NCBI RefSeq assembly: GCF_000455125.1
Contig: NZ_AUWR01000011.1
Location: 62,001 to 126,000 of the forward strand
Length of the DNA stretch: 64,000 nt
Source of the DNA: Mycobacterium sp. UM_WGJ
GTDB taxonomy: Bacteria; Actinomycetota; Actinomycetes; Mycobacteriales; Mycobacteriaceae
Direction: 5' to 3'
A program made the translations under genes and the position numbers. The notes below the pieces were generated by a model. The model did not search any database and was not told the DNA's origin. It was given only the letters and a program-made list of their open reading frames with translations. This document shows positions 1 to 64,000 of this stretch, piece after piece (the stretch's first letter is position 1; the number at the start of each line of letters is the position of its first letter).

Positions 1-1
1 C

Positions 2-379
2 ACGGCCGTGGTGAGCAGGCAGGTCGGCGACCCGCTGCGGCCCACCGGCAAGCGTTCGCGGCGTCGTGGTGCCGGTGACGGCGGCGACGACGTGGAGTCC
101 ACGGCTACCGAATTGGACGCGGAAGACGCCGCGGACGCCGCAAAGGCCAAGAAGAAGGCGAAGAAGAAGGCCGAAGGGCCTTCCCGCAACCCGTTCGTCT
201 TCGTTCTGAATTTCCTCAAGCAGGTCGTCGGCGAACTTCGCAAGGTGATCTGGCCGAACCGCAAGCAGATGGTCACCTACACCGCGGTGGTGCTGGCCTT
301 CCTGGTCTTCATGGTGGCGTTGGTCGCCGGGGCAGACTACGGATTCGCTCGGCTGGTGCTGCTGGTGTTCGGCGAGTGA
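2..379 (+). CDS. secE: Preprotein translocase subunit SecE (5' end cut by window edge)
   Basis: SecE is the small essential membrane subunit of the SecYEG protein-export channel. The frame is open to the left edge, so the N-terminus is missing; in-frame GTG codons at 8 and 11 are probably internal, because the RPTGKRSR motif lies well inside the M. tuberculosis protein. Visible parts are a Lys/Ala-rich charged stretch, the conserved amphipathic segment ending WPNRKQ, and one C-terminal membrane helix ([20 protein letters not shown]). nusG follows 23 bases later, the universal secE-nusG pairing. Confidence 0.95.
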
Positions 380-387
380 AGTTATAG

Positions 388-1194
<807 letters not shown>

Positions 1195-1219
1195 TACGTA
1201 GGAAAGGAAACACCCTCTC

Positions 1220-1648
1220 ATGGCCCCGAAGAAGAAGGTCGCCGGGCTGATCAAGCTTCAGATCAAGGCTGGCGAGGCCAACCCCGCGCCGCCGGTCGGA
1301 CCGGCACTTGGTCAGCACGGCGTGAACATCATGGAGTTCTGCAAGGCGTACAACGCCGCGACGGAAAGCCAGCGCGGCAACGTCATCCCCGTGGAGATCA
1401 CCGTCTACGAGGACCGCAGCTTCACCTTTGCGCTCAAGACCCCGCCCGCGGCACGGATGTTGCTCAAGGCCGCCGGTATCGCCAAGGGCTCGGCCGAGCC
1501 GCACAAGACCAAGGTCGCGAAGGTGACCTGGGACCAGGTGCGCGAGATCGCCGAGACCAAGAAGGCTGACCTCAACGCCAACGACATCGAGGCCGGCGCC
1601 AAGATCATCGCCGGAACCGCCCGCTCCATGGGCATCACCGTCGAGTAG
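1220..1648 (+). CDS. rplK: 50S ribosomal protein L11
   Basis: L11 (142 residues, the usual length) binds 23S rRNA in the GTPase-associated centre. The N-terminal domain carries the Pro-rich switch region ([20 protein letters not shown]) and the C-terminal RNA-binding domain ends near SMGITVE. ATG start follows an AGGAAAGGA ribosome-binding site. It stands 25 bases after nusG and shares the operon with rplA, with a longer 155-base gap before rplA. Confidence 0.98.
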
Positions 1649-1745
1649 TACCCCCACTCGACGAATGTCCTGAGCACGACGAAGCGGGCCGAGGAACGAG
1701 GCCCAGCGCAGGAGTGCGAAGGAGTATTCGGAGAGAAACGGAACC

Positions 1746-1776
1746 GTGGGAGGGCCAGCTTCGGCCCGTCAACCAC
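1746..1776 (+). promoter_or_regulatory. Candidate L1-binding autoregulatory hairpin upstream of rplA
   Basis: The RNA can form GUGG/CCAC (1746-1749 with 1773-1776), an asymmetric internal loop (GAG on one side, CGUCAA on the other) and GGCC/GGCC (1753-1756 with 1763-1766) closed by AGCUUC. Two short stems around an asymmetric loop is the known form of L1 sites in rRNA and L1 mRNAs. It lies 28 bases before the rplA start. L1 feedback here is inference. The preceding 1649-1740 is GC-rich with no gene that I can support. Confidence 0.45.
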
Positions 1777-1803
1777 AACCAACCATTTGAGATTGGATAA
1801 CCA

Positions 1804-2511
1804 ATGAGCAAGACCAGCAAGGCTTACCGCGCCGCCGCCGAGAAGGTGGACCGCGACAACCTCTACACCCCGTTGCAGGCGGCCAAACTCGCCAAGGAGA
1901 CGTCCTCGACCAAGCAGGACGCCACCGTCGAGGTCGCCATCCGGCTCGGTGTCGACCCGCGTAAGGCCGACCAGATGGTCCGCGGCACCGTCAACCTGCC
2001 GCACGGCACCGGTAAGACCGCCCGCGTCGCGGTGTTCGCGGTCGGCGAGAAGGCCGAGCAGGCTATCGCCGCCGGCGCCGACGTGGTTGGCAGCGACGAC
2101 CTGATCGAGAAGATCCAGGGCGGGTTCCTCGACTTCGACGCCGCGATCGCCACCCCGGACCAGATGGCCAAGGTCGGCCGCATCGCCCGCGTGCTGGGCC
2201 CGCGTGGTCTGATGCCCAACCCGAAGACCGGCACCGTCACCCCCGACGTCGCCAAGGCCGTCTCCGACATCAAGGGCGGCAAGATCAACTTCCGTGTCGA
2301 CAAGCAGGCCAACCTGCACTTCGTCATCGGCAAGGCGTCTTTCGAAGAGGCCAAGCTGGCGGAGAACTACGGCGCCGCCCTCGACGAGGTGCTGCGGCTC
2401 AAGCCGTCGTCGTCCAAGGGCCGCTACCTCAAGAAGGTCACCATTTCGACGACGACCGGCCCCGGCATCCCGGTGGATCCGGCCGTCACCCGCAACTTCG
2501 CGGCTGAATAG
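1804..2511 (+). CDS. rplA: 50S ribosomal protein L1
   Basis: L1 (235 residues) forms the mobile L1 stalk at the E site and is commonly a translational repressor of its own operon. The sequence shows the conserved [12 protein letters not shown] segment and the signature [14 protein letters not shown] near residue 135. It is the last gene of the secE-nusG-rplK-rplA run and is followed by a strong terminator. The 155-base gap before it carries a hairpin resembling an L1 target. Confidence 0.98.
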
Positions 2512-2520
2512 CACTCAGCG

Positions 2521-2561
2521 AAAAGCCCCCGCACGCGCTCGCGCGTGACGGGGGCTTTTTT
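2521..2561. terminator. Bidirectional intrinsic terminator between rplA and the mycolate methyltransferase
   Basis: An inverted repeat pairs AAAAGCCCCCG with CGGGGGCTTTT around a GC-rich stem (CACGCG/CGCGTG), with T runs on the plus strand and A/T-rich flank on the minus side. It lies between two convergent genes (rplA stop 2511, next stop 2577) and can serve both. Confidence 0.85.
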
Positions 2562-2576
2562 GCTGGCTGGTGGGAT

Positions 2577-3467
2577 CTAGCCGGCCTGCTTGACGTAGCT
2601 GACCAGACTGACGTCCAGCGCCTCGTCGGTGAAGTAGTACTCGCAGCCGCGCAGGTACTTCATGTAGCGCTGGTAGACCTCTTCGGACTGGATCGCGACG
2701 GCCTCGTCGTGGTGGGCCTCCAATGCGTCGCCCCAGATCCTGAGGGTCTTGATGTAGTGCGGCCGCAGCGAAAGCGCCTCGGGCACAGTGAAACCGGCCT
2801 TCTCACCGTGCTCCACCATCATGTTGGTGGTGGGCAGCCGGCCGCCCGGGAAGATCTCGGTCAGGATGAACTTGATGAACCGCGCGGTCTCGAACGTCAG
2901 CTTCTTGCCGCGCGCGTTGAGCTCATAGGGGTGGAAGCTCACGCTGCTCTGGATCGTCATCCGGCCGTCGGCCGGCATGATGTCGTAGCTGTTTTTGAAG
3001 AAGCTGTCGTAGTTCTCGAAACCGAAGTGCTCGAACGCCTCGATGGAGACGATCCGGTCCACCGGCTCGTGGAACTGCTCCCAGCCCTGCAGCAGGACCT
3101 GCCGTGACCGGTCGGTGTCGATGGCGTCCAGCAGGCTCTGCGAGTACGCATGCTGATTCTTCGACAGGGTGAGACCGATGACGTTGACGTCGTACTTCTC
3201 GACGGCGCGCTTCATGGTCGCACCCCAGCCACACCCGATATCCAGCAACGTCATGCCGGGCTTCAGGTCCAGCTTGTCGAGGTTCAGGTCGAGCTTGGCC
3301 AGTTGGGCTTCTTCCAACGTGGCGTCCGGCGGCTCGAAGTACGCGCAGCTGTACATCCGGGTCGGGTCCTGGAACAGCGCAAAGAAGTCATCGGACAGGT
3401 CGTAGTGGGCCTGAATGTTCTCGAATTTCGGACGCATATCTGCGGTCCGGGTCGATTTGTCCACCAT
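2577..3467 (-). CDS. mmaA4: S-adenosylmethionine-dependent mycolic acid methyltransferase, MmaA4 (hydroxymycolate synthase) type
   Basis: This enzyme modifies meromycolate chains with a methyl group from SAM; MmaA4 makes the hydroxymycolate precursor of keto- and methoxymycolates. The 296-residue product has the SAM motif LLDIGCGWG, the family segment [23 protein letters not shown] and EIFPGGRLP, and reads as MmaA4-like along its whole length ([34 protein letters not shown]). The ATG at 3467 is preferred over a TTG 25 codons upstream because homologues begin near MVDK/MAEK. It lies directly after rplA, as mmaA4 does in M. tuberculosis. The 3468-3623 gap presumably holds its promoter. Exact substrate is inferred. 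Confidence 0.85.
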
Positions 3468-3623
3468 TTTTGACTGATTGCCTTCCTGATGAAACCCGCT
3501 GTGACCGGACGCGATAACCGCCTTGTCGTCCGTTCCGGTCAACTGTTGCAGCTTAGCGGGTCGGGGGTGAATCGGTTGACGTGAAATGTAGCCAAGCCGG
3601 ATCCCGCGGCAGGCCGATCCCGA

Positions 3624-4487
3624 CTATTTCTGCAAGGTGTACTGGTGGACGCTGGTGTTTCCGTTGCGGAACAGCTCCACACAGCCATTGAGGTACTTGT
3701 CGAAGCGGTCGTAGGCCTCTTGGCCCTGAACCTCGATCGCCCGCTCCTTGTTGGCCGCCAACATCGCCGCCCAGTCCTGCAGGGTGCGTGCGTAGTGGAA
3801 TCCGATCTCGTCATCCCGGGTCACGGTGAAACCGGCGTCGGCGGCGTACTTGCGGGGCAGCCACGCTGACGGAAGCTGTCCGCCGGGGAAGATCTCCCGC
3901 ATGATGAACAGGGTGAACTTCGCCAGGCTCATCGTCATCGGGATGCCCTTGGCCTGCGCTTCGTCCTGCCCGCTGATCGCGGTGATGGTGTGCAGCAGCA
4001 TCCGGCCGTCGTCGGGCAGCGCGTTGTAGGTGATGTCGAAGAAGGCCGGCCAGCGGTCGCGGCCGAAGTGCTCGAACGCCCCGATCGACACGATCCGGTC
4101 CACCTTGTCGGTGAACTCCTCCCAGCCCTGCAGGCGCACCTCGACGTTGCGGCTGGTCTCCACCTTGGCCAGCTTGTCGATGGCGTACTGGCGCTGTTCG
4201 CCGCTGAGGGTGAGCCCGATGACGTTAACGTCGTACTTCTCCAGCGCCCGCTGCATGCAGGCCCCCCAACCGCAGCCGATGTCGAGCAGCGTCATGCCGG
4301 GCTCCAGACCCAGCTTGCCCAGCGCCAAGTCGAACTTGGCGATCTGCGCCTCGTCGCAGGTGGTGTCCTTGTCCGGGTAGAACCCGCAGGTGTAGCCCAT
4401 GGTCGGACCTAGGAACAGCTCGTAGAACTCATTGGAGATGTCGTAGATCGACTGCAGTTCCTCGTACTTCGGTTCCAGCTTGGGCAT
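3624..4487 (-). CDS. Mycolic acid cyclopropane synthase/methyltransferase family protein (MmaA1/UmaA/CmaA-like)
   Basis: A second SAM-dependent mycolate methyltransferase, 287 residues, with [27 protein letters not shown] and REIFPGGQLP. Its position next to lipG matches mmaA1, and its N-terminus (MPKLEPKYEELQSIYDIS) resembles MmaA1/UmaA, while DGRMLLHTIT and the C-terminal part recall CmaA2. The usual CAYFERDDMTLEEAQ segment is replaced by CGFYPDKDTTCDEAQ, so it is a divergent member. Whether it cyclopropanates, methylates or makes trans double bonds cannot be read from sequence. A 155-base gap separates it from the downstream mmaA4-like gene. Confidence 0.8.
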   Translation of the reverse strand: MPKLEPKYEELQSIYDISNEFYELFLGPTMGYTCGFYPDKDTTCDEAQIAKFDLALGKLGLEPGMTLLDIGCGWGACMQRALEKYDVNVIGLTLSGEQRQYAIDKLAKVETSRNVEVRLQGWEEFTDKVDRIVSIGAFEHFGRDRWPAFFDITYNALPDDGRMLLHTITAISGQDEAQAKGIPMTMSLAKFTLFIMREIFPGGQLPSAWLPRKYAADAGFTVTRDDEIGFHYARTLQDWAAMLAANKERAIEVQGQEAYDRFDKYLNGCVELFRNGNTSVHQYTLQK

Positions 4488-4603
4488 GGCTCAGTTCACT
4501 CGCGATCTTCTCAAATGGGGGGAGAGTGTGCACAGACTACCGTTGCTCAGCTGTTATGAGCACTTCGGTGTGGCTTGGACCACTGAAGGGTAACCGAGCC
4601 AGA

Positions 4604-5509
4604 TCACCTCGCGGCGGCAAACGTCGTGGTCAGCTCGCTGATCACCGGATCCCACAGCTCTTCGGGCAGGTCGTGGCCCATGCCCTCGAACAGCACCAGC
4701 CGGGCACGATCGATGGCCTCGGCGACCGCCTTGCCTCCCGAGGGCCGCATCAGCTTGTCGGCCAGGCCGTGAATGACCACAGTCGGCGCGGTGATCAGCC
4801 GGTCATAGGCGGCCAGGCTGCCGCTGGCCAGGATCGCGCCGAACTGCCGGGCGATGCCCCACGGGTAGTAGCTGCGTTCGTAGGCTTCGATGATGTTGGC
4901 CCGAAGTTGGTCTTCCGGGGCCGGGTAGCGCGGACTGCCGATGATCCGGCTGGCCCGCACCGCGTTGTCGATGATCACGTCGCGCGGAGAGTCCGGCGAG
5001 GGCCCGGTCAACAGCGCCATCAGTGCGCGCGGCGCCGGCGGGGGAAGAAAACGCCGGTTGTTGCTGGAGAAGATGACGGCCAGCGAACGCGTGCGGGGCG
5101 CGAACCGTGCGGCGAACACCTGCGCGATCATGCCGCCCATGGATGCGCCGACCACGTGCGCCTGCTCGATTCCGAGGTGATCCAGCAGGGCGGCGGCGTC
5201 GTCGGCCATGTCTTCGAGGGTGTAAACGGCCGGGCTGGGCTTGCCCATCCAGAACCGCGCCATCCGGGGCACCAGTGCGCCCCGGGAATGTTCGCGGCCC
5301 AGCTTGCTGGACAAGCCGACGTCGCGGTTGTCGTAGCGGATGACGCGCAGACCCTCGGCGACCAGCTTCTCGCAGAACCCGGTGCGCCACAGCAGCAGCT
5401 GAGCGCCCAGCCCCATCACCAGCAGCACCGGCGGATCCTCGGGGTTTCCCAGATCTTCGTAGAAGATCTCCAGATCGCCCGAGCGGGCGGTGCCGCTGCG
5501 CATCTCCAC
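4604..5509 (-). CDS. lipG: Alpha/beta hydrolase, LipG-type esterase/lipase
   Basis: A 301-residue alpha/beta hydrolase. The nucleophile elbow is VVGASMGGMIAQ (Gly-x-Ser-x-Gly), the oxyanion segment is LLVMGLGAQ, the acid lies near HGLADKLM, and the catalytic His is in EGMGHDLPEE. It is closely like M. tuberculosis LipG, which also sits between the mmaA cluster and the ABC1-kinase gene. I chose GTG at 5509 (Val-Glu-Met-Arg-Ser) because it aligns with the M. tuberculosis start and has GGGAG about 10 bases upstream; ATG at 5503 is the alternative. Only 5 bases separate it from the upstream gene's stop, so they are co-transcribed. Substrate unknown; a lipid ester is likely. Confidence 0.88.
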   Translation of the reverse strand: MEMRSGTARSGDLEIFYEDLGNPEDPPVLLVMGLGAQLLLWRTGFCEKLVAEGLRVIRYDNRDVGLSSKLGREHSRGALVPRMARFWMGKPSPAVYTLEDMADDAAALLDHLGIEQAHVVGASMGGMIAQVFAARFAPRTRSLAVIFSSNNRRFLPPPAPRALMALLTGPSPDSPRDVIIDNAVRASRIIGSPRYPAPEDQLRANIIEAYERSYYPWGIARQFGAILASGSLAAYDRLITAPTVVIHGLADKLMRPSGGKAVAEAIDRARLVLFEGMGHDLPEELWDPVISELTTTFAAAR

Positions 5510-5514
5510 CAAGG

Positions 5515-6867
5515 TCAGACTCCCGGGTCGTCGTTGTCTTTGTGCTCGCGGCTGACATCGACCATGAAGTTGGCGAAGTAACCGGTCAGCTGTGGGTCGG
5601 ACATCATCTGCCAGCGCGGCGCCAGCAGTTTCATGTAGCGCTCCACGTAGAGGAACTGCTTGCCGATGAGCACCAGCTCGCGCGGCAACTTGACGTCGTA
5701 GGCATCGGCCAGTGCGCCGAGCTGCTTGCCGATCTCGGAGTAAGACATGTCGCCCAGCGATTTCATCGTCAGCGGGGTGGCGAACGCCTCGAGATCCTTG
5801 GCGGCCTGGCCCTCGGGTTTGACGGTGCCCACCGCGCCCATTAACACCACGATCTTGCCGGCCGCGGCGTGATCCTTCTTGACCAGCAGCGCGTAGACCA
5901 GCTCGCGCAGCAGCCACCGGGTGCGGGGGTCGATGCGGCCCATGATCCCGAAGTCCAGGAACACCACCCGGCCCTCGTCATCCACCAGCAGATTGCCCGC
6001 GTGCAGGTCGCCGTGGAACAACCCGTGCCGCAGCCCGCCCTCGAAGGTCGAGAACAGCAGCGCCTTTACCAGCTCCACGCCGTCGAAACCGGCTTTGCGG
6101 ATGGCGAGGGCGTCGTCGATGCGGGTGCCCGCCACGCGCTCCATCGTCAGCACCCGCTCGCTGGTGAAGTCCCAGTGCACGTCGGGCACCTTGATGTTCT
6201 TGCCGAGGGGGGAGGCGTGCAGGTGCGACACCCAGGTCTGCATCGACTGGCCCTCGATACGGAAGTCCAGCTCCTCGGCGAGATTGTCGGCGAAATCGGC
6301 GACCACATCACCGGCCGACAGTCGCCGGCCCAGCTTGGCCAGCTCCACCACCTGGGCGAAGCGTTTGAGGATCTGCAGGTCGGCCGCGACCCGCCGGCGG
6401 ATGCCCGGCCGCTGGATCTTGACCACCACCTCCTCGCCGCTGTGCAGGGTGGCGAAGTGCACCTGGGCGATCGAGGCTGAGGCGATCGGGGTCTCGTCGA
6501 ACTTCGCGAACAGCTCCTGCGGTTCGGCGCCCAGTTCCTCGACAAAAAGGGCATGTACCTCGGCCGGGTCGGCCGGCGGCACCGAGTCGAGCAGTCCGCG
6601 GAACTCGCGAGACAGCGGTTCGCCGAACGCGCCGGGACTCGAGGCAATGATCTGGCCGAACTTGACGTAGGTGGGGCCCAGATCGGCGAACGTCTGGGGC
6701 AGCTCGCGGATCACCTTCTGCTGGATCGGCCCGGGCCCGAGCAGCCGGGTGAACACCCGGGTGGCGGCGCGGGTGAGCTGCCAGCCCGTTGCGCCGATGC
6801 GGGCCGCCTCAACCGGCAGCGGCACCCGGTCCAGCTGGGCCACCTGGCGGGGTGGGGTCGAACTCAT
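5515..6867 (-). CDS. ABC1/UbiB-family atypical protein kinase-like protein
   Basis: A 450-residue member of the ABC1/UbiB/ADCK family. The family's KxGQ motif appears as KFGQIIASSPG, the Ala-rich loop as ASIAQVHFA, the catalytic loop as HGDLHAGNLLV, and the metal-binding segment as FLDFGIMG. UbiB homologues support quinone biosynthesis or lipid homeostasis, but mycobacteria use menaquinone and the role here is unknown. It corresponds in position to Rv0647c. The ATG at 6867 is preferred over more distal starts that would add an unconserved 48-residue stretch. It heads the minus-strand run to lipG and is divergent from the alpha-mannosidase. Confidence 0.85.
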   Translation of the reverse strand: MSSTPPRQVAQLDRVPLPVEAARIGATGWQLTRAATRVFTRLLGPGPIQQKVIRELPQTFADLGPTYVKFGQIIASSPGAFGEPLSREFRGLLDSVPPADPAEVHALFVEELGAEPQELFAKFDETPIASASIAQVHFATLHSGEEVVVKIQRPGIRRRVAADLQILKRFAQVVELAKLGRRLSAGDVVADFADNLAEELDFRIEGQSMQTWVSHLHASPLGKNIKVPDVHWDFTSERVLTMERVAGTRIDDALAIRKAGFDGVELVKALLFSTFEGGLRHGLFHGDLHAGNLLVDDEGRVVFLDFGIMGRIDPRTRWLLRELVYALLVKKDHAAAGKIVVLMGAVGTVKPEGQAAKDLEAFATPLTMKSLGDMSYSEIGKQLGALADAYDVKLPRELVLIGKQFLYVERYMKLLAPRWQMMSDPQLTGYFANFMVDVSREHKDNDDPGV

Positions 6868-6997
6868 TGCTGCAGTCTGCCAAATCAGCGGCGGAAGTTC
6901 TCCGCCAGCGCATCGCCTCAGGGCTTGGCACCCGGGCGCCAGGGGGTCAGCCATGCGCCCGGTCGCCGAAAGTCTCCGCTCGGCGGGCGCGCATCCG

Positions 6998-7003
6998 TAG
7001 GTT
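6998..7003 (+). promoter_or_regulatory. -10 box (TAGGTT) for a leaderless alpha-mannosidase transcript
   Basis: TAGGTT matches mycobacterial TANNNT and ends 6 bases before the ATG at 7010, so transcription should begin at the start codon. No Shine-Dalgarno sequence is visible in the remaining 6 bases. Confidence 0.6.
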
Positions 7004-7009
7004 TGTGTC

Positions 7010-10000
7010 ATGCGGATCCTCGACGTCGAATCGACCGAGAAGTTCGTCGGGCCGGCCGATGCGCCCGCGCAACTGGTCCGCGTCGAATACGGCGAAACCG
7101 AGGTGGCGACACCGCTGCGTATCGACGGCGAGGGTCTGGCCGGGGAGGCCGTGGCCGAGCCCGGAAGCGGTGTCGTCGAGGTGCCGGTGACCGTCGACGA
7201 CCCGGTGCCGGGTCAACAGCGGCCCGCCCAGGTCAACGGCAGCCGGTTCACGTTCACCGTCGCCGAACCCGGCTGGACGATGTTCATGATCGGCCACTTC
7301 CACTACGACCCGGTCTGGTGGAACACCCAGGCCAACTACACCAGCGTGTGGACCGAGAGCCCGCTCGGCGCGTGCCGGCAGACCAATGGGTTCGATCTGG
7401 TGCGCGGCCACCTCGACTGGGCCCGGGACCACCCCGACTACAAGTTCGTCCTGGCCGAGGTCGACTACCTCAAGCCCTACTGGGACACCCACCCGGCCGA
7501 CCGCGCCGAGCTGCGCCGGCTGATCGCGCAGGGCCGGGTCGAGGTGATGGGCGGCACCTACAACGAGCCGTCCACCAACCTCACCGACGCCGAGACCACG
7601 ATCCGCAACCTGGTGGCCGGGATGGGTTTTCAGCGCGACATCATGGGTGCCGCACCGGCCACGGCCTGGCAGCTCGACGTGTTCGGCCACGACCCGCAGT
7701 TCCCCGGGTTGGTCGCCGACGCCGGACTGACCTCCAGCGCCTGGGCGCGCGGGCCGTTTCATCAGTGGGGCCCGATGGCCGACCGGGGTGATCCGCGCCG
7801 CATGCAGTTCGCGTCCGAGTTCGAATGGATCGCGCCGTCCGGTCGCGGTCTGCTGACCCACTACATGCCCGCGCATTACGCGGCCGGCTGGTGGATGGAC
7901 GCGAATGTGACCCTGGCCGCCGCCGAGGACGACGTCTACCGGTTGTTCACCGAAATGAAGAAGGTCGCCGCCACCCGCAACGTGCTGCTGCCGGTGGGCA
8001 CCGACTTCACCCCGCCGAACCGCTGGATCGCCCAGATCCACCGCGACTGGAACACCCGCTACACCTGGCCGAAGTTCGTCTGCGCCGTGCCGAGTGAGTT
8101 CTTCGCCGCGGTGCGCGCCGAACTGGAGCAGCGCGGCACGGACCCGTCCCCGCAGACCCGGGACATGAACCCGATCTACACGGGCTGCCACGTCTCCTAT
8201 ATCGACACCAAGCAGGCCAACCGGGCCGCCGAGCAGGCGGTCCTGGACGCCGAGCGCTTCGCGGTGTTCGCCGCGGCGCTCACGGGCGTGGACTACCCGG
8301 AGGCGGCACTGGCCAAGGCCTGGGCACAACTGTCCTACGGCGCCCACCACGACGCCATCACCGGCTCGGAAGCCGACCAGGTCTACCTGGACCTGCTGAC
8401 CGGCTGGCGCGACGCCTGGCAGGTGGGCGCCGACGCCCGCGACAACGCCCTGGCGGTGCTGTCGGGCCTGGTCGATACCGGCCAGGGTGACAGTGCCGTG
8501 GTGTGGAATCCGGCGGCCCGCGACCGCACCGACATCGTCACCGTGCACCTGGCGACACCGCTGTCGGCCGGGGCGCGCCTGGTCGCCCCGGACGGAACCG
8601 AACTGCCCGCCCACGTCGAACACGGCGGCAGCACCGTCAGCTGGCTGGCCCGCGACGTGCCGTCGCTGGGCTGGCAGACCTACCGGCTGCGGCCCACCGC
8701 GGACATCACCGGCTGGCAACCGGTGGACGGCACCCGGATCAGCAACGAGCACCACCAGCTGACCGCGGACCCTGATCGCGGCGGCGGTATCACCTCGTGG
8801 CGCCAGCAAGGCCGCGAAATGATCGTCGAAGGGGGCCTGGGCAACCAGCTCGCCGTCTACGACGAATACCCCAAACACCCGCAGTCCGGTGAGGGCCCAT
8901 GGCATCTGGTGCCCAGCGGCAACCTGTTCACCTCCGCGGTCGCCCGCGATGTGACGGTGCAGGCCTACCGCGGACCGCTGGGGGAGCGGCTGGTGGTGTC
9001 CGGGCGGATCCGCAACGTGCTGGCCTACACCCAGACCCTGACGCTGTGGCACGGCGTGGACCGGGTGGACTGCTCCACCACCATCGACGAGTTCACCGGC
9101 GCCGATCACCTGCTGCGGCTGCGCTGGCCGTGCCCGGTGCCCGGCGCCCTGCCGGTCGCCGAGGTGGCCGACGCCGTCATCGGCCGCGGCTTCGGCCTGC
9201 TGCACGAGCCCAGCGGACGCTCGGTGGACACCGCGCGGCACCCGCGGACCCTCGACACCCCCGCGCACCGCTGGTTCGGGCTGTCGGCAACCGCGCGGAT
9301 CAGCGTCGGCGACGCGAGCCGGGCGGTCGCGGTGGCCGAGGTAGTCACCGCGGGCTCCCCGGCGCGGGAGCTGATGGTGGCGCTGGTGCGCGCCGGGGTC
9401 ACCGCCACCTGTTCGGTGGCCGAGGGGCCGCGCTACGGCAACCTCGACGTCGACTCCAACCTGCCCGACACCCGTATCGCGCTGGGCGGACCGGACCGCA
9501 ACGCCTTCACCCGGGCCGTGCTGGACGCCGCCGATCCGGCCTACACCGCCGAGCTGCAACGCCAGCTCGATCGGCACGGCCGGGCCCGGGTGTGGGTGCC
9601 GGCCGAAAAGCCCCTCACCGAGGTCTGGGTGCCCGGGGCGGATCTCAGCGGCCCGCGCGCCCTGCCGGTACTGGTGATCGCCGGCCGCGACGACGACGCC
9701 TTGGTCGCCGAGATCGCCCGGGTGGCCGACGACCTGGCCGACGCCGAGATCGAGGTGGACCAACACGCCGACGCCGAGATGGCGCCCTTCCAGGCGCGCA
9801 CCGTCGCACTGATCAACCGCGGCGTGCCCAGTTTCGCGGTGGACTGCGCGGGCACGTTGCACACCGCCCTGCTGCGCTCGTGCACCAGTTGGCCGTCAGC
9901 GGCCTGGGAAGACGACCCGCGCCGCACCGCGCCCGACGGCAGCGCCTTTCAACTGCAGCACTGGACGCACACCTTCGACTACGCGCTGGTGGCCGGCGAC

Positions 10001-11173
10001 GGCGACTGGCGGCAGCTGGAGATGCCCGCGCGCAGTGCCGAATTCGCCGACCCGCTGCGGGCCGTGGCGGTGACCGGAGGTGATGGCCGGCTCCCGGCGA
10101 GCGGCTCGCTGCTGCGCATCGACCCCGCCGACGGGGTGGGCCTGGGGGCGCTCAAGGCGGCCGGCAACCCGATCGCGCGTGGCAGCGTGCAGCCCGTCGA
10201 CCCGAACACCGTCACGCTGCGCCTGGTGGAAACGCGCGGCGCCGACGCCGCCGTCACACTGCGCAGCGACCTGGGCCCGGTGACCGTGTTGGGCCGGGCC
10301 GATCTGCTGGAGCAGCCGTACGAGCATCCCGCTCCGGATCGGCTGCACGGCTACGAGATCGCCACCGTCACCGCTCGCCTCGACATGGAAAAGCGGGGCG
10401 ACGCCGTTGCTGCTTTGGCCCCCGAATCCGAGGCAGCCCAACCGCTCTACGCCCGCTATTGGCTGCACAATCGCGGGCCGGCGCCGCTGGGTGGGCTGCC
10501 GGTGACCCCGGCGCTGCACCCGCACCGGCTCGACACGGACGCAGGCGCACTGCTGAACCTGGAGCTGACGGTGGCCAGCGACTGCGTCGACGCGGTCGTG
10601 TCCGGTGCGCTGACGTGGCAGTGCCCGGCGGGCTGGGCGGTCGCGCCGGCCGAACAACCGGTGCGGTTGGCCGCCGGGGACCACACGTGCATCCCGGTGC
10701 GGGTGAGGGTTCCCGCCGACACCGGCCCAGGGCTGTATCCGCTGCGCGCGCGACTCGACCTGTTCGGTGACGTGCCACCGGCGTGGCGCCAGGCGGTCGA
10801 GGACGTGGCGGTGGTGCGGGTCGGCGATCCCGGTTCCGACCGGCTGCTCTACGTCGACGACCCGTCCGCGATCGAAGTCACCGCCGGACGCTCTGCCCGG
10901 CTGACCGTCCTGGTCGGCACCGACGCGCACGCCGCCCTGGCGGTCGAGGCGCACCTGATCAGCCCCTGGGGTACCTGGGAATGGGCCGGTCCGCCGGCCC
11001 AGGGTGCGGTGGTGCCGGCGCGCGGCCGGGTGGAGCTGAGCTTCGACATCGCCCCGCCGGTGTGGGCGACACCAGGCACCTGGTGGGCGCTGGTCCGGGT
11101 CGGCGGCGCGGGTGCGCTGGCCTATTCGGCCGCGGTGCCCCTGGTGGTGCTGGCGCCCGTGGGTGTCGACTGA
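7010..11173 (+). CDS. Glycoside hydrolase family 38 alpha-mannosidase
   Basis: A very large (1387 residues) GH38 enzyme that removes alpha-linked mannose. The N-terminal metal site is IGHFHYDPVWW (His-x-Asp) near residue 98, and the nucleophile Asp lies in WQLDVFGHDPQF (about residue 223). The catalytic part is followed by long beta-sandwich regions typical of GH38. It corresponds to Rv0648 and appears longer, with extra beta-rich C-terminal sequence. No signal peptide is seen, so a cytosolic role in turnover of mannosides or mannosylated lipids is likely. The ROK sugar kinase overlaps its stop codon by one base, suggesting that released sugar is phosphorylated at once. Confidence 0.92.
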   Translation: MRILDVESTEKFVGPADAPAQLVRVEYGETEVATPLRIDGEGLAGEAVAEPGSGVVEVPVTVDDPVPGQQRPAQVNGSRFTFTVAEPGWTMFMIGHFHYDPVWWNTQANYTSVWTESPLGACRQTNGFDLVRGHLDWARDHPDYKFVLAEVDYLKPYWDTHPADRAELRRLIAQGRVEVMGGTYNEPSTNLTDAETTIRNLVAGMGFQRDIMGAAPATAWQLDVFGHDPQFPGLVADAGLTSSAWARGPFHQWGPMADRGDPRRMQFASEFEWIAPSGRGLLTHYMPAHYAAGWWMDANVTLAAAEDDVYRLFTEMKKVAATRNVLLPVGTDFTPPNRWIAQIHRDWNTRYTWPKFVCAVPSEFFAAVRAELEQRGTDPSPQTRDMNPIYTGCHVSYIDTKQANRAAEQAVLDAERFAVFAAALTGVDYPEAALAKAWAQLSYGAHHDAITGSEADQVYLDLLTGWRDAWQVGADARDNALAVLSGLVDTGQGDSAVVWNPAARDRTDIVTVHLATPLSAGARLVAPDGTELPAHVEHGGSTVSWLARDVPSLGWQTYRLRPTADITGWQPVDGTRISNEHHQLTADPDRGGGITSWRQQGREMIVEGGLGNQLAVYDEYPKHPQSGEGPWHLVPSGNLFTSAVARDVTVQAYRGPLGERLVVSGRIRNVLAYTQTLTLWHGVDRVDCSTTIDEFTGADHLLRLRWPCPVPGALPVAEVADAVIGRGFGLLHEPSGRSVDTARHPRTLDTPAHRWFGLSATARISVGDASRAVAVAEVVTAGSPARELMVALVRAGVTATCSVAEGPRYGNLDVDSNLPDTRIALGGPDRNAFTRAVLDAADPAYTAELQRQLDRHGRARVWVPAEKPLTEVWVPGADLSGPRALPVLVIAGRDDDALVAEIARVADDLADAEIEVDQHADAEMAPFQARTVALINRGVPSFAVDCAGTLHTALLRSCTSWPSAAWEDDPRRTAPDGSAFQLQHWTHTFDYALVAGDGDWRQLEMPARSAEFADPLRAVAVTGGDGRLPASGSLLRIDPADGVGLGALKAAGNPIARGSVQPVDPNTVTLRLVETRGADAAVTLRSDLGPVTVLGRADLLEQPYEHPAPDRLHGYEIATVTARLDMEKRGDAVAALAPESEAAQPLYARYWLHNRGPAPLGGLPVTPALHPHRLDTDAGALLNLELTVASDCVDAVVSGALTWQCPAGWAVAPAEQPVRLAAGDHTCIPVRVRVPADTGPGLYPLRARLDLFGDVPPAWRQAVEDVAVVRVGDPGSDRLLYVDDPSAIEVTAGRSARLTVLVGTDAHAALAVEAHLISPWGTWEWAGPPAQGAVVPARGRVELSFDIAPPVWATPGTWWALVRVGGAGALAYSAAVPLVVLAPVGVD

Positions 11174-12087
11174 TGGCCGCGGTCCTCGCGCTGGATGTCG
11201 GTGGCACCAAGATCGCCGTCGGCCTGGTCGATCCCGGCGGATCACTGATCTACGCCGCCACCTTGCCCACCCAGGCCGATCAGGGCACCGAGGTGGTGTG
11301 GGCGGTGGTGGCCGAGCTGATCGACGGTGCCCTGCAACGGGCCGGCGGGCGGGTGGCCGCCGTGGGCATCGGCTCGGCCGGACCGATCGACGTCAACGCC
11401 GGAACCGTCAGCCCGGTCAACATCGGGGGCTGGCGCGGGTTCGCGCTGCGTGACCGGGTGGCCGCCGCGGTGCCCGGGGTTCCGGTCCGATTGGGTGGCG
11501 ACGGCGTCTGCATGGCGCTCGGCGAGTACCGGCACGGCGCCGGGCGCGGCACCCGATCCATGCTGGGCATGGTGGTCTCCACCGGCGTGGGCGGTGGCCT
11601 GGTGGTCGACGGCGCGCCGTTGCACGGCCGTACCGGCAACGCGGGCCACGTGGGGCACGTCATCGTCGATCCCGACGGAGAGCGGTGCCGCTGCGGTGGC
11701 CGCGGCTGCGTCGAGACCATCGCCTCCGGTCCGTCGATGGTGCGCTGGGCGCTGGCCAACGGATGGACGCCGCAAGCATCCCCAGCAGATGCCAAAACGC
11801 TCGCCGCGGCCGCCGCTGCCGGTGACCCCGTGGCGCTGCGGGCTTTTCGGCGCGGCACCGACGCGCTGGCGGTGATGATCACCTCGGTGGCAGCGGTGTG
11901 CGACCTGGATCTGGTGGTGATCGGCGGGGGAGTCGCCCGCTCCGGTCCCCTGTTGTTCGACCCGCTGCGGATCGCGCTGGCCGAGCGTGCCGGGTTGGAC
12001 TTCCTGGTGGGCCTGCAGGTGGTGCCCGCCGAACTCGGCGGCGACGCCGGGCTGGTGGGGGCGGCGGTGTTGGCCACCTTGCGTTGA
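11173..12087 (+). CDS. ROK-family sugar kinase
   Basis: A 304-residue sugar kinase. The ATP-phosphate motif is LALDVGGTKIAVGLVD at the N-terminus; the ROK segment GRTGNAGHVGHVIVDPDG is followed by the zinc motif CRCGGRGCVE. ROK kinases phosphorylate glucose, mannose, fructose or N-acetyl amino sugars. Its ATG overlaps the TGA of the alpha-mannosidase, so the two are translationally coupled and a mannose/hexose kinase is the likeliest role. It corresponds in position to Rv0650. The fabD2 gene that lies between these in M. tuberculosis is absent here. Confidence 0.88.
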   Translation: MAAVLALDVGGTKIAVGLVDPGGSLIYAATLPTQADQGTEVVWAVVAELIDGALQRAGGRVAAVGIGSAGPIDVNAGTVSPVNIGGWRGFALRDRVAAAVPGVPVRLGGDGVCMALGEYRHGAGRGTRSMLGMVVSTGVGGGLVVDGAPLHGRTGNAGHVGHVIVDPDGERCRCGGRGCVETIASGPSMVRWALANGWTPQASPADAKTLAAAAAAGDPVALRAFRRGTDALAVMITSVAAVCDLDLVVIGGGVARSGPLLFDPLRIALAERAGLDFLVGLQVVPAELGGDAGLVGAAVLATLR

Positions 12088-12143
12088 CTCTGCTTACTAC
12101 CTACTGCCGATGGTTCGGCAACGGCCCCGCTCCCGGGGCTGAG

Positions 12144-12467
12144 TCAGCGTGAAAGGTGGTGGCGGCCCCACTCGCACAGCTGAGCCAGCACCGGGGCCAG
12201 AGTGTTCCCGTACTCAGAGATCGAATAGTGCACACAGGGCGGCACGGTACCGGCGTCGTGGCGTTCGATGATCCCGTCGGCGACGAGCTCGTGCAGATGA
12301 CGGATGAGCATTCGTTCGGTGATGCCCGGGATGCTGCGACGTAGCTCCGCGGTCCGCATCGGCCCGTCGGCCAGGCGCCAGAGGATGGTGCCCTTCCAAC
12401 GGCCGTTGATGACCGACAGTGCGGCGTCGATGGGGCAGTCACTGACGATTGTTTTCGATGCCGCCAC
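12144..12467 (-). CDS. HxlR-family winged-helix transcriptional regulator
   Basis: A 107-residue HxlR/MarR-like regulator. The family Cys near the N-terminus is present (SDCPIDAALSVINGRWKGTILW), followed by the recognition region TAELRRSIPGITERMLIRHLHEL and the wing (IIERHDAGTVPPCVHYSIS). HxlR proteins often sense electrophiles or redox stress through that Cys. GTG start with AAGGAG 6 bases upstream. It is divergent from a DUF1772-like membrane protein, and the shared 71-base gap carries a perfect 10-bp inverted repeat, so it probably represses itself and the neighbour. The pair interrupts the M. tuberculosis-like order between the ROK kinase and rplJ. Confidence 0.85.
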   Translation of the reverse strand: MAASKTIVSDCPIDAALSVINGRWKGTILWRLADGPMRTAELRRSIPGITERMLIRHLHELVADGIIERHDAGTVPPCVHYSISEYGNTLAPVLAQLCEWGRHHLSR

Positions 12468-12476
12468 CAGCGCTCC

Positions 12477-12520
12477 TTATGCTGACTAATTTGTCAGTAC
12501 CTTGTTTTTTGTCAGCATAA
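12477..12520. promoter_or_regulatory. Inverted-repeat operator of the HxlR/DUF1772 divergent pair
   Basis: TTATGCTGAC (12477-12486) and GTCAGCATAA (12511-12520) are perfect 10-bp inverted arms 24 bases apart. A second nested dyad, TGAC-TAATTT-GTCA, spans 12483-12496. The site lies between two divergent starts (12467 and 12539) in AT-rich DNA, as expected for the HxlR operator. Confidence 0.65.
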
Positions 12521-12538
12521 CCCTCACAGTGGCTTGTC

Positions 12539-12979
12539 GTGAAGCAGATCGTGGAAATACTTGCGCTGGTGGCGGTCGGGAGCCTGCTGGGTTCGGAGTT
12601 CGCGGTGGCGGCGTTTCTTCGTCCAATCCTCGGGTGCCTGCCCGACGAAGCCTTCTGGGCCGCCCGCGGGGGCGGCGCCGGGCTACTGGGGAAGGTGATG
12701 CCGTTCTGGTATCTGGCCTCATTCGCACTGCTGGTGGGGGTCGCCGTCGTCGCAGGCCCGCAGCGTTGGCTCATCGGTGTGGGCGCCGGCCTGATGGTGG
12801 TCGTCGTGGGACTGTCCGTGCTGGTGCTGGTGCCGATCAACAACAAGATCGCAGCGTGGCGCAGCGCCGACGACGTGTCGCGTGTGCTGGCCGCGCGTTG
12901 GGATCGACTGCACTGGTTGCGCGTCGCGATGCTGGCGGTGATCTTCGTGTCGCTCGTGGTCGGCGTGGTGATCGCTTAA
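12539..12979 (+). CDS. DUF1772-like four-helix membrane protein
   Basis: A 146-residue integral membrane protein with four predicted helices: roughly residues 5-25, 52-75, 78-100 and 125-146. The pattern, with Glu20 in the first helix and VPINNKIAAWR before the last, fits the DUF1772/anthrone-oxygenase-like family, whose bacterial members are mostly uncharacterised. GTG start; no clear Shine-Dalgarno. Expression is probably controlled by the divergent HxlR regulator, suggesting a role in dealing with a small reactive compound. Function is not established. Confidence 0.65.
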   Translation: MKQIVEILALVAVGSLLGSEFAVAAFLRPILGCLPDEAFWAARGGGAGLLGKVMPFWYLASFALLVGVAVVAGPQRWLIGVGAGLMVVVVGLSVLVLVPINNKIAAWRSADDVSRVLAARWDRLHWLRVAMLAVIFVSLVVGVVIA

Positions 12980-13005
12980 CGGCCGCCGGGCCGGTGGACG
13001 CCGTT

Positions 13006-13035
13006 TTGGCTGATCGGCCCTCGTCACGTTATGGT
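13006..13035 (+). promoter_or_regulatory. Candidate rplJ promoter (TTGGCT-N18-TATGGT)
   Basis: A -35-like TTGGCT at 13006-13011 and a -10 TATGGT at 13030-13035 are separated by 18 bases. Transcription would start near 13042, giving a leader of about 200 bases before rplJ. Confidence 0.55.
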
Positions 13036-13041
13036 GTGTGG

Positions 13042-13238
13042 CGATCCACCAAAGACCGTCGGTCACCGAGCAATCGGTTGAAGGTCCGGGAACATCCCGG
13101 CGGCCCACGCAGGAGGACGAGGCACCGGCACCGCCGGCACACATTGTGACGCCCCGACCGCATCCTGCGTCGGGGCGTTCGTTATTTCCCGGGTGGAGCA
13201 AAACTTGAGACAACAACAGCGACACCGAGGAGGTATGC
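13042..13238 (+). promoter_or_regulatory. rplJ (L10) mRNA leader with attenuator
   Basis: A 200-base untranslated leader precedes rplJ. It contains a small hairpin CCGGG-AACAT-CCCGG and, at 13149-13178, a perfect 10-bp stem ACGCCCCGAC/GTCGGGGCGT followed by a T-rich stretch (TCGTTATTT), which looks like an intrinsic terminator 50 bases before the gene. L10 leaders that bind L10-L12 and attenuate transcription are known in many bacteria. That this leader works so is inference from structure and position. Confidence 0.6.
13149..13187 (+). terminator. Attenuator-like terminator within the rplJ leader
   Basis: Ten perfect base pairs (arms 13149-13158 and 13169-13178), a ten-base loop and a following T-rich tract. 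It sits after the promoter and before rplJ, so it can only act as an attenuator or as an end for upstream readthrough. Confidence 0.6.
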
Positions 13239-13859
13239 ATGGCGCGGGCTGACAAGACCGCCGCCGTCGCGGAGATCGTCGAGCAGTTCAACGGCTCGAC
13301 TGCCACCGTGATCACCGAGTACCGCGGTCTGACGGTTGCGAACCTGGCGGAGCTGCGGCGTTCGCTCAGTGGTGCGGCAACCTACGCGGTGGCGAAGAAC
13401 ACCCTGGTCAAACTGGCCGCGGCCGAGGCCGGAGTCGAAGGGCTCGACGAGCTGTTCGCGGGCCCGACGGCCATCGCGTTCGTTCAGGGCGAGCCGGTCG
13501 ACGCCGCCAAGGCCATCAAGAAGTTCGCCAAGGACCACAAGGCGCTGGTCATCAAGGGCGGCTACATGGACGGTCGCGCGCTGACCGTCGCTGAGGTGGA
13601 GCGCATCGCCGACCTGGAGTCGCGCGAGGTGCTGCTGGCCAAGATGGCTGGTGCCATGAAGGCCAACCTGTCCAAGGCCGCCGGACTGTTCGCCGCCCCG
13701 GCGTCGCAGATGGCCCGCCTGGCAGCCGCACTGCAGGAGAAGAAGCCTGCCACGGAAGCCGCCCCTGCAGCACCTGCTGCCGAGGCGCCCGCCGAGGCGC
13801 CTGCCGAGACCGAAGCCGCGACGGAGACCGCCGAGGCTCCGGCCGAAGCCGCCGAATAA
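13239..13859 (+). CDS. rplJ: 50S ribosomal protein L10
   Basis: L10 forms the base of the ribosomal stalk and binds L12 dimers. The globular part ([20 protein letters not shown], then [16 protein letters not shown]) is typical. The 206-residue length is above the usual 170-180 because of an Ala/Glu/Pro/Thr-rich C-terminal tail of about 35 residues made of AEAPAE-like repeats. ATG follows GAGGAGG. rplL lies 54 bases downstream. Confidence 0.97.
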
Positions 13860-13913
13860 CTAGGCACAACCCCAACCCAACTTCCCTAACCGGAATCAGA
13901 AAGGACCGAAATC

Positions 13914-14300
<387 letters not shown>

Positions 14301-14315
14301 TTCCCGGAACAAGGG

Positions 14316-14350
14316 GAAGCCCCCGGAACCCGCGAGGTTCCGGGGGCTTC
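14316..14350 (+). terminator. Terminator after rplL
   Basis: Perfect 15-bp stem GAAGCCCCCGGAACC/GGTTCCGGGGGCTTC (14316-14330 and 14336-14350) with a CGCGA loop. There is no U tract after it, which is common for mycobacterial hairpin terminators. Confidence 0.8.
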
Positions 14351-14467
14351 TGCTGTCTGCGGGATGGTGCTGTGCGGCCAGGTCGGCAGGCGTGGATGCC
14401 CACTCCGAGCACCGCGACGGTCAATCGCGGCAGCCGGCCGCCGGGCGGGTTGTCCTACTCCTGGAAC

Positions 14468-14584
14468 TCCCGGTTCCTCGACGCCGCGACCTGTGAGTCG
14501 TTGGCTGCCGTGCAGCTGCCGCAACGGGTCGCGATGGGCTTCTGCGGCAACTGGACACCACTGACTGAGACGGACCGCCGATAA
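14468..14584 (+). pseudogene. 3' relic of a carotenoid oxygenase gene
   Basis: The reading frame ending at the TAA at 14582-14584 encodes SRFLDAATCESLAAVQLPQR followed by VAMGFCGNW. This matches the C-terminus of carotenoid/lignostilbene oxygenases, where a DAAT-x-E-x-(L/V)A-x-V-x-LP-x-RVP-x-GFHG-x-W pattern carries the last iron-ligand His. Here that His is Cys. Nothing recognisable as the rest of the enzyme is present: about 170 bases before this point lies the rplL terminator. In M. tuberculosis a carotenoid oxygenase (Rv0654) stands exactly here, before mkl. I infer a decayed remnant. The other bases of 14351-14664 hold only the mkl promoter. Confidence 0.6.
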
Positions 14585-14601
14585 CAGTCGCACCCGTGCG
14601 C

Positions 14602-14607
14602 TACAGT
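14602..14607 (+). promoter_or_regulatory. Candidate -10 box for mkl (TACAGT)
   Basis: TACAGT fits TANNNT and would start transcription near 14614, leaving a 50-base leader with GAAGGA before the ATG at 14665. Confidence 0.4.
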
Positions 14608-14664
14608 GGCCCAAGCCACAAGCCAGTCGTGGCACGAATAGACGTTGCGGAAGGACCTCAACTA

Positions 14665-15717
14665 ATGGGTGTCGCCATCGAGGTACAGGGGCTTACCAAG
14701 TCCTTCGGATCGGCCCGGATCTGGGAAGACGTCTCCATGACAATTCCCGAGGGAGAGGTCAGCGTTCTGCTCGGTCCCTCCGGTACCGGCAAGTCCGTGT
14801 TCTTGAAGTCGCTGATCGGCCTCTTGCGCCCCGAGCGCGGTTCGATCGTCATCGACGGCACCGACATCCTGCAGTGTTCGGCCAAGGAGCTCTACGAGAT
14901 CCGCACCCTGTTCGGCGTGCTGTTCCAGGACGGCGCCCTGTTCGGCTCGATGAACATCTACGACAACACCGCCTTCCCGCTGCGCGAGCACACCAAGAAG
15001 TCCGAGAAGGAAATCCGTGACATCGTCATGGAGAAGCTCGAGATGGTCGGTATGCCCAACGACGGCTACAAGTTCCCGGGTGAGATCTCCGGCGGTATGC
15101 GCAAGCGTGCCGGCCTGGCCCGCGCCCTGGTGCTGGACCCGAAGATCATCCTCTGTGACGAGCCGGACTCCGGCCTGGACCCGGTTCGCACGGCCTACCT
15201 GAGCCAGCTGCTGATCGACATCAACGCCCAGATCGACGCGACCATCCTCATCGTTACCCACAACATCAACATCGCCCGGACCGTGCCGGACAACATCGGG
15301 ATGCTGTTCCGCAAGGAGCTGGTGATGTTCGGGCCCCGCGAGGTGCTGCTGACGTCCGACGAGCCGGTGGTGCGCCAGTTCCTCAACGGCCGACGGATCG
15401 GCCCGATCGGCATGTCCGAGGAGAAGGACCAGGCGACCGCGGCGGCCGAGGAGGCCATGATCGCCGCCGGGCAGAGCGACGGCGGCGTGGAAGAGATCGA
15501 GGGCGTGCCGCCTCAGCTGAGCGCGACCCCTGGCTTGCCGGAGCGCCAGGGTGTGGCCCGACGCCGGGCTCGGGTGCGCGAGATCCTGCACACCCTGCCC
15601 CCCAACGCCCAGGCGGCCATCCGGGACGAGCTGGAGGGCACCCACAAGTACGCCGTGCACGACTTCCCGGCAGACGAAGAGGCTCCCACCGCGTCGATCC
15701 CGACCCCGCCTGGCTGA
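14665..15717 (+). CDS. mkl: Mce transport ATPase Mkl/MceG
   Basis: Mkl (MceG) is the cytoplasmic ATPase that powers Mce lipid and sterol importers through YrbE permeases. The 350-residue product has Walker A GPSGTGKS (about residue 38), the Q-loop LFGVLFQDGALFGSM, signature ISGGMRKRAGLARAL, Walker B IILCDEPDSGLDP and the H-loop VTHNINIA. A C-terminal extension of about 100 residues beyond the ABC fold is typical of Mce ATPases. ATG with GAAGGA 10 bases upstream. It lies between rplL and rpoB as in M. tuberculosis. The orphan YrbE pair at 48615-50279 would need such an ATPase. Confidence 0.93.
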   Translation: MGVAIEVQGLTKSFGSARIWEDVSMTIPEGEVSVLLGPSGTGKSVFLKSLIGLLRPERGSIVIDGTDILQCSAKELYEIRTLFGVLFQDGALFGSMNIYDNTAFPLREHTKKSEKEIRDIVMEKLEMVGMPNDGYKFPGEISGGMRKRAGLARALVLDPKIILCDEPDSGLDPVRTAYLSQLLIDINAQIDATILIVTHNINIARTVPDNIGMLFRKELVMFGPREVLLTSDEPVVRQFLNGRRIGPIGMSEEKDQATAAAEEAMIAAGQSDGGVEEIEGVPPQLSATPGLPERQGVARRRARVREILHTLPPNAQAAIRDELEGTHKYAVHDFPADEEAPTASIPTPPG

Positions 15718-15846
15718 ATCCGCGCAGGCTCACCCCGTGTCAGCTCTTGACGGACGGACCTAAACGGTCCAATCTGGTCACCAGCACACGTGCGGAGAGC
15801 CCGGCGGAAGGTCAGCCAGCACCGATAGGGCCCCGGGGCATCGCAG

Positions 15847-15875
15847 TTGAGGATTGCGTCAGCCTGCGCTATTGT
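15847..15875 (+). promoter_or_regulatory. rpoB promoter (TTGAGG-N17-TATTGT) and long leader
   Basis: TTGAGG at 15847-15852 and TATTGT at 15870-15875 with an ideal 17-base spacer. Transcription would start near 15882, about 200 bases before rpoB. In the rest of 15718-16085, I see a short hairpin GGACC-TAAAC-GGTCC (15756-15770) after mkl and no gene. Confidence 0.65.
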
Positions 15876-16085
15876 TGGACGTTGCGCTGGCTTCCTTCTG
15901 CCCATCCCTTACCCGCACCCGAACACCGCAGTACCAGCCTGAGTCACGTTATTGGCTCGTTTTGGCTTGTCACCTCGTGGTTTGGCTGTGCGTGAGACCG
16001 GACAGAGCGTTCGCCAGCCGAACCAACGGTCGAATATTCGCAGCGAACGGGTCCGGTGAGAGCCGGAATCCGCTGGCCGCATTAG

Positions 16086-19634
<3,549 letters not shown>

Positions 19635-19648
19635 TTACTCGCTACTAA

Positions 19649-23623
<3,975 letters not shown>

Positions 23624-23645
23624 ATCCGTTCTGCGCGAGCAGTCC

Positions 23646-23683
23646 CGAAAGCCCCCATTTCGAACTCGAAATGGGGGCTTTCG
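23646..23683 (+). terminator. Terminator after rpoC
   Basis: CGAAAGCCCCCATTTCG pairs with CGAAATGGGGGCTTTCG (23646-23662 and 23667-23683) around an AACT loop: a perfect 17-bp stem 23 bases after the rpoC stop. Confidence 0.88.
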
Positions 23684-23776
23684 CGTCTTGTCGCGGCGCG
23701 GGTGAGGAGCTTTGCACAGGGGGAGGCGGGCCTGCCCAGGTTGCGGCCGGCCGCCAGACCGGGTTGCATCGTTGAG

Positions 23777-25258
23777 ATGGGGGACGAAGTCAACCGCACC
23801 GCCTACTCGCGCACCCAGCGTCGCCAATACCGGCGCAAGATTCAGCAGTGCCTGGACGTCTTCGAGACGATGCTGGCGCAGGCCAGCTTCGAGTGTGAGC
23901 CGCCGCTGACCGGTATGGAGATCGAGGGCAACCTGATCGGCGACGACCATCACCCGGCCATGTCGAATGCCGGCGTGTTGTCCTCGATCGACGATCCGGC
24001 ATTCCAACGGGAACTGGGCTCCTACAACATCGAATTCAACGTGCCGCCTCGTCAGTTCACCGCGCGCGCAGCCCTGGAACTGGAAGCCGAGGTGCGTGCC
24101 AGCCTCAATGACGCGCAGGCCAAAGCCCGCACAAACGATGCGGGCATCGTCATGATCGGCATCCTGCCCACCCTGATGCCCGAACATCTGGCCGGTGACT
24201 GGATGAGTGATTCGGCGCGGTACGCGGCGCTCAATGACTCGATCTTCGCGGCGCGAGGCGAAGACATCGACATCGACATCGACGGCCCCGAGCCGCTGAA
24301 TCTGCACGCGGAGAACATCGCACCGGAATCGGCTTGCACCAGCATGCAGTTGCACCTGCAGGTCTCGCCGGCCGACTTCGCCAACTATTGGAACGCCGCC
24401 CAGGTACTGGCCGGCCCGCAACTGGCGATCGGCGCCAACTCGCCCTACTTCTTCGGTCACCGCCTGTGGGCGGAGACCCGGGTGGAGTTGTTCGCGCAGT
24501 CCACCGACACCCGACCCGACGAACTGAAGAACCAGGGGGTGCGGCCCCGGGTGTGGTTCGGCGAGCGGTGGATCACCTCGATCTTCGACCTGTTCGAGGA
24601 GAACGTGCGTTACTTCCCGTCGCTGCTTCCCGAAGTCTCCGAGGAGGACCCGGCCGACGAGCTGGCCCGGGGACGCACCCCGCAACTGGCCGAGCTGCGG
24701 CTGCACAACGGCACGGTGTACCGCTGGAATCGCCCGGTTTACGACGTGGTCGACGGAAGACCGCACCTGCGGGTGGAGAACCGGGTCCTGCCCTCGGGTC
24801 CCACTGTCGCCGACATGGTGGCCAATGCGGTGTTCTACTACGGGCTGCTGCGCAGCCTGGCCCTCGACCAGCGCCCGCTGTGGACCCAGATGAGTTTTGC
24901 GGTGGCACACGACAACTTTCGCCGCGCCGCGCGCCTGGGTATGGATGCCCGGCTGTTCTGGCCGGAGCTGGGCGAGGTGAGCGTGGCGGAACTGACCCGG
25001 CGTGAGTTGTTGCCGCTCGCCCGCCACGGGCTCGAGGAGTGGGGCGTGGCCGCCGAGGTGATCGACCGGTTCCTCGGCATCATCGCCGACCGGGTGGCAA
25101 CCGGACGCAACGGCGCCACCTGGCAGGTGTCGACGGTCCGCGCGCTACAGGCCCAGGGCTTGAGCCGGCAGGACGCATTGGCGGAGATGCTGAGCCGCTA
25201 CTGCACACACATGCACACCAACCAGCCGGTGCACACCTGGCCGACAGAACTGGGCTGA
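23777..25258 (+). CDS. GCS2-type glutamate--cysteine ligase-like protein
   Basis: A 493-residue carboxylate-amine ligase of the glutamate-cysteine ligase 2 (YbdK-like) family. Family features are the N-terminal [19 protein letters not shown], the [13 protein letters not shown] strand and [12 protein letters not shown]. Members join an amino acid to glutamate or cysteine; since mycobacteria make mycothiol rather than glutathione, the true substrate is uncertain. ATG at 23777 is preferred because the extra 25 residues from an upstream GTG look unlike protein sequence. It stands alone between rpoC and endonuclease IV. Confidence 0.75.
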
Positions 25259-25279
25259 GGTGTCCGGTCGCGGCGCCGG

Positions 25280-25285
25280 TAGGCT
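25280..25285 (+). promoter_or_regulatory. -10 box (TAGGCT) for leaderless endonuclease IV
   Basis: TAGGCT fits TANNNT and ends 7 bases before the GTG at 25293, so the transcript is expected to begin at or next to the start codon. The box overlaps the end of the upstream gene by position only (stop at 25258). Confidence 0.55.
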
Positions 25286-25292
25286 GGCCGCC

Positions 25293-26051
25293 GTGTTGAT
25301 CGGATCCCATGTGCGCCCGCAGAATCCGCTGGCGGCCGCGGAAGCCGAGGGCGCCGATGTGGTGCAGATCTTCCTCGGTAACCCGCAGAGTTGGAAGCCG
25401 CCCAAACCGCGCGAGGACGCGGCGCAACTTCGCGCGGCGGCGCTGCCGATCTATGTGCATGCGCCGTATCTGATCAACGTCGCCTCGCCGAACAACCGGG
25501 TGCGCATCCCGTCGCGCACCATCTTGCAGCAGACCTGCGAGGCGGCCGCTGACATCGGCGCGGCCGCGGTGATCGTGCACGGTGGCCACGTGACGGCCGA
25601 CGACGACGATCCGCAGGCCGGGTTCGCGCGGTGGCGCAAGGCGCTGGACCGTCTGGAGAGCACCGTCCCGGTGTACCTGGAGAACACCGCGGGGGGTGAC
25701 TATGCGATGGCCCGCCACTTCGACACCATCGCCAAACTGTGGGACCACATCGGTGACACCGGCGTCGGGTTCTGCCTGGACACCTGCCACACCTGGGCGG
25801 CCGGGGAATCGCTGCCCGACGCTGTGGAGCGCATCAAGGCGATCACCGGCCGCATCGATCTGGTGCACTGCAACGACTCCAAGGACGCGCCCGGCTCCGG
25901 ACGGGACCGGCATGCCAACTTCGGTGACGGCCAGATCGACCCCGACCTGTTGGTCGCCGTGGTCGAGGCCGCCGGTGCCCCGGTGATCTGCGAGACCGCG
26001 GAGGAGGGCCGCAAGGCCGACATAGCGTTCCTGCGCGATCGGCTCAGCTGA
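25293..26051 (+). CDS. nfo: Endonuclease IV (AP endonuclease, Nfo/End)
   Basis: Endonuclease IV incises DNA 5' of abasic sites in base-excision repair and uses a trinuclear zinc centre. The 252-residue product shows MLIGSHV at the N-terminus, [58 protein letters not shown] and ICETAEEG, covering the expected zinc ligands. I start at GTG 25293 because the protein family begins at (M)LIGSHV and a -10 box sits 7 bases upstream; a start at 25260 would add 11 unconserved residues. It corresponds to end (Rv0670). The lpqP gene that follows in M. tuberculosis is absent. Confidence 0.93.
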
Positions 26052-26202
26052 CTTGGACCCCGGGGCTCCGACCGGGAAAAAACATCCGAAATGTCTGATT
26101 TATCACGCAATGGGCGACATTGGGTCGGATGTGTGCTACAACTTTCCTAGGCGCCGTGACCGCGGCAGCTGCGCACACGTCTCAGGGCTGGAGGGGGTCC
26201 AA

Positions 26203-26250
26203 ATGCCTGAGCGACACCAGCATGGTGTGGGGGGAGTGCGCAGCACCTAG
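26203..26250 (+). CDS. Candidate 15-residue leader peptide
   Basis: ATG at 26203 follows GGAGGGGG with 5-6 bases of spacing, a near-ideal ribosome-binding site, and opens a 15-codon frame (MPERHQHGVGGVRST) ending in TAG at 26248. The frame lies inside the two hairpins of the structured RNA, so a translating ribosome would melt them. The peptide has two His and two Arg residues but no run of one amino acid. Translation is not proven. Confidence 0.4.
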   Translation: MPERHQHGVGGVRST

Positions 26251-26267
26251 TCCGGCGCCCCAAAACG

Positions 26268-26320
26268 ACGGCGGTCACAGCCTGGAACCTCCCGACCCCA
26301 GGCCGTGACCGCCGTTTTTT
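26268..26320 (+). terminator. Strong intrinsic terminator upstream of fadE8
   Basis: Eighteen positions (26268-26285 with 26298-26315) pair with a single mismatch around a 12-base loop, followed by a run of six T. It is one of the strongest terminators in the window and the only one followed by a clear T run besides the one after rplA. Confidence 0.9.
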
Positions 26321-26340
26321 GTGTGCTGACATCAGTTTTA

Positions 26341-26377
26341 TTACATCTATTGTGCATGCGTGCAAAAAATGTAATAT
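26341..26377 (+). promoter_or_regulatory. Leaderless fadE8 promoter with overlapping dyad operator
   Basis: A -10 TAATAT (26372-26377) ends 6 bases before the fadE8 ATG, with a -35-like TTGTGC at 26350-26355 (16-base spacer). The promoter is covered by an imperfect dyad: outer arms TTACAT (26341-26346) and ATGTAA (26369-26374), with inner TTG/CAA symmetry. This is a plausible repressor site for a fatty-acid-responsive regulator. The TetR or PaaX-like proteins nearby are candidates only by position. Confidence 0.6.
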
Positions 26378-26383
26378 GCGGCT

Positions 26384-28024
26384 ATGGCCGATACGCACAT
26401 CGTCACCAACCAGGTCCCTCCGCTGGAAGGCTACAACCCGGCGTCGTCCCCGGTCCTCATCGAGTCGCTGATCCGCGAGGGCGGCCAATGGGGCGTCGAC
26501 GAGGTCACCGACCTCGGTGCGATCTCGGGATCCAAGCAGGTGCAACGCTGGGGCGCGCTGGCCGACCGCAACCGGCCGGTGCTGCACACCCACGACGTCG
26601 TCGGTAACCGGATCGACGAAGTGGAGTACGACCCGGCCTACCACGAGCTGATGCGCACCGCGATTGCCCACGGCCTGCATGCGGCCCCATGGGCCGACCC
26701 GCGACCCGGCGCACATGTCGTCCGCGCCGCGCAAACCGGGGTGTGGACCGCCGAGCCGGGCCACGTCTGTCCGATCTCGATGACCTACGCGATCGTGCCC
26801 GCGCTGCGCAACAACGCCGAACTCGCCAAGACCTACGAGCCCCTGCTGACCAGCCGGGTCTACGACCCCGAGTTGAAGGTGCCGGCCACCAAGGCCGGCA
26901 TCACCGCCGGGATGTCGATGACCGAAAAGCAGGGCGGCTCCGATGTGCGCGCCGGTACCACCCAGGCGGTGCCGAACGCTGATGGCAGCTACACCCTGAC
27001 CGGGCACAAGTGGTTCACCTCCGCCCCGATGTGCGACGTGTTCCTGGTGCTGGCGCAGGCTCCCGGCGGACTGAGCTGTTTCTTCCTGCCCCGGATCCTG
27101 CCTGACGGCACCCGCAACCGGATGCGGCTGCAGCGGCTCAAGGACAAGCTCGGCAACCACGCCAACGCCTCAAGTGAGATCGAGTACGAGGGCGCGACCG
27201 CCTGGCTGGTGGGGGAGGAGGGCCGCGGGGTCTCGGTCATCATCGAGATGGTCAACCTCACCCGCCTGGACTGCGCGCTGGGCAGTGCCACCAGCATGCG
27301 GATGGGACTGGCTCGCGCCAGCTACCACGCCCAGCACCGCAAGGCGTTCGGCGCTTACCTGATCGACCAGCCACTGATGCGTAACGTGCTGGCCGACCTG
27401 GCGGTGGAGGCCGAGGCCGCCACCATGGTGTCGATGCGGATGGCCGGCGCCACCGACAAGGCGGTCCGCGGAGATGAACGGGAGGGCCTGCTGCGCCGGA
27501 TCGGGCTGGCAGCCACCAAGTATTGGGTATGCAAGCGCGCCACCCCGCACGCCGCCGAGGCGATGGAATGCCTGGGCGGCAACGGCTACATCGAGGACTC
27601 CCTGATGCCGCGGCTCTACCGGGAGGCACCGTTGATGGGCATCTGGGAAGGTTCGGGCAACGTCAGCGCCCTGGACACCCTGCGCGCCCTGGCCACCCAG
27701 CCCCAATCGGTGGCCGTGCTCTTCGATGAGCTCGCCGAGACCGCCGGCCAGGATCACCGCCTCGACGCCCACGTCGACGCGTTGAAAGCCCGGCTGGCGG
27801 ACCTGGGCGCCGACGTGGTCGCCGCCCAGTACCAGGCGCGCAAGATCGCCGAGGACATCTGCCTGGCGTTGCAGGGCGGGTTGCTGGTCCGCCACGGCCA
27901 CCCGGCCGTCGCCGAGGCGTTCCTGGCGACGCGGCTCGGCGGCCAATGGGGTGGTGCGTTCGGCACCCTGCCGGCCGGCCTCGACCTCGGGCCGATCATC
28001 GAGCGTGCCCTGGTCAAGGGCTGA
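26384..28024 (+). CDS. fadE8: Acyl-CoA dehydrogenase FadE8 (AidB-like)
   Basis: A 546-residue flavin-dependent acyl-CoA dehydrogenase of the larger AidB-like branch. Recognisable segments are MTEKQGGSDVRAGTTQA (flavin/substrate loop), GHKWFTSAPMCDVFLVLAQA, LGNHANASSEIEYEGA and the C-terminal LGGNGYIEDSLMPRLYREA with IWEGSGNV. It oxidises an acyl-CoA to the 2-enoyl-CoA. It corresponds to fadE8 (Rv0672). The ATG start is fixed by a -10 box 6 bases upstream, implying a leaderless mRNA. echA4 follows 14 bases later, then a PaaX-like regulator and echA5. Confidence 0.9.
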   Translation: MADTHIVTNQVPPLEGYNPASSPVLIESLIREGGQWGVDEVTDLGAISGSKQVQRWGALADRNRPVLHTHDVVGNRIDEVEYDPAYHELMRTAIAHGLHAAPWADPRPGAHVVRAAQTGVWTAEPGHVCPISMTYAIVPALRNNAELAKTYEPLLTSRVYDPELKVPATKAGITAGMSMTEKQGGSDVRAGTTQAVPNADGSYTLTGHKWFTSAPMCDVFLVLAQAPGGLSCFFLPRILPDGTRNRMRLQRLKDKLGNHANASSEIEYEGATAWLVGEEGRGVSVIIEMVNLTRLDCALGSATSMRMGLARASYHAQHRKAFGAYLIDQPLMRNVLADLAVEAEAATMVSMRMAGATDKAVRGDEREGLLRRIGLAATKYWVCKRATPHAAEAMECLGGNGYIEDSLMPRLYREAPLMGIWEGSGNVSALDTLRALATQPQSVAVLFDELAETAGQDHRLDAHVDALKARLADLGADVVAAQYQARKIAEDICLALQGGLLVRHGHPAVAEAFLATRLGGQWGGAFGTLPAGLDLGPIIERALVKG

Positions 28025-28038
28025 GGTCAGCGCACGCC

Positions 28039-28974
28039 ATGCGACACCACATCGCCCCGGTCGAGTTCGACAACCTTCGGACGATGACCTACGAGGTCAC
28101 CGACCGCATCGCCCGGATCACCTTCAACCGCCCGGAACACGGCAACGCCATCACGGCCGACACCCCGCTGGAACTGTCGGCGCTGGTGGAACGCGCCGAC
28201 CTGGATCCCCACGTGCATGTGATCCTGGTGTCGGGTCGCGGCGAGGGATTCTGCGCCGGATTCGACCTGGGCGCCTACGCCGAAGGCTCAGCGTCGGCGG
28301 GCGGGGAGAACTACCGGGGCAGTGTGCTCGACGGTAAGACACAGGCGACCAACCACCGCTCGGATCAGCCGTGGGATCCGATGATCGACTACCAGATGAT
28401 GAGCCGCTTCGTCCGCGGCTTCGCCTCACTGATGCACGCCGACAAGCCCACCGTGGTCAAGATCCACGGCTACTGCGTGGCCGGTGGCACCGACATCGCG
28501 CTCCACGCCGACCAGGTGATCGCGGCGTCCGACGCCAAGATCGGCTACCCGCCGATGCGGGTCTGGGGAGTGCCGGCGGCCGGGCTGTGGGCGCACCGGC
28601 TCGGCGACCAGCGTGCCAAACGTCTACTGCTGACCGGAGATTGCATCAGCGGAGCCCAGGCCGCCGAATGGGGCCTGGCGATCGAGGCCCCCGACCCCGC
28701 TGATCTCGACGAGCGCACCGAACGCCTGGTGGCCCGTATCGCCGCCATGCCGGTCAACCAACTGATCATGGCGAAACTCGCCCTCAACACCGCACTGCTC
28801 CAGCAGGGCGTGGCCACCAGCCGCATGGTCAGCACCGTGTTCGACGGGGTGGCCCGGCACACGCCGGAGGGGCACGCATTCGTCGCCGACGCGGTGCAGC
28901 ACGGGTTCCGCGACGCGGTGCGGCACCGCGACGAACCGTTCGGCGACTACGGCCGGAAGACTTCCGGGGTCTAG
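28039..28974 (+). CDS. echA4: Enoyl-CoA hydratase/isomerase EchA4
   Basis: A 311-residue crotonase-fold protein. The oxyanion-hole loops are GRGEGFCAGFDLGAYAEG and HGYCVAGGTDIALHADQVIAA. It is longer than typical EchA proteins because of an insertion near residues 90-125 (DGKTQATNHRSDQPWDPMID), as in M. tuberculosis EchA4. It would hydrate the 2-enoyl-CoA made by FadE8. I start at ATG 28039 after the fadE8 stop; a longer upstream frame overlapping fadE8 is unlikely. A PaaX-like regulator follows 11 bases later. Confidence 0.9.
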   Translation: MRHHIAPVEFDNLRTMTYEVTDRIARITFNRPEHGNAITADTPLELSALVERADLDPHVHVILVSGRGEGFCAGFDLGAYAEGSASAGGENYRGSVLDGKTQATNHRSDQPWDPMIDYQMMSRFVRGFASLMHADKPTVVKIHGYCVAGGTDIALHADQVIAASDAKIGYPPMRVWGVPAAGLWAHRLGDQRAKRLLLTGDCISGAQAAEWGLAIEAPDPADLDERTERLVARIAAMPVNQLIMAKLALNTALLQQGVATSRMVSTVFDGVARHTPEGHAFVADAVQHGFRDAVRHRDEPFGDYGRKTSGV

Positions 28975-28985
28975 GCGGCCACCCG

Positions 28986-29717
28986 ATGTCAAAGCCAGTG
29001 CGTATGACGGCCCGCTCGGTAGTTCTGTCGGTGCTGCTGGGGGCCCACCCCGCATCGGCCACGGCGGCTGAATTGCTGCGATTGACAACGGGCTTCGGGA
29101 TCAAAGAAACAGCCTTGCGGGTGGCGCTGACCCGGTTGGTCGCGGCCGGGGACCTGGTCCGCTCGGTCGAGGGGTACGGGCTGTCCGAGCGTCTGCTGGA
29201 GCGACAGCGTCTCCAGGACGCGGCGCTGAATCCGCAGACCAAGCGCTGGGACGGTGGCTGGCTGGCCGTGGTGATCACCAGCATCGGCTGCGATGCGCGA
29301 ACCCGGGCGGCTTTGCGCTCGGGGTTGGTTAACCGGCGCTTCGCCGAGCTGCGCGAGGGATTCTGGATGCGCCCGGACAACATCGACGTCGAGCTGGGCG
29401 AGGAGCTCGGGAGATACACCCGGTTGCTCACCGCTCGCGACGAGAAGCCCGCTGACTTGGCCGCCACGCTGTGGGATCTGGCGGGGTGGTCGCAGACTGG
29501 CCACGAGCTGCTGGCCGCGATGGCCGACGCCGAGGACATACCAAGCCGCTTCATCGTGGCGGCGGCCATGGTTCGCCACCTGCGCCTCGACCCGGTGCTG
29601 CCACCCGAACTGCTTCCTGCGGACTGGCCGGGGACCCGGATCCGCAGTGGCTACGCAGAGTTCGCCAATGAACTGGGCGCGCGACGCGACGCGGACCGAG
29701 AGGCGGTGCTGCGATGA
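28986..29717 (+). CDS. PaaX-family transcriptional regulator
   Basis: A 243-residue PaaX-like protein. An N-terminal winged helix (SVLLGAHPASATAAELLRLT, KETALRVALTRLVAAGDLVR) is followed by the central domain with WDGGWLAVVIT and a C-terminal PaaX_C-type helical region. PaaX represses phenylacetate catabolism by sensing an acyl-CoA, so this protein may sense a CoA ester made by the FadE8/EchA4/EchA5 set. Its stop overlaps the echA5 ATG (ATGA), so the two are coupled. It corresponds to Rv0674. Confidence 0.85.
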   Translation: MSKPVRMTARSVVLSVLLGAHPASATAAELLRLTTGFGIKETALRVALTRLVAAGDLVRSVEGYGLSERLLERQRLQDAALNPQTKRWDGGWLAVVITSIGCDARTRAALRSGLVNRRFAELREGFWMRPDNIDVELGEELGRYTRLLTARDEKPADLAATLWDLAGWSQTGHELLAAMADAEDIPSRFIVAAAMVRHLRLDPVLPPELLPADWPGTRIRSGYAEFANELGARRDADREAVLR

Positions 29718-30475
29718 GTGCGGTGCGCGTGGAGCGCAGTGGCCCGGTCACCACGGTGATCCTGGATCGGCCGCAGGCCCGTAACGCCGTCGACGGCCCG
29801 ACCGCCGCCGCGCTGTATCAGGCGTTCGACGAGTTCAACCGCGATGCGAGCGCGTCGGTTGCCGTGCTGTGGGGCGACCACGGAACCTTCTGCGCGGGAG
29901 CCGATCTCAAAGCAATGGGTACGCCGAACGCCAATCAGACCCACCGCAGCGGGCCTGGCCCCATGGGTCCGACCCGAATGATGTTGTCCAAACCGGTGAT
30001 TGCCGCGGTCAGCGGTTACGCGGTGGCCGGTGGCCTGGAGTTGGCGCTGTGGTGTGACATGCGAGTGGTCGAGGCCGACGCGAACTTCGGCGTGTTCTGC
30101 CGACGCTGGGGCGTTCCGCTTATCGACGGCGGCACCGTGCGATTACCCAGACTGATCGGCCACAGTCGCGCCATGGACATGATCCTCACCGGCCGTGCCG
30201 TCGACGCCGAAGAGGCGCTCGCGATCGGACTGGCCAATCGTGTTGTCCCGGTGGGGGAGGCGCGGAGCGCGGCCGAGCAGCTGGCCCGCGAACTGGCGGA
30301 GTTGCCACAGGGTTGCCTGCGCTCGGATCGGTTGTCGGCGCTGCGGCAGTGGGGCATGACCGAATCCCACGCGATGGACGCCGAATTCGAAAGCATCGAG
30401 CGGGTTGCCGACGAGGCGCTGCGTGGGGCGGGCCGCTTCGCCGGCGGGGCCGGCCGCCACGGCGCTAAAGCGTGA
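29714..30475 (+). CDS. echA5: Enoyl-CoA hydratase EchA5
   Basis: A 253-residue crotonase with the loops HGTFCAGADLKAMG and VSGYAVAGGLELALWCDMRV, which form the oxyanion hole, and RRWGVPLIDGGTVRLPRLIG, where the usual catalytic Glu region lies. It overlaps the PaaX-like gene by 4 bases and ends the fadE8-echA4-paaX-echA5 run. In M. tuberculosis the next genes are mmpL5-mmpS5; here they are missing and two DUF3060 genes follow on the opposite strand. Confidence 0.88.
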   Translation: MSAVRVERSGPVTTVILDRPQARNAVDGPTAAALYQAFDEFNRDASASVAVLWGDHGTFCAGADLKAMGTPNANQTHRSGPGPMGPTRMMLSKPVIAAVSGYAVAGGLELALWCDMRVVEADANFGVFCRRWGVPLIDGGTVRLPRLIGHSRAMDMILTGRAVDAEEALAIGLANRVVPVGEARSAAEQLARELAELPQGCLRSDRLSALRQWGMTESHAMDAEFESIERVADEALRGAGRFAGGAGRHGAKA

Positions 30476-30590
30476 CGCCGGCGGCCCGTCCCCCGCAAGC
30501 GGGAGGTACCCCCAGCACCCGGCTTCGCCGCGCTTGCGACCGCCGCGAGGCTTGACGCCGGGGAGTCCCGCCGGCGGCCCGTCAGCGTCT
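30475..30590. repeat. GC-rich intergenic repeat region at the echA5/DUF3060 junction
   Basis: The 13-mer GCCGGCGGCCCGT occurs near both ends, at 30477-30489 and 30572-30584, as a direct repeat. Between them is a hairpin, CCCGCAAGCGGG, next to GGTACC, a type of short palindromic element I have often seen between mycobacterial genes. The region lies exactly where mmpS5-mmpL5 and its regulator are found in M. tuberculosis. Confidence 0.45.
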
Positions 30591-30992
30591 GTCGGCGACG
30601 GTGTTACCCGACCCGCGGTTGTCGATCTTGGGATCGCCGCCGCGGTAGGTGACGGAGTTGTTGAGCCCGGTGATCGTCAGCGTCTTGTCGACGCGCTCGA
30701 TGGTGATGCGGTTGTCGGCACCGGCTACGTTCACCGCCTCGCAGCGGCCCCGGACAGTCAGCTTGTTGTTCGAACCGGCCACATTCAGCGATTTGCCGTC
30801 GGCACAGTCCAGGGCCGATGTCGCACCGAACGACTCGTATCTGATCGTGTTGGCGAACCGGCCGTCGAAGTTCTGCGAGATCCGCGAGGACTTGGGCGGC
30901 GCCTCCGACTCGCAGCCGGTGAGCACTACCGTAAGCAGCGTGATTCCGCCGGCCAGCAGCGAGCAGAGATTGACCCGGAGAACGTGGGTCAC
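30582..30992 (-). CDS. DUF3060 putative lipoprotein
   Basis: A 136-residue exported protein. A hydrophobic leader ends in a lipobox (VVLTGC, Cys27), so it is probably lipid-anchored at the outer face of the membrane. The rest is the DUF3060 domain with repeated Asn/Gly/Val strands (LNVAGSNNKLTVRG, VNVAGADNRITIERVD, TITGLNNSVTYRGGDPKI), suggesting a small beta-helix or beta-sandwich. It overlaps the upstream DUF3060 gene by 4 bases. The pair corresponds in position to Rv0679c and Rv0680c. Function unknown. Confidence 0.78.
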   Translation of the reverse strand: MTHVLRVNLCSLLAGGITLLTVVLTGCESEAPPKSSRISQNFDGRFANTIRYESFGATSALDCADGKSLNVAGSNNKLTVRGRCEAVNVAGADNRITIERVDKTLTITGLNNSVTYRGGDPKIDNRGSGNTVADRR

Positions 30993-31354
30993 GCCGGTAC
31001 GCGTTGGAGCCGGTTGGTCATCCCCAGCTCGCGTCCCCGGTCGAACAGCAGCGGGTCGCCATTGTGGAAGTACACGGTCGTGTCGTTACCGTAGACGGTG
31101 ACGTCGTTGACGATGGTGTCGGCGATCACGGTGTTTTGCGAGCCCTGCGTGGTAACCGCGTAGCAGGTGCCCATCGCGTGGATGGTTAGGTTGACGCCGT
31201 TGATGAACAGCGTCCCGCCGTCGCAGTCCAGCGTGTGCGTCTCGTGCACCCCGTAGATGTGGATGTCGCCGGGTACGGCCTGAGCGCTCGCGGCTGCCAC
31301 CAGCGAACCGGCGGCCAAACCGAGCAACGCACTAGCCAGAGCGGTCCATTTCAT
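30989..31354 (-). CDS. DUF3060 secreted protein
   Basis: A 121-residue protein with an N-terminal signal peptide (ASALLGLAAGSLVAAASAQA, cleavage probably after AQA) and one DUF3060 domain (DIHIYGVHETHTLDCDGGTL, QGSQNTVIADTIVNDVTVYG). Two Cys residues flank the first repeat and may form a disulfide after export. It is the first gene of a two-gene unit with the lipoprotein downstream. It is divergent from a TetR regulator across a 140-base gap. Confidence 0.75.
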   Translation of the reverse strand: MKWTALASALLGLAAGSLVAAASAQAVPGDIHIYGVHETHTLDCDGGTLFINGVNLTIHAMGTCYAVTTQGSQNTVIADTIVNDVTVYGNDTTVYFHNGDPLLFDRGRELGMTNRLQRVPA

Positions 31355-31430
31355 CGCCGAGCCCCTCTCACCGGACGCAATCTCGGCAAAGCTTACGTCG
31401 CACCAGCTGGCGCGTACTCGGGTTCCCCCA

Positions 31431-31446
31431 CTAATTGGTCCATTAG
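31431..31446. promoter_or_regulatory. Candidate TetR operator between the DUF3060 genes and tetR
   Basis: CTAATTGGTCCATTAG is a near-perfect 16-base palindrome (arms CTAAT/ATTAG, one inner mismatch) about 50 bases before the TetR start and 77 bases before the divergent DUF3060 start. The local sequence is AT-rich. Binding by the adjacent TetR protein is inference. Confidence 0.45.
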
Positions 31447-31494
31447 AGTTCTGTGCTGATCTCCTCCCGCCGCACGATACGAAGGGCGTACGCC

Positions 31495-32124
31495 ATGTCA
31501 GCTCGACCAGACCCGCCCGCAGCGGCGGGTCGCTCGCGCGCCAACGGCAAATCGGGGGCGCGCCCGGTCAAGCTGAGCCGGGAAGTCATCGTCAACGCGG
31601 CTTTGAATTTCCTGGACCGTGAGGGCTGGGACGCGTTGACCATCAACGCGTTGGCCACCCAGCTGGGCACCAAGGGCCCGTCGCTGTATAACCACGTGCA
31701 CAGCCTCAACGACCTGCGCCGCGCCATGCGGATGCGGGTGATCGATGACATTCTCGAGATGCTGACCCAAGTCGGGCAGGGCCGCGCCCGCGATGATGCG
31801 GTGCTGGTGATGGCCGGTGCCTACCGCAGCTATGCCCATCACCACCCCGGCCGGTATTCGGCGTTCACGCGGATGCCATTGGGCGGCGACGATCCGGAGT
31901 ACACCGCCGCAGCCAGCCGGGCCGCCGCCCCGGTCATCGAAGTGTTGGCGTCGTACGGGCTCGACGGGGACCGGGCGTTTCACGCGGCCCTGGAGTTCTG
32001 GGCGGCGATGCACGGCTTTGTCCTGTTGGAGATGACCGGCGTGATGGACGATGTGGACACCGACGCTGTCTTCTCCGACATGGTGCGCAGGCTGGCCTCG
32101 GCGATGGACAGCCGCACCCAGTAG
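31495..32124 (+). CDS. TetR/AcrR-family transcriptional regulator
   Basis: A 209-residue regulator. After a basic leader, the DNA-binding domain reads LSREVIVNAALNFLDREGWD with TINALATQLGTKGPSLYNHV as helix-turn-helix. The C-terminal ligand domain contains AGAYRSYAHHHPGRYSAFTR and AALEFWAAMHGFVLLEMTG, very like Rv0681, which also precedes rpsL. The ATG at 31495 has GAAGGG 8 bases upstream. It may control itself and the divergent DUF3060 genes. Confidence 0.87.
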   Translation: MSARPDPPAAAGRSRANGKSGARPVKLSREVIVNAALNFLDREGWDALTINALATQLGTKGPSLYNHVHSLNDLRRAMRMRVIDDILEMLTQVGQGRARDDAVLVMAGAYRSYAHHHPGRYSAFTRMPLGGDDPEYTAAASRAAAPVIEVLASYGLDGDRAFHAALEFWAAMHGFVLLEMTGVMDDVDTDAVFSDMVRRLASAMDSRTQ

Positions 32125-32168
32125 TGGCGCCGGGGCGGAGGGGCCGCGGGGGACGCTGGGCACGCGCT

Positions 32169-32198
32169 TTGACCTGCCGGAGTGCTGCCGGGTATTGT
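32169..32198 (+). promoter_or_regulatory. rpsL promoter (TTGACC-N18-TATTGT)
   Basis: A near-consensus housekeeping promoter: TTGACC at 32169-32174 and TATTGT at 32193-32198 with an 18-base spacer. The start near 32205 gives a leader of about 180 bases before rpsL. The remainder of 32125-32383 holds no gene that I can support. Confidence 0.7.
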
Positions 32199-32383
32199 GG
32201 TAGCTCGTGCCTGGCCACGAGGCGCGTTTGGTGACATAACGCGCGCGCCTGGCCCAATTCGCATGTCCATTATGCCGCGGAGGAATCCGCGGCGGCCCAT
32301 GCGACACGCCCGACCGCGGGGTAGCGGTGGGGCACAGACCGCGGATTACGACAGTTTTGAACAGCGATACAGGAAGCCGGTAG

Positions 32384-32758
32384 ATGCCAACCATTCAGCA
32401 GCTGGTCCGTAAGGGCCGCCGCGACAAGGTCGCCAAGGTGAAGACCGCGGCCCTCAAGGGCAGCCCGCAGCGACGGGGCGTGTGCACCCGCGTGTACACC
32501 ACCACCCCGAAGAAGCCGAACTCGGCGCTTCGCAAGGTGGCGCGCGTCAAGCTGACCAGCCAGGTGGAGGTGACCGCCTACATCCCGGGTGAGGGTCACA
32601 ACCTGCAGGAGCACTCGATGGTGCTGGTGCGTGGTGGCCGGGTGAAGGACCTGCCGGGTGTGCGCTACAAGATCATCCGCGGCTCGCTGGACACCCAGGG
32701 AGTCAAGAACCGCAAGCAGGCCCGCAGCCGCTACGGCGCGAAGAAGGAGAAGAGCTGA
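32384..32758 (+). CDS. rpsL: 30S ribosomal protein S12
   Basis: S12 (124 residues) lies at the decoding centre. The sequence [19 protein letters not shown] places Lys at 43, and GGRVKDLPG places Lys at 88; both are the streptomycin-sensitive residues. ATG follows ACAGGAAG. Its TGA overlaps the rpsG ATG by one base, so translation is coupled. Confidence 0.99.
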
Positions 32759-33228
32759 TGCCGCGCAAGGGCCCCGCACCCAAGCGTCCGCTGGTCAACG
32801 ACCCCGTCTACGGGTCGCAGCTGGTTACCCAGCTGGTCAACAAGGTGCTGCTGGACGGCAAGAAGTCGCTGGCCGAGCGCATCGTCTACGGCGCTCTCGA
32901 GCAGGCTCGGGACAAGACCGGTACCGACCCGGTGGTGACGCTCAAGCGTGCTATGGACAACGTCAAGCCGGCTCTCGAGGTTCGCAGCCGCCGCGTCGGT
33001 GGTGCCACCTACCAGGTTCCGGTCGAGGTGCGCGCCGAGCGCTCCACCACGCTGGCACTGCGCTGGCTGGTCAGCTTCTCGCGGGCTCGCCGCGAGAAGA
33101 CCATGATCGAGCGCCTGGCCAACGAGATCCTGGACGCCAGCAATGGCCTGGGTGCCGCCGTCAAGCGGCGTGAAGACACCCACAAGATGGCCGAGGCCAA
33201 CCGGGCGTTCGCGCACTACCGCTGGTGA
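32758..33228 (+). CDS. rpsG: 30S ribosomal protein S7
   Basis: S7 (156 residues) nucleates assembly of the 30S head. Typical segments are [20 protein letters not shown], the beta-hairpin [14 protein letters not shown] and [20 protein letters not shown]. It overlaps rpsL by one base and is followed by fusA after 72 bases, the str operon order. Confidence 0.99.
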
Positions 33229-33300
33229 TCACCCCGGCGTAACAGCCGGACACTTGCGACAACAAGCAATTGAAGTAACCGAAAGAGTGGGAAGACTGCT

Positions 33301-35403
33301 GTGGCACAGGATGTGCTGACTGACCTGAACAAGGTCCGCAATATCGGCATCATGGCGCACATCGATGCTGGTAAGACGACGACGACCGAGCGGATCCTGT
33401 ACTACACCGGCGTCAACTACAAGATCGGTGAGACGCACGACGGTGCCTCCACGACCGACTGGATGGAGCAGGAGCAGGAGCGCGGCATCACCATCACCTC
33501 CGCCGCGGTGACCTGCTTCTGGAACAAGAACCAGATCAACATCATCGACACCCCGGGCCACGTCGACTTCACCGTCGAGGTGGAGCGCTCCCTGCGTGTT
33601 CTCGATGGCGCCGTTGCCGTGTTCGACGGCAAGGAGGGCGTGGAGCCGCAGTCCGAGCAGGTGTGGCGGCAGGCCGACAAGTACGACGTGCCCCGGATCT
33701 GCTTCGTCAACAAGATGGACAAGCTCGGTGCGGACTTCTACTTCACCGTGCGCACCATCGAAGAGCGCCTCGGCGCTCGCCCGCTGGTGATCCAGCTGCC
33801 GATCGGCGCGGAGAACGACTTCGAGGGCATCGTCGACCTGGTCGAGATGAGCGCCAAGGTGTGGCGCGGCGAGACCAAGCTCGGTGAGACCTACGAGACC
33901 ATTGAGATCCCGGCCGACCTGGCCGACAAGGCCGACGAGTACCGGACCGCTCTGCTGGAGGCAGTCGCCGAGACCGACGAGGCTCTGCTGGAGAAGTACC
34001 TCGGCGGCGAGGAGCTCTCGATTGAGGAGATCAAGGGCGGCATCCGCAAGCTGACGGTCTCGTCGGAGCTCTACCCGGTGCTGTGCGGCAGCGCGTTCAA
34101 GAACAAGGGTGTCCAGCCGATGCTGGACGCGGTGATCGACTACCTGCCGTCGCCGCTGGACGTCGAGTCCGTGCAGGGCCACGTGCCCGGCAAGGAAGAC
34201 GAGGTCATCAGCCGCAAGCCCAGCATCGACGAGCCGTTCTCGGCGCTGGCGTTCAAGATCGCGGTGCACCCGTTCTTCGGCAAGCTCACCTACGTCCGGG
34301 TGTACTCGGGCAAGGTGGAGTCCGGCACTCAGGTGGTCAACTCGACCAAGGGCAAGAAGGAGCGGCTGGGCAAGCTGTTCCAGATGCACTCCAACAAGGA
34401 GAACCCGGTCGACTCGGCGTTCGCCGGCCACATCTACGCGATGATCGGCCTCAAGGACACCACCACCGGCGACACCCTGTGCGACCCGGCCAACCAGATC
34501 GTGCTGGAGTCGATGACGTTCCCGGCTCCGGTCATCGAGGTGGCCATCGAGCCCAAGACCAAGAGTGACCAGGAGAAGCTGAGCCTGGCCATCCAGAAGC
34601 TGGCCGAAGAGGACCCGACCTTCAAGGTCCACCTCGACCAGGAGACCGGTCAGACCGTGATCGGCGGCATGGGCGAGCTGCACCTGGATATCCTGGTGGA
34701 CCGCATGCGCCGCGAGTTCAAGGTCGAGGCCAACGTCGGCAAGCCGCAGGTGGCCTACAAGGAGACCATCCGCCGCAAGGTGGAGAAGGTCGAATACACC
34801 CACAAGAAGCAGACGGGTGGCTCGGGCCAGTTCGCGAAGGTCCTCATCGACATCGAACCGTTCACCGGCGAAGACGGTGCGACCTACGAGTTCGAGAACA
34901 AGGTCACCGGTGGCCGCGTTCCCCGCGAGTACATTCCCGCGGTGGACGCCGGGGCCCAGGACGCCATGCAGTACGGCGTGCTGGCCGGCTACCCGCTGGT
35001 CAACATCAAGGTCACCCTGACCGACGGTCAGTACCACGACGTCGACTCCTCCGAGATGGCCTTCAAGGTGGCCGGCTCGCAGGCGCTGAAGAAGGCTGCC
35101 GCTGCCGCGCAGCCGGTGATCCTGGAACCGATCATGGCCGTTGAGGTCACCACGCCCGAGGACTACATGGGCGATGTGATCGGCGACCTGAACTCCCGCC
35201 GTGGCCAGATCCAGGCCATGGAGGAGCGCAGCGGTGCGCGCGTCGTCAAGGCGCAGGTGCCGCTGTCGGAGATGTTCGGCTACGTCGGAGACTTGCGGTC
35301 GAAGACCCAGGGCCGGGCGAACTACTCCATGGTGTTCGACTCCTACGCCGAAGTGCCGGCGCAGGTGGCGAAGGAGATTATCGCGAAGGCAACGGGCGAG
35401 TAA
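33301..35403 (+). CDS. fusA: Elongation factor G
   Basis: EF-G (700 residues) drives ribosomal translocation. The G domain shows [18 protein letters not shown] (P-loop), [17 protein letters not shown] and NKMDKLG. Domains II-V follow, with the domain IV segment [10 protein letters not shown] and [18 protein letters not shown] start. Third gene of the str operon; tuf follows after 91 bases. Confidence 0.99.
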
Positions 35404-35494
35404 CCAGCTTCCCGCCCGTGCCGCTACGGTGGCACAAACCCAAAAAGATCAAACCTGCTGTAACCCAGCACCAACAAGTCCAGGAGGACAAGAA

Positions 35495-36685
<1,191 letters not shown>

Positions 36686-36703
36686 TACCTGCGCTAGCAG
36701 AGG

Positions 36704-36740
36704 CGAAAGCCCCCTTCCCCGCGTGGGAAGGGGGCTTTCG
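36704..36740 (+). terminator. Terminator after tuf
   Basis: CGAAAGCCCCCTTCCC (36704-36719) pairs perfectly with GGGAAGGGGGCTTTCG (36725-36740) around a five-base loop, followed by TGTTTGG. Confidence 0.9.
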
Positions 36741-36769
36741 TGTTTGGCAGCAAGAAGCGCCCGCGGCGA

Positions 36770-36775
36770 TATTCT
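36770..36775 (+). promoter_or_regulatory. -10 box (TATTCT) for a leaderless SHOCT-protein transcript
   Basis: TATTCT ends 7 bases before the ATG at 36783. No Shine-Dalgarno sequence is visible, so a leaderless transcript is expected. Confidence 0.6.
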
Positions 36776-36782
36776 GACGCTC

Positions 36783-37586
36783 ATGGTGTGGCGCTATCTG
36801 AAGGCCCAGTTACTAGTCCTGCTGTTCGGCGGCCTGGTGGGGCCGATCTTCCTGATCTGCTACCTGGCCTTTGGCAGGGAGGAAGGACTGGACTGGATGC
36901 TGCACTCCGGTGTGCTGATCACCGGCTGCGACATCGTGGCCGCAGTGTTGTGGGCGGGCTACGGTGCGAGATCAGCCCGCTGGAGCGAATTCCTTGAGCA
37001 GCTCGGTGTGCTGGCACTGGCCGAGGTGGTCGGCATTCATGAGACCGGGACCCGGGTCAACGATCAACCGTTGGTCAATCTCGACCTACACATCGAAGGG
37101 CCGGGCCTGACATCGTTCGACACCCAGGATCGGGTTCTGGCCTCCCTCAACCGGTTACCGGTGATCTCCGGGCGCACCCTGGCCGTCCTTGTCGACCCGG
37201 CGACCAATGGATATCGCATCGACTGGGAGCGCAGCGCCCTGCTCAGTGGCACGGTGCCCGCGCGGTTCACCCTGGCCGAGGACAACCAGACCTACGATCT
37301 GGCCGGCCAGGTCGGGCCCATGATGGAGATTCTGCAGATCCTGCGGGCCCACGGCGTCCCGGTGCAGGGGGAGATCGACATCCGCTCCGATCCGGCGGTA
37401 CGTCAACAGGTGGCGGCCGTGGTCCGCCGCGCCGCTGAGCGCAGCGCCGAGGCGGCAGGACCCGGCGGGGCGGCGTCGCGATCGACGGGGGAGCGCCTGC
37501 AGGAATTGGAAGCTCTGCGCAAAGACGGAATCGTCACCGACGACGAGTACCGGCAGAAACGTCAGCAGATCATTGCCGACCTCTGA
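36783..37586 (+). CDS. Membrane protein with C-terminal SHOCT domain
   Basis: A 267-residue protein with two N-terminal membrane helices (about residues 8-30 and 41-60), a cytoplasmic middle region and a C-terminal SHOCT motif (ERLQELEALRKDGIVTDDEY, then RQKRQQIIADL). SHOCT is a short oligomerisation motif often at the end of bacterial membrane or PH-like proteins. The middle region (about residues 75-230) is Val/Leu-rich and has no motif I recognise. It lies between the tuf terminator and the SDR gene and probably stands alone. Function unknown. Confidence 0.75.
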   Translation: MVWRYLKAQLLVLLFGGLVGPIFLICYLAFGREEGLDWMLHSGVLITGCDIVAAVLWAGYGARSARWSEFLEQLGVLALAEVVGIHETGTRVNDQPLVNLDLHIEGPGLTSFDTQDRVLASLNRLPVISGRTLAVLVDPATNGYRIDWERSALLSGTVPARFTLAEDNQTYDLAGQVGPMMEILQILRAHGVPVQGEIDIRSDPAVRQQVAAVVRRAAERSAEAAGPGGAASRSTGERLQELEALRKDGIVTDDEYRQKRQQIIADL

Positions 37587-37600
37587 CCATTCGCGATAGG

Positions 37601-37614
37601 TAGAACACGTTCTA
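37601..37614. promoter_or_regulatory. KstR-type operator TAGAACACGTTCTA
   Basis: The 14-base perfect palindrome TAGAACACGTTCTA fits the published KstR consensus TNNAACNNGTTNNA at every fixed position. It covers the -35 region of the promoter whose -10 lies at 37626-37631. KstR is the TetR-type repressor of cholesterol and lipid catabolism in mycobacteria. Other TetR proteins bind similar palindromes, so the assignment is by motif only. Confidence 0.7.
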
Positions 37615-37625
37615 GATTGAGCTGC

Positions 37626-38468
<843 letters not shown>

Positions 38469-38498
38469 TCGTCCCTGGCCGGGAGAAACAGGGGGATC

Positions 38499-39677
38499 GT
38501 GGTGCCCGACAACGGGATCGTCATCGTCGGCGGCGGCTTGGCGGCTGTCCGCACGGCCGAGGAATTGCGGCGCGAGGAGTATGCGGGGTCGATCACGATC
38601 GTCTCCGACGAGACTCGCCCGCCCTATGACCGGCCGCCGCTGACCAAAGAGGTGCTGCGCGGGGAGCGCGACGACACCACGTTGGAGCCGCCCGAGTTCT
38701 ACGCCTCCCGCGACATCACCCTGCGGCTGGACTGCGGTGCGTGCACCGTCGACACTGCCGCACAATCGGTGACGCTGGCAGACGGCACCGTGCTGGGCTA
38801 CGACCAACTCGTGATCGCCACCGGTCTGGTGCCGTGGCGTATCCCGAGCTTCGGCGACCTGGACGGCATCCGCGTGGTCCGGTCGTTCGAGGACAGCCTG
38901 GCGTTGCGCGACGACGCGGCCGGCGCCAGCCGGGCGGTGGTGATCGGCGCGGGATTCATTGGTTGTGAGGCGGCTGCCAGCCTGCGCAAGCTGGGCGTGG
39001 ACGTCGTGCTGGTGGAGCCGCAGCCCACCCCGCTGGCGGCCGTGCTCGGTGAGCAGATCGGCGAACTGGTGGCACGGCTGCACCGGGCCAACGGCGTCGA
39101 TGTCCGCAGCGGCGTCGGCGTCGCGGAGGTTCGCGGCGCGGGCCGCGTCGAGACGGTGGTGCTCTCCGACGGCACCGAACTGGCTGCCGACGTGGTGGTG
39201 CTCGGCGTGGGGTCGCGGCCGGCCACCGAGTGGCTGGAGGGCTCCGGTGTGGAGTTGGACAACGGGGTGGTGTGCGACGCGACGGGACGCACCAGTGCAC
39301 CGAACGTCTGGGCCGTCGGCGACGTGGCGTTCTGGCGGGGCCGCGAAGGCCACCAGGTGCGCGTCGAGCACTGGAGCAATGTCGTCACCCAGGTCCGGGT
39401 GATGGTCCCGACCATGCTGGGCCGGGAGTCGCTGCATGACGTGGCGGTGCCGGCGTACTTCTGGAGCGACCAGTACGACGTGAAGATCCAGTGCCTGGGC
39501 GAGCCGGAGGCTACCGACACCGTGCACCTGGTCGAGGACGACGGTCACAAGTTCCTGGCCTACTACGAGCGCAACGGCGTGCTGGCCGGCGTCGTCGGCG
39601 CGGGCCGGCCCGGCAAGGTGATGGGTGCGCGGGCCAAGATCGCCGCGGGAGCGCCGATCTCCGAAGTGCTGGGCTGA
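38499..39677 (+). CDS. Ferredoxin reductase, rhodocoxin/putidaredoxin reductase type
   Basis: A 392-residue FAD-dependent NAD(P)H:ferredoxin reductase. The FAD site is GIVIVGGGLAAVRTAEELR, PYDRPPLTKEVLRG is typical of rhodocoxin/putidaredoxin reductases, the NAD site is VVIGAGFIGCEAAASLRKLG, and the second FAD motif is VWAVGDVAFW. A C-terminal reductase domain follows. It passes electrons to ferredoxins that serve P450s or Rieske oxygenases. It shares the KstR-type promoter with the SDR and corresponds to Rv0688. A P450 lies 18 kb away at 57883, but there is no ferredoxin gene in the window. In M. tuberculosis the mycofactocin genes follow nearby; here an acyl-CoA island begins. Confidence 0.88.
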   Translation: MVPDNGIVIVGGGLAAVRTAEELRREEYAGSITIVSDETRPPYDRPPLTKEVLRGERDDTTLEPPEFYASRDITLRLDCGACTVDTAAQSVTLADGTVLGYDQLVIATGLVPWRIPSFGDLDGIRVVRSFEDSLALRDDAAGASRAVVIGAGFIGCEAAASLRKLGVDVVLVEPQPTPLAAVLGEQIGELVARLHRANGVDVRSGVGVAEVRGAGRVETVVLSDGTELAADVVVLGVGSRPATEWLEGSGVELDNGVVCDATGRTSAPNVWAVGDVAFWRGREGHQVRVEHWSNVVTQVRVMVPTMLGRESLHDVAVPAYFWSDQYDVKIQCLGEPEATDTVHLVEDDGHKFLAYYERNGVLAGVVGAGRPGKVMGARAKIAAGAPISEVLG

Positions 39678-39752
39678 CGCGGGTCAGTCAGGATCGGATC
39701 GCCCCACCAGCATCATCGTTACCGGTTCGTCGTTGAGATTGCTTCCCGGGCT

Positions 39753-39771
39753 GTAGATTTCGTGGATCTAC
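39753..39771. promoter_or_regulatory. Inverted repeat GTAGAT-N7-ATCTAC
   Basis: Six-base perfect arms (39753-39758 and 39766-39771) seven bases apart, in the 178-base gap before the kinase gene. It could be an operator or a weak transcript-end hairpin. No regulator is indicated. Confidence 0.35.
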
Positions 39772-39822
39772 GACCCTAGGTGCAGTTTCAACGGTGGTCT
39801 GGTGCTGTCGCTTGGAGAACGC

Positions 39823-39839
39823 TATTCTCTGCATAGAGA
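39823..39839 (+). promoter_or_regulatory. Candidate promoter/operator of the kinase-ACAD operon
   Basis: TATTCT (39823-39828) can serve as a -10 and overlaps a dyad TCTCT-GCAT-AGAGA (39826-39839) covering the expected transcription start. The TetR encoded in the same operon (42983-43594) is the obvious candidate to bind it. GAGG precedes the ATG at 39856. Confidence 0.45.
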
Positions 39840-39855
39840 TTGCGAGGTGCGTGCG

Positions 39856-40902
39856 ATGGCGGACAGGCAGGCGGCACGGCTGGACAGCGGCGCGCTGGGG
39901 CGATGGCTCGACACTCAAGGTGCCCCCGGAACCGGTGAACAACCGTTGTTGGAACCGCTGCGCGGCGGCTCGCAGAACACCCTGTACCGGGTGCGCCGGG
40001 GCGAGGCCGCGATGGTGCTGCGAATGCCGGGCGCCCGGGCGGACGCCGCCCGCGTCGACGGGCTACGGCGCGAGATCCGCCTGGTGCGGGCGCTGTCGGG
40101 AACCGACGTCCCGCACGCGCAGTTGATCGCCGCCGACGACGGCGGGGAACTGCTCGGCACACCGTTCTACGTGATGTCCGAGGTGGACGGCTGGAACTCG
40201 ACCGGCGACGCCTGGCCGGCGCCGTTCGACGCGGATCTGAGTACACGCCGCGGCCTGGCCTTCGAGCTGGTCGAGGGCGCCGCCCGCCTCGCACGAGTGG
40301 ACTGGCGGGCCCAGGGGCTCGACGGGTTCGGCCGTCCGGACGGCTTCCATGAGCGTCAGGTGGACCGCTGGCTGGCCTTTTTGGACAGCTACCGGGTACG
40401 CGACCTGCCGGGCCTGGACGAGGCCGCGGACTGGTTGCGCCACAACCGGCCGGCGCACTACACCCCAGGCATCATGCACGGCGACTACCAGTTCGCCAAC
40501 GTGATGTATGCCCACGGCGCACCCGCGAAGCTGGTCGCGATCATCGACTGGGAGATGACGACCATCGGCGATCCGCTGCTGGACCTGGCCTGGGCGCTGC
40601 TCGGCTATGACGGCGAAAACCCGCGTACCCAAGGTTATTACGCCGACCTCGCGGGCATGCCGACCCGATCGGAGTTGCGGGAACGCTACGAACAGGTCAG
40701 CGGCCTGTCCACCGAGAACATCGACTACTACCTGGTGCTGGCCAACTGGAAGTTGGGAATCGTGCTGGAGAAGACCTACGCCGCCTCGGTCACCGGTGGC
40801 CGGGTCGATCCGAAGATCGCCGCCGCCATGGGCCCGATGATCCCGCAGTTGATCAGCGCCGCAGCCGAACTCGCCCGCTCCTTACCGGCCAAGCGCAGTT
40901 GA
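39856..40902 (+). CDS. Aminoglycoside-phosphotransferase-fold kinase, ACAD10/11 N-domain-like
   Basis: A 348-residue APH-fold kinase. After LEPLRGGSQNTLYRVRRGEA come the catalytic loop HGDYQFANVMY and the metal-binding DWEMTTIGDPLLDLAWALLG, the form seen in the kinase domain of ACAD10/ACAD11 and in bacterial LvaA. LvaA phosphorylates 4-hydroxyacyl-CoA so that an acyl-CoA-dehydrogenase-fold enzyme can remove the phosphate. An ACAD gene lies two genes downstream in the same tight operon, which supports this role. Start at ATG 39856 with GAGG; an earlier start at 39802 is possible but unsupported. Substrate is inferred from context. Confidence 0.8.
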   Translation: MADRQAARLDSGALGRWLDTQGAPGTGEQPLLEPLRGGSQNTLYRVRRGEAAMVLRMPGARADAARVDGLRREIRLVRALSGTDVPHAQLIAADDGGELLGTPFYVMSEVDGWNSTGDAWPAPFDADLSTRRGLAFELVEGAARLARVDWRAQGLDGFGRPDGFHERQVDRWLAFLDSYRVRDLPGLDEAADWLRHNRPAHYTPGIMHGDYQFANVMYAHGAPAKLVAIIDWEMTTIGDPLLDLAWALLGYDGENPRTQGYYADLAGMPTRSELRERYEQVSGLSTENIDYYLVLANWKLGIVLEKTYAASVTGGRVDPKIAAAMGPMIPQLISAAAELARSLPAKRS

Positions 40903-40903
40903 C

Positions 40904-41665
40904 ATGGGGTACGCGGATTCACTCTTCGACCTGACCGACCGGGTGGTGCTGGTCACCGGCGGCAGCCGCGGCCTGGGGCGCGAGATGGCGCTGGCGGCCG
41001 CCCGCTGCGGCGCCGACGTGGTGGTCGCCAGCCGCAAACTCGAGTCCTGCCAGGCCACGGCCGCGGAGATCGAGGCCGAGACGGGGCGCTCCGCGATGCC
41101 CTATGCGGTGCACGTGGGGCGCTGGGATCAGCTCGACGGATTGGTCGACGCGGCCTACGAGCGGTTCGGCCGGGTCGACGTGCTGGTCAACAATGCCGGC
41201 ATGTCACCGGTCTACGACAAGCAGACCGACGTCACCGAGAAGATGTTCGACGCCGTGGTGAACCTCAACCTCAAAGGCCCGTTTCGGTTGTCGGCGTTGA
41301 TCGGTGAACGGATGATGACCGCGGGCCGGGGATCGATCATCAATGTCAGCACTCACGGATCGTTGCGCCCGCACCCGTCGTTCATCCCCTATGCCGCGTC
41401 CAAGGCCGGCCTCAACGTCATGACCGAAGCGCTGGCACAGGCGTTCGGGCCGGTAGTTCGGGTCAACACCTTGATGCCCGGGCCGTTCCTCACCGAAATC
41501 TCCAAGGCGTGGAACTTCGACGAATCCGACAACCCGTTCGGCGCCGCCGCGTTGCAGCGTGCCGGCAACCCGCCGGAGATCGTCGGTGCGGCACTGTTTT
41601 TGATGTCGGACGCCTCCAGCTTCACCACCGGTTCGATCGTGCGGGCCGACGGCGGCAGTGTCTGA
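40904..41665 (+). CDS. Short-chain dehydrogenase/reductase
   Basis: A 253-residue classical SDR: cofactor motif VLVTGGSRGLGREMALAAAR, VNNAGMSP, Ser in NVSTHGSLRP, and YAASKAG with the catalytic Tyr and Lys, ending FTTGSIVRADGGS. Only one base separates it from the kinase stop. In a 4-hydroxyacyl-CoA-type pathway it could interconvert keto and hydroxy groups. Substrate not identifiable. Confidence 0.85.
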   Translation: MGYADSLFDLTDRVVLVTGGSRGLGREMALAAARCGADVVVASRKLESCQATAAEIEAETGRSAMPYAVHVGRWDQLDGLVDAAYERFGRVDVLVNNAGMSPVYDKQTDVTEKMFDAVVNLNLKGPFRLSALIGERMMTAGRGSIINVSTHGSLRPHPSFIPYAASKAGLNVMTEALAQAFGPVVRVNTLMPGPFLTEISKAWNFDESDNPFGAAALQRAGNPPEIVGAALFLMSDASSFTTGSIVRADGGSV

Positions 41666-41687
41666 CCTACCGTAGAAGGAGCGGAAA

Positions 41688-42986
41688 ATGGCGTGGGACT
41701 TCTCTACTGAACCGGAGTTCGAGGCGAAGCTCGACTGGATCCGGACGTTCGTGCGCGACGAGGTGGAGCCGCTGGAGGTGGTGTTTCCCGGCTGCGAATA
41801 CCTGCCGCTGACCGAGGAACGCCGCCGGATCGTCGACCCGCTCAAGGACCGGGTGCGCGAACAGGGGCTGTGGGCGCCGCATCTGGGGCCGGAGCTGGGC
41901 GGCCAGGGATTCGGGGCGGTCAAACTGACGTTGATCAATGAGATCCTGGGCCGGTCCAGTTGGGCGCCGATCGTGTTCGGCACCCAGGCCCCCGACACCG
42001 GCAACGCCGAAATCCTGGCCCGCTTCGGCACGCAAGAGCAGAAGGACAGCTACCTGGCCGGCTTGCTGTCGGGGGAGATCTTCTCCTGCTTCTCGATGAC
42101 CGAGCCGCAGGGCGGCGCCGACCCTCGGGTGTTCACCACTCGGGCCGTCCGCGACGGTGACGACTGGGTGATCACCGGGCGGAAGTACTTCTCCTCAAAC
42201 GCATCGGTGGCGTCGTTCTTCATCGTGGTGGCCATCACCGACCCGGATGTTCCGGTGCACCGCGGTGCCTCGACGTTCTTGATCCCGGCCGGAACCCCGG
42301 GCCTGGAAATCGAAGCCACCCATCACCTGGTGGGGTCGCATCCGCACGAGGCCGGCCATTCACTAGTGCATTACGCGGGCGTGCGGGTGCCGGCCGACGC
42401 GATCCTGGGCGAGCCCGGGCAAGGTTTCCTGATCCTGCAGAGCCGGCTGGCCGGCGGGCGCCTGCATCACGCGATGCGCTCGATCGGGGTGGCCCAGCGG
42501 GCCATCGACATGATGGCCCGCCGCGCCAAAAGCCGTTTCACCCAAGGCAGTTCGCTGGCTGACAAGCAGCTGGTGCAGGCGTTCATCGCCGACTCCTATG
42601 CCGAGCTGGTCCCCTTTCGGCTGACCGTGCTGCACGCGGCGTGGCTGATCGACTCCGGCGACGAGAAGGCGGCCCGCGCCGAGATCGGGGTCTGCAAGAT
42701 CCTGGCCTCGCAGGTGCTCAAGTCGATCGGGCTGCGCGCGATCCAGGTGCACGGCGCGATGGGCCTGACCGAACAGTTGCCGCTGACCAATGTGCTCCTT
42801 GGTGGGGTGGCGCTGGGCCTGGCCGACGGCCCCACCGAGGCGCACAAGGTGAACCTGGCCCGGCTGCTGCTCAAGGACTACGACGCCGAGGACCCGGAGT
42901 GGCCCAGCGAATTCCTGGACAACCGGATCGAAGCCGCGCGCGAGAAGTACGGCGACTTGGTCGACCGGATCCCGGCGGTGCCATGA
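41688..42986 (+). CDS. Acyl-CoA dehydrogenase, ACAD10/11-like
   Basis: A 432-residue ACAD. Segments are MTEPQGGADPRVFTT (flavin loop), WVITGRKYFSSNASVASFFI, GRLHHAMRSIGVAQRAIDMM and the C-terminal IQVHGAMGLTEQLPLTNVLL. This form matches the ACAD domain that is fused to the APH kinase in ACAD10/11 and occurs as LvaC in the bacterial levulinate pathway. ATG with GAAGGAG upstream. Its TGA overlaps the ATG of the TetR gene. Confidence 0.86.
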   Translation: MAWDFSTEPEFEAKLDWIRTFVRDEVEPLEVVFPGCEYLPLTEERRRIVDPLKDRVREQGLWAPHLGPELGGQGFGAVKLTLINEILGRSSWAPIVFGTQAPDTGNAEILARFGTQEQKDSYLAGLLSGEIFSCFSMTEPQGGADPRVFTTRAVRDGDDWVITGRKYFSSNASVASFFIVVAITDPDVPVHRGASTFLIPAGTPGLEIEATHHLVGSHPHEAGHSLVHYAGVRVPADAILGEPGQGFLILQSRLAGGRLHHAMRSIGVAQRAIDMMARRAKSRFTQGSSLADKQLVQAFIADSYAELVPFRLTVLHAAWLIDSGDEKAARAEIGVCKILASQVLKSIGLRAIQVHGAMGLTEQLPLTNVLLGGVALGLADGPTEAHKVNLARLLLKDYDAEDPEWPSEFLDNRIEAAREKYGDLVDRIPAVP

Positions 42987-43594
42987 CCACTCGTGTCGAT
43001 GCCGCGGTGCACCGCGCGCTCGACGACCGCCAGCGCGAGGCCACCGCCGAGGTGGAACGCATCCTGGCCGCGGCGGTGACGGTGCTGCAGCGCAGTGCGC
43101 CCGACCCGCCCCGGGTGTGCGACATCGTCGCCGAGGCGGGCTCATCGAATAAAGCGTTCTACCGCTACTTCGCCGGTAAGGACGAGGTGATCCTGGCGGT
43201 GATGGAGCGCGGTATCGCGCTCGTGGTGTCCTACCTGGAGCATCAACTGGCCAAAGAACCCACGCCGGAAGCCAAGGTCGCGGCCTGGATCCAGGGCGCC
43301 CTGGCGCAGCTGTCCGATCCGCACCTGCTGAGCCTGAGCCGCGCCGCCAGCACCCAGCTGGCGGACAGTGCCGACCGCACGCGCTCCGATGAGGACATCC
43401 TGGCGCCGTTGCGCGATCTGCTCACCGCACCGGTCAGCGCGCTCGGCGGTGACGACCCCCGCCGGGATGCCGATCTGGTCTTTGGCGCTACCTTGTCGAC
43501 CATGCGTGGCTACCTCAATGCCGGCCGGCGGCCGAAGCGGGCCGATGTGGATCACCTGGTGTCGTTCTGCCTTCGCGGGCTGGGGGTGGCCTGA
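42983..43594 (+). CDS. TetR/AcrR-family transcriptional regulator
   Basis: A 203-residue TetR protein: HTH region PRVCDIVAEAGSSNKAFYRYFAGKDE near residues 43-68, followed by a helical ligand domain. It starts inside the stop region of the ACAD gene (ATGA) and its TGA overlaps the next ATG, so it is translated as part of the operon it probably represses. The ligand may be an acyl-CoA or a pathway intermediate. Confidence 0.86.
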   Translation: MTTRVDAAVHRALDDRQREATAEVERILAAAVTVLQRSAPDPPRVCDIVAEAGSSNKAFYRYFAGKDEVILAVMERGIALVVSYLEHQLAKEPTPEAKVAAWIQGALAQLSDPHLLSLSRAASTQLADSADRTRSDEDILAPLRDLLTAPVSALGGDDPRRDADLVFGATLSTMRGYLNAGRRPKRADVDHLVSFCLRGLGVA

Positions 43595-44562
43595 TGCGCG
43601 CGATCGTCTGCGAACAGTACGGGCCGCCGGAAGATCTGGTGCTGCGGGAGCTGCCCGACCCGACGCCCGGCCCCGGCACGCTGGTGGTCCGGGTACGGGC
43701 CGCGGCGGTCAACTTCCCCGACGTGCTGCTGATCGACGGCAAGTACCAGCTGAAGATACCGGTGCCGTTCACCCCCGGCAGTGAGCTGGCCGGCGAGGTG
43801 ATCGCCGCCGGCGACGGCGTGCCCTTTGCGCCCGGCGACCGGGTGGTCGGCACGTCGTTCGTGGGCGGTTTCGCTGAGCAGGCGCTGGTGCCCGCGGCGT
43901 CGGTGAGTGCCATCCCCGACGACATCGACTACGCGGCCGCGGCCGGCTTCGGAGTCACCTACCGCACGGCATATCACGCCCTGCGCTCGGTTGCCCAAGT
44001 GGCAGAAGGTGATTGGGTAGTAGTGCTGGGTGCCGCCGGCGGTGTCGGGCTGGCCGCCGTCGACCTCGCCGTGGCGATGGGCGCCAAAGTGCTTGCCGCG
44101 GCGTCCAGCCCCGAGAAGCTGGAAGTGTGCCGCCAGCGTGGTGCGGCCGCGACGGTCGACTACGACCGCGAAGACCTCAAGACGCGGATCCGCGAGATCA
44201 CCGGCGACGGCGCGCAGGCCGTGCTCGACCCGGTAGGCGGGTCCTACGCCGAGCCGGCGCTGCGCAGCCTGGCCCGCGGCGGGCGCTTCATCACCTTGGG
44301 CTATGCCGCCGGAACGATTCCGGCGATTCCGCTGAACCTGGTGATGCTCAAGGGCATCACGGTGCAGGGCATGGAGATTCGGACGTTCGCCACCGACTTC
44401 CCGGCGGAGAACGAGCGTGACCTCGCCGAACTGCAGCAGCTGTTCGCCGAGGGCAGGGTCAGCCCCTACATCGGGGCGCGTTTCCCGCTCGCCGAGGCCG
44501 CAACCGCGCTGCGCTACGTTGCCGACCGCAAAGCGATCGGCAAGGTCATCATCGACGTCTGA
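43594..44562 (+). CDS. Zinc-free NAD(P)H:quinone reductase/enoyl reductase (MDR family)
   Basis: A 322-residue medium-chain reductase of the quinone-oxidoreductase type. The catalytic domain has VRAAAVNFPDVLLIDGKYQ and PFTPGSELAGEVIAAGDGV; the Rossmann motif is VLGAAGGVGLAAVDLAVAMG. The Cys/His zinc ligands of alcohol dehydrogenases are absent. The ATG overlaps the tetR stop by one base. Its end overlaps the oppositely transcribed lipocalin-like gene by 14 bases. It may reduce an enone or enoyl thioester in the pathway. Confidence 0.87.
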   Translation: MRAIVCEQYGPPEDLVLRELPDPTPGPGTLVVRVRAAAVNFPDVLLIDGKYQLKIPVPFTPGSELAGEVIAAGDGVPFAPGDRVVGTSFVGGFAEQALVPAASVSAIPDDIDYAAAAGFGVTYRTAYHALRSVAQVAEGDWVVVLGAAGGVGLAAVDLAVAMGAKVLAAASSPEKLEVCRQRGAAATVDYDREDLKTRIREITGDGAQAVLDPVGGSYAEPALRSLARGGRFITLGYAAGTIPAIPLNLVMLKGITVQGMEIRTFATDFPAENERDLAELQQLFAEGRVSPYIGARFPLAEAATALRYVADRKAIGKVIIDV

Positions 44563-44938
44563 CCCAGACCAACGTGTTGTGCGTCGTCACACCGTCGTTG
44601 GTGGTGGTCGCCGACAGCGTCAGCCGGTCGCCCTCGACGCGTGCCTGCCGCAACTGCGGGCTCGCCAGCAGCTCCGGCAGCATCGAGACACTGACGTCGT
44701 GATGCACGGTCGCGGTGTCCTCGTCGACCCGGAAGCGGCCGCAGTAGGCGATGTAGGTGGGTGGCGTCGCGTCGGCGCTGCCGGTCAGTTGAGCCGACAT
44801 ATAGCCGTCGGCGGTGTAGAGGATCAGACCGCGCGGCGCCGTGCCCAACGGGTGTGACACCGCGCCGGTGCCGGCGTCGACCGAATCAAACGACGCCAAC
44901 TCCCAGCCGCCCAGCAGTGCCTCGCGCAGAGTGCTCAT
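44549..44938 (-). CDS. Lipocalin-like domain protein
   Basis: A 129-residue protein matching the small Lipocalin_5-type domain: LLGGWELASFDSVDAGTGAV, GLILYTADGYMSAQLTGS and YCGRFRVDEDTATVHHDVSV. These proteins form a small beta-barrel and are often encoded with acyl-CoA enzymes; function unknown. Its ATG overlaps the TGA of the carboxyltransferase by one base, so they are co-translated. Its 3' end overlaps the convergent quinone reductase by 14 bases. Confidence 0.72.
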   Translation of the reverse strand: MSTLREALLGGWELASFDSVDAGTGAVSHPLGTAPRGLILYTADGYMSAQLTGSADATPPTYIAYCGRFRVDEDTATVHHDVSVSMLPELLASPQLRQARVEGDRLTLSATTTNDGVTTHNTLVWVRRR

Positions 44939-46428
44939 CAGGGCATGATGACGGTTCGGGTCACCGGCTCGGCGGCGGCCTGGCGGCTGCGCAGCCCGCG
45001 CTGCAGGGCGGACAGCAACGCGTCGCGGGTCTCGCGGGGATCGATGAGCTCGTCGAAGCCGAGTTGCTGGGCCGAGTGATACGACGCCTGCAGTTCGGTG
45101 TCGCGCAGTTTGGCGGCCAGATCTTCCCCGGCGTGCGACGCCGCGCTGAGCGCGGCCGCACTCATCGCGCCCATCGTCGCCCCGGGGTAGGCGAATGTCG
45201 CCACCTGGGAGTCGAATCCCAGCAGCGACATCACCATGGAACCGAAGCCGTAGGCCTTGCGCAGCGTCAGATGCAGTTTCACGGTGGAGGCCGCGGTCTG
45301 GGCGGCGAACATCCGGGCGCCGGCGCGCAACACCCCGGCTCGCTCGGAGCGGCTGCCGGGCAGCATGCCGGGATTGTCGGCCAAGAACACGATCGGCAGG
45401 TGGAACGAATCGGCGACCATGATGAAGTGCGCCGCCTTGTCTGCGGCGTCGGTGTCGATCGAGCCGGCCAGCACCTGCGGCTGGTTGGCCACCACCGCGA
45501 CCGGGTGCCCGCCGAGGTGGGCCAGTGCGCAGATGATCGCCCGACCGAATCGCGGCTGTACCTCGAACCAGTCGGGCCGGTCGAAGACGACGTCGAGCAC
45601 CGACCGCATGTCGTAGACCCGGCGGTTGTCCCGCGACACGATGTCGAGCAGCTCGGGAGTGGGCCGCGGTTGTGCGGCCGCGTCCGGCGTCAGCGCGGTG
45701 GGGTAGGACCACGCGCTGGACGGGAAGTAGGACAGATACCGGCGGATGTCGTCGAGCACGGTCTCGTCGTCGGCGCCGAAGTTGTGCACCACACCGCTGG
45801 TCAGTGCGACCTCGGGACCGCCGAGGTCCTCCTTGGAGATGTCTTCGCCGGTGGATTCTTTGACCACCGGCGGGCCGGCCGTGAAGATCGCGCCGTGCGG
45901 GCTCATGATCCGGAAGTCGCAGACCGGACCGACCAGGGCGCCGTGCCCGGCCGAGGGGCCCATCACCGCGGCGACGGTCGGCACCTTGCCCGAGCATTGC
46001 GCCTGGGCCAGCAGGTCGGTCGGGGTGCGCCCGTAATGTTCGCCGGTGGGGCGGAATCCGGCACCCTCCAACAGCATTACCAGCGGGATCTTGTCGCGCA
46101 GCGCCAGCTCGGCGATCCGGTAGCGCTTGGCGTTGCCGCCGGGACCGATGCTGCCCGCCAGCGTGGTGAAATCCTCGGCGCCCACCATCACCGGGGAGCC
46201 GTCGATCAACCCCGAGCCGACCACGATGCCGTCGGCGGCGATCGGCCCGCCGACCATGGTGCCCAGTTCGCGGAAGCTGCCCGGGTCCAGTAGGTGCCCG
46301 ATTCGGGCGCGCGCGTCGAGCTTGCCCTTGCCGTGGTGTTTGGCCACTCGCTCGGGACCGCCCATGGCCCAGGTGTGTTGGCGCCGCCGGTCGAGGTCCT
46401 CCAGAGTCTCCTGCCAGCCGTTCGTCAT
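44938..46428 (-). CDS. Acyl-CoA carboxylase beta (carboxyltransferase) subunit
   Basis: A 496-residue carboxyltransferase with the crotonase-like N- and C-domains: RRRQHTWAMGGPERVAKHHG, KRYRIAELALRDKIPLVMLL, GPSAGHGALVGPVCDFRIM, then VAVVANQPQVLAGSIDTDAA and FLADNPGMLPGSRSERAGVL and PGATMGAMSAAALSAA. AccD-type proteins transfer carboxyl from biotin to an acyl-CoA. No biotin carboxylase/carrier subunit is in the window, so it must borrow one or act differently. Promoter TATGGT with GAGG before the ATG. Divergent from the second kinase gene. Confidence 0.85.
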   Translation of the reverse strand: MTNGWQETLEDLDRRRQHTWAMGGPERVAKHHGKGKLDARARIGHLLDPGSFRELGTMVGGPIAADGIVVGSGLIDGSPVMVGAEDFTTLAGSIGPGGNAKRYRIAELALRDKIPLVMLLEGAGFRPTGEHYGRTPTDLLAQAQCSGKVPTVAAVMGPSAGHGALVGPVCDFRIMSPHGAIFTAGPPVVKESTGEDISKEDLGGPEVALTSGVVHNFGADDETVLDDIRRYLSYFPSSAWSYPTALTPDAAAQPRPTPELLDIVSRDNRRVYDMRSVLDVVFDRPDWFEVQPRFGRAIICALAHLGGHPVAVVANQPQVLAGSIDTDAADKAAHFIMVADSFHLPIVFLADNPGMLPGSRSERAGVLRAGARMFAAQTAASTVKLHLTLRKAYGFGSMVMSLLGFDSQVATFAYPGATMGAMSAAALSAASHAGEDLAAKLRDTELQASYHSAQQLGFDELIDPRETRDALLSALQRGLRSRQAAAEPVTRTVIMP

Positions 46429-46446
46429 CTGCGGCGCCTCATTTCG

Positions 46447-46476
46447 TTGACCATACTGAAATTCTTACTGTAGCGT
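46447..46476. promoter_or_regulatory. Overlapping divergent promoters (carboxyltransferase / kinase)
   Basis: On the plus strand TTGACC (46447-46452) and TAGCGT (46471-46476) form a promoter with an 18-base spacer toward the kinase at 46549. On the minus strand TATGGT (complement of 46450-46455) can serve as the -10 for the carboxyltransferase. The two overlap, so polymerase binding in one direction should exclude the other. Confidence 0.45.
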
Positions 46477-46548
46477 CTCCCGGCGTGGGTGGAATTGGCC
46501 GCCCGGACGGGCTTTGACTATGAGTTCCCTTGCGCCGGAGTGCGACCG

Positions 46549-47637
46549 ATGACTTCTGGACGACCGATACCACGCCATCCGCATGACGTGACCAGCCAAT
46601 GGCTGTCGGCCGTGTTGAGCGCCCGCGGCGAAGCGGTCCAGGTGGCTTCGGTCGACGTCACTCCGGTCGGCACCGGCCAGACCGGGGCCACCTACCGGGT
46701 GGCGGCCCGCTACACCGACAACCCGGGCGACTTGCCGGCCAGCTTTGTGATCAAGCTGCCGGCCGGCGACGACGCCGTCCGCGATCGCGTCGTTCTGGGC
46801 TATCGCAGTGAGTGCGCTTTCTATCGCGACGTGGCCGACGGCGTCAAGGTTCCGATACCGCAGTGCTTCCACTGCGAAATCACCGATGACGCAACCGAGT
46901 ACGCCCTGCTGCTCTCCGATCAGGCGCCGGCGGTACAGGGCGATCAGCTCGCCGGTTGCGGTGAACGCCAGGCCCGGTTGGCGGTGGCCGCCCTGGCCGG
47001 GCTGCATGCGCCCACCTGGTGCGACCAGCGTTGGCTGACGTTCTCCGGCCTGGCCATGACCCAACTGGACGAGGCCGGTGCCAAGGGCATGGGCGACATC
47101 GCCCGGATGTGCGCCGAGACGACCGTGCAGCGGCTCGGTGCCCAGCTCGGCGACGCCGACTGTGCGACGTTGACCGCGGCGCTGGACCTGATCACCCCGT
47201 GGGTGTCGGCGCCGCTGGGCCGGTTCGCGTTGATCCACGGCGACTATCGGCTGGACAACATGCTGTTCAGCCCCGCCGGGGACCAGGTCTGGGTGGTGGA
47301 TTGGCAGACGCTGGGTGTCGGACTGCCGGCCCGCGACCTGGCATTCTTCACCGGCACCAGCTTGGCGCCCGAGCTGCGCAAAGAGATCGAAGCCGACCTG
47401 GTCACCGAGTATCACAACGCGCTGCTGAGCCACGGCGTCCGCGAGTATGACCGGGAAACCTGTTGGCAGGACTACCGGTTCGGTGCGCTGCAGGTACCGC
47501 TGATCTGCGCGCTCGGGTTGGTGTTCGCGACCGATACGGATCGCGGTGACGACATGTTCGTCACCATGCTGCAGCGCGGATGTCAGGCCATCCGCGATCT
47601 GGGCACGCTGGAGCTGGTGGGCGAGCTGGCCGGCTGA
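46549..47637 (+). CDS. Phosphotransferase of the APH/CHK (ecdysteroid kinase-like) group
   Basis: A 362-residue kinase-fold protein. The glycine-rich start is GTGQTGATYRVAARYTD, the invariant Lys lies in SFVIKLPAGD, the catalytic loop is HGDYRLDNMLFSP and the metal site is VVDWQTLGVGLPARDLAFF. It differs from the kinase at 39856 and resembles CHK kinases acting on hydroxylated lipids such as steroids. ATG 46549 with GGAG upstream. The crotonase gene follows after 38 bases. Confidence 0.78.
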   Translation: MTSGRPIPRHPHDVTSQWLSAVLSARGEAVQVASVDVTPVGTGQTGATYRVAARYTDNPGDLPASFVIKLPAGDDAVRDRVVLGYRSECAFYRDVADGVKVPIPQCFHCEITDDATEYALLLSDQAPAVQGDQLAGCGERQARLAVAALAGLHAPTWCDQRWLTFSGLAMTQLDEAGAKGMGDIARMCAETTVQRLGAQLGDADCATLTAALDLITPWVSAPLGRFALIHGDYRLDNMLFSPAGDQVWVVDWQTLGVGLPARDLAFFTGTSLAPELRKEIEADLVTEYHNALLSHGVREYDRETCWQDYRFGALQVPLICALGLVFATDTDRGDDMFVTMLQRGCQAIRDLGTLELVGELAG

Positions 47638-47675
47638 GCCCGGTCATCCACGCCGAGGAAGGGGAGTCGGATCTG

Positions 47676-48500
47676 ATGGATGCTCACGCGCAGGGGCCGC
47701 GCCCGCCCGAGGGCGATTGGCTCGGAACGCCGTACCTGACGTTTCGGCGAGAGGGTCCGATCGCGGTCTGCACCCTGGATCGACCCGAGGCCCGCAACGC
47801 GATGACGCCGGCCATGTACTTCGGCTTGCGCTATGCAGTGGGCCGAGTCAATCAGGATCCGGAGCTGGCCGGGCTGTTGATCACCGGCACCGCAGACGTG
47901 TTCGCTCCCGGCGGGGACATGGGCGGCGGCGGGGCGGACGACTGGCTCACGTTCGGGGCCGCCCTGGGCATGGACATCACCCCGTTCGACACCCTGCGCA
48001 GCTCGGTCAAGCCGGTGGTCTCCGCGGTCAACGGGCTGTGCCAGGGCGGCGGGTTGCAGATCGCGCTCTGCAGCGACGTCGCCGTGGTCAGCGATCGCGC
48101 CACATTTCGGGTGCCCGAGCTGTTCCGCGGCATCGCCGACACCTACTACAGCCAGATGCTGGCGCGGGTGATCGGGCCGGTCCGCACCCGCGATCTGATG
48201 TTCACCGGCCGCACCTTCGGTGCGCAGGAGGCGCTCGACTGGGGCATGGTGGCACGGGTGGTTCCGCACGAGGAACTGGCCGATGTTGCGCGCGACGTGC
48301 TGGCACAGTGCTGTCGCACCGCGCCGGCCGCACGTGCCGTGGTCAAGTCCAGCCTGGACTCCTACCTCGGTCTGTTCGACCGGATCGGGATGAGCACCAG
48401 CCTGGGGGCGCCGGAGGCCGTCGAAGGGTTCCGCGCCTTCAAAGAGCGCAGGTCACCGACGTGGGTGCATCCCGAACTACGGGTCGACGGTCGGCTATAG
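47676..48500 (+). CDS. Enoyl-CoA hydratase/isomerase family protein
   Basis: A 274-residue crotonase. Oxyanion loops are TADVFAPGGDMGGGGADDW and VNGLCQGGGLQIALCSDVAV; FRGIADTYYSQMLARVIG covers the region of the catalytic Glu residues, which look substituted, so it may be an isomerase or another crotonase type. ATG 47676 with AAGGGGAG; a longer frame overlaps the kinase gene and is unlikely. It shares the operon with the CHK-like kinase. Confidence 0.82.
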   Translation: MDAHAQGPRPPEGDWLGTPYLTFRREGPIAVCTLDRPEARNAMTPAMYFGLRYAVGRVNQDPELAGLLITGTADVFAPGGDMGGGGADDWLTFGAALGMDITPFDTLRSSVKPVVSAVNGLCQGGGLQIALCSDVAVVSDRATFRVPELFRGIADTYYSQMLARVIGPVRTRDLMFTGRTFGAQEALDWGMVARVVPHEELADVARDVLAQCCRTAPAARAVVKSSLDSYLGLFDRIGMSTSLGAPEAVEGFRAFKERRSPTWVHPELRVDGRL

Positions 48501-48505
48501 ATGAT

Positions 48506-48522
48506 TCATTTGCTCCAAATGA
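48506..48522. promoter_or_regulatory. Perfect 17-base palindrome TCATTTG-CTC-CAAATGA
   Basis: Seven-base perfect arms with a three-base centre, 5 bases after the crotonase stop and 93 bases before the first YrbE gene. The 114-base gap is AT-rich, and TAGGAT near 48576-48581 may be a -10. The palindrome suits a repressor site for the YrbE operon. Confidence 0.5.
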
Positions 48523-48614
48523 GAATGGGTGTGCATAAAAATCAGAATCGGGTATCGCGGAATCCACGAATCGGATAGGATTTACGCGCACTGTCCCGGG
48601 AGGAGCCTGTCTAT

Positions 48615-49421
48615 ATGGGGATGAAGGGGCTGATCCGCTGGTCTCCAGAATCGGCGATGGTTCGCCTGGCGGGGCCGATGGAGGCGGTCGGCGGGCTCTT
48701 CACCATGTCGGTGGATGCCGTCAGGTTCTTGTTCAAGCGCCCGTTCCAGGCCCGGGAGTTCATCGAGCAGTCCTGGTTTGTTGCGCGCGTCTCGCTCGCG
48801 CCCACGTTGCTGGTGGCCATTCCCTTCACGGTCCTGGTCAGCTTCATCCTCAACATCCTGCTGCGCGAGCTCGGCGCGGCCGACCTGTCCGGTGCCGGCG
48901 CCGCGTTCGGCGCGGTCACCCAGGTCGGACCGATGGTGACGGTGTTGATCGTGGCGGGGGCCGGTGCCACCGCGATGTGCGCCGACCTGGGGTCGCGCAC
49001 CATCCGCGAAGAGATCGACGCCATGGAGGTGTTGGGTATCAACCCGGTGCAACGGTTGGTGACTCCGCGGATGCTCGCCGCCGGACTGGTGGCGTTGCTG
49101 CTCAACAGCCTCGTGGTGATCATCGGCATTCTCGGTGGCTACGTGTTCTCGGTGTTCGTGCAAGACGTCAACCCGGGCGCGTTCGCGGCGGGCATCACCC
49201 TGCTGACCGGGGTTCCCGAGCTGGTCATCTCCTGCGTCAAGGCGGCGCTGTTCGGGCTGATCGCCGGAATGGTCGCCTGCTACCGCGGTCTGACGATCTC
49301 CGGCGGCGGCGCCAAGGCCGTGGGCAACGCGGTGAACGAAACCGTGGTGTACGCGTTCATGTCGCTGTTCGTGGTCAATGTGGTGGTCACCGCGATCGGC
49401 ATCAAGATGACGGCGCGCTGA
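48615..49421 (+). CDS. YrbE/MlaE-type ABC permease, first subunit
   Basis: A 268-residue MlaE-like permease, the type encoded as yrbEA at the head of mce operons. It has the N-terminal amphipathic part, several membrane helices and the conserved EEIDAMEVLGINPVQRLVTPRM loop that docks to the ATPase. AGGAG precedes the ATG. Unlike mce operons, no mce genes follow the permease pair. The ATPase would be Mkl encoded at 14665. Confidence 0.88.
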   Translation: MGMKGLIRWSPESAMVRLAGPMEAVGGLFTMSVDAVRFLFKRPFQAREFIEQSWFVARVSLAPTLLVAIPFTVLVSFILNILLRELGAADLSGAGAAFGAVTQVGPMVTVLIVAGAGATAMCADLGSRTIREEIDAMEVLGINPVQRLVTPRMLAAGLVALLLNSLVVIIGILGGYVFSVFVQDVNPGAFAAGITLLTGVPELVISCVKAALFGLIAGMVACYRGLTISGGGAKAVGNAVNETVVYAFMSLFVVNVVVTAIGIKMTAR

Positions 49422-49424
49422 GCC

Positions 49425-50279
49425 GTGGCGATTCGTGCGCTGGCCGCTGTCTATCCCGGTGTCACCCGGCAGCTCCGGCGACCGATCGCCGCGATGGGCC
49501 GCATCGGCGACCACACCCTGTTCTACGGCAAGGCGATCGCCACCACACCGTTCGCCTTCGCCCACTACCGCCGCGAGGTCATCCGGCTGATCGCCGAGAT
49601 CAGCATGGGCACCGGCACGCTGGCGATGATCGGCGGCACCGTGGTGATCGTCGGTTTCCTGACCCTGGCGGCCGGCGGCACGCTGGCGGTGCAGGGCTAC
49701 AGCTCGCTCGGCAACATCGGCATCGAGGCCCTGACCGGATTCCTGGCGGCATTCATCAACGTGCGCATCTCGGCGCCGGTGGTCGCCGGGATCGGCCTGG
49801 CCGCCACCTTCGGCGCCGGGGTCACGGCGCAACTGGGCGCCATGCGGATCAACGAGGAGATCGACGCGCTGGAATCGATGGCCATCCGGCCGATCGCCTA
49901 CCTGGTCAGCACCCGTATCGTCGCCGGCCTGGTCGCGATCGTTCCGCTGTACGCCATCGCGGTGATCCTGTCATTTGTCGCCAGTCGCTTCACCACGGTG
50001 TTCTTGTTCGGGCAGTCGGCCGGCCTCTACGACCACTATTTCCGCACGTTCCTCAACCCCATCGACCTGCTGTGGTCATTTCTGCAGGCCTTCTTGATGG
50101 CGATCACCATTTTGTTGATCCATACCTACTTCGGTTATTTCGCCGCCGGTGGTCCGGCCGGAGTCGGCGTCGCGGTGGGCAACGCGGTGCGGACCTCGCT
50201 GATCGTCGTGGTCTCGGTGACGCTGTTGGTCTCACTGTCCGTTTACGGGGCCAGCGGCAACTTCAACCTGGCCGGGTAG
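49425..50279 (+). CDS. YrbE/MlaE-type ABC permease, second subunit
   Basis: A 284-residue YrbEB-like permease. The docking loop is NEEIDALESMAIRPIAYLVS and the C-terminal helices are typical of the family. GTG start 3 bases after the first permease stop. In mce operons six Mce proteins follow; here a B12-dependent mutase follows after 70 bases. The pair may act with Mce proteins encoded elsewhere or as a simpler lipid permease. Confidence 0.88.
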   Translation: MAIRALAAVYPGVTRQLRRPIAAMGRIGDHTLFYGKAIATTPFAFAHYRREVIRLIAEISMGTGTLAMIGGTVVIVGFLTLAAGGTLAVQGYSSLGNIGIEALTGFLAAFINVRISAPVVAGIGLAATFGAGVTAQLGAMRINEEIDALESMAIRPIAYLVSTRIVAGLVAIVPLYAIAVILSFVASRFTTVFLFGQSAGLYDHYFRTFLNPIDLLWSFLQAFLMAITILLIHTYFGYFAAGGPAGVGVAVGNAVRTSLIVVVSVTLLVSLSVYGASGNFNLAG

Positions 50280-50335
50280 CTACCGGTATCTCCCCACGTC
50301 GCGGTAGTGGTATTGGCATTCTCCTTTTTTGCAAG

Positions 50336-50341
50336 TACCGT
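50336..50341 (+). promoter_or_regulatory. -10 box (TACCGT) for a probably leaderless mutase gene
   Basis: TACCGT fits TANNNT and ends 8 bases before the ATG at 50350. No Shine-Dalgarno sequence is seen. It suggests the mutase genes have their own promoter, separate from the YrbE genes. Confidence 0.5.
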
Positions 50342-50349
50342 ATCCAGCG

Positions 50350-51923
<1,574 letters not shown>

Positions 51924-51927
<4 letters not shown>

Positions 51928-52358
51928 TGACTTCTCCGCATTCTTCCTCCGCAGCCGTCCCGGCCCGTGTCCTGGTCGCCAAGCCCGGTCTTGACGGTCA
52001 TGATCGCGGGGCCAAGATCGTCGCCCGGACCCTGCGCGATGCCGGCTTCGAGGTCATCTACACCGGCATCCGGCAGCGCGTGGAGGACATCGTCGCCACC
52101 GCCCTGCAGGAGGACGTGGCGGTGGTGGGGCTGAGCATCCTGTCCGGTGCCCACGTCGCCTTGACCGGGCGCATCGTCGACGCGCTGCGTGCTGCCGACG
52201 GCGGGGACATCGCCGTCGTGGTCGGTGGCACCATCCCGCAGGGCGACGTACCCAAGCTGCTGGAAGCCGGTGCCGCAGCGGTCTTTCCCACCGGAACGCC
52301 TCTGGAAGATCTGGTGACCGGGGTGCGCGAGGTGGTCGAGAAGGCGGAGGCGCGCTAG
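51924..52358 (+). CDS. Cobalamin-binding small subunit of the acyl-CoA mutase
   Basis: A 144-residue B12-binding domain. The lower-ligand motif is PGLDGHDRGAKIVARTL (Asp-x-His-x-x-Gly), followed by VVGLSILSGAHVAL and VVVGGTIPQGD for the nucleotide tail. It overlaps the large subunit gene (ATGA), and the two form a split mutase like ICM/HCM or archaeal MCM. An LLM oxidoreductase gene begins 2 bases after its stop. Confidence 0.92.
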
Positions 52359-52360
52359 CC

Positions 52361-53314
52361 ATGCGACTTGGGGTGATGATCGGCGCCGAACGCGGCGACA
52401 TGGCGCGCAAGGTCGCCAAGCTGATCTCCGACATCGAATGGGCCGACACCGCGGGCCTGGCCACCGCGTGGATGCCGCAGGTGCCCGACGATTTCGACCT
52501 GCTGACCATGGTGGCGCTGATGGCCGCGCACAGCACCCGGATCGAACTCGGCACCGCCGTAGTGCCCTTGCAAGCTCAGCACCCCATCGCTCTTGCCCGC
52601 CAAGCGCTTTCGGTGCACGCCATCTCCGGCGGCCGGCTGGCGCTGGGAGTGGGGCCGTCGCACCATTGGATCATCCGGGACATGCTCGGCCTGCCCTACG
52701 ACAAGCCGGCCGCCTACACCCGCGACTACCTGCAAGTGCTGGGCGCCGCGCTCGCCGGTCCCGGACCGGTGGACGTCGAGAACGACCACTTCACCGTGCA
52801 CAACCCGACCGCCCTGGGCGCCGACACCAAAATGCCGGTCCTGGTGGCCGCGCTCGGTCCGGTGATGTTGCAGATCGCCGGGGAGCACGCCGACGGCACG
52901 TCGTTGTGGATGGCCGACGAGAAAGCGATCGCCGAGCACATCGCCCCGAAGATCAACAAGGCCGCGGCCGATGCGGGCAAACCGCAACCGCGCATCGTGG
53001 CCGGGATCCCGGTCACCCTGTGCGCCAATTCCGAGATCGAGGCCGCCAAGCAGCGCGCCAACCGCATCCTGGCCGAGGCCGAGACCTCGCCGAACTATCA
53101 GCGGCTGCTGGACCGCGGTTCGGCCCGCGATGTCGGTGACCTTTGCGCGGCCGGCGATGAGGAGTCGATCCTGAAGCGGTTCAAGCAGTTCGCCGACGCC
53201 GGAGTGACGGATCTGTCGGTCCGGTTGCTGCCGATCGGCGACACCCGCGATGAGCTGATCGCCTCCAAGTACCGCACCCGCGAGGTGATCGCCGAACTCG
53301 CCAAGGCCGTATAG
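52361..53314 (+). CDS. LLM-class F420-dependent oxidoreductase
   Basis: A 317-residue luciferase-like (beta/alpha)8 flavin/F420 enzyme: EWADTAGLATAWMPQVPDDF, RIELGTAVVPLQAQHPIALA, SGGRLALGVGPSHHWIIRDM and the C-terminal LSVRLLPIGDTRDELIASK. Mycobacteria use many such enzymes with coenzyme F420. In this operon it may oxidise or reduce an acyl-CoA or alcohol linked to the mutase step. Only two bases separate it from the upstream stop, and the CoA-transferase starts directly after its own stop. Confidence 0.85.
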   Translation: MRLGVMIGAERGDMARKVAKLISDIEWADTAGLATAWMPQVPDDFDLLTMVALMAAHSTRIELGTAVVPLQAQHPIALARQALSVHAISGGRLALGVGPSHHWIIRDMLGLPYDKPAAYTRDYLQVLGAALAGPGPVDVENDHFTVHNPTALGADTKMPVLVAALGPVMLQIAGEHADGTSLWMADEKAIAEHIAPKINKAAADAGKPQPRIVAGIPVTLCANSEIEAAKQRANRILAEAETSPNYQRLLDRGSARDVGDLCAAGDEESILKRFKQFADAGVTDLSVRLLPIGDTRDELIASKYRTREVIAELAKAV

Positions 53315-54340
53315 GTGGCCGGACCGCTTGCCGGAATCCGCATCCTCGAAGTGGGGGTGATGCTGGCCGGCCCGTACGCCACCATGCTGCTGGCCGACCT
53401 CGGTGCCGAGGTCATCAAGATCGAACCGCCGGGTGGGGAGATCTCCCGCCAGGTCGGCCCCAGTTACTTCGCCAGCCTCAACCGCAACAAATCCAGCATC
53501 CAGCTGGATTTGGCGTCGGAGGCCGGGCAGGCGAAGCTGGGCGAGCTGGTCGCCGAATCCCATGCGCTGCTGGTGAATATGAAACCGTCGGTAATCAAAC
53601 GGCTCGGGCTCACCTACGACGCACTGTCACGGTTCAACTCGCGGATCGTCTGTGTCGCGCTGACCGGGTTCGGCCTCGACGGCGGCGACGAACCGGCCTT
53701 CGACTACGTGATCCAGGCGGCCACCGGGATCGCCGCGATGACCGGCGACCCCGACGCGCCGCCGACCCTGCCGGGCTACTCCTCGGCCGACAACTCCACC
53801 GGGCTGACGGCGGCACTGGGTCTGTTGGCCCAGATCGTTAGCGGCCGCGGCGGGCAGGTGGAGGTATCGCTGCTGGATGTGATGCTGTCGCAGCTCAACT
53901 ACCGTGCGGCGGCCTACCTCAACGACGGAGTCGAACCCCAGCGTCACCCGCACGGCGCGCATTCGTATTACGTTCCCGCACAGCTCTTCCCGACCGCACA
54001 GGGATATCTGGCCCTGTTCGTCACCCATGACGGGTTCTGGAAGACCTTTGCCGCAGAAGCTGGAATCGACGGCTTCGCCACGATGGCCGAGCGCGCGGCC
54101 TGCCGCGACGAGGTCCTCGCTGTCGTCACCGCAGCGCTGGCCGGCGACACCGCGGCCGGCTGGGAGGCGCGACTGCGTCCCCTGGGCATCCCGGCGGCAG
54201 CGGTGCGCACCCTGCCCGAAGCGCTGCGGGAGCATCCGGAAATGGTGGTCACGGCAGGCGATTTCCGGCTGGTGGGCAGCCCGATCCGGATCGCCGGATA
54301 TGAACCGTCCTACTCACCGCCGCCGGGGTTGGCGGAGTAA
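53315..54340 (+). CDS. Class III CoA-transferase (CaiB/BaiF family)
   Basis: A 341-residue CaiB/BaiF CoA-transferase: LAGIRILEVGVMLAGPYATM, LLADLGAEVIKIEPPGGEIS, SLNRNKSSIQLDL and the likely nucleophile Asp in GYSSADNSTGLTAALGLLAQ. Slightly shorter than the usual 380-400 residues. It starts with GTG immediately after the LLM stop. It could load or unload CoA on the substrate of the mutase. Convergent with the thiolase gene, 16 bases away. Confidence 0.87.
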   Translation: MAGPLAGIRILEVGVMLAGPYATMLLADLGAEVIKIEPPGGEISRQVGPSYFASLNRNKSSIQLDLASEAGQAKLGELVAESHALLVNMKPSVIKRLGLTYDALSRFNSRIVCVALTGFGLDGGDEPAFDYVIQAATGIAAMTGDPDAPPTLPGYSSADNSTGLTAALGLLAQIVSGRGGQVEVSLLDVMLSQLNYRAAAYLNDGVEPQRHPHGAHSYYVPAQLFPTAQGYLALFVTHDGFWKTFAAEAGIDGFATMAERAACRDEVLAVVTAALAGDTAAGWEARLRPLGIPAAAVRTLPEALREHPEMVVTAGDFRLVGSPIRIAGYEPSYSPPPGLAE

Positions 54341-54356
54341 CCGCCCGCCGTCCGGC

Positions 54357-55511
54357 TCAGACCGTGACGATCGATGCCGACGCCGTGCCGGGTGCGCCGT
54401 AAACCTGGGCGAACCCCACCTTCGGGCCGCCCGGCACCTGACGGTCGCCGGCCTGGCCACGTAGTTGCAGCACCAGCTCGTGGATCTGGCGCAGGCCCGA
54501 CGCGCCGATCGGTTCGCCGTTGGCGATCAGCCCGCCGTCGGTGTTGACCGGCAGTGACCCGCTGATCTCGGTCGCGCCGTCGGTCAGCAGCTTCTCCTGA
54601 TCGCCGTCGGCGCAGAAGCCGCACTCGGCCATGTGGATGATCTCGGCCCCGGCGTCGGTGTCCTGCAACTGGACCACATCGACGTCTTCCGGTGTCACGC
54701 CGGCCTTCTCGAAGGCGGCGCGGGCGGCGTAGACCGTCGGCGCCACGTCCTCTTCGATCGGGGCGGAGGTGGCGTGCACCTCGTAGGCGCCGTAGCGGCG
54801 GGTGCGAATCTCGGTGGCCTGCAGGTAGACCGGCTTACCGCTGAAGCGGTGTGCGATGTCGGCGCGGCACATGACCACCGCGGCCGCGCCTTCGTCGGGT
54901 GCGCAGAACATGTACTGGGTGAGCGGGTAGTTCAGCACCGTCGAGTCGAGGATGGCGTCCTCGGACATCGGCTTGCGCCGAAACGCGTTGGGGTTCAGCG
55001 CGCCGTTGCGGAAGTTCTTGGCGGCGACCTTGGCCAGCGTGCGCGCCGAGATGCCGTGGTCGTGCAGGTAGCGGTTGGCTTTCATGCCGAAGAACTTGGT
55101 GGTGACGAACTGTCCGTTCTCGGCGTACCAGGCCGGCAGGGCCAGCTTGGCCGGGTCGTCGGTGAACGCCCCGCGGGGGTGCTTGTCCATGCCGATCGCG
55201 ATGCCGATGTCGTACTTGCCGGACCGGATGTTGTCGGCGCAGACCTGGGTCGCGGTGGCCGCAGTGGCACAGGCGTTGAACACGTTGGTGAACGGGATGC
55301 CGGTCAGACCGACCAGCCGGGTCACCGCATCGGGATTGGAGATCTCATAGCTGCCGCCGACGCCGAACTGGATGTCTTTCCACTGCGCGCCGGCGTCGGC
55401 CAGGGCCAGGTGGATGGCCTCGGCGCCCATCTGCATCGCGGACTTGTCGAATCGGCCGAAGGGGTGCAGCCCGACCCCGATGATCGCCACATCGTTGTTC
55501 GCTACCGTCAT
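54357..55511 (-). CDS. Thiolase-like lipid-transfer (SCP-x type) protein
   Basis: A 384-residue thiolase-fold protein: VAIIGVGLHPFGRFDKSAMQ, NVFNACATAATATQVCADNI with the Cys at the thiolase nucleophile place, and the C-terminal NTDGGLIANGEPIGASGLRQ then IHELVLQLRG. It belongs to the SCP-x/Ltp group linked to beta-oxidation and steroid side-chain cleavage. ATG 55511 with AAGGAG 9 bases upstream. The DUF35 protein gene lies directly upstream; Ltp2-type aldolases need such a partner. Confidence 0.85.
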   Translation of the reverse strand: MTVANNDVAIIGVGLHPFGRFDKSAMQMGAEAIHLALADAGAQWKDIQFGVGGSYEISNPDAVTRLVGLTGIPFTNVFNACATAATATQVCADNIRSGKYDIGIAIGMDKHPRGAFTDDPAKLALPAWYAENGQFVTTKFFGMKANRYLHDHGISARTLAKVAAKNFRNGALNPNAFRRKPMSEDAILDSTVLNYPLTQYMFCAPDEGAAAVVMCRADIAHRFSGKPVYLQATEIRTRRYGAYEVHATSAPIEEDVAPTVYAARAAFEKAGVTPEDVDVVQLQDTDAGAEIIHMAECGFCADGDQEKLLTDGATEISGSLPVNTDGGLIANGEPIGASGLRQIHELVLQLRGQAGDRQVPGGPKVGFAQVYGAPGTASASIVTV

Positions 55512-55524
55512 GTTCCAGGTCTCC

Positions 55525-55941
55525 TTAGACGGGCTGGAATGCCCAGGTGAGAATCTCGGTCCCGTCGTCGTCGACATAGAACGGCACCATGGTCAGTTCG
55601 ACGTTCATGCCGAATTTCAGCTTGGCGGGATCGGATTCGGTCAGGCGGGCCTCGACCTGGACCACATCACCGAGCCGGACCAACCCGACCCCGTACGGGG
55701 CGAAGCCTTCAGCGGTCTCGCCGCCGGCGTAGGGCAGCTTCGGGACGAAGCCCTGAGTGGTCCAGGCCTCCAAGGTGCCTTGGCGGGGTAGCAACAGGTC
55801 CTGCATCTGGGGGCCGCTGCATCGCGGGCAGTGATCCTGGCGGGGCCAGACGGTGGCTTGGCACTCCGCGCACTGGCTGCCGATCAGGGCCACGTTCTCG
55901 TCGGGCCAGTTCGTGACGTCGGGAGCGAGGGCCTTACGCAT
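55525..55941 (-). CDS. DUF35 zinc-ribbon/OB-fold protein
   Basis: A 138-residue protein with an N-terminal zinc ribbon (CAECQATVWPRQDHCPRCSG, four Cys) and an OB-fold (GTLEAWTTQGF, APYGVGLVRLGDVVQVEARL). Such proteins bind thiolases, hydratases or Ltp-type retro-aldolases and complete their active complexes (as in ChsH2-Ltp2). Thirteen bases before the thiolase-like gene, in the same operon. Start at ATG 55941. Confidence 0.88.
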   Translation of the reverse strand: MRKALAPDVTNWPDENVALIGSQCAECQATVWPRQDHCPRCSGPQMQDLLLPRQGTLEAWTTQGFVPKLPYAGGETAEGFAPYGVGLVRLGDVVQVEARLTESDPAKLKFGMNVELTMVPFYVDDDGTEILTWAFQPV

Positions 55942-55984
55942 CCGCGGCGGTCTTCCAGGCGGACACGCACAAAGTGGAAATCAC

Positions 55985-56002
55985 ATTCTCGATTAGAGCA
56001 TA
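55985..56002. promoter_or_regulatory. Candidate promoter/operator of the DUF35-thiolase operon
   Basis: On the minus strand TATGCT (complement of 55997-56002) can serve as a -10, giving a leader of about 50 bases. It overlaps an imperfect palindrome ATTCTCGATTAGAGCAT (55985-56001). The word AGAGCAT is shared with the dyad at 56937-56953, so one regulator may bind both. Confidence 0.35.
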
Positions 56003-56119
56003 CGCACGTACTGCTAGGGAAGCCTGAACGGGCCATCCGGAGGGTGCGGCGGCGGTACCGGTTGCGCGAGGGTGCGCAGAATGTCAGTTTTTTGCGGCGT
56101 GTCGCGTGCAAACACGCAC

Positions 56120-56155
56120 GCTCGCGGCAGAAATGGCGCTCGCGGCAGAAATGGC
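56120..56155. repeat. Tandem duplication of an 18-base unit
   Basis: GCTCGCGGCAGAAATGGC is repeated perfectly head to tail at 56120-56137 and 56138-56155, just after the stop (minus strand) of the TetR gene ending at 56162. The rest of the 220-base gap holds only the DUF35 promoter region. Confidence 0.8.
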
Positions 56156-56161
56156 GGGGGC

Positions 56162-56812
56162 CTACTTGGCGAGGCCGTGGGCGCAGAAGTCCCAGACCTC
56201 ATCGGCGGTGATCGGGTGAGCCGCCGGGTCCTCGGATTCGGCACTGGACTGCGCCACGAACATGACGGTCTGCATGATCATCGCGGCCATCCGCCGGGCA
56301 TTGACACCCGCGCGCAGTTCGCCGGCGGCGTCGGCCGCCTCCATCAGCTCGGTGAGCAGTGACAACAGCGGCGTGAAGGCCACCCGCACTTCGGTGGGGT
56401 GGGAGACCAGCAGCCGCGGCGCGAAGTCGGTGAACAGCGGTCGCTTGGCCGAGGGGTCCGGTCGAGACAGCTCAAAGAGCAGCTCGATCGCCACTTTCAG
56501 CTGCTCCAGCGGCTTGCTCTGGCCCTCGGTGGCGGCCCGGATCTGGTCGGACGTGCGCACCAGGGCGTCTTCGAAAAGTGCCAGCAGCAGCTCGTGCTTG
56601 CCGTTGAATTGCAGATAGAAACTGCGCAGCGACTGCCGGGAGCGCTCGACGACCTCTTGGACGGTGAAGTCGGTGCTGCCCTTTTCGATGATGATGGCTT
56701 GGGCTGCGTCCAGGAAGCGCTGAACGCGCTGGGCGGCCCGCAACCGGGCGGTCTTGATCGACCGCTCGACCGCCCGCTGCTTCCAGACGGGCTCTTCTTC
56801 CGGGTTACTCAC
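56162..56812 (-). CDS. TetR/AcrR-family transcriptional regulator
   Basis: A 216-residue TetR protein. The DNA-binding domain is QRVQRFLDAAQAIIIEKGST with TVQEVVERSRQSLRSFYLQF as helix-turn-helix; a helical ligand domain follows. I chose GTG 56812, with GGAG 7 bases upstream, because the 31 residues before it are Pro/Arg-rich and unlike the family. It is divergent from an enoyl-CoA hydratase gene, and the gap carries a TGAGAA-GAGCA-TTCTCA dyad that it may bind. Confidence 0.86.
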   Translation of the reverse strand: MSNPEEEPVWKQRAVERSIKTARLRAAQRVQRFLDAAQAIIIEKGSTDFTVQEVVERSRQSLRSFYLQFNGKHELLLALFEDALVRTSDQIRAATEGQSKPLEQLKVAIELLFELSRPDPSAKRPLFTDFAPRLLVSHPTEVRVAFTPLLSLLTELMEAADAAGELRAGVNARRMAAMIMQTVMFVAQSSAESEDPAAHPITADEVWDFCAHGLAK

Positions 56813-56921
56813 CAGCGGCTCCGATGGTTGCCTTTTTGGGAGAACACGAATGCACCCTACCGGAGAACAGGCCCGGATCGGCGTCGGCTGTCGCGGCGCT
56901 GCCATCCCGGTGGGGAAGATG

Positions 56922-56953
56922 GTAACTTTCCTCTCATGAGAAGAGCATTCTCA
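56922..56953. promoter_or_regulatory. Promoter and operator between tetR and the enoyl-CoA hydratase gene
   Basis: TAACTT (56922-56927) fits a -10 for the hydratase. Ten bases downstream is a perfect dyad TGAGAA-GAGCA-TTCTCA (56937-56953), preceded by an overlapping palindrome TCTCATGAGA. Position over the expected start suits repression by the divergent TetR protein. Confidence 0.55.
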
Positions 56954-56983
56954 ACAGTTGTCGGCGCAACCTGAAGGACGCTC

Positions 56984-57766
56984 ATGTACATCGACTACGA
57001 GGTCGCCGATCGGGTCGCGACGATCACCCTGAACCGGCCCGACGCCGCCAACGCCCAGAACACCGAGTTGCTCGACGAGCTCGACGCGGCCTGGACGCGC
57101 GCGGCCGACGATGATGACGTCGCCGTCATTGTGTTGCGGGCCAACGGCAAACACTTCTCGGCCGGCCACGACATCAAGGGCGGCGGTCCGGTGCCGGACA
57201 AGATCACCTTGGAGTTCATCTACAAACACGAGTGCAAGCGCTACCTGGAGTACACGCTGCGGTGGCGCAATGTGCCCAAGCCGTCGATCGCCGCAGTGCA
57301 GGGCCGCTGCATCTCCGGCGGGCTGATGCTGTGCTGGCCGTGCGATCTGATCATCGCCGCCGACGACGCGCAATTCTCCGACCCGGTGGTGCTGATGGGC
57401 ATCGGCGGCGTCGAATATCACGGGCACACCTGGGAATTGGGTCCACGCAAGGCCAAGGAGATGCTGTTCACCGGTCGGGCGATGACCGCGCAGGAAGCCG
57501 AACAGACCGGCATGGTCAACCGGGTGGTTCCGCGTGATCAGCTGGACGCCGAGACCCGCCAACTCGCCGAGCACATCGCCACCATGCCGTCTTTCGCGCT
57601 GCGCCAGGCCAAACGTGCGGTCAACCAGACCCTCGACGTGCAGGGCTTCCACTCGGCGATCCAGTCCGCGTTCGACATCCACGAAACCGGTCACGGCAAC
57701 GCGCTGTCGGTATGCGGGTGGCCGATTCTGGTCAACCTCGACGAGATGAAGTCTCAGGTCAAATAG
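56984..57766 (+). CDS. Enoyl-CoA hydratase family protein
   Basis: A 260-residue crotonase: loops NGKHFSAGHDIKGGGPVPDK and QGRCISGGLMLCWPCDLIIA, then LMGIGGVEYHGHTWELGPRK in the region of the catalytic Glu. ATG with GAAGGA upstream. It carries a PDKITLEFIYKHECKRYLEY insertion after the first loop. Divergent from TetR; the P450 gene follows in the same direction. Likely acts in the pathway with the thiolase/DUF35 pair. Confidence 0.87.
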   Translation: MYIDYEVADRVATITLNRPDAANAQNTELLDELDAAWTRAADDDDVAVIVLRANGKHFSAGHDIKGGGPVPDKITLEFIYKHECKRYLEYTLRWRNVPKPSIAAVQGRCISGGLMLCWPCDLIIAADDAQFSDPVVLMGIGGVEYHGHTWELGPRKAKEMLFTGRAMTAQEAEQTGMVNRVVPRDQLDAETRQLAEHIATMPSFALRQAKRAVNQTLDVQGFHSAIQSAFDIHETGHGNALSVCGWPILVNLDEMKSQVK

Positions 57767-57882
57767 CCACTCGGCGGATCCAGCCCCGTGATTCGGTTCT
57801 CGGGGAATCTAACGATTGAGGCGAGCGACACCTCATGGCACCGTGGTACCCACAAGTACCGATCGGTGTGGAAGGTGTTGGA

Positions 57883-59247
57883 GTGGCCGAGAAGACGACC
57901 GAGCCGGTGCGGCTGCCGCCGGTAGCGCCGATCCCAAAGCCGCTGGCGGCCCTGCTGTTTATGACCGCTCGCAAGACTGCGATGCGGGCATTGGGAAAAC
58001 GCTACGGTGGCGCCTTTTCGCTGCGGCTGCCGATCGTCGGACATGCGGTGGTGCTCAGCGATCCGGTGTTGGTCAAAAGCCTCTTCACCACCCACAGCGA
58101 CCTGGTGGCTCGACCCGGCAATCTGGGGGCGGTCCTGGGGCCGGGCTCGACCTTCAGTCTGAACGGCACCCCGCATCTTCGGCGCCGAAAACTGCTGGTG
58201 CCGCCGTTCCACGGCAAACGGGTGACCGGATACGAATCCATCGTCGAAGAGGAGGCGCTGCGCGAGATCGCGACGTGGCCGCAAGACCGCGAGTTCGCCA
58301 CCCAACCGTCGATGATGCGGATCACGCTCAACGTGATCCTGCGTGCCGTGTTCGGTGCTCAAGGAGCCGAGTTCGACGAATTGCGCGAGGTGCTGCCGAC
58401 TTTGGTGGCGTTGGGGTCGCGGTTGGCGGTGCTGCCACCGCGAGCGCGACGCGACTTCGGCCGACTGAGCCCGGGCGGGCGCTACCACGACTATCGGCGA
58501 CGCTACGACGCGTTGATCGCGAAATTGATCGACACCGCGCGCAACGCGCCCGACTTCGCCGAACGAACCGACGTCCTGGCTTTGCTGTTGACGGCCCGCT
58601 ATGACGACGGGCAGCCGATCAGTGACGTGCATATCGCCGATGAGCTGCTGACGTTGCTGGCCGCCGGTCACGAGACGACGGCGACCACCCTGGCATGGGC
58701 GGTGGAACGGCTCCGCCGTCACCCGGACTTCTTGAATCGATTGGTCGCCGAAGTCGATTCCGGCGGAGCGGACCTGCTGCAGGCGGTGGTCTGGGAAGTG
58801 CAGCGGACCCGCTCTGTTGTCGAGGGGACCGGTCGCATCACTCGTACGCGGATCAAATTGGGCCCGTGGGTCATTCCGGAGAACCACGCGGTGGTGGTGG
58901 CTTTCCGGTTGCTGCACTTCGCCGAGGACAACTTCGCCGACCCTGAGACCTTCGACCCGGATCGGTTCGTCGGCAATCCTCCCGACACCGCACTGTGGGT
59001 CCCCTACGGCGGTGGGGTGAACCGTTGCGTGGGTGCCGCGTTCGCCAACATGGAGATGCTGGTGACGCTACGGACGCTCTTGCGCCACTACGACCTTCTT
59101 CCGACCGCGGCCAAGGGGGAGCGCCACCACTCCCGAGGTATCACGACCGCCGCAGGGCGCGGCGGACTGGCGGTGGTGCACCGGCGCGACACCGGCGGCC
59201 CGGTGGTCGCCCGCCTCACCCCAGCTGGGAACGCAGCTGGCGTTTGA
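57883..59247 (+). CDS. Cytochrome P450, CYP138-like
   Basis: A 454-residue P450. The haem loop is VPYGGGVNRCVGAAFA with the Cys ligand (Tyr replaces the usual Phe of FxxGxxxCxG), the I-helix is LLAAGHETTATTLAWAVERL, and the K-helix ExxR is EVQRTR. The N-terminus (VRLPPVAPIPKPLAALLF) and PPFHGKRVTGYESIVEEEAL are very like M. tuberculosis CYP138. GTG 57883 has GGAAGG 7 bases upstream; an in-frame ATG at 57835 would add 16 residues. It needs ferredoxin and reductase, and a reductase is at 38499. Its 3' end overlaps the convergent fadD by 32 bases. Confidence 0.9.
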   Translation: MAEKTTEPVRLPPVAPIPKPLAALLFMTARKTAMRALGKRYGGAFSLRLPIVGHAVVLSDPVLVKSLFTTHSDLVARPGNLGAVLGPGSTFSLNGTPHLRRRKLLVPPFHGKRVTGYESIVEEEALREIATWPQDREFATQPSMMRITLNVILRAVFGAQGAEFDELREVLPTLVALGSRLAVLPPRARRDFGRLSPGGRYHDYRRRYDALIAKLIDTARNAPDFAERTDVLALLLTARYDDGQPISDVHIADELLTLLAAGHETTATTLAWAVERLRRHPDFLNRLVAEVDSGGADLLQAVVWEVQRTRSVVEGTGRITRTRIKLGPWVIPENHAVVVAFRLLHFAEDNFADPETFDPDRFVGNPPDTALWVPYGGGVNRCVGAAFANMEMLVTLRTLLRHYDLLPTAAKGERHHSRGITTAAGRGGLAVVHRRDTGGPVVARLTPAGNAAGV

Positions 59248-60682
59248 GCACCTTGCCGTAGCTGTTTTTGGGCAGCGCGTCGACGAACTCGTAGCGCTTG
59301 GGGCGCTTGAAGCGCGCGATGCGTTCCAGCAGATGACTGTCCAAGTCGGCAACGGAGACGTCGCCCACGATGAAGGCGACCACGATCTCGCCCCACTCGG
59401 CGTCGGGGGCACCCACCACCCCCGCCTCGATGACGCCGGGATGACTCAGCAGCGCCTCTTCGACTTCACGCGGGTAGATGTTGCTGCCACCGCTGATCAC
59501 CACATCCTTCGAGCGGTCGCGCAGGGTGAGACAGCCGCGGGCATCGAACGAACCCTTGTCGCCGGTGAACAGCCAGCCGTCCCGGATGGCCTCGGCGGTG
59601 GCGTCGGGGTTGTTCCAGTAGCCGGCCATGACGACATCGCCGCGGCAGACGATCTCGCCGACTTCGCCGATGGATGCGCGGGTGCCGTCGTCGCGCAGCA
59701 CCGCGACCTCGACCCCGGAGCGCGGCCAGCCGACTGAACCCAGGACCGCGTCGTCGCCCCGGTGATCAACGCGCCCCAGGCCGGTGATCGTCATGGGCGC
59801 TTCGCCCTGGCCGTAGAGCTGGGCGAACACCGGCCCGAACGCGGACATCGCCCGCTTCAGATCCCCGAGATACATCGGACCGCCGCCGTAGACGATGCTG
59901 CGCAGGTTGGACGGCCGCCCGCGTCCGGTGGCCACCAGTCGGCCTACCATCGTCGGCGCCAAAAAGGCGGTGGCGCCCGGATGGTGATCGCACAGGGCGA
60001 GGAACTCCGCGGCGTCGAACGAACCCGATGCCGGCACCACCTGGCGCGCTCCGCGCAGCACATACGGCGCGATATAGAGACCCGATCCGTGCGACATCGG
60101 CGCGCCGTGGATCAGGCTGCAGTCGGCGTCGGGGTCATCCAGGTCGGACAGATGCGCCAGCGTCATCGCCATCAGGTTGCGGTGGGTGAGCATGGCGCCC
60201 TTGGAGCGCCCGGTGGTGCCGCTGGTGTAGAACAGCCACGCCAGCCGGGACGGATCCGGGTCGACCGCATCGACCGCAGGGCAGCAAACCCGGTCCAGGT
60301 AGGTGCTGTCGCCGAGGGTCTCGACGGGTGCAGCAACGAGGTCGGCCAGCCCTGGCGCCAGTTTCGGGGACGCGAAGACCAGCGCCGCGCCGGCGTCGCC
60401 GATGATCTGCGCCATCTCCCGTGGGTGCAGTTTGTAATTGAGCGGCACCACAACACAGTCGGCCGCCCAAGTGGCGAACATCAGCTCGATGATCTCCGGC
60501 CGATTCTCGCTGGCGATCGCGATCCGGGCGCCGGCCCCCGCCACCCGCACCAGCGACGTGGCCAGCCGTCGCGCGCGATCGGCCAGCTCGCCCCAGGTGT
60601 GCAGGCGGCGCTCGCCGTGATACACCGCGCCCCGATCGCCGAACCGGGTCGCCGCCTGGTCCAGCACCGTGAACAGGTTCAC
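59216..60682 (-). CDS. AMP-dependent acyl-CoA synthetase (FadD-type)
   Basis: A 488-residue adenylate-forming ligase. The P-loop is YTSGTTGRSKGAMLTHRN, then the aromatic motif YGQGEAPMTIT, hinge TGDKGSFDARGCLTLRDRSK and the catalytic Lys in PKNSYGKVLKRQL. TGDKG is an unusual form of TGDLG. GTG at 60682 overlaps the upstream SDR stop (GTGA). It would activate a carboxylic acid to an acyl-CoA. The 3' end overlaps the P450 gene on the other strand. Confidence 0.88.
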   Translation of the reverse strand: MNLFTVLDQAATRFGDRGAVYHGERRLHTWGELADRARRLATSLVRVAGAGARIAIASENRPEIIELMFATWAADCVVVPLNYKLHPREMAQIIGDAGAALVFASPKLAPGLADLVAAPVETLGDSTYLDRVCCPAVDAVDPDPSRLAWLFYTSGTTGRSKGAMLTHRNLMAMTLAHLSDLDDPDADCSLIHGAPMSHGSGLYIAPYVLRGARQVVPASGSFDAAEFLALCDHHPGATAFLAPTMVGRLVATGRGRPSNLRSIVYGGGPMYLGDLKRAMSAFGPVFAQLYGQGEAPMTITGLGRVDHRGDDAVLGSVGWPRSGVEVAVLRDDGTRASIGEVGEIVCRGDVVMAGYWNNPDATAEAIRDGWLFTGDKGSFDARGCLTLRDRSKDVVISGGSNIYPREVEEALLSHPGVIEAGVVGAPDAEWGEIVVAFIVGDVSVADLDSHLLERIARFKRPKRYEFVDALPKNSYGKVLKRQLRSQLG

Positions 60683-61464
60683 GGTGTCACCCAGTCGGAG
60701 TCGAGGCCGAAGTCGGACAGATACTTGGTCGAGCTCCAACCTCCGTCGACGACGATGGTCTGGCCGTTGATGAAAGAGCCGGCTTCCGAGCACAAGAACG
60801 CTACGGTGCCCGCGATGTCGTCCACCCGGCCCAGCCGCGGAGCCGGCGTCATCTCGGTGTTGAGCTTGCGGAACCGGTTGTCGGTCAGGCGTTGTTCGAC
60901 CATCGGGGTGACAGTGACGCCGGGTGCCACCGCGTTGCAGCGAATGCCCTGGGCGCCGTACTGGCAGGCGATGTGGGTGGTCAGCGCGGTCAGGCCGCCC
61001 TTGGCGGCCGAGTACGCCCCGCCGCGCAGTCCGCCCACCACGGCGAAGGTGGAGGTGATGTTGATGATCGCCGATCCCGGCTGCAGGTGCGGCAGCACGT
61101 CACGGGTAAGCCGGAACGGCGCCCGCAGCATGAGATCGAGGAACTGGTCCAGGGTCTGGTCGTCGGTCTCATGCAGCGGTTTGGGGCTGCCGATGCCGGC
61201 GTTGTTGATCAGGTAGTCCACTCGCCCCCACCGGGCCAGGGTGGCGTCGACGATCTGCTGTGGCGCCGTGTCGGCGGTCAGATCGACGGCCAGCGTGGCG
61301 ATCCGGTCGGGATCTGTACCTGCGGCCCGCAGTGTCTCCGCCAAGCCGGCCAGGCGGCCCTCATCACGTCCGGTTGCCAGCACCGCCATCCCGGTCTCGG
61401 CAAGCTTTGTCGCGCAGCCCAACCCGATTCCGCTGCTGGCCCCGGTCACGATCGCTACCTGCAT
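60679..61464 (-). CDS. Short-chain dehydrogenase/reductase
   Basis: A 261-residue SDR: VAIVTGASSGIGLGCATKLA, INNAGIG, Ser in NITSTFAVVGGLRGG, and YSAAKGG with catalytic Tyr/Lys, ending NGQTIVVDGGW. Seven bases after the larger fadD stop and overlapping the smaller fadD by 4 bases. Probably oxidises a hydroxyl in the substrate activated by the FadD enzymes. Confidence 0.88.
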   Translation of the reverse strand: MQVAIVTGASSGIGLGCATKLAETGMAVLATGRDEGRLAGLAETLRAAGTDPDRIATLAVDLTADTAPQQIVDATLARWGRVDYLINNAGIGSPKPLHETDDQTLDQFLDLMLRAPFRLTRDVLPHLQPGSAIINITSTFAVVGGLRGGAYSAAKGGLTALTTHIACQYGAQGIRCNAVAPGVTVTPMVEQRLTDNRFRKLNTEMTPAPRLGRVDDIAGTVAFLCSEAGSFINGQTIVVDGGWSSTKYLSDFGLDSDWVTP

Positions 61465-61471
61465 GATCTAC

Positions 61472-63070
61472 TCACCTAACTTCTGTGCGGGACAGCTGCG
61501 CCCGGATCTGCTGCTTGACCACTTTGCCGGCGTCGTTGCGGGGCAATGCATCCCAGATCATCACCTGTTCAGGGGTTTTGAACAACGCGACGCCATGCTC
61601 GGCCAGCAGGGCGCGCAGCTCGGCGACACCCGGAGCGGTCTGGCCGGCCGGCACGATCACCGCGCAGGCACGCTCGCCGGTGCGGTCATCGGGGATACCG
61701 ACCACGGCGACCTCCGCGATCTGCGGATGACCGATCAGGATGTCCTCCACCTCGCGCGCGGAGATGTTCTCGCCGTTGCGGATGATCACGTCCTTGAGTC
61801 GCCCGGTGACCAGCAGACAGTCCCCGTCGACCCACCGGCCGAGATCGCCGGTAGCGAAGTAGCCCTGGTCATCGAAGCAGCCGTTTTCGTCGTCGGGGCG
61901 CTGGTAGCCCAGCAGCATCTGCGGGCCGCGGACGTAGATCTCGCCTTCGCCCGGCGGAGCGCCGGGGTGCGGGGCCAGTTTGATGTCGGCGATCCCGGCC
62001 CGGCCGTCGGTCTCTGCGGCGTGGGCGAGGTCGCCTGGACCCAGCGATCCGACCGTGCTGACCGGAACTTCGCTGGACCCGTACACCCGGGTGACGACGG
62101 CGGTGCGAAAGTAGCCGGCCGCGTCGCGGATCAGCGATGCCGGGACCGACGCGCCGCCGCAGACGAAGAGCTTGAGATGCGGCAGAAACGTGCCGGCAGC
62201 GCGCGCGGCGGCCAGCAATTGGGCCAGAAACGGTGTCGCGCCTGCCACGTGGGTGCAGTGCTCGGCGAGCATGAGCGCTATCGCGGCATCGGGGTCCCAG
62301 GTGTCCATCAGCACGGCGGTGGTGCCCAGCAACAACGGGGCCTCGAACGTGTAGATCGATCCGCCGATGTGGGCGATGGGGGACGGGACCAGAAACCGGT
62401 CACCGGGTTCGACCAGCCAGTGCCGGCCCACCTGGCGGATCAGGGCGTTGATCGAATTATGACTGTGCAGAACGCCTTTGGGATGTCCGGTGGTACCGGA
62501 GGTGTACAGCAGCAACCGGACTGCATCGGCATCCACCGCCGGCAGCGCCACCGGTTGCCGGACGCCGTGCAGCAGGTCCCGGTAGTCGGTGTGAACAGTC
62601 GAGGACCCTCGCACCACCACCACTTCGGGTGCCTCGGGCAGCGACGCAGTCACCCGGGTCAGCATCTTTGCGTAGTCGTGGCCGCGGAACCGCTGGGGCG
62701 CGAACAGCATTCGGGTGCTCGAGTCGGTGAGGATAAAGGACAATTCCGCGTCGCGCAGCGACGGCAGGATCGGGTTGACCACCATCCCGGCCAGCGTCGC
62801 CGCCAGATACACCGCGGCAGCCTCATGCCAGTTCGGCAACATGAAGGACACCACACTGCCGGGACGGATCCGTTCCAGCATCGCCCCGGCCAGCATCGTC
62901 GCCTGGGTGTGCAGCTCCCGGCAGGTCAACCGGGTGTCGCCGTCGATCACCAGAACCCGGTCCGGAGTCTGCTCGGCCGCCTCGCGCAGAGTGTCGGCCA
63001 AGGTAGTCGAGACCCACAGGCCCGCAGCGTAAGCGTCGGCGGCCTGTTGGGCGGTGCGGCGGGGTGTCAC
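61472..63070 (-). CDS. AMP-dependent acyl-CoA synthetase (FadD-type)
   Basis: A 532-residue adenylate-forming ligase, with YTSGTTGHPKGVLHSHNS (P-loop), VYGSSEVPVSTVG, TGDLGRWVDGDCLLVTGRLK and RNDAGKVVKQQIRAQL at the end. The form resembles cyclohexanecarboxylate- or short-chain acyl-CoA ligases. GTG at 63070 overlaps the gntR stop (GTGA), so the regulator and enzyme are coupled. Substrate unknown. Confidence 0.88.
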   Translation of the reverse strand: MTPRRTAQQAADAYAAGLWVSTTLADTLREAAEQTPDRVLVIDGDTRLTCRELHTQATMLAGAMLERIRPGSVVSFMLPNWHEAAAVYLAATLAGMVVNPILPSLRDAELSFILTDSSTRMLFAPQRFRGHDYAKMLTRVTASLPEAPEVVVVRGSSTVHTDYRDLLHGVRQPVALPAVDADAVRLLLYTSGTTGHPKGVLHSHNSINALIRQVGRHWLVEPGDRFLVPSPIAHIGGSIYTFEAPLLLGTTAVLMDTWDPDAAIALMLAEHCTHVAGATPFLAQLLAAARAAGTFLPHLKLFVCGGASVPASLIRDAAGYFRTAVVTRVYGSSEVPVSTVGSLGPGDLAHAAETDGRAGIADIKLAPHPGAPPGEGEIYVRGPQMLLGYQRPDDENGCFDDQGYFATGDLGRWVDGDCLLVTGRLKDVIIRNGENISAREVEDILIGHPQIAEVAVVGIPDDRTGERACAVIVPAGQTAPGVAELRALLAEHGVALFKTPEQVMIWDALPRNDAGKVVKQQIRAQLSRTEVR

Positions 63071-63804
63071 GGGCTGCTCGGTCCGGGCACCCGGTGCAGC
63101 GTCATCGAGTAGCGATAGTCTTCGCCGGCGTGGGTGTTCACCGTCACCTGGGCGACCTCACCCTCGGAGGTGGTGTAGTTGCGCTGCATCTGCAGCCCGG
63201 CGGTCCCGGGTTCGACGGCCAGCGCAGTGCTGAGTTCGGGCGTGATGATCACCGCCCGGATGTGCTGGCGGACTTCGACGACGCTGACCCCGAACACATC
63301 CTCGATCAGCGGGAAGATCGGGCCGGAGTGGCGCTGCAGCAGCCGGCCGACTCCGGCGAACGCCCGGTTGATGTAGTACTCGGTTCGACAGATCGGCGCG
63401 GACTGTCCTTGGCTGCGCCGGTTGCCGCGCACGGCCAGCCATTCGGTGCCCACCGGCAGGCCGGTGCGGGCAGCGACATCCTCGTCGAGGGTGACCATGG
63501 CGTTGGAGTCGATCTCGAACCGTGCCCCGGCCGCGAACGCCACCAGGTCATCGATCGACACCACGTCTTGGGCGTAGCAGTTGGTCGCGGCGCGGGGGAT
63601 CACCACGGTGCCCGCGCGGGGACGGGAGACGACGAGGTTGTCTTCCCGCAGTCGTCGCAACGCCTCACGGACCGTGTAGCGGCTGACGGTGAACCGTTCG
63701 CAGAGTTCATGTTCGGTGGGCAGCTGCGATCCGATCGGATAGACGCCGTCGGCGATCTCCTTGCGCAGCGTCCGCGCGACCTTCAGGTAGCGGTGGTCGG
63801 TCAC
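63067..63804 (-). CDS. GntR-family regulator with UTRA domain (HutC type)
   Basis: A 245-residue regulator. The winged helix is KVARTLRKEIADGVYPIGSQ then LPTEHELCERFTVSRYTVRE and ALRRLREDNLVVSRPRAGTVV; the UTRA ligand domain follows (ICRTEYYINRAFAGVGRLLQ, GTAGLQMQRNYTTSEGEV). GTG at 63804 overlaps the stop of the upstream gene (GTGA). It probably controls the FadD-SDR-FadD operon in answer to a pathway compound. Confidence 0.9.
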   Translation of the reverse strand: MTDHRYLKVARTLRKEIADGVYPIGSQLPTEHELCERFTVSRYTVREALRRLREDNLVVSRPRAGTVVIPRAATNCYAQDVVSIDDLVAFAAGARFEIDSNAMVTLDEDVAARTGLPVGTEWLAVRGNRRSQGQSAPICRTEYYINRAFAGVGRLLQRHSGPIFPLIEDVFGVSVVEVRQHIRAVIITPELSTALAVEPGTAGLQMQRNYTTSEGEVAQVTVNTHAGEDYRYSMTLHRVPGPSSP

Positions 63805-64000
63805 GGGACGACCGGGTGCAGTGCCAGCACGCTGCCGTCGCCGTCGGCCGAGACGAACAGGGTGCCGTCGCGGCCGCGCGCGATGCCGGCGAACGGGCCT
63901 TGGGGGCCGGAGAACGGCGGCATTCCGTTGAGCGGTTTGGGTGTCACGCCCGGTGCGGGCCCGATCGGTAACCCCTCGGCGATCAGCTGCCGTGCCCCGG
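63801..64000 (-). CDS. C-terminal part of a beta-propeller (SMP-30/gluconolactonase-like) protein, cut by window edge
   Basis: The minus-strand frame ending at 63801 is open to the right edge and encodes about 65 residues ending GIARGRDGTLFVSADGDGSV then LALHPVVP. The pattern GIARGRDGTLFVSADGDGSV is like a blade of NHL, SMP-30/gluconolactonase or PQQ-type propellers. Its TGA overlaps the gntR GTG by 4 bases, so it heads or belongs to the same operon. The family call rests on this short stretch. Confidence 0.5.
   Translation of the reverse strand, partial: GARQLIAEGLPIGPAPGVTPKPLNGMPPFSGPQGPFAGIARGRDGTLFVSADGDGSVLALHPVVP

Follow-up and report, generated by a model that had tools for sequence, protein, structure and literature searches.

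The window analysed here, a stretch of 64,000 nt, lies on contig C11 of the source genome (G000), an assembly of 4.47 Mb over 116 contigs. Within it, the gap between end (25260-26051), whose product is an AP endonuclease-type TIM barrel according to Pfam, and fadE8 (26384-28024), whose product is an acyl-CoA dehydrogenase with an AidB-type N-terminal domain, holds a series of features on the plus strand. Read in order, a conserved box is followed by a promoter, by a folded leader that contains a frame of 15 codons, by a terminator of 18 positions with a T6 tract, and by a separate promoter for fadE8. The nearest named relatives, judged by FadE8, are M. longobardus (95%), M. nonchromogenicus (94%), and M. 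engbaekii and M. algericus (92%). The AidB-type N-terminal domain, here in a gene called fadE8, was assigned to PF18158 (E 6.9e-53).

The promoter of the intergenic element (26114-26142) consists of a -35-like GCGACA (26114-26119), a 17-nt spacer with GTCGG, and an extended -10 region, TGC-TACAAC, with its hexamer at 26137-26142. By consensus we take it to be sigma-A-like, and transcription would be expected to start at about 26149. The succession of GACA, GT[TC]GG, TGTG and a -10-like hexamer, a pattern drawn from the same sequences, recurs in 22/22 genomes carrying the element. Upstream of this promoter, alignment delimits a box resembling ACATCCGnnnTGnCTGATTT (26082-26101), a possible regulator site; the 36 nt 5' of GACA have a mean pairwise identity of 0.56 in the 22 genomes, against 0.24 further upstream. 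A wider promoter regulon was considered and dropped: GACANNNNGTYGGNNNTGTG matched 17 times in 10 genomes, six of these matches being the element itself, compared with 8 for a reversed control.

The second promoter (26350-26384) lies directly 5' of fadE8 and 3' of the terminator, where the preliminary description had placed it, with TTGTGC at 26350-26355, TAATAT at 26372-26377 and the ATG at 26384. This position is consistent with a leaderless fadE8 start, which is read from the sequence and not mapped. The last 45 nt before the ATG have a mean pairwise identity of 0.74 in 21 genomes. The same region (26340-26384) holds TTACA...TGTAATAT, and a similar TTACA...TTG...TAAC was seen by eye 5' of fadE8 in species without the element (L010, L045, L051, L024); the arrangement looks like an operator belonging to fadE8 itself.

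Nested stems, a repeated 11-mer, a frame of 15 codons and a strong terminator had been listed for this gap in the preliminary description. Direct reading found each of them in place, and all four named stems occur in the predicted fold. The 5' leader domain (26149-26260), delimited by folds, pair counts and alignment, is closed by GGCGCC/GGCGCC. Inside it, a small hairpin UGGA-GGGGG-UCCA (26189-26201) is predicted around the Shine-Dalgarno-like GGAGGGGG (26190-26197), just 5' of a putative micro-ORF of 15 codons (MPERHQHGVGGVRST, stop TAG) at 26203-26250. The 11-mer GCCGTGACCGC has two copies, one at 26153-26163 and the other at 26302-26312, within the 3' arm of the terminator. The terminator hairpin (26268-26320) has arms at 26268-26285 and 26298-26315, which pair over 18 positions with one A.C mismatch, a C-rich 12-nt loop AACCUCCCGACC at 26286-26297, and T6 at 26315-26320. 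The 180-nt stretch folds with a z-score of -5.05 (0/200 dinucleotide shuffles as good), the terminator alone with -5.90 (0/200 shuffles) and the leader alone with a modest -2.02 (8/200 shuffles); the strength of the whole fold is owed mostly to the terminator. A scan with loops of up to 8 nt also rated the hairpin 26268-26315 as terminator-like on the minus strand of the window, with a T4 tail that, by eye, the other subclade does not share.

The distribution of the element was assessed in 396 genomes of the genus, in its GTDB-sized circumscription. A covariance model built from 12 sequences (R1) found the element in 22 of them, our own included (E <=7e-13). A hairpin-only model built from those 22 (R2) returned the identical 22 at E <=1.8e-14 and others only at E >=4.8e-5. 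DNA searches gave matches in 13/198 genus genomes at E <=0.001, at least one of them by chance, and in 4 of 61 genomes, the source genome being counted in both cases. The matches in G047 (L004) and G153 (L097, 22 bases) look like chance, with no End or FadE8 homologue and, by eye, no terminator. At lax thresholds, R1 matched 36/396 genomes (E <=0.1), 14 of them at E 6.4e-5 or worse, and eight weak loci (L121-L128) proved to have neither end nor fadE8. R2 matched 33/396 genomes (E <=0.01), 11 of which have E >=4.8e-5; in 18 weak loci (L151-L168) TCCCGA was seen by eye only in L153, without a T-tract. Across the order, R2 matched 16/200 genomes, including four known carriers, and the best match outside these (G561, E 2.8e-7) is a hairpin with another loop.

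In all 22 carriers the element stands 5' of fadE8, and in 21 of them end was found upstream of it, the 1.5 kb flank in G154 lacking end. The four nearest named relatives are the named carriers, and blastn over 80 named FadE8 loci likewise found the element in four (L005, L006, L007, L009). A DNA tree of FadE8 with 43 rows was built from the 22 carriers and 21 element-free rows hand-picked among the 80 named loci. All carriers group together in it as a single clade (100/98); the nearest branches outside, with weaker support (91/62, 86/89), are M. acidiphilus and M. trivialis, in both of which the same gap lacks the element. This distribution agrees with the element having been gained once, in Mycolicibacter. 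Between end and the element, G022 has a gene, presumably lpqP-like, that weakly matches an esterase/PHB depolymerase (L002:666-1499); it is absent from the window.

Conservation within the element is highest in the terminator hairpin. Mean pairwise identity over the 22 genomes is 0.91 for the loop, 0.85 for the hairpin, 0.78 for the core promoter and 0.56 for the upstream box; the 12 nt following TGTG have 0.63, the spacer behind the terminator 0.41 and the region further upstream 0.24. In the 22-row alignment, 97.9% of the cells of the terminator stem are paired and two-sided changes occur at 4/18 pairs, values reached by 0/500 shuffles on either measure; a third covariation measure, that of further pair types, was reached by 31/500. 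These counts draw on all 22 sequences (21 distinct), those given below for the leader and the alternative helix on 12. One row of the alignment (A1, row L089) begins one base late, which affects no count. On this changing stem the loop core UCCCGA is identical in 22/22 carriers, AACCUCCCGAC is found in 18/22 loops, and, by eye, the full 12-nt AACCUCCCGACC in 17/22. G097 and G250 have a shortened loop, the stem being extended inward by complementary CCTGAA/TTCAGG, and CUCCCGA still lies in the loop. G102 and G396 carry GCAUCCCGAA in place of ACCUCCCGAC, so that CCUCC is lost in two of the 22 and cut short in G097. A constant C-rich motif, the core UCCCGA, is held in the loop of a variable stem.

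For comparison, other terminators of the window were sought; simple scans gave weak stems only, and a purpose-made scan gave two strong intergenic hairpins, both of which were followed. The one near 36736, 10 kb away, has nine different loops in 11 genomes. The other follows rplL (near 13178), and its apparent loop and stem are both unchanged in the 8/8 genomes where it was found (10 fetched). Since the rplL hairpin keeps its loop too, a constant loop is not unique to the element; among the three hairpins compared, only the one upstream of fadE8 combines a constant loop core with a covarying stem. The rplL hairpin (13148-13178) has arms GACGCCCCGAC/GTCGGGGCG and an apparent loop CGCATCCTGC, was unchanged in 8 of 10 relatives (those in which the region was found), and lies between genes that we take to be rplL and rpoB; it is perhaps a processing or attenuation site.

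The comparison bears on the idea that the promoter-terminator pair only shields fadE8 from upstream transcription, as an insulator whose RNA has no function. The strength of the hairpin, its position 5' of fadE8 in 22/22 carriers and the constant loop of one of the two comparison hairpins agree with such a role. We nevertheless regard it as improbable, given that insulation would call for neither a promoter within the element nor a constant loop, and that the comparison terminator near 36736 varies its loop freely. Moreover, in M. longobardus the element no longer adjoins fadE8 and its loop is still unchanged.

The leader domain is present in 19/22 carriers and reduced or lost in three. Its fold shows two-sided changes at 9/39 pairs in 12 sequences, which 2/500 shuffles reach. 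In M. longobardus (G205) the leader is shortened and different, and in G375 and G316 the promoter runs almost straight into the hairpin, giving about 80 nt in total with no leader or frame. On the tree, leader and frame would most simply have been lost twice, once in M. longobardus and once in G375/G316.

The preliminary description had raised the possibility of a dual-function RNA. In such an RNA, a peptide of 12-15 residues would be made and have its own role beside the RNA. The layout of the frame speaks for this idea: start and stop lie at aligned places in 15/22 carriers, and four of the seven carriers whose frame length is unlike that of the window differ by whole codons. A purine-rich run precedes the start in most carriers by eye, and in 12 ungapped rows frame 0 is without stops, as opposed to frames 1 and 2, which contain them. 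Conservation of the peptide was not significant: column shuffles equalled its similarity in 297/2000 cases for 12 of the 22 carriers and in 229/2000 for seven representatives, and in the 12 ungapped rows third codon positions do not vary more than first positions. The frame is shifted in G198, G401 and G356, where the start is present and the end lies in another frame, the start codon is lost in G016, and the domain is absent in G205, G375 and G316. The micro-ORF may be translated, and we consider a separate function of its peptide somewhat unlikely.

Leader-peptide transcription attenuators combine a micro-ORF, alternative pairing and a terminator, and all three parts can be drawn in the window species. 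Under this scheme a ribosome on the micro-ORF would open the 5' stem, GCCGTGACCGC would pair with the 5' arm of the terminator, and transcription would read through into fadE8. The alternative helix of the window is predicted at -23.1 kcal/mol, a strength that 0.005 of the shuffles attain, the micro-ORF ends just 5' of the 3' strand of the closing stem, and the element and fadE8 occur together in 22/22 carriers. However, the parts are not conserved together. The alternative pairing beats shuffles in 9/22 genomes, where at most 0.035 of them do as well; G016 is a marginal case at 0.185, and the remaining genomes (12, at >=0.305) show no advantage, so that 13/22 remain within shuffles. Little covariation is seen in this helix in the 12 sequences used for its pair counts. 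The nine genomes form one subclade, that of the window, where the upstream 11-mer is a possible partner of the terminator 5' arm; even there the terminator surpasses the alternative helix by 8 to 17 kcal/mol. G375 and G316 have neither leader nor frame, and the frame of the window has no run of a single residue beyond GG. Between the terminator and fadE8 lies a conserved promoter belonging to that gene, and a YefM/YoeB pair on the opposite strand separates element and fadE8 in M. longobardus. This pair is formed by genes for a YefM antitoxin and a YoeB toxin according to Pfam (L005:1865-2394, minus strand). Because the relatives vary in leader and switch pairing, keep promoter and terminator, and include one with an intervening toxin-antitoxin pair, the attenuator or riboswitch proposed in the preliminary description was not supported, and an attenuator of fadE8 appears very unlikely to us.

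A ligand-sensing riboswitch of an undescribed family would agree with the compact folded leader, which covaries to some extent. It would, however, have to do without that leader in the three carriers where it is reduced or absent and would precede a gene with its own promoter 3' of the terminator. Neither the window nor the loci of 10 of the 22 carriers gave an Rfam match at the gathering score, and we find such a riboswitch hardly credible. At a lax threshold (E <=5, 26050-26390) there were three Rfam matches, each on the minus strand and well short of its gathering score, with 6C not among them; two were to microRNA families (the better with E 5e-4 and 28.4 bits, where the gathering score is 90), the third was to HBV-epsilon, and all were set aside.

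What all carriers share is a promoter and an intrinsic terminator of the element's own, conserved as a unit, and the natural short forms keep only these two. The free small RNA that the preliminary description had offered as its other reading thus gained ground, with the promoter conserved in 22/22 genomes and the terminator covarying. We consider it probable that the element is an autonomous transcription unit. With less assurance, we lean towards reading it as an autonomous small-RNA gene that belongs to one mycobacterial clade, Mycolicibacter, and whose terminator loop acts in trans. A similarly guarded preference applies to the terminator loop as a base-pairing seed, which presupposes autonomous transcription. 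We posit that the promoter is active and that transcription would stop at the terminator hairpin, releasing an RNA that would measure about 172 nt in the window and, by alignment, about 80 nt in the shortest relatives. The released RNA would then act in trans: its loop AACCUCCCGACC, with the core UCCCGA, could pair with purine-rich Shine-Dalgarno-like sequences such as UCGGGAGG in other messages and hinder their translation. The 5' leader and micro-ORF would be an accessory domain, dropped by two lineages. A simple anti-Shine-Dalgarno role is weakened by G102 and G396, which carry GCAUCCCGAA for ACCUCCCGAC, and the proximity to fadE8 in 22/22 carriers counts against a purely trans-acting RNA, which would not need it.

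Target searches covered 14, 3 and all 22 of the 22 carriers, the last together with four non-carriers, and yielded no convincing conserved target. In the 14 genomes, exact 11-base complements fell at shared places in only two pairs (L190/L170 and L185/L188), and all four sites lie inside long open frames and not at gene starts. In three genomes UCGGGAGG precedes an ATG 11, 14 and 15 times, one orthologous start being common to all three and two to two of the three. A 20-base site shared by three genomes was discarded as a gene start, with no ORF of more than 17 codons from its ATG. The best candidate is a gene that we presume to be mddA-like. It was located in 20 carriers, and in 10 of these TCGGGA precedes the start; this start shows no matching change in G102, G097 and G250, and G396, which has an altered loop, still has TCGGGAGG.

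The leader might also bear on the loop directly. In a self-masking arrangement, a G-rich run of the leader would pair with the C-rich terminator loop and hide it, and translation of the micro-ORF would free the loop for other messages; species without the leader would then have an always-open seed. The G-rich run lies within the micro-ORF in five of the seven sequences tried first and at its Shine-Dalgarno sequence in two, and duplexes of -9.3 to -17.3 kcal/mol are predicted in 19/19 leaders. The duplex beats 95% of shuffled leaders only in 4/19, more than 5% of them being as good in the other 15. Because of this control we lowered an already slight expectation further, and hold the arrangement to be extremely improbable.

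No description of the element was found in the literature searched on mycobacterial and Mycolicibacter small RNAs, a search that mostly did not extend to subscription journals. A survey of mycobacterial non-coding RNAs used Rfam and M. tuberculosis non-coding RNAs (PMC9569102), and on that basis would probably have missed the element. The best reading is that of a clade-specific small RNA with a C-rich loop and no Rfam match, for which several described systems offer partial parallels. The C-rich loops of B11 (6C RNA) are reported to bind guanosines in the 5' UTR of eccB4 (PMC10470900, PMC9569102); six consecutive guanosines are the proposed partner, and mutants of the loops were assayed (PMC10470900). 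B11 is likewise a mycobacterial small RNA with C-rich loops; it has two such loops, whereas the element has one, with CCUCCCGA, and no Rfam match. Unlike 6C RNA, the element was found in a single clade of the genomes searched. The alpha-r14 family of rhizobia, with NfeR1, is reported to have variable stems and an ultraconserved unpaired CCUCCUCCC anti-Shine-Dalgarno motif (PMC10746234). The likeness lies in stems that vary while an unpaired C-rich motif stays constant. Those RNAs have three such hairpins and belong to another phylum, whereas the element has one, with CCUCCCGA as its motif, within the terminator loop. In LhrC of Listeria and other Gram-positive CU-motif small RNAs, CUCCC/UCCC loop motifs, one of them in the terminator loop, are reported to recognise target messages (PMC4691137). 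The element shares a CUCCC/UCCC motif in the terminator loop; LhrC, in that account, has three redundant motifs, and the likeness is one of motif.

A drawing of an attenuator that is attractive in one genome can prove to be a feature of one subclade, as the alternative pairing in this gap illustrates. The carriers form a natural deletion series of long, medium and roughly 80-nt forms, in which a single origin fits the tree and one loop core is kept in 22 genomes. To our knowledge, seeds are known for few mycobacterial small RNAs, and we know of no recognised Hfq in mycobacteria. If the small-RNA reading is right, the element would offer a convenient case, in such organisms, for studying how a C-rich-loop small RNA arises and which of its parts is the functional one.
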